From Chroococcidiopsidaceae cyanobacterium CP_BM_RX_35 (GTDB taxonomy: Bacteria; Cyanobacteriota; Cyanobacteriia; Cyanobacteriales; Chroococcidiopsidaceae), in NCBI GenBank assembly GCA_019242465.1, contig JAFAVL010000663.1, forward strand, positions 1 to 14,267: a stretch of DNA of 14,267 nucleotides, in the 5' to 3' direction. Position numbers and translations under genes: made by a program. Below the pieces are notes generated by a model. The model saw only the letters and a program-made list of their open reading frames with translations, was not told where the DNA came from and did not search any database. Numbering within the stretch: the first letter of the stretch is position 1; each line of letters starts with the position of its first letter. This document shows, piece after piece, positions 1-14,267 of this stretch.

Positions 1-544
1 AGCCACCATGGTTACGCTCATAGATCACATTGATCTCACCAGTTTGAGCATTACGAAACATATAGAAGTCATGTCCCACAAGTTGCAGCTGTTCCAAGGC
101 GGCTTCAACAGTCATAGGTGGCATGGCAAAGTATTTGGTGCGTACAACTTCGCTGGGCAGCTCTGGCGAACGATTGCCGACGAGATCGGACACCAAAGGC
201 TGTTCTGAGACTATATTACTCGTGGGCTGGACAGAAGTTTTGTGATCTTGACGCTTTTCTTTATATTTACGCAACTGACGGGCAATCTTATCAGCCACTA
301 AGTCAATGCTGGCGTATAAGCTATCGCTACTTTCCTCGGCACGGATAACACTACCACTAACATATATAGTGACTTCAGCTGCCTGCTTAGTGTTTATCCG
401 AGGGTTGCGGGCTACTGATAGATGTACGTCTACCTCTGTTGTTAGGTTTTGAAAGTGGTTCACCGCCTTTTCAATTTTTTGATGCACGTATTCCCGGATG
501 GCATCAGTGATTTCAATATTTTTGCCGTGGATCACAAGCTTCAT
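1..544 (-). CDS. lrtA: Ribosome hibernation promoting factor, long form (LrtA), 3' end cut by window
   Basis: Reading the minus strand from the ATG at 544 gives a protein starting [20 protein letters not shown] and continuing through the S30AE/HPF N-terminal domain (about residues 1-100). A variable, charged linker follows, then the start of the long-form C-terminal domain (about residues 125-181, with [17 protein letters not shown] and later [16 protein letters not shown]). The family binds the decoding centre of 30S subunits, and long-form members use the C-terminal domain to dimerise ribosomes into inactive 100S particles. In cyanobacteria the gene is known as lrtA, light-repressed transcript. 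A GGGAG Shine-Dalgarno lies 7 bases before the start. About 181 residues are visible; roughly 30 more should lie beyond base 1. It is transcribed divergently from lipB, with about 180 bases between the starts. The identification is strong. Confidence 0.93.
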
Positions 545-722
545 GTGAATTCTCCCGCTGAACTCTCATCTTGAAGTTCTATATTTACCCTAACATTTTG
601 TATTCTGGCAAACACCAACCTTTTCGCTTCCTTCAATATCCTTCGCATTTTTTGATATTTCTTGATAAATAGATTAGCTAGTCGCTACTATAGAACGCAA
701 ACCCCTAACCGCTTTGATCGAC
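545..722. promoter_or_regulatory. Divergent intergenic region between lrtA and lipB
   Basis: For lipB on the plus strand there is a plausible sigma70-type promoter: TTGATA at 662-667, an 18-base spacer and TACTAT at 686-691. This would start transcription near 698 and give a leader of about 25 bases. On the minus strand the lrtA leader may be long. It contains complementary hexamers (TTGAAG near 573 and CTTCAA near 632) that could close a structured leader, which fits the post-transcriptional light control reported for lrtA in other cyanobacteria. No clear minus-strand -35/-10 pair was found. The promoter assignment rests on sequence match alone. Confidence 0.4.
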
Positions 723-1436
723 ATGAATCTGGAGCGAGAGGCATCATCAAACTGGTTAGGCAAGGCACAGCGACGCTGCTGGCTATATAATCGGGGACTA
801 ATGCCTTATCTAACTGCCCTGGAATGGCAGCGATCGCTATTTTCAGAGCGGCTCGAAAACCCTAGCCTGGATGATATCTTAATCTTGCTAGAGCATCTGC
901 CGGTTTACACCCTTGGGCAGGGAGCTAACTGGAAATTTCTCAAATTTGACCCCAACCAAACGAGTTGGGATGTCTACCATGTAGAGCGAGGCGGTGAGGT
1001 AACGTACCATTGTCCTGGCTGTTTGGTGGGCTACCCAATCTTAAATCTCCGATATCACCAGCAAGATTTGCACTGGTATCTGCGGCAGTTAGAAGAAGTC
1101 TTAATCCGGGTGTTGGCGGTTTATGGACTGAAGGGCGAACGTCTACCTGGATTGACAGGTGTGTGGCTGGAAGGGCGAAAAGTAGCTGCTATTGGGATCA
1201 AAGTCAGGCGCTGGATTACTTTGCATGGCTTTGCGTTGAATGTTTGTCCTGATCTGACTGGTTTTGAGCAGATTGTACCTTGCGGTATTGTTGATAAGTC
1301 GGTGGGTAGCATGGCACAATTTATCCCAGACATTAACCTTGACCAAATGCGTATCCAAGTGGCGGCAGCTTTTGCTGAGGTATTTGGCGTCGAGCTATTA
1401 GAGGGAGAAAGCAGAGAAAAGCCAATACTCGACTAG
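723..1436 (+). CDS. lipB: Octanoyl-[acyl-carrier-protein]:protein octanoyltransferase
   Basis: LipB moves the octanoyl group from acyl carrier protein to a lysine of lipoyl-dependent proteins such as PDH E2 and glycine cleavage H protein. It is the first step of endogenous lipoate synthesis, in the cytoplasm. The 237-residue product has the family order: RGGEVTYH (residues 89-96), the lysine motif AAIGIKV with catalytic Lys160, and the cysteine motif IVPCGI with catalytic Cys187, equivalent to the Lys/Cys dyad of E. coli LipB. The usual GPGQ after TYH reads CPGC here (Cys97, Cys100), which creates a CxxC pair beside the substrate site. The ATG at 723 is chosen; an in-frame TTG at 714 would add three residues, and neither has a clear Shine-Dalgarno. 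A HIP1 site lies inside the gene at 830. Family assignment is firm. Confidence 0.93.
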
Positions 1437-1541
1437 AAAGAGGTGAGTATTACACCCAACAGTTTTTTAGGGCATGAATAGATTTGGGTATTTTGAGTAG
1501 CATAGAATTGGTCAACGCTTCACTCTAAGGGCAAAGCTTCC

Positions 1542-2282
1542 ATGAACTTCTTCACACATATCATGCACTTAGTGGGTTCGGCTGGCGTTGCTTACATCTA
1601 CTCTAGCCAGATCCGCGATCCTCTAACGCGTCCCAACGTCCTCGCTGGTTTCCAACTGGCAGAATCCGGCTCGGTGCCATTTCTTTCCGCCCTAAGTCAA
1701 CGTGCAGCGGCGGAAGGTGATGCTTGGCTAGCGGAAAAACTCACAAAACATGCGTCAGACGAAACTAAGCACGGTCAAATCTTTGCTCATGCCCTGAGGC
1801 AACTCAATAAACAAGTGATTGACTTTAAGAGCTTGCCAGAAACTAAGGCGGACAAGCCAGATGAGCGGCGACGCAGTCCCTTCTTTGCCGCTTTCTTTGA
1901 GGGGTACTCGCAAGAGCAGCTCAAACCAGACGTAATTAATTGGCAGGTGTTTATGGCTAGCACGTACATTCTGGAGCTGGATGCCAGCAAAGATTTTGCC
2001 CGGATGGCGAATGTCTTACCAGAAGACGAGCCAGTCAGTCGCAACCTCAAACAGGGAATGTTGAGCATCGCTAAAGATGAAACAGCTCATGCCACTTATT
2101 TGTATGAAGCTATGATGCGGCGTCTGCCTAGGGCTGAGGTGCAGAAACTGATAGATGAGTGGCGTAGTCGCAAGACTAATGCCTTGTTAGCAATGGTTAG
2201 CAACGTAGTTCAGCGACAGGGAAAAATGACTTCACTCGTGCAAGACAGAGTCTCAAATGACTCAGCGCTAGTTGCAGCCTAG
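1542..2282 (+). CDS. Ferritin-like di-iron carboxylate protein, function unknown
   Basis: A 246-residue, mostly helical protein with the metal-ligand pattern of the ferritin-like superfamily: Glu41 in a first helix, an ExxH pair at Glu74/His77 (DETKH), Glu145 in a third helix, and a second ExxH pair at Glu180/His183 (DETAH). These six residues would hold a binuclear iron (or Mn/Fe) site inside a four-helix bundle. Such sites serve hydroxylases (for example the tRNA hydroxylase MiaE), oxidases, rubrerythrin-like peroxidases and storage proteins, and the sequence alone does not decide among them. No signal peptide or rubredoxin domain is seen. The C-terminal 40 residues are polar and probably loosely ordered. 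The gene stands alone, 105 bases after lipB. The ATG at 1542 lies close to the conserved helix start and no better start is visible. The fold is confident; the function is not. Confidence 0.8.
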   Translation: MNFFTHIMHLVGSAGVAYIYSSQIRDPLTRPNVLAGFQLAESGSVPFLSALSQRAAAEGDAWLAEKLTKHASDETKHGQIFAHALRQLNKQVIDFKSLPETKADKPDERRRSPFFAAFFEGYSQEQLKPDVINWQVFMASTYILELDASKDFARMANVLPEDEPVSRNLKQGMLSIAKDETAHATYLYEAMMRRLPRAEVQKLIDEWRSRKTNALLAMVSNVVQRQGKMTSLVQDRVSNDSALVAA

Positions 2283-2289
2283 CTCTTTG

Positions 2290-2334
2290 AAGAGGAAAGG
2301 GAGCAGGGGGGCAGGGGAGAAGAGAACTGGGGGT
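2290..2334 (+). repeat. G-rich intergenic repeat, left copy
   Basis: This purine tract begins 8 bases after the ferritin-like gene. It holds the 15-mer GCAGGGGGGCAGGGG (2303-2317) and matches, in inverted orientation, the C-rich tract at 2495-2540. Low-complexity tracts of this composition are common between genes in many cyanobacteria. The two copies could pair in RNA into a long GC-rich stem closing a loop of about 200 bases. Confidence 0.6.
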
Positions 2335-2494
2335 GATTAATTAGGTCTAGAGATTACTTCTATACTACAACCTCATCTTCACTGCTATATCTATTCATGA
2401 TAAAGGGGTAAGTTGGGAAAGCAGACTAATCAACTAATTAACTCAAAATCTGAGCAGCCTGATACAGCATCTCCTTACTCCTAGTCTATTTCTC

Positions 2495-2540
2495 CTTCAC
2501 TTCCCCTGCCTCTTTTTTCCCCCTGCCCCCCTGCCTCTTG
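2495..2540 (-). repeat. G-rich intergenic repeat, inverted copy inside a broken gene
   Basis: The exact reverse complement of the 15-mer in the left copy lies at 2520-2534. The flanking AGAGGCAGGGG-type units are repeated at 2503-2513 and 2531-2540. The tract forms the out-of-place 3' end of the truncated secreted gene at 2497-2715, which suggests that arrival or expansion of the repeat broke that gene. Confidence 0.6.
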
Positions 2541-2715
2541 ATAGTGATACATCGCTAAAAGGTACTGGTAATGTATCTGCATGATTGTGGATACAAGCAT
2601 CCGCAACCTGCTCTCGAGTAGGCGGTGGACCAGTTAAGGGTTGTTGAGCTTTGACAGGAGCCACTAGACCAGTAGCAACCAGTAGTGCAGAAAGCGTAAG
2701 AGTTTTGAGGCTCAT
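2497..2715 (-). pseudogene. Truncated secreted S-layer-homology-type protein
   Basis: From the ATG at 2715 the product has a clean Sec signal peptide (MSLKTLTLSALLVATGLVAP, then VKAQQ, cleavage expected after the AxA-like VKA). The next segment, TREQVADACIHNHADTLPVP then FSDVS, resembles the start of a small cyanobacterial S-layer-homology protein, where FSDV is normally followed by a His-Trp-Ala-containing helix and a YYCG-type segment. Here the frame instead runs into the G-rich repeat and reads SRGRGAGGKKRQGK before a stop. No remainder of the domain was found on this strand down to 2283. I infer a gene truncated by repeat insertion or recombination. A TTG six bases upstream is a less likely start. 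The resemblance is from memory of the family, so the exact family is uncertain; the change in composition at the repeat is directly visible. Confidence 0.6.
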
Positions 2716-2730
2716 GGTCAAAAAATACTT

Positions 2731-2996
2731 AACGTATTGACCAAAATTGTATCACTCATTTATACTCAAATAAATGAATGTTATGAGCGAGTATCAAAAC
2801 TTGTGAAAAAGCTAGGACCTTTATGCGCGCCATACGACTTTCTCCCCTCTTTGCCCCTAGCCATTTTTCTAGGTGACACGACCTGCATTCCTTGTTAGGC
2901 TGACTGCGTTGCAGTCGCCCAATCTCTGCTTTAGGTAGGTTGAGGGTAAAAGGCTTAAGTTCTGGCTTAAATTGCCAATTTTCACTGGTCAATAAC
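2731..2996. mobile_element. Possible small non-autonomous element with imperfect inverted ends
   Basis: The reverse complement of the left end (2731-2749) reads CAATTTTGGTCAATACGTTA from the inside outward. The right end (2976-2996) reads CAATTTT, an extra CACT, then GGTCAATAAC. The ends therefore match over about 16 bases apart from a small indel. The interior is rich in hairpins: CATTTAT/ATAAATG at 2757-2776 and GACTGC/GCAGTC at 2902-2916. A 78-codon minus-strand reading frame spans 2756-2992 but has no recognisable domain. The layout suits a MITE-like element or a structured RNA, but no target-site duplication is obvious. Confidence 0.25.
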
Positions 2997-3200
2997 TAAT
3001 AGAGGAATTACTCTGCTCTAATAATAGTAATAGACTCAGCTTTGATATCTAAAAGCCCGTTTTTTGCACATCATAGATACAGGTACAGTAGGGAATCGAC
3101 CAAATTCTTAATACCTATAAAGTATGATTATGAACCGCCAATATATTGTCTGAAGCATTGGGAAGTATCAATTTTTATCATGTACAACCTACCCATAAAG
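2997..3200. other. Leader region upstream of the efflux operon, no gene seen
   Basis: This AT-rich stretch lies before the adaptor gene. A plus-strand reading frame is open from 3042 into the adaptor gene, but its translation looks unlike any export signal and is judged to be untranslated leader. A TATGAT hexamer at 3122-3127 could be a -10 element but has no convincing -35. No operator palindrome was recognised, so the operon's control cannot be read from sequence. Confidence 0.35.
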
Positions 3201-4442
3201 ATGAAAAATAACAGACTGAGCCAACTGTTCTTAGCCAGCTTGGCTCTATCCCTATTAGGGTCTTGTGGTCGAGCCGAGCCTTCTGCCAACGCTGGTAAGC
3301 CTCCAAGTACAAAAGTTAAGCTCGCAGAATTGCAAACATCAACGGTTGTCTCTAGTTCAGAATTTATCGGTAGCCTATTTTCCCGCCGCTCAGTCACTCT
3401 ACAGTCGCAAGTTGTGGGGCATGTGACCAAAATTTTGGTTAAATATGGGGACAAAGTTGCCGCTGGAACAGAACTGCTAGAAGTGGACCCAGCCCAACAA
3501 CAGGCAACACTTAACAGTAATATTGCTGCTTCTCAAGGTGCCGAAGCCGACCTAAAGAATGCTGAAGCAACGCTCAAGCAATATGAAGCACAACGGCTTG
3601 CCAACGTCTCATCCGTGAACTACAACCGGAAGCAATACGATAGGTACACCTACCTTGCCAATCAAGGGGCTGTTCCACTATCGACTCGAGACCAGTATGC
3701 CGATCAGATCCGTCAAGCACAGGCTAACCTAGCAGCAATCGATAAACAGCTTCAAGCTCAGCGCTCTACCATAGCTTCAAAGCAACAAGCAGTACGGGGA
3801 GCTCAGGCAAATATCCAGCAACAGCAAGTTCAGCTTGGATACTACAAAATTGCGGCTCCCTTCGCTGGTATAGTGGGCGACATTCCGGTGAAGCTCGGTG
3901 ATTATGTGACAACTTCTACTACATTAACTTCTGTCACCCAGAATCAACCCCTGGAAGTGGACGTCTCTATCCCCATAGAAGATGCACCAAAAGTGCATCA
4001 GGGAACAACGGTAGAGCTGCTCGATCCACAAGGGAAAACTATTGATCCCAGTCAGGTATTCTTCATTGCTCCTAGTACCGATAACAATACGCAATCCATA
4101 TTGGTCAAATCTTTGTATGACAACTCTAAAAATTTACTGCGGGCTAGCCAGTATGTGCGGGCAAGAGTGATTTGGGACCAGCATCCAGGAGTATTAGTCC
4201 CGACCACTGCTGTGTCGCACATCGGGGGAGAAAATTTTGTCTACGTAGCTCAAACTCAGACACAACAAGGACAAGACAAGCAAGCTCATACCCAACTAGT
4301 AGCCCGACAAAAGCCTGTACAGCTGGGCGATATTCAAGGCAATAGTTACCAAGTTCTCTCAGGATTGCAGCCCGGAGAAAAACTTGTGGTATCGGGCATT
4401 CTGAATCTATCTGATGGCGCTCCCATCACTCCTGAGTCATAG
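3201..4442 (+). CDS. RND efflux periplasmic adaptor (membrane fusion) lipoprotein
   Basis: The product links an inner-membrane RND pump to an outer-membrane channel. From the ATG at 3201 it is 413 residues with a lipoprotein signal: basic start MKNNR, hydrophobic core, and lipobox LGSC with the lipidated Cys22. Next come the first lipoyl half (about 66-97, VVGHVTKILVKYGDKV), a long alpha-helical coiled-coil hairpin rich in Gln and Ala (about 98-215), and the second lipoyl half (YYKIAAPFAGIVGD). Beta-barrel and membrane-proximal domains follow and end at LQPGEKLVVSGI. This is the AcrA/MexA domain order. Another in-frame ATG at 3180 adds seven residues; the frame is open back to 3042, but that would bury the signal peptide. 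The pump gene follows 48 bases later. The substrate is unknown. Confidence 0.92.
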   Translation: MKNNRLSQLFLASLALSLLGSCGRAEPSANAGKPPSTKVKLAELQTSTVVSSSEFIGSLFSRRSVTLQSQVVGHVTKILVKYGDKVAAGTELLEVDPAQQQATLNSNIAASQGAEADLKNAEATLKQYEAQRLANVSSVNYNRKQYDRYTYLANQGAVPLSTRDQYADQIRQAQANLAAIDKQLQAQRSTIASKQQAVRGAQANIQQQQVQLGYYKIAAPFAGIVGDIPVKLGDYVTTSTTLTSVTQNQPLEVDVSIPIEDAPKVHQGTTVELLDPQGKTIDPSQVFFIAPSTDNNTQSILVKSLYDNSKNLLRASQYVRARVIWDQHPGVLVPTTAVSHIGGENFVYVAQTQTQQGQDKQAHTQLVARQKPVQLGDIQGNSYQVLSGLQPGEKLVVSGILNLSDGAPITPES

Positions 4443-4490
4443 AGTTAGCTGCTATGTTTACGACCCAAGAGTCCTATCGCAGGTCAGCCT

Positions 4491-7400
4491 ATGTTTGTTG
4501 ATTTTTTCATTAAGCGACCAGTTTTTGCCAGTGTCTGCTCATTGATTATTCTACTAGCAGGGGCAATTGCTCTACCCACATTACCAATCGCTCAGTACCC
4601 AAATATTGCCCCCACCACTATTTCGGTGACTTCTAACTACCCTGGGGCAGATGCCGAAACCGTTGAAAAAACTGTCACGACGATTTTAGAGAAGCAGATT
4701 AACGGTGTTGAGGGCATGCAGTACATGACCTCAAACAGTGGTAATGATGGCAGCAGTACCATCAATGTCGTATTTCCCGCAGATCGGAACGGAGATATTG
4801 CTAATGTTGACGTTCAGAACCGAGTCTCCATTGGTCAGCCACAACTGCCAAACGAGGTCAAGAATATTGGTGTGACGGTCCAGAAGAAGTCAACTGGTAT
4901 TGTTTTTGCAATGGGGCTGTACACTGAACATGGCGAGTATGACAACACATTCTTAAGCAACTATGCTGACCTTTATCTGGTAGATCCCCTAAAAAGATTA
5001 CCAGGGGTTGGGGATATCCAGATTGTTGGGGAACGCAAATATTCCATGCGCATCTGGCTAGACCCCAATCGCCTTGCGAGCCGAGGCATTACAGCTCAGG
5101 ACGTCGTCAATGCGCTCAACGAACAGAACTTGCAGGTGGGTGCAGGGCAACTGGGTCAGCCACCAGCCCCTGCTGGACAGATGTATCAGATTAGTCTAAA
5201 GGCTTCTGGTAGATTTACCCAAGCTGCAGAATTTGAAGATCTCATCCTCAAAACTGGCACCAATGGTACGTTGGTGAGGCTAAAAGACGTCGGACGGGCT
5301 GAACTTGGTGCAGAACAATACACCTCGTTCCTTAGATTTAGCGGTAGAGATTCTGTGGGCTTGTTGGTGTTTCAACTTCCTGGTGGCAATGCCTTAGATG
5401 TCGCCAAAGAGGTGAAAGCTCAGATGGCAAAGCTCGCTTTGAAGTTTCCGCCAGGGCTGAAATGGAACATCGGGTTTGATACCACTCTGTATGTGGAAGA
5501 GTCCCAAAGGGAAGTAGTTAAGACGCTATTTGAAGCGATCTTGCTGGTTGTGCTGGTGATCTTTATCTTTCTGCAAGATTGGCGCAGCACGATCATTCCT
5601 GCGATCACAATTCCAGTTTCCCTAATTGGAACCTTTGCCATCATGAAGGTGTTTGGGTTTTCGCTCAATAGCCTCACTTTGTTTGGTCTCACCCTGGCGA
5701 CTGGATTAGTGGTAGATGACGCCATTGTGGTAATTGAGAATATCCAGCGCTTGATCCACGATAAGGGGCTGAGCCCGCGGCAGGCAGCCTCAGAGGCAAT
5801 GGGTGAGGTGACAGGGGCGGTGATTGCCACGTCGCTAGTGCTGATGGCTGTGTTTATTCCTGTTGCCTTCTTCCCCGGAACCACTGGACAGCTCTACAAA
5901 CAATTTGCCCTCACAATCGCCTTCTCAATCGCCTTATCTTGCTTTAACGCTTTGACCCTAACTCCTGCCCTCTCAGCCCTCTTGCTGGGTCGAGGTGGGG
6001 CACCCCGCAACCGATTTTTTCGTTGGTTTAATCAGGGATTTGACAAGATGCGCCGGGGTTACCAATGGTCGCTCACGCGGTTGGGAGGGCGGTTAAAAGG
6101 TATCGTAGTCTTGCTGTTCATCGCCTCCTTAGTATTGACGGGCTGGCTTTATGTACGTACGCCACAGGCTTTTTTACCTGATGAAGACCAAGGTTATATC
6201 ATCACTATTATCCAAGGACCAGAGGGAGCTTCACTGAACTACACCAGTGAAGTAATGGCTAAGGCGGAAAAACAACTCCTCAGTATTCCCGAAACCCGAG
6301 CTACTTTCGCAATTGGTGGCTACAACTTCAATGGTGGCTACACTGCCAACAACGGAGCTATTTTTACTAGCTTCAAGCCCTGGGGGGAGCGTACCAAAGC
6401 AGGTCAGTCGGCGACTGATATCATTAATAAAGTACGGGGAATTTTTGCCGCAGTCCCAGAAGCAAGAATCTTTGCCACTAATGCGCCCCCGATCCAAGGT
6501 TTAAGTAGCTTTGGCGGCTTCCAATTTGAGCTGCAAGACCGAGGTAACAATGGTCTTGACACCCTGGCTCAGTTCAGGGATAAGTTGGTTATGCAAGGGA
6601 ATCAAAACCCCAACTTAAAAGCCGTGTTTAGCACTTATGCGGTTAACGCGCCTCAATACTTGATTGAAGTCGATCGCAACAAAGCTAAAGCGCTGCAAGT
6701 CTCAGTCCAAGATGTTTTGGATACGTTACAGACATTCTTGGGCTCAAGCTATGTGAATGACTTCAATTTGGGTATCCGCAGTTATCGAGTCTATGTTCAG
6801 GCAGACAAGCAGTTTCGCTCTAACCCGCGAGATATTGGTTTGTTGTACGTGCGATCGCAAACTAACCAGATGATTCCTTTGAGCAATCTAGTGAAGATTG
6901 TACCGACAACTGGGGAGCAAACGGTTTATCACTACAACTTGTTCCGGGCAATTGAAATTAATGGCGGACCAGCCCCAGGGGCAAGCTCTGGACAGGCACT
7001 TAAAACAATGCAGCAGCTAGCAGCTGAGATTTTACCGCCGGATATGAGCTACGAATGGTCGGGGACTGCAGCCCAAGAGCTAGAGTCTGGTGGTAAAGCG
7101 CCATTTATTTTCGCCCTAGGCATTGTCTTCGTTTTTCTAGTTCTGTCTGCTCAGTACGAAAACTATGTTGACCCACTGATCATTCTGCTTGCAGTTCCTT
7201 TGGCAGTCTTAGGAGCTGTACTGGCACAGAATCTGCGCGGTATCCCTAACGATGTCTATGGTCAGATTGGTCTAGTAATGCTAGTTGGGTTGGCAAGTAA
7301 AAATGCCATCTTGATTGTGGAATTTGCCAACCAGATGCGGGAAAGAGGTCTATCGATTACCAAGGCGGCAGTGGAAGCGGCGCAAGAGCGATTGCGACCA

Positions 7401-7679
7401 ATTCTAATGACAGCTATTGCCTTCATCTTAGGCATCTTCCCTTTGGTCATTGCCACTGGAGCCGGGGCACTGAGTCGCCAGTCTTTGGGTACAGCAGTCT
7501 GTGGCGGCATGGTTGTCTCCACGCTGTTGAGTCTATTTGTGGTACCAGTGTTGTATATCGTGATTGAGACAGCCCGCGCTCGCTTTACTCCAGGAGGTCA
7601 TAAGCCAACTCAGACGGCACCAAATGAACCTAGTCCTGCTGACGAGACTGGAACCCCAACTTCCCCGACAAGCCGTTAA
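4491..7679 (+). CDS. RND multidrug efflux pump, AcrB/HAE1 family
   Basis: This 1062-residue inner-membrane proton/drug antiporter works as a trimer with the adaptor encoded just upstream. It starts with the family-typical MFVDFFIKRPVFASV and first TM helix. Two large periplasmic porter regions and two blocks of TM helices (about 340-500 and 870-1035) follow. The proton relay is intact: Asp409-Asp410 in TM4 (GLVVDDAIVVIEN) and Lys937 in TM10 (GLASKNAILIVEFA). The length and the QYPNIAPTTI segment fit the hydrophobic-amphiphilic (HAE1) group rather than heavy-metal pumps. The C-terminal tail of about 30 residues is Pro/Thr-rich. No outer-membrane TolC-type gene is in the window, so the channel must be encoded elsewhere. 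The stop lies 15 bases before the next gene. The substrate cannot be deduced. Confidence 0.95.
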   Translation: MFVDFFIKRPVFASVCSLIILLAGAIALPTLPIAQYPNIAPTTISVTSNYPGADAETVEKTVTTILEKQINGVEGMQYMTSNSGNDGSSTINVVFPADRNGDIANVDVQNRVSIGQPQLPNEVKNIGVTVQKKSTGIVFAMGLYTEHGEYDNTFLSNYADLYLVDPLKRLPGVGDIQIVGERKYSMRIWLDPNRLASRGITAQDVVNALNEQNLQVGAGQLGQPPAPAGQMYQISLKASGRFTQAAEFEDLILKTGTNGTLVRLKDVGRAELGAEQYTSFLRFSGRDSVGLLVFQLPGGNALDVAKEVKAQMAKLALKFPPGLKWNIGFDTTLYVEESQREVVKTLFEAILLVVLVIFIFLQDWRSTIIPAITIPVSLIGTFAIMKVFGFSLNSLTLFGLTLATGLVVDDAIVVIENIQRLIHDKGLSPRQAASEAMGEVTGAVIATSLVLMAVFIPVAFFPGTTGQLYKQFALTIAFSIALSCFNALTLTPALSALLLGRGGAPRNRFFRWFNQGFDKMRRGYQWSLTRLGGRLKGIVVLLFIASLVLTGWLYVRTPQAFLPDEDQGYIITIIQGPEGASLNYTSEVMAKAEKQLLSIPETRATFAIGGYNFNGGYTANNGAIFTSFKPWGERTKAGQSATDIINKVRGIFAAVPEARIFATNAPPIQGLSSFGGFQFELQDRGNNGLDTLAQFRDKLVMQGNQNPNLKAVFSTYAVNAPQYLIEVDRNKAKALQVSVQDVLDTLQTFLGSSYVNDFNLGIRSYRVYVQADKQFRSNPRDIGLLYVRSQTNQMIPLSNLVKIVPTTGEQTVYHYNLFRAIEINGGPAPGASSGQALKTMQQLAAEILPPDMSYEWSGTAAQELESGGKAPFIFALGIVFVFLVLSAQYENYVDPLIILLAVPLAVLGAVLAQNLRGIPNDVYGQIGLVMLVGLASKNAILIVEFANQMRERGLSITKAAVEAAQERLRPILMTAIAFILGIFPLVIATGAGALSRQSLGTAVCGGMVVSTLLSLFVVPVLYIVIETARARFTPGGHKPTQTAPNEPSPADETGTPTSPTSR

Positions 7680-7694
7680 CTAAACTCCCTACTC

Positions 7695-9353
7695 ATGGCT
7701 AAACCTGTAATTTTGGCTGTTGATGACGATCCTGAAGTTCTCCAGGCTGTTGCGCGCGATCTGCGGCGCGAATATGGCGATCGCTTTCGGGTGTTAAGAG
7801 CTGATTCAGGAGCAACAGCCCTAGAGGCACTGCAACAGGTCAAACTGCGTAACGAGCCAGTAGCACAATTTGTTGTTGACCAGCGGATGCCGCAAATGAG
7901 CGGTGTTGAGTTCTTGGAACAAGCAATTGAGCTGTTCCCAGATGCTAAACGAGTTCTGCTCACAGCCTACGCTGACACAGAGGCAGCCATCCGGGCGATT
8001 AACACGGCCCGAATAGACTACTACCTCCTGAAGCCATGGGACCCACCTGAAGAGCGACTGTACCCGGTGCTGAACGATTTGCTCGACGATTGGCTCTTTT
8101 CCTTCCGTCCGCCTTTTGAAGGGATTCGGGTCATTGGTTCTCGTTGGGCACCCGAAACGCATCAAGTAAAGGACTTCTTAGCCCGTAACAGTATTCCTTA
8201 CCAGTGGCTAGATATTGAGACTGAGCCAGAAGCGCCTAACTTGGTCACCTATGCTGAATGCGGTGCGGCACACCTACCGCTAGTACTCTTCTCTGACGGC
8301 TCGAAACTGATACAGCCGACAAACGCCCAAATTGCTGAGAAAATTGGGCTAAGTACACGGGCTCAAAAGCCATTTTACGACTTGGTAATTGTTGGCGGTG
8401 GTCCTGCTGGCTTGGCAGCAGCAGTTTATGGAGCCTCCGAAGGGCTACGCACAGTGATGATTGAACGGGAAGCCCCAGGAGGTCAGGCGGGAACGAGTTC
8501 CCGCATTGAGAACTATTTGGGGTTTCCAGTGGGCCTAAGTGGGGCGGATCTAGCTAGACGGGCTGTAACTCAGGCGAGACGGTTTGGCGTGGAGATCCTC
8601 AGTCCGCAAGAGGTGAAGGGAGTACGGGTGGAAGATCCATATCGGATCGTTGTCCTCTCTGACGGTAGCGAGATTAGCTGCCACGCACTGATGATTGCCA
8701 CTGGCGTGTCGTGGCGCAAGCTCAACGTCCCCGGCATAGAAAAATTATGCGGTGCTGGCGTGTACTATGGTGCTGCCATGACCGAAGCCCTCTCCTGCCA
8801 GAATGAAGATGTTTATATTGTGGGTGGGGCTAACTCAGCCGGACAGGCAGCGATGTATATGTCTAAGTACGCCAGCAATGTCACCATGCTGGTGCGCGGT
8901 GACTCGTTGGCTAAAAGCATGTCGCAGTACTTGATCGATCAAATCGCGGCAACAGAGAACATTAGAGTATGCCTGCACTGTAGTGTTGTTGAGGTTAAGG
9001 GCGAAACCAGTCTAGAGGCAATTACTATTGCTCATGCAGATACGGGTGAAAAGGAAACTTTACCTGCAACTTCGCTCTTTATCATGATTGGCGCTGCGCC
9101 TTGTACCGATTGGCTAGATGGCGTGGTGGAGCGAGACGAGCGGGGCTTCGTGATTACTGGGCGGGACTTGATGCATGATGGACGCCCTAAAGGATGGATA
9201 CTGGATCGCGATCCGTTTTTACTTGAGAGCAGCGTACCAGGCATTTTTGTGGCGGGAGATGTGCGGCAGGGCTCTGTGAAGCGAGTCGCGTCTGGGGTGG
9301 GTGAGGGTTCAATTGCGATTCAGTTCGTGCATCAATATCTCAGCAAGGTGTAG
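7695..9353 (+). CDS. Receiver domain / thioredoxin-fold / thioredoxin-reductase-like fusion flavoprotein
   Basis: This 552-residue, three-part protein is soluble and cytoplasmic. Residues 1-125 form a response-regulator receiver: acidic pocket VDDD at 9-12, phospho-acceptor Asp62 (VVDQRMPQMSG), Thr90 and Lys113 (LLKPW). Residues about 143-215 resemble a glutaredoxin/thioredoxin fold with cis-Pro195 (HLPLVLF), but the active-site CxxC position reads SRWAPE. Residues 228-552 are thioredoxin-reductase-like: FAD motif GGGPAG (234-239), APGGQAG (260-266), a second dinucleotide fold at IVGGANSAG (375-383) and the terminal FAD motif GDVRQGS (521-527). The redox CxxC of true TrxB is missing (YYGAAMTEA at 357-365), and the NADPH-type HRR motif is replaced by LVRGDS. 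The start follows the pump stop by 15 bases with no clear Shine-Dalgarno, suggesting coupled translation. Databases call similar proteins fused response regulator/thioredoxin-disulfide reductase, but disulfide reduction is doubtful here. Confidence 0.9.
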   Translation: MAKPVILAVDDDPEVLQAVARDLRREYGDRFRVLRADSGATALEALQQVKLRNEPVAQFVVDQRMPQMSGVEFLEQAIELFPDAKRVLLTAYADTEAAIRAINTARIDYYLLKPWDPPEERLYPVLNDLLDDWLFSFRPPFEGIRVIGSRWAPETHQVKDFLARNSIPYQWLDIETEPEAPNLVTYAECGAAHLPLVLFSDGSKLIQPTNAQIAEKIGLSTRAQKPFYDLVIVGGGPAGLAAAVYGASEGLRTVMIEREAPGGQAGTSSRIENYLGFPVGLSGADLARRAVTQARRFGVEILSPQEVKGVRVEDPYRIVVLSDGSEISCHALMIATGVSWRKLNVPGIEKLCGAGVYYGAAMTEALSCQNEDVYIVGGANSAGQAAMYMSKYASNVTMLVRGDSLAKSMSQYLIDQIAATENIRVCLHCSVVEVKGETSLEAITIAHADTGEKETLPATSLFIMIGAAPCTDWLDGVVERDERGFVITGRDLMHDGRPKGWILDRDPFLLESSVPGIFVAGDVRQGSVKRVASGVGEGSIAIQFVHQYLSKV

Positions 9354-9375
9354 TTCAGCTCAAGGTGAGATTTCT

Positions 9376-9633
9376 ATGAGTTCAACCTGTAACCATCTCA
9401 ATTTGATCCAAGAAGTTACGCCAAGTGCGAATGGCTGTGAGGAGTGTCTCAAAACCGGAGACAGATGGGTGCATCTACGTCTGTGTCTCATTTGCGGGCA
9501 TGTCGGTTGTTGCGATTCCTCGAAGAACAAGCACGCTACTAAACACTTTCACGCCACTGGGCATCCAATCGTGAAGTCAGCTGAGCCGGGTGAGGATTGG
9601 AGTTGGTGCTACGTTGATCGGACGTTCGTCTGA
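9376..9633 (+). CDS. UBP-type zinc finger protein
   Basis: This 85-residue protein is a single ZnF-UBP domain with likely zinc ligands Cys5/His7, Cys21/Cys24, Cys37/Cys40, Cys45, His53, His57 and His63. In eukaryotes this fold (HDAC6, USP5) binds the free C-terminal Gly-Gly of ubiquitin. Aromatic residues matching the binding cleft are kept (Trp31, Trp77, Tyr79), but the arginine that follows the CG pair in HDAC6 is replaced by a CCDSSKNKH run. The frame is open upstream to 9301, overlapping the previous gene. The ATG at 9376 is chosen because it begins right at the domain and has an AGGTGAG Shine-Dalgarno 6 bases before it. It sits 22 bases after the flavoprotein and 9 bases before the exporter, so the three are probably co-transcribed. 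The domain is confident; the ligand is unknown. Confidence 0.9.
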   Translation: MSSTCNHLNLIQEVTPSANGCEECLKTGDRWVHLRLCLICGHVGCCDSSKNKHATKHFHATGHPIVKSAEPGEDWSWCYVDRTFV

Positions 9634-9642
9634 TTTCAACAT

Positions 9643-11235
9643 GTGGCTAACATTCTCAAACAGCCATGCGATGAAGGGGTAATTCGGTCTTCTCCCTGTA
9701 CTGAACCCTGCTCAAGAAATAGCGGACGGTGGGTGTTGGCAGCAACTATCCTTGGCTCCAGCATGGCTGTAATTGACGGCACTGTGGTTAACGTAGCGTT
9801 GCCAGTGTTGCAAGCAGAGTTGCAGGCAACGGTAGCTGATGTGCAGTGGATTGTTGAATCTTATGCGTTGTTTCTTGCTGCCTTAATTTTGGTTGGTGGG
9901 TCGTTAGGCGATCGCTTCGGGCGGCGGCGGATCTTTGCCTATGGTGTAGCTATTTTTGCCGGAGCTTCAGTCTGGTGCGGACTCTCAACTTCTGTCAATC
10001 AACTAATTGTAGCGCGGGCGGTGCAGGGGATAGGTGGTGCGTTGCTGGTGCCAGGCAGTCTGGCAATCATTAGTGCCTCTTTCAGTGGCGAGCAGCGCGG
10101 ACAGGCAATTGGCACCTGGTCGGGCTGGAGCGCTATCACTTCGGCTTTAGGTCCAGTGCTAGGTGGCTGGTTGGTGGAACATGTCTCTTGGCGCTCCGTC
10201 TTTTTCCTGAACATTCCACTAGCAGCTGTTGTCCTAGGCATCGCCTTTTGGCGGGTACCAGAGAGCCGCAATGTCGAGACGGCGAGGCTGGATTGGTGGG
10301 GGGCGATGCTAGCAACAGTTGGGCTAGGAGCGAGCGTGTATGCTCTTATCTCATCGTCAAGCCTGGGCTTGAGCAATCCAGTCGTCCTCAGCTTCCTCGT
10401 GGTCGGTGTCTTGATCTTGGGTGCGTTTGTTTTTGTAGAAGCTCATACTCGATTCCCAATGATGCCGCTATCCCTGTTTCAGTCGCGGACCTTTAGTGGG
10501 GCAAATTTACTGACACTGCTGTTGTACTCAGGTCTGAGCGGGGTCTTATTTTTTTTGCCCTTCAATTTAATTCAAGTCCAGGGTTATTCGGCTACAGCTG
10601 CTGGTGCCGCTTTGCTACCTTTTATCCTAATTATGTTTCTGCTCTCCCGTTGGTCTGGCGGATTGGTCGGTCGCTACGGTGCGAAGCTACCACTAGTTGT
10701 CGGTCCCACGATTGCCGCTGTGGGGTTTGCTTTGTTTGCGGTGCCAGGGATTAGTGGCAGTTATTGGACAACCTTTTTCCCCGCAGTGGTGGTGCTGGGT
10801 GTAGGCATGGCAATTAGCGTTGCACCGCTGACGACAACTGTCATGGGCGCAGTCAAAACTAGCCAAGCTGGCATCGCTTCAGGAATTAACAATGCTGTAG
10901 CTCGGACAGCTGGGTTGTTGTCAATTGCAGTACTGAGTCTTGTTGTCTTGGCTGCCTTTGATCGTGGTCTTAATCGGCGACTAGCAATGCTGAAGATTCC
11001 ACCTGAAGTGCAGCACCTACTTGAACCACAGCGAAATAAGCTAGCTGGAACAGAGGTACCACCTGGTCTTAGTCCCGAGATCAATGCAGTTATTCACCGC
11101 GTGATCGCCGAGGCTTTTGTAGACGGTTTCCGTTTGGTAATGCTTGTAGCTGTTGGGCTAGCGCTATTAAGTGCATTTGTGGCTTTGGTGATGATTAGAG
11201 AGAAATCACGCCAGGCAAAAAAACACTTTACATAA
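9643..11235 (+). CDS. MFS drug exporter, DHA2 (EmrB/QacA) family, 14 TM
   Basis: A 530-residue inner-membrane proton-coupled exporter. DHA2 landmarks are clear: IDGTVVNVALP with Asp45 in TM1, motif A GGSLGDRFGRRRIF (85-98), the Arg-containing VARAVQGIGGALLVPGS (123-139), and motif C in TM5 (GTWSGWSAITSALGPVLGG, 157-175). Fourteen hydrophobic segments can be counted. A cytoplasmic N-terminal stretch of about 28 residues has three cysteines (Cys9, Cys19, Cys23) before TM1. The start is a GTG at 9643, 9 bases after the zinc-finger stop. The ATG at 9641 lies in another frame and soon meets a stop. Later in-frame starts would cut into TM1. No Shine-Dalgarno is seen, so translational coupling is likely. 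It is the last gene of the five-gene run. The substrate is unknown. Confidence 0.92.
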   Translation: MANILKQPCDEGVIRSSPCTEPCSRNSGRWVLAATILGSSMAVIDGTVVNVALPVLQAELQATVADVQWIVESYALFLAALILVGGSLGDRFGRRRIFAYGVAIFAGASVWCGLSTSVNQLIVARAVQGIGGALLVPGSLAIISASFSGEQRGQAIGTWSGWSAITSALGPVLGGWLVEHVSWRSVFFLNIPLAAVVLGIAFWRVPESRNVETARLDWWGAMLATVGLGASVYALISSSSLGLSNPVVLSFLVVGVLILGAFVFVEAHTRFPMMPLSLFQSRTFSGANLLTLLLYSGLSGVLFFLPFNLIQVQGYSATAAGAALLPFILIMFLLSRWSGGLVGRYGAKLPLVVGPTIAAVGFALFAVPGISGSYWTTFFPAVVVLGVGMAISVAPLTTTVMGAVKTSQAGIASGINNAVARTAGLLSIAVLSLVVLAAFDRGLNRRLAMLKIPPEVQHLLEPQRNKLAGTEVPPGLSPEINAVIHRVIAEAFVDGFRLVMLVAVGLALLSAFVALVMIREKSRQAKKHFT

Positions 11236-11257
11236 CAGCAATAAATTTGAAGACTTT

Positions 11258-11298
11258 GTTACATTGGATACAAGTAATTTTTAAATCTTACTTAAGTT
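11258..11298 (+). promoter_or_regulatory. Possible NtcA-type promoter upstream of the riboswitch
   Basis: The site at 11258-11271 reads GTTACATTGGATAC. It fits GT-N10-AC and differs by one base from the NtcA consensus GTA-N8-TAC. A TAAGTT hexamer (TAN3T-type -10) starts 21 bases after it at 11293, close to class II NtcA spacing. A competing -10, TACAAT at 11339-11344, would start transcription almost inside the aptamer. The site makes sense beside a nitrogen-sensing riboswitch but is only a pattern match. Confidence 0.3.
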
Positions 11299-11345
11299 AG
11301 AGCAATTTTTAGAAAGCCGCCACATACAATTACAGATATACAATA

Positions 11346-11436
11346 AATCGTTCATCTCTTGCTTAAAACTTGCAGTATTTGGCTAAGTTACAGTCGGAGA
11401 CGGAAGTAAGGAGTTATCCTGAAGGAACGCGCCTCA
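11346..11436 (+). promoter_or_regulatory. Glutamine riboswitch (glnA / Downstream-peptide RNA family)
   Basis: The conserved blocks of this cyanobacterial aptamer are visible in order: CGTTCATC (11349-11356), a variable hairpin arm, GACGGAAGTAAGGA (11399-11412), a short AGGA/TCCT hairpin, then GAAGGAACGCGCC (11421-11433). P1 forms by pairing CGTTC (11349-11353) with GAACG (11425-11429). The family binds L-glutamine and controls nitrogen-assimilation genes or short peptide genes. Bases 11430-11436 (CGCCTCA) are the exact complement of TGAGGCG at 11455-11461, which contains the GAGG Shine-Dalgarno of the next ORF. Alternative pairing could therefore hide or expose that site. Recognition rests on the conserved blocks, not on a covariance search. 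Confidence 0.85.
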
Positions 11437-11467
11437 CTTAACCACCATGACTTTTGAGGCGAAAGCT

Positions 11468-11638
11468 ATGAAACACTTTGACACAAAATCTGGCACCACC
11501 CGCATAAAGATGGTGGCACAGCATCAGACAGAAAGCATACCTATGTCTAGGCACCCTCAAGCAGTGGTGCCTAGGTCTGTGCCTAGCTGCTTAGGTGGGG
11601 CTACGATGGCAATTGCTTCAAATATTTATTGGGACTGA
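11468..11638 (+). CDS. Small protein under the glutamine riboswitch, unrecognised
   Basis: A 56-residue ORF starts MKHFDTKSGTTRIKMVAQHQ and ends with ASNIYWD. I do not recognise the family; it does not resemble the glutamine synthetase inactivating factors IF7/IF17 as I remember them. It is basic in its N-terminal half, with a mid-section rich in Pro, Arg and Val and no signal peptide or TM helix. The ATG at 11468 is preferred over the in-frame ATG at 11447 because GAGG lies 8 bases before it and that site can pair with the riboswitch edge. Its coding region contains a perfect 9-bp inverted repeat (11547-11574). Short ORFs after Downstream-peptide riboswitches are a known arrangement in cyanobacteria, which supports translation here. 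The frame could still be a remnant. Confidence 0.55.
   Translation: MKHFDTKSGTTRIKMVAQHQTESIPMSRHPQAVVPRSVPSCLGGATMAIASNIYWD
11547..11574 (+). repeat. Perfect 9-bp inverted repeat inside the small ORF
   Basis: CTAGGCACC at 11547-11555 pairs with GGTGCCTAG at 11566-11574 across a 10-base loop. A third partial copy, GTGCCTAGCTGC, follows directly at 11580. A stem this stable inside a 56-codon reading frame may be a structured RNA element or a translation-slowing hairpin. Confidence 0.6.
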
Positions 11639-11678
11639 TAAGCAGTCGAAAACCAATAGCATTTGTCCAAATATACAG

Positions 11679-11703
11679 TCAGCCTGTTTAACAGACAGGC
11701 TGA
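11679..11703 (+). terminator. Hairpin after the riboswitch-controlled ORF, possible terminator
   Basis: TCAGCCTGT (11679-11687) and ACAGGCTGA (11695-11703) form a perfect 9-bp stem with a 7-base loop, 40 bases after the stop of the small ORF. No T-tract follows, so it would be a weak or T-less terminator, or a 3'-end stabilising structure. Confidence 0.4.
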
Positions 11704-11719
11704 ACCTGTGTCTTGAGAA

Positions 11720-11748
11720 TTGACGGCGACGTTTCACACGTAATTTAA
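11720..11748 (+). promoter_or_regulatory. Weak promoter candidate for the 53-residue ORF
   Basis: TTGACG at 11720-11725 resembles a -35 box. TAATTT at 11741-11746 (15-base spacer) or ATTTAA at 11743-11748 (17-base spacer) could serve as the -10. Its position after the hairpin at 11679 suggests that the next small gene is transcribed on its own. Confidence 0.25.
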
Positions 11749-11787
11749 GAAAATTCATACGGTTACTAGCAGGAGTTAAGAATTGAG

Positions 11788-11949
11788 ATGAATACCACCA
11801 AGGTCAAAAAGCCCTCACAAAATCAGCTACTTGAGACATCAAGTAATGACAATCAGAGCAGTTTTGACTTCGAGCTTTGGGTCAAGGCAGTTAGACCTCA
11901 GTTACTGGCTGCAATCCAGAGGCATTCAGGTGATCGGATCACCGATTAA
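11788..11949 (+). CDS. Small hypothetical protein, 53 residues
   Basis: The ORF begins MNTTKVKKPSQNQLLETSSN and ends RHSGDRITD. The first 25 residues are polar and likely disordered. The second half (FDFELWVKAVRPQLLAAIQR) looks like an amphipathic helix with alternating aromatic, acidic and basic residues. AGGAG at 11771-11775 lies 12 bases before the ATG, a little far, with a GAG nearer. A strong intrinsic terminator follows 19 bases after the stop. A start, a Shine-Dalgarno, a helix-forming sequence and a dedicated terminator together make it a credible real gene. It has no signal peptide or known motif, and I do not recognise its family. A short palindrome (GGTGATC-G-GATCACC) overlaps its last codons. 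Confidence 0.55.
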   Translation: MNTTKVKKPSQNQLLETSSNDNQSSFDFELWVKAVRPQLLAAIQRHSGDRITD

Positions 11950-11968
11950 ACAAATGCTCTTAGCATAG

Positions 11969-12003
11969 GGGAGTAGGGAAGTTTTAATTTCTACTCCCTT
12001 TTT
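11969..12003 (+). terminator. Rho-independent terminator of the 53-residue ORF
   Basis: GGGAGTAG (11969-11976) pairs perfectly with CTACTCCC (11991-11998) and is followed by five Ts (11999-12003). It works only for plus-strand transcription. It overlaps the last codons and stop of the convergent RNA methyltransferase gene, so the two genes share a compact 3' junction. Confidence 0.85.
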
Positions 12004-12772
12004 GGCGTTGAGCTTCGTATAGTATCAAAGCAGCAGCGATCGCGACATTCAAGGACTCTACCCCTGAATTTAGGGGAATCCTGACTGGCAAATCTGCCAT
12101 TGCCTTTAAAGCTGCTGACAGTCCAGCTCCTTCATTCCCCAGCACGATTAAAGTTGGACGCTGCAAGTCTAATTCCCAGTAAGTGGACTCAGCACTGGCT
12201 TGGGTTGCCACCACTTGCGCTCCAAATTGCTGACACTGCCGCACAACTGAGGTCAAATCAGGACTTACCGCCATTGGTAGCCGGAACCATTGTCCAGCCG
12301 ATGCTCGTAACACCTTGGGATTTTCCAGATCCACACAATCCCCGCTTAACCACAGCCCAGCAGCACCAGCAGCAACAGCTGTGCGAATGATCGTACCGAG
12401 ATTGCCAGGATCTTGCACTGTTTCTAAGCCCAGAGCTATACCTGTGAACGGTATTGCTGGTTGTCTGTGGCTATCTCGTTTTGCCGTTGCCATCACTCCA
12501 TCTGGCTGAACAGTGGTAGCGAGTGTTTTTAACACTTCTGGACTCACAATTTCTACCCGCTCAGCCTGACGACAGGCTAGCTTCCAAAGCTGCGGGTGAC
12601 GTTCCTGCCATTGTGGAGTACAGCATACAATCTCTAGAGGATGATTGACGGCACAAGCTGCTTCTAATAGATGAGTCCCTTCTAATAAGAAGAGTTGCTG
12701 ATCTCGTCGCTCTTTAGCGGCGTGCAGCTTACGAATCTGCTTGACCAGAGGATTCTGCAAACTGGTTAGCAT
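11984..12772 (-). CDS. TrmH/SpoU-family RNA 2'-O-methyltransferase
   Basis: A 262-residue SPOUT-class enzyme that transfers methyl from S-adenosylmethionine to a ribose 2'-OH in rRNA or tRNA. An N-terminal substrate-binding domain (about 1-100, with the family phrase FLLEGTHLLEAA) precedes the knotted catalytic domain. Motif 1 is DPGNLGTIIRTA (121-132, with Asn124 and catalytic-type Arg130), motif 2 is VLGNEGAGLS (210-219), and motif 3 is IPLNSGVESLNVAIAAALIL (232-251). It is closest in layout to RlmB/YsgA-like enzymes; the exact nucleotide target is not readable. The ATG at 12772 has AGGAG only 3 bases upstream and lies 9 bases after the 3' end of a tRNA-Leu on the same strand, so the two are probably one transcript. 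A HIP1 site lies at 12036. The family is certain. Confidence 0.93.
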   Translation of the reverse strand: MLTSLQNPLVKQIRKLHAAKERRDQQLFLLEGTHLLEAACAVNHPLEIVCCTPQWQERHPQLWKLACRQAERVEIVSPEVLKTLATTVQPDGVMATAKRDSHRQPAIPFTGIALGLETVQDPGNLGTIIRTAVAAGAAGLWLSGDCVDLENPKVLRASAGQWFRLPMAVSPDLTSVVRQCQQFGAQVVATQASAESTYWELDLQRPTLIVLGNEGAGLSAALKAMADLPVRIPLNSGVESLNVAIAAALILYEAQRQKGSRN

Positions 12773-12781
12773 TGTCTCCTA

Positions 12782-12863
12782 TGCGGAACCCGGGACTTGA
12801 ACCCGGAAGCCTTGCGGCACTAGAACCTGAATCTAGCGCGTCTGCCAATTCCGCCAGTTCCGC
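12782..12863 (-). tRNA. tRNA-Leu (anticodon CAG)
   Basis: The minus strand folds as a class II tRNA: acceptor stem GCGGAAC/GTTCCGC with discriminator A at 12782, and an anticodon arm CTAGA-TTCAGGT-TCTAG giving anticodon CAG (reads CUG). A long variable arm (TGCCGCAAGGCT region) and a T arm CCGGG-TTCAAGT-CCCGG complete it. The long variable arm, A73 and anticodon all agree with leucine. CCA is not encoded. The next gene starts 9 bases after its 3' end. Confidence 0.97.
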
Positions 12864-12894
12864 GTGACGACTTATATTTTAGCGACAGTCTTTC

Positions 12895-12923
12895 ATTATG
12901 ACTACGTTACCAGTCTTTGTCAA
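12895..12923 (-). promoter_or_regulatory. Promoter of the tRNA-Leu / RNA methyltransferase unit
   Basis: On the minus strand TTGACA (12923-12918) is followed by exactly 17 bases and CATAAT (12900-12895), a near-consensus sigma70-type promoter. Transcription would start near 12888, about 25 bases before the tRNA 5' end. It is the best promoter match in the window, as expected for a stable RNA. Confidence 0.75.
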
Positions 12924-12947
12924 CCGCAAAACCTTTGAAAATTCAAA

Positions 12948-12986
12948 ACCCCTGCCCCCAGCTCGTCCCTGCTCCCCTGCCTCTTC
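12948..12986 (-). repeat. G-rich intergenic repeat, third copy
   Basis: The C-rich plus-strand tract has CCCCTGCCCCC at 12951-12961 and CTGCTCCCCTGCCTCTTCTG at 12968-12987. It resembles the tract at 2495-2540 in content and orientation. It lies between the tRNA promoter and murA, away from any coding sequence. Confidence 0.5.
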
Positions 12987-13064
12987 TGATAAGTGGGAGC
13001 CTACAGCTAGCTTGCCAACACGACTTCTTTAGCACACACCTCTAGATTTATGAAAGCTTTACTG

Positions 13065-13070
13065 TAGAAT
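13065..13070 (+). promoter_or_regulatory. Candidate -10 element of murA
   Basis: TAGAAT, preceded by ACTG, lies 60 bases before the chosen murA start and would give a leader of about 54 bases. No good -35 stands 17 bases upstream, so this is a weak call. Confidence 0.3.
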
Positions 13071-13130
13071 CGAAACCAACTTATGACATGTAAAAGTTCT
13101 GATTTAAGTGTGCAAAATAGAGCTATTCCT

Positions 13131-14267
13131 ATGATTGACCCCAACGGTTCACCTGAAGTTAACCCCTCACTCTTAGAGATTTGGGGTGGCTCTCCTCTCA
13201 AAGGTCATGTGAAAATTAGCGGGGCAAAAAATTCAGCACTGGCAATTATCGCTGGAGCCTTACTGTGTTCTCAGGATTGTTACATTCGTAATGTTCCTTC
13301 ACTAGTTGATGTCAGGCGAATGAGCCAGCTCCTTCTCTCTTTGGGCGTGAAGCTAGAGCAGCACGGCGATATTCTAGAAATTGATGCAAGTGACGTTAGA
13401 CACTCCCAAGCTCCCTACGAACTGGTAAGTCAACTGCGAGCCAGTTTTTTTGTTATTGGTCCTCTCTTAGCCCGGTTAGGGATTGCTCAAGTACCACTCC
13501 CCGGCGGTTGCACAATTGGAGCTAGACCCGTTGATCTTCACGTCCGAGGTTTACAAGCAATGGGGGCTGACGTTCAGATTGAGCATGGAATGGTGCATGC
13601 CTATGTTAGTGATGGCAGTCGTAAGCTCAAAGGAGCGAAGATTTACCTAGACTACCCTAGTGTTGGTGCTACCGAAACCTTGATGATGGCGGCAACTTTG
13701 GCAGAAGGGGAAACGACGATAGAAAACGCTGCCCAAGAGCCAGAAGTGGTAGATTTAGCAAATTTCTGCCAGGCAATGGGGGCAAAAATTCGCGGTGCAG
13801 GAACTAATACGATTGCGATCGCTGGCGTCCCCAGCCTACATTCCACAGACTACAAAATTATTCCAGACCGAGTTGAGGCAGGGACATTTTTGGTGGCTGG
13901 GGCAATAACGCACTCAGAGCTGAGCCTAGCGCCAGTTGTGCCAGAACATTTGATGGCAGTTATTGCGAAGCTACAGGATATTGGAGTGCAGGTGATAGAT
14001 GAATCACCTAACAGCCTGCGAATTATTCCAGGGCAAAGTCTCACAGCAACAGATATTGAAACCTTACCCTACCCTGGCTTTCCCACAGATATGCAAGCAC
14101 AATTCATGACTTTGCTAACTCTCAGTAAGGGGGATAGCGTGATCACAGAAACGGTTTTTGAGAATCGGTTGCGTCATGTAGCAGAGTTGAATCGCATGGG
14201 GGCAGATATTCGAGTTAAAGGCAACCATGCGCTGATTCGTGGAGTACCAATGTTGTCGGGAGCGCCA
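13131..14267 (+). CDS. murA: UDP-N-acetylglucosamine 1-carboxyvinyltransferase, 3' end cut by window
   Basis: MurA joins enolpyruvate from PEP to the 3-OH of UDP-GlcNAc, the first committed step of peptidoglycan synthesis in the cytoplasm. Visible landmarks are Lys33-Asn34 in [10 protein letters not shown], the mobile loop with catalytic Cys127 in [15 protein letters not shown] (the fosfomycin-reactive cysteine), and Asp320 in [10 protein letters not shown], the likely general base. Late elements [10 protein letters not shown] and ELNRMGADI are present. 379 codons are seen; the family is usually about 420-450, so some 50-70 residues lie past the edge. The ATG at 13131 is chosen since the conserved core begins soon after it. 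In-frame ATG 13083 and GTG 13110 would add 16 or 7 residues with no better ribosome site. The cysteine means native fosfomycin sensitivity would be expected at the enzyme. Identification is firm. Confidence 0.95.

Follow-up and report, generated by a model that had tools for sequence, protein, structure and literature searches.

A type-1 glutamine riboswitch before a probably truncated small-protein gene in a Chroococcidiopsidaceae cyanobacterium

What does a glutamine riboswitch control when the reading frame behind it resembles none of the established targets? The question is raised by a stretch of 14,267 nucleotides of cyanobacterial DNA (hereafter the window), for which an earlier note, made from the letters alone, had described a glutamine riboswitch whose 3' edge pairs with the ribosome site of an unrecognised ORF of 56 residues. 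The literature base consisted of passages from PMC6316151, PMC7760959, PMC8092223, PMC8400943, PMC2864571, PMC11477058, PMC11288750 and PMC12475003. In the review passages, DUF4278 proteins are the main glutamine-riboswitch target in sequenced cyanobacteria and the ORFs after RF01704 encode DUF4278 proteins, and the ORFs after this type-2 aptamer are given as 17-100 residues long there and in passages of Weinberg 2010.

Aptamer and ribosome-site stem

A covariance search of the whole window with Rfam returned the type-1 glutamine riboswitch RF01739 at 52.5 bits (gathering score 35, E 2.6e-9), the sole other match in the window being a tRNA. The glutamine riboswitch of the earlier note is borne out by this match and can be assigned to type 1. 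The Downstream-peptide (type-2, RF01704) model, which the note had also named and which in marine picocyanobacteria likewise marks a glutamine aptamer before short ORFs, is absent from the window's matches at the gathering score. RF01739 is matched over the whole aptamer, the host is cyanobacterial (a Chroococcidiopsidaceae MAG is 87.6% identical in DNA over 4.9 kb) and the element lies in a 5' leader, the ORF beginning 34 nt past the aptamer end. The riboswitch itself is ordinary, of a class already known. The features of this region are as follows.

11258..11271, + strand: NtcA-like box GTTACATTGGATAC, 5/6 of GTA-N8-TAC; GTTTCATAGTATAC stands at roughly this position in the sister locus L001
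11347..11433, + strand: type-1 glutamine riboswitch aptamer (RF01739), Rfam covariance match, model 1-53 complete
11430..11436, + strand: anti-Shine-Dalgarno strand CGCCTCA, read from the sequence; C11430 is the putative linchpin base (C60 of the solved aptamer)
11455..11461, + strand: TGAGGCG, 3' strand of the stem with the GAGG ribosome site at 11456-11459; identical in L001

P1 of the aptamer is formed by 11349-11353 (CGTTC) and 11425-11429 (GAACG), and the aptamer block GACGGAAGTA was read from the sequence at 11399-11408. In P3 both strands differ between the window and L001, an A-U pair being replaced by G-C (AGG/CCU to GGG/CCC). The 7-bp complement CGCCTCA/TGAGGCG and the ATG at 11468, eight bases after GAGG, were found at exactly the coordinates given earlier, and the stem does cover the ribosome site, since GAGG falls within its 3' strand.

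The notion that this stem is peculiar to the site had to be given up upon comparison with other members of the class. A total of 171 sources (the window, L081-L121 and L126-L254) gave 168 distinct riboswitches, with no regular-expression match in L090; 167 platforms were usable after L140, in which no start was found, had been dropped and the starts of L089, L206, L218 and L219 had been set manually. This sample was drawn from the listed, higher-scoring portion of the RF01739 matches of the class and from smaller genome sets, and is biased to well-scoring riboswitches. It contains 148 unique platforms, among which 116 have the common 5' arm CGCCTC and 32 a deviating arm. A stem scoring at least 15 (about six pairs) precedes the start codon in 100 of the 116 common-arm platforms, a score that shuffled 3' regions reach in 0.9% of cases, and we therefore rejected the anti-Shine-Dalgarno strand as a site-specific feature. 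A helix of at least five pairs was present in 138/167 platforms, compared with 39.9% when the arms were shuffled, and the stem normally precedes the start with GAGG at the usual spacing. Of the deviating arms, 10 form a better pairing with the 3' strand of their own platform than the common arm would, and 22 a worse one; compensated variants include CGCTTCA/TGGAGCG, CGCTTCT/AGAAGCG, CGCCTTA/AAGGC and CACCTCA/GAGGTG, and the compensation is clear in the CGCTTCA/TGGAGCG group. A pair count on a MAFFT alignment speaks against this picture, since 65.3% of the cells were paired (shuffles: mean 64.2%, maximum 65.5%), although its 30 double changes exceeded the shuffle maximum of 26; we did not rely on this count, having judged the 3' arm of the alignment to be out of register. 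The stem is real and general to the class, and its covariation is modest.

How aptamer and stem may communicate depends on where they meet. The last base of P1 is G11429 and the first of the stem C11430; the minimum-energy fold holds both together, so mutual exclusion of the two lacks support from the fold, and the fold of 11340-11480 is no more stable than shuffles (z -0.31). The earlier proposal that the ligand-bound aptamer claims the GCGCC segment finds no support in the form given: P1 and stem co-fold, and their overlap would amount to at most one base, C11430. A review passage describes how glutamine binding brings the junction base G23 into P1, where it pairs with C60, the linchpin, and C60 would correspond here to C11430, the first anti-Shine-Dalgarno base. 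At low glutamine the stem 11430-11436/11455-11461 would hide the ribosome site; with glutamine bound, P1 would be stabilised and the junction G would pair with C11430, by which the stem would be weakened and translation could start at 11468. Glutamine switching at this locus and its ON direction are proposed by analogy with gifB of Synechocystis 6803, a small-protein gene whose 5' leader likewise holds RF01739; passages of PMC6316151 and PMC11288750 report that this class of riboswitch mediates the activation of IF17 translation by glutamine. The base directly after P1 is C in 167/167 usable platforms, and one invariant base may thus be contested by the aptamer and the ribosome-site stem throughout the class.

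Of the 166 unique regions upstream of an aptamer, 69.9% hold a perfect GTA-N8-TAC within 60 nt, compared with 1.5% of shuffles, a frequency that matches the NtcA control of gif genes reported in review passages. The MFS transporter gene at 9643-11235, which lies before the riboswitch, is open in the window; its counterpart in L001 (7701-8357, - strand) is broken: a stop separates two pieces of the ORF, and there is a large gap inside the gene.

The reading frame and its sister locus

The ORF and the features behind it are listed below.

11468..11638, + strand: 56-codon ORF, probably the N-terminal part of a small-protein gene truncated at its C-terminal end (sequence and L001 comparison)
11620..11621, + strand: putative deletion junction, 146 nt of sister sequence missing (L001 alignment, columns 432-577; place ambiguous by a few bases)
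11680..11702, + strand: 8-bp inverted repeat CAGCCTGT/ACAGGCTG, candidate transcript end with no T run

The ORF ends with the stop codon 11636-11638. As the earlier note had it, the ORF is unrecognised: a search of 5.8 billion proteins with its 56 residues as query yielded no relative, even with the limit at E 10, and no Pfam family was returned at E 1. Genome contigs were then scanned with the neighbouring SpoU methyltransferase, and the best 80 of 244 loci were kept, among which the exact aptamer pattern occurred in L001 alone. L001, from the Chroococcidiopsidaceae MAG CP_BM_ER_R8_30, was also the best locus, with the identity over 4.9 kb given above and 84.8% over 2.7 kb. P1, the junction, CGCCTCA, TGAGGCG and the ATG are all kept between the two, as is the inverted repeat (AGCCTGT/ACAGGCT); a 1-nt indel lies immediately 5' of the ATG, and indels of 3 nt and 9 nt lie within the ORF.

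The comparison bears on the start codon, since the ORF list begins the frame at an upstream in-frame ATG, 11447, giving 63 codons. This ATG is part of the stem's loop; were it used, the 3' strand of the stem would be coding and the ribosome site would not be hidden, which we consider highly improbable. Though the frame from 11447 is open in the window, and the source of the metagenome protein P0002 (described below) annotates the same long start, the equivalent ATG of L001 is out of frame and meets a stop after seven codons, which favours 11468; the listed L001 ORF uses the later ATG, no purine-rich site precedes 11447, and in the class the stem usually lies upstream of the start with GAGG normally spaced. 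ATG 11447 is thus an unlikely start.

L001 preserves the frame over roughly 50 codons from the ATG at 11468, and to this extent the conservation in relatives on which the earlier note had staked its ORF was found; the length was not kept, the L001 ORF having 94 codons. The difference is accounted for by one gap: the 146 nt missing here encode in L001 the hydrophobic segment, the C-terminal end and the stop codon. The window's ORF closes with five codons and a stop read from the former 3' UTR. The 56-residue product, which had been taken for the product of the gene, is thus most likely what was left over after a deletion, and the sequence comparison makes it improbable that the ORF is an intact gene. 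Our preferred reading, to which we give a probability of about 0.7, is that a type-1 ON riboswitch stands before the gene of a small one-helix protein whose helix and C-terminus have been lost here by deletion. The gap would then have arisen in the window's line, and the truncated product would be non-functional.

Two other explanations of the short frame were weighed against this reading. The gap might be an error of assembly or sequencing, the organism possessing the full small protein, as could be argued from the longer forms with alike ends in both close relatives, L001 and P0002; the flanks of the window and L001 align on both sides across one single gap, and an artefact of this kind appears improbable to us. 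The product might also be a functional, soluble, recently shortened regulator that is made at plentiful glutamine, as the earlier note supposed. Its aptamer, stem and start are intact, and 31/48 aligned residues are identical to the sister's, with dN/dS over the 48 shared codons at 0.31 by NG86; YN00 gives 0.74, and with these two values neither constraint nor decay is proven. This explanation has against it the origin of the last five codons and stop in the former 3' UTR, the loss of 6 of the 11 invariant columns of the A3 alignment (L53, M56, V59, A64, G65 and K69) with the missing part, and the NtcA-like box nearest the aptamer (within 60 nt), which is 4/6 in the window compared with 5/6 in L001. 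We regard it as unlikely. Under the deletion reading, the weak box and the truncation are hints of a decaying gene.

Beyond the inverted repeat, a second small ORF (11788-11949, + strand, 53 codons) is 75% identical in the sister (NG86 dN 0.112, dS 0.847); it was matched in one of 19 genomes of the family (G001) and gave no significant Pfam or NCBIfam match.

The intact protein family

The 94-residue protein of L001, used as a query, finds itself and one metagenome protein of 103 residues (P0002, 77% identical), whose first residues MTFEAR would fit the same TGAGGCG strand. A four-member profile searched against 5.8 billion proteins returned ten proteins, two of them from MAG CP_BM_RX_35, all aligning as one new family. 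Within the 19 genomes of the sister's taxonomic family, the sister genome G001 gave three matches and G002 a weak one (E 0.07), and no other genome was matched. Across the class (388 genomes) 8 genomes were matched: the three strong places are all in G001, and the weak matches L256-L262 occupy one place each in seven genomes (E 3e-4 to 0.0099), the aptamer-end pattern being seen once, at L257. A search across the order (388 genomes) added distant relatives in G682 (E 1.1e-6) and G709 (2.2e-5), and a plasmid search with P0010 gave no match. RF01739 has no match in genomes G682 and G709, and Rfam gave none at the distant relatives L293/L294 or at L125, a third paralogue in G001 that lacks a riboswitch; riboswitch control is therefore not universal in the family. 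L293 and L294 lie tail to tail with a gene that by inspection is M56-peptidase-like and that adjoins what, by the same criterion, is a BlaI-like repressor. At L125 the 89-codon ORF (2473-2742, + strand) has a leader-like ELSQQALDEICGG and a repetitive tail, and we presume a resemblance to a double-glycine peptide precursor.

The intact protein belongs, by sequence, to a small unnamed family and not to the inhibitors of glutamine synthetase; the earlier note, too, had found the product unlike these. Membership of the ORF in IF7, IF17 or DUF4278 was rejected: neither it nor its intact relatives match DUF4278 (0/11 A4 members; three unrelated sub-threshold Pfam families appear), no protein so named was found by the profile search, and Pfam and NCBIfam gave no family for A4 members beyond sub-threshold matches. 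As a control, the ORF of L098 matches PF14105 (DUF4278) at 1.3e-15. Two IF7-like control ORFs had no Pfam family either; IF7-like similarity was judged by sequence search and inspection, the profile search among the 5.8 billion proteins having returned the ten proteins of the new family.

The Kyte-Doolittle maximum is 2.22 for the L001 protein and 2.24 for P0002, compared with 1.14 for the window's product. Among control ORFs, a value of at least 1.9 is reached by 8/123 of the DUF4278 class (mostly in Ala/Val/Pro-rich stretches), 0/17 IF7-like and 7/24 others, and this control weakens the step to the membrane because the index is not specific. AlphaFold2 with 11 sequences predicted a single helix at 44-63 with low confidence (mean pLDDT 55.8). 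From hydrophobicity and this model, the intact protein may be located in the membrane.

Targets of the riboswitch in other genomes

RF01739 was present in 10/12 chosen genomes, in 17/19 genomes of the sister's family and in 172/291 of the class. G001 has six copies, the other 18 family genomes 0-3, and up to seven occur (G038, G085) among the matches listed; six is thus high, not unique. The ORFs after the 168 distinct riboswitches sampled were classified by regular expression, not by Pfam, as 123 DUF4278-like, 17 IF7-like and 26 other, with 2 riboswitches lacking an ORF. The common stem, with its GAGG upstream of the ATG, is shared by the window and the DUF4278-type loci. The sister genome also has small-protein genes of the established kind after its glutamine riboswitches, namely ORFs of 43 and 47 residues that are IF7-like by inspection (L086, L097) and a DUF4278 protein (L098). 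The other three of its six riboswitches stand before genes for small proteins that each have one hydrophobic segment: L091, the orthologue of the window's gene (94 residues); L099, a paralogue of L091 (83 residues, E 3e-12); and L096 (76 residues), which has no evident kin. A second family was found in G038, G085, G187 and G306, in which six riboswitches (L155, L157, L159, L161, L277 and L285) precede micro-proteins of 38-53 residues with hydrophobicity 2.23-2.57 and a shared P-x-L-x-W motif, none of the four tested matching Pfam.

By inspection, two further types of small protein follow riboswitches, MNYxDLKLI (102-105 aa) and MNVQWQRYKELELVPD (78-81 aa), along with proteins of 140-145 aa that look like a fusion of the two; such types or fusions occur at L089, L094, L102, L106, L112, L114, L188, L191, L245, L246 and L250. 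At C2:1066802-1067466 of G038 and at C360:12605-13269 of G085, three riboswitches form a tandem array with a spacing of about 300 nt, and each is followed by a 56-codon DUF4278-like ORF of its own.

The difference between this locus and gifB, as far as the passages on gifB describe it, lies in the target: here it is not a DUF4278 protein or IF17 but a protein with a single hydrophobic segment, whose gene is truncated in the window. Judged by sequence, this locus and those related to it suggest that the riboswitch has small membrane-like proteins as another, recurrent kind of target. This is possibly news: the titles and abstract openings of the literature found mention no membrane protein as a glutamine-riboswitch target, and Klahn 2018 may list such proteins. 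We suggest tentatively, as an idea more likely wrong than right, that these riboswitches also control sets of single-helix membrane proteins that have arisen at least twice (the families of 83-103 and of 38-53 residues) and that act as membrane brakes at plentiful nitrogen, for example on carriers of ammonium, nitrate or amino acids, the window representing a brake that is being lost through deletion of its membrane part. The possible importance of the locus would lie in the regulon of the switch, not in the switch itself, and glutamine-gated membrane micro-proteins, if true, would be an added membrane output of nitrogen sensing.
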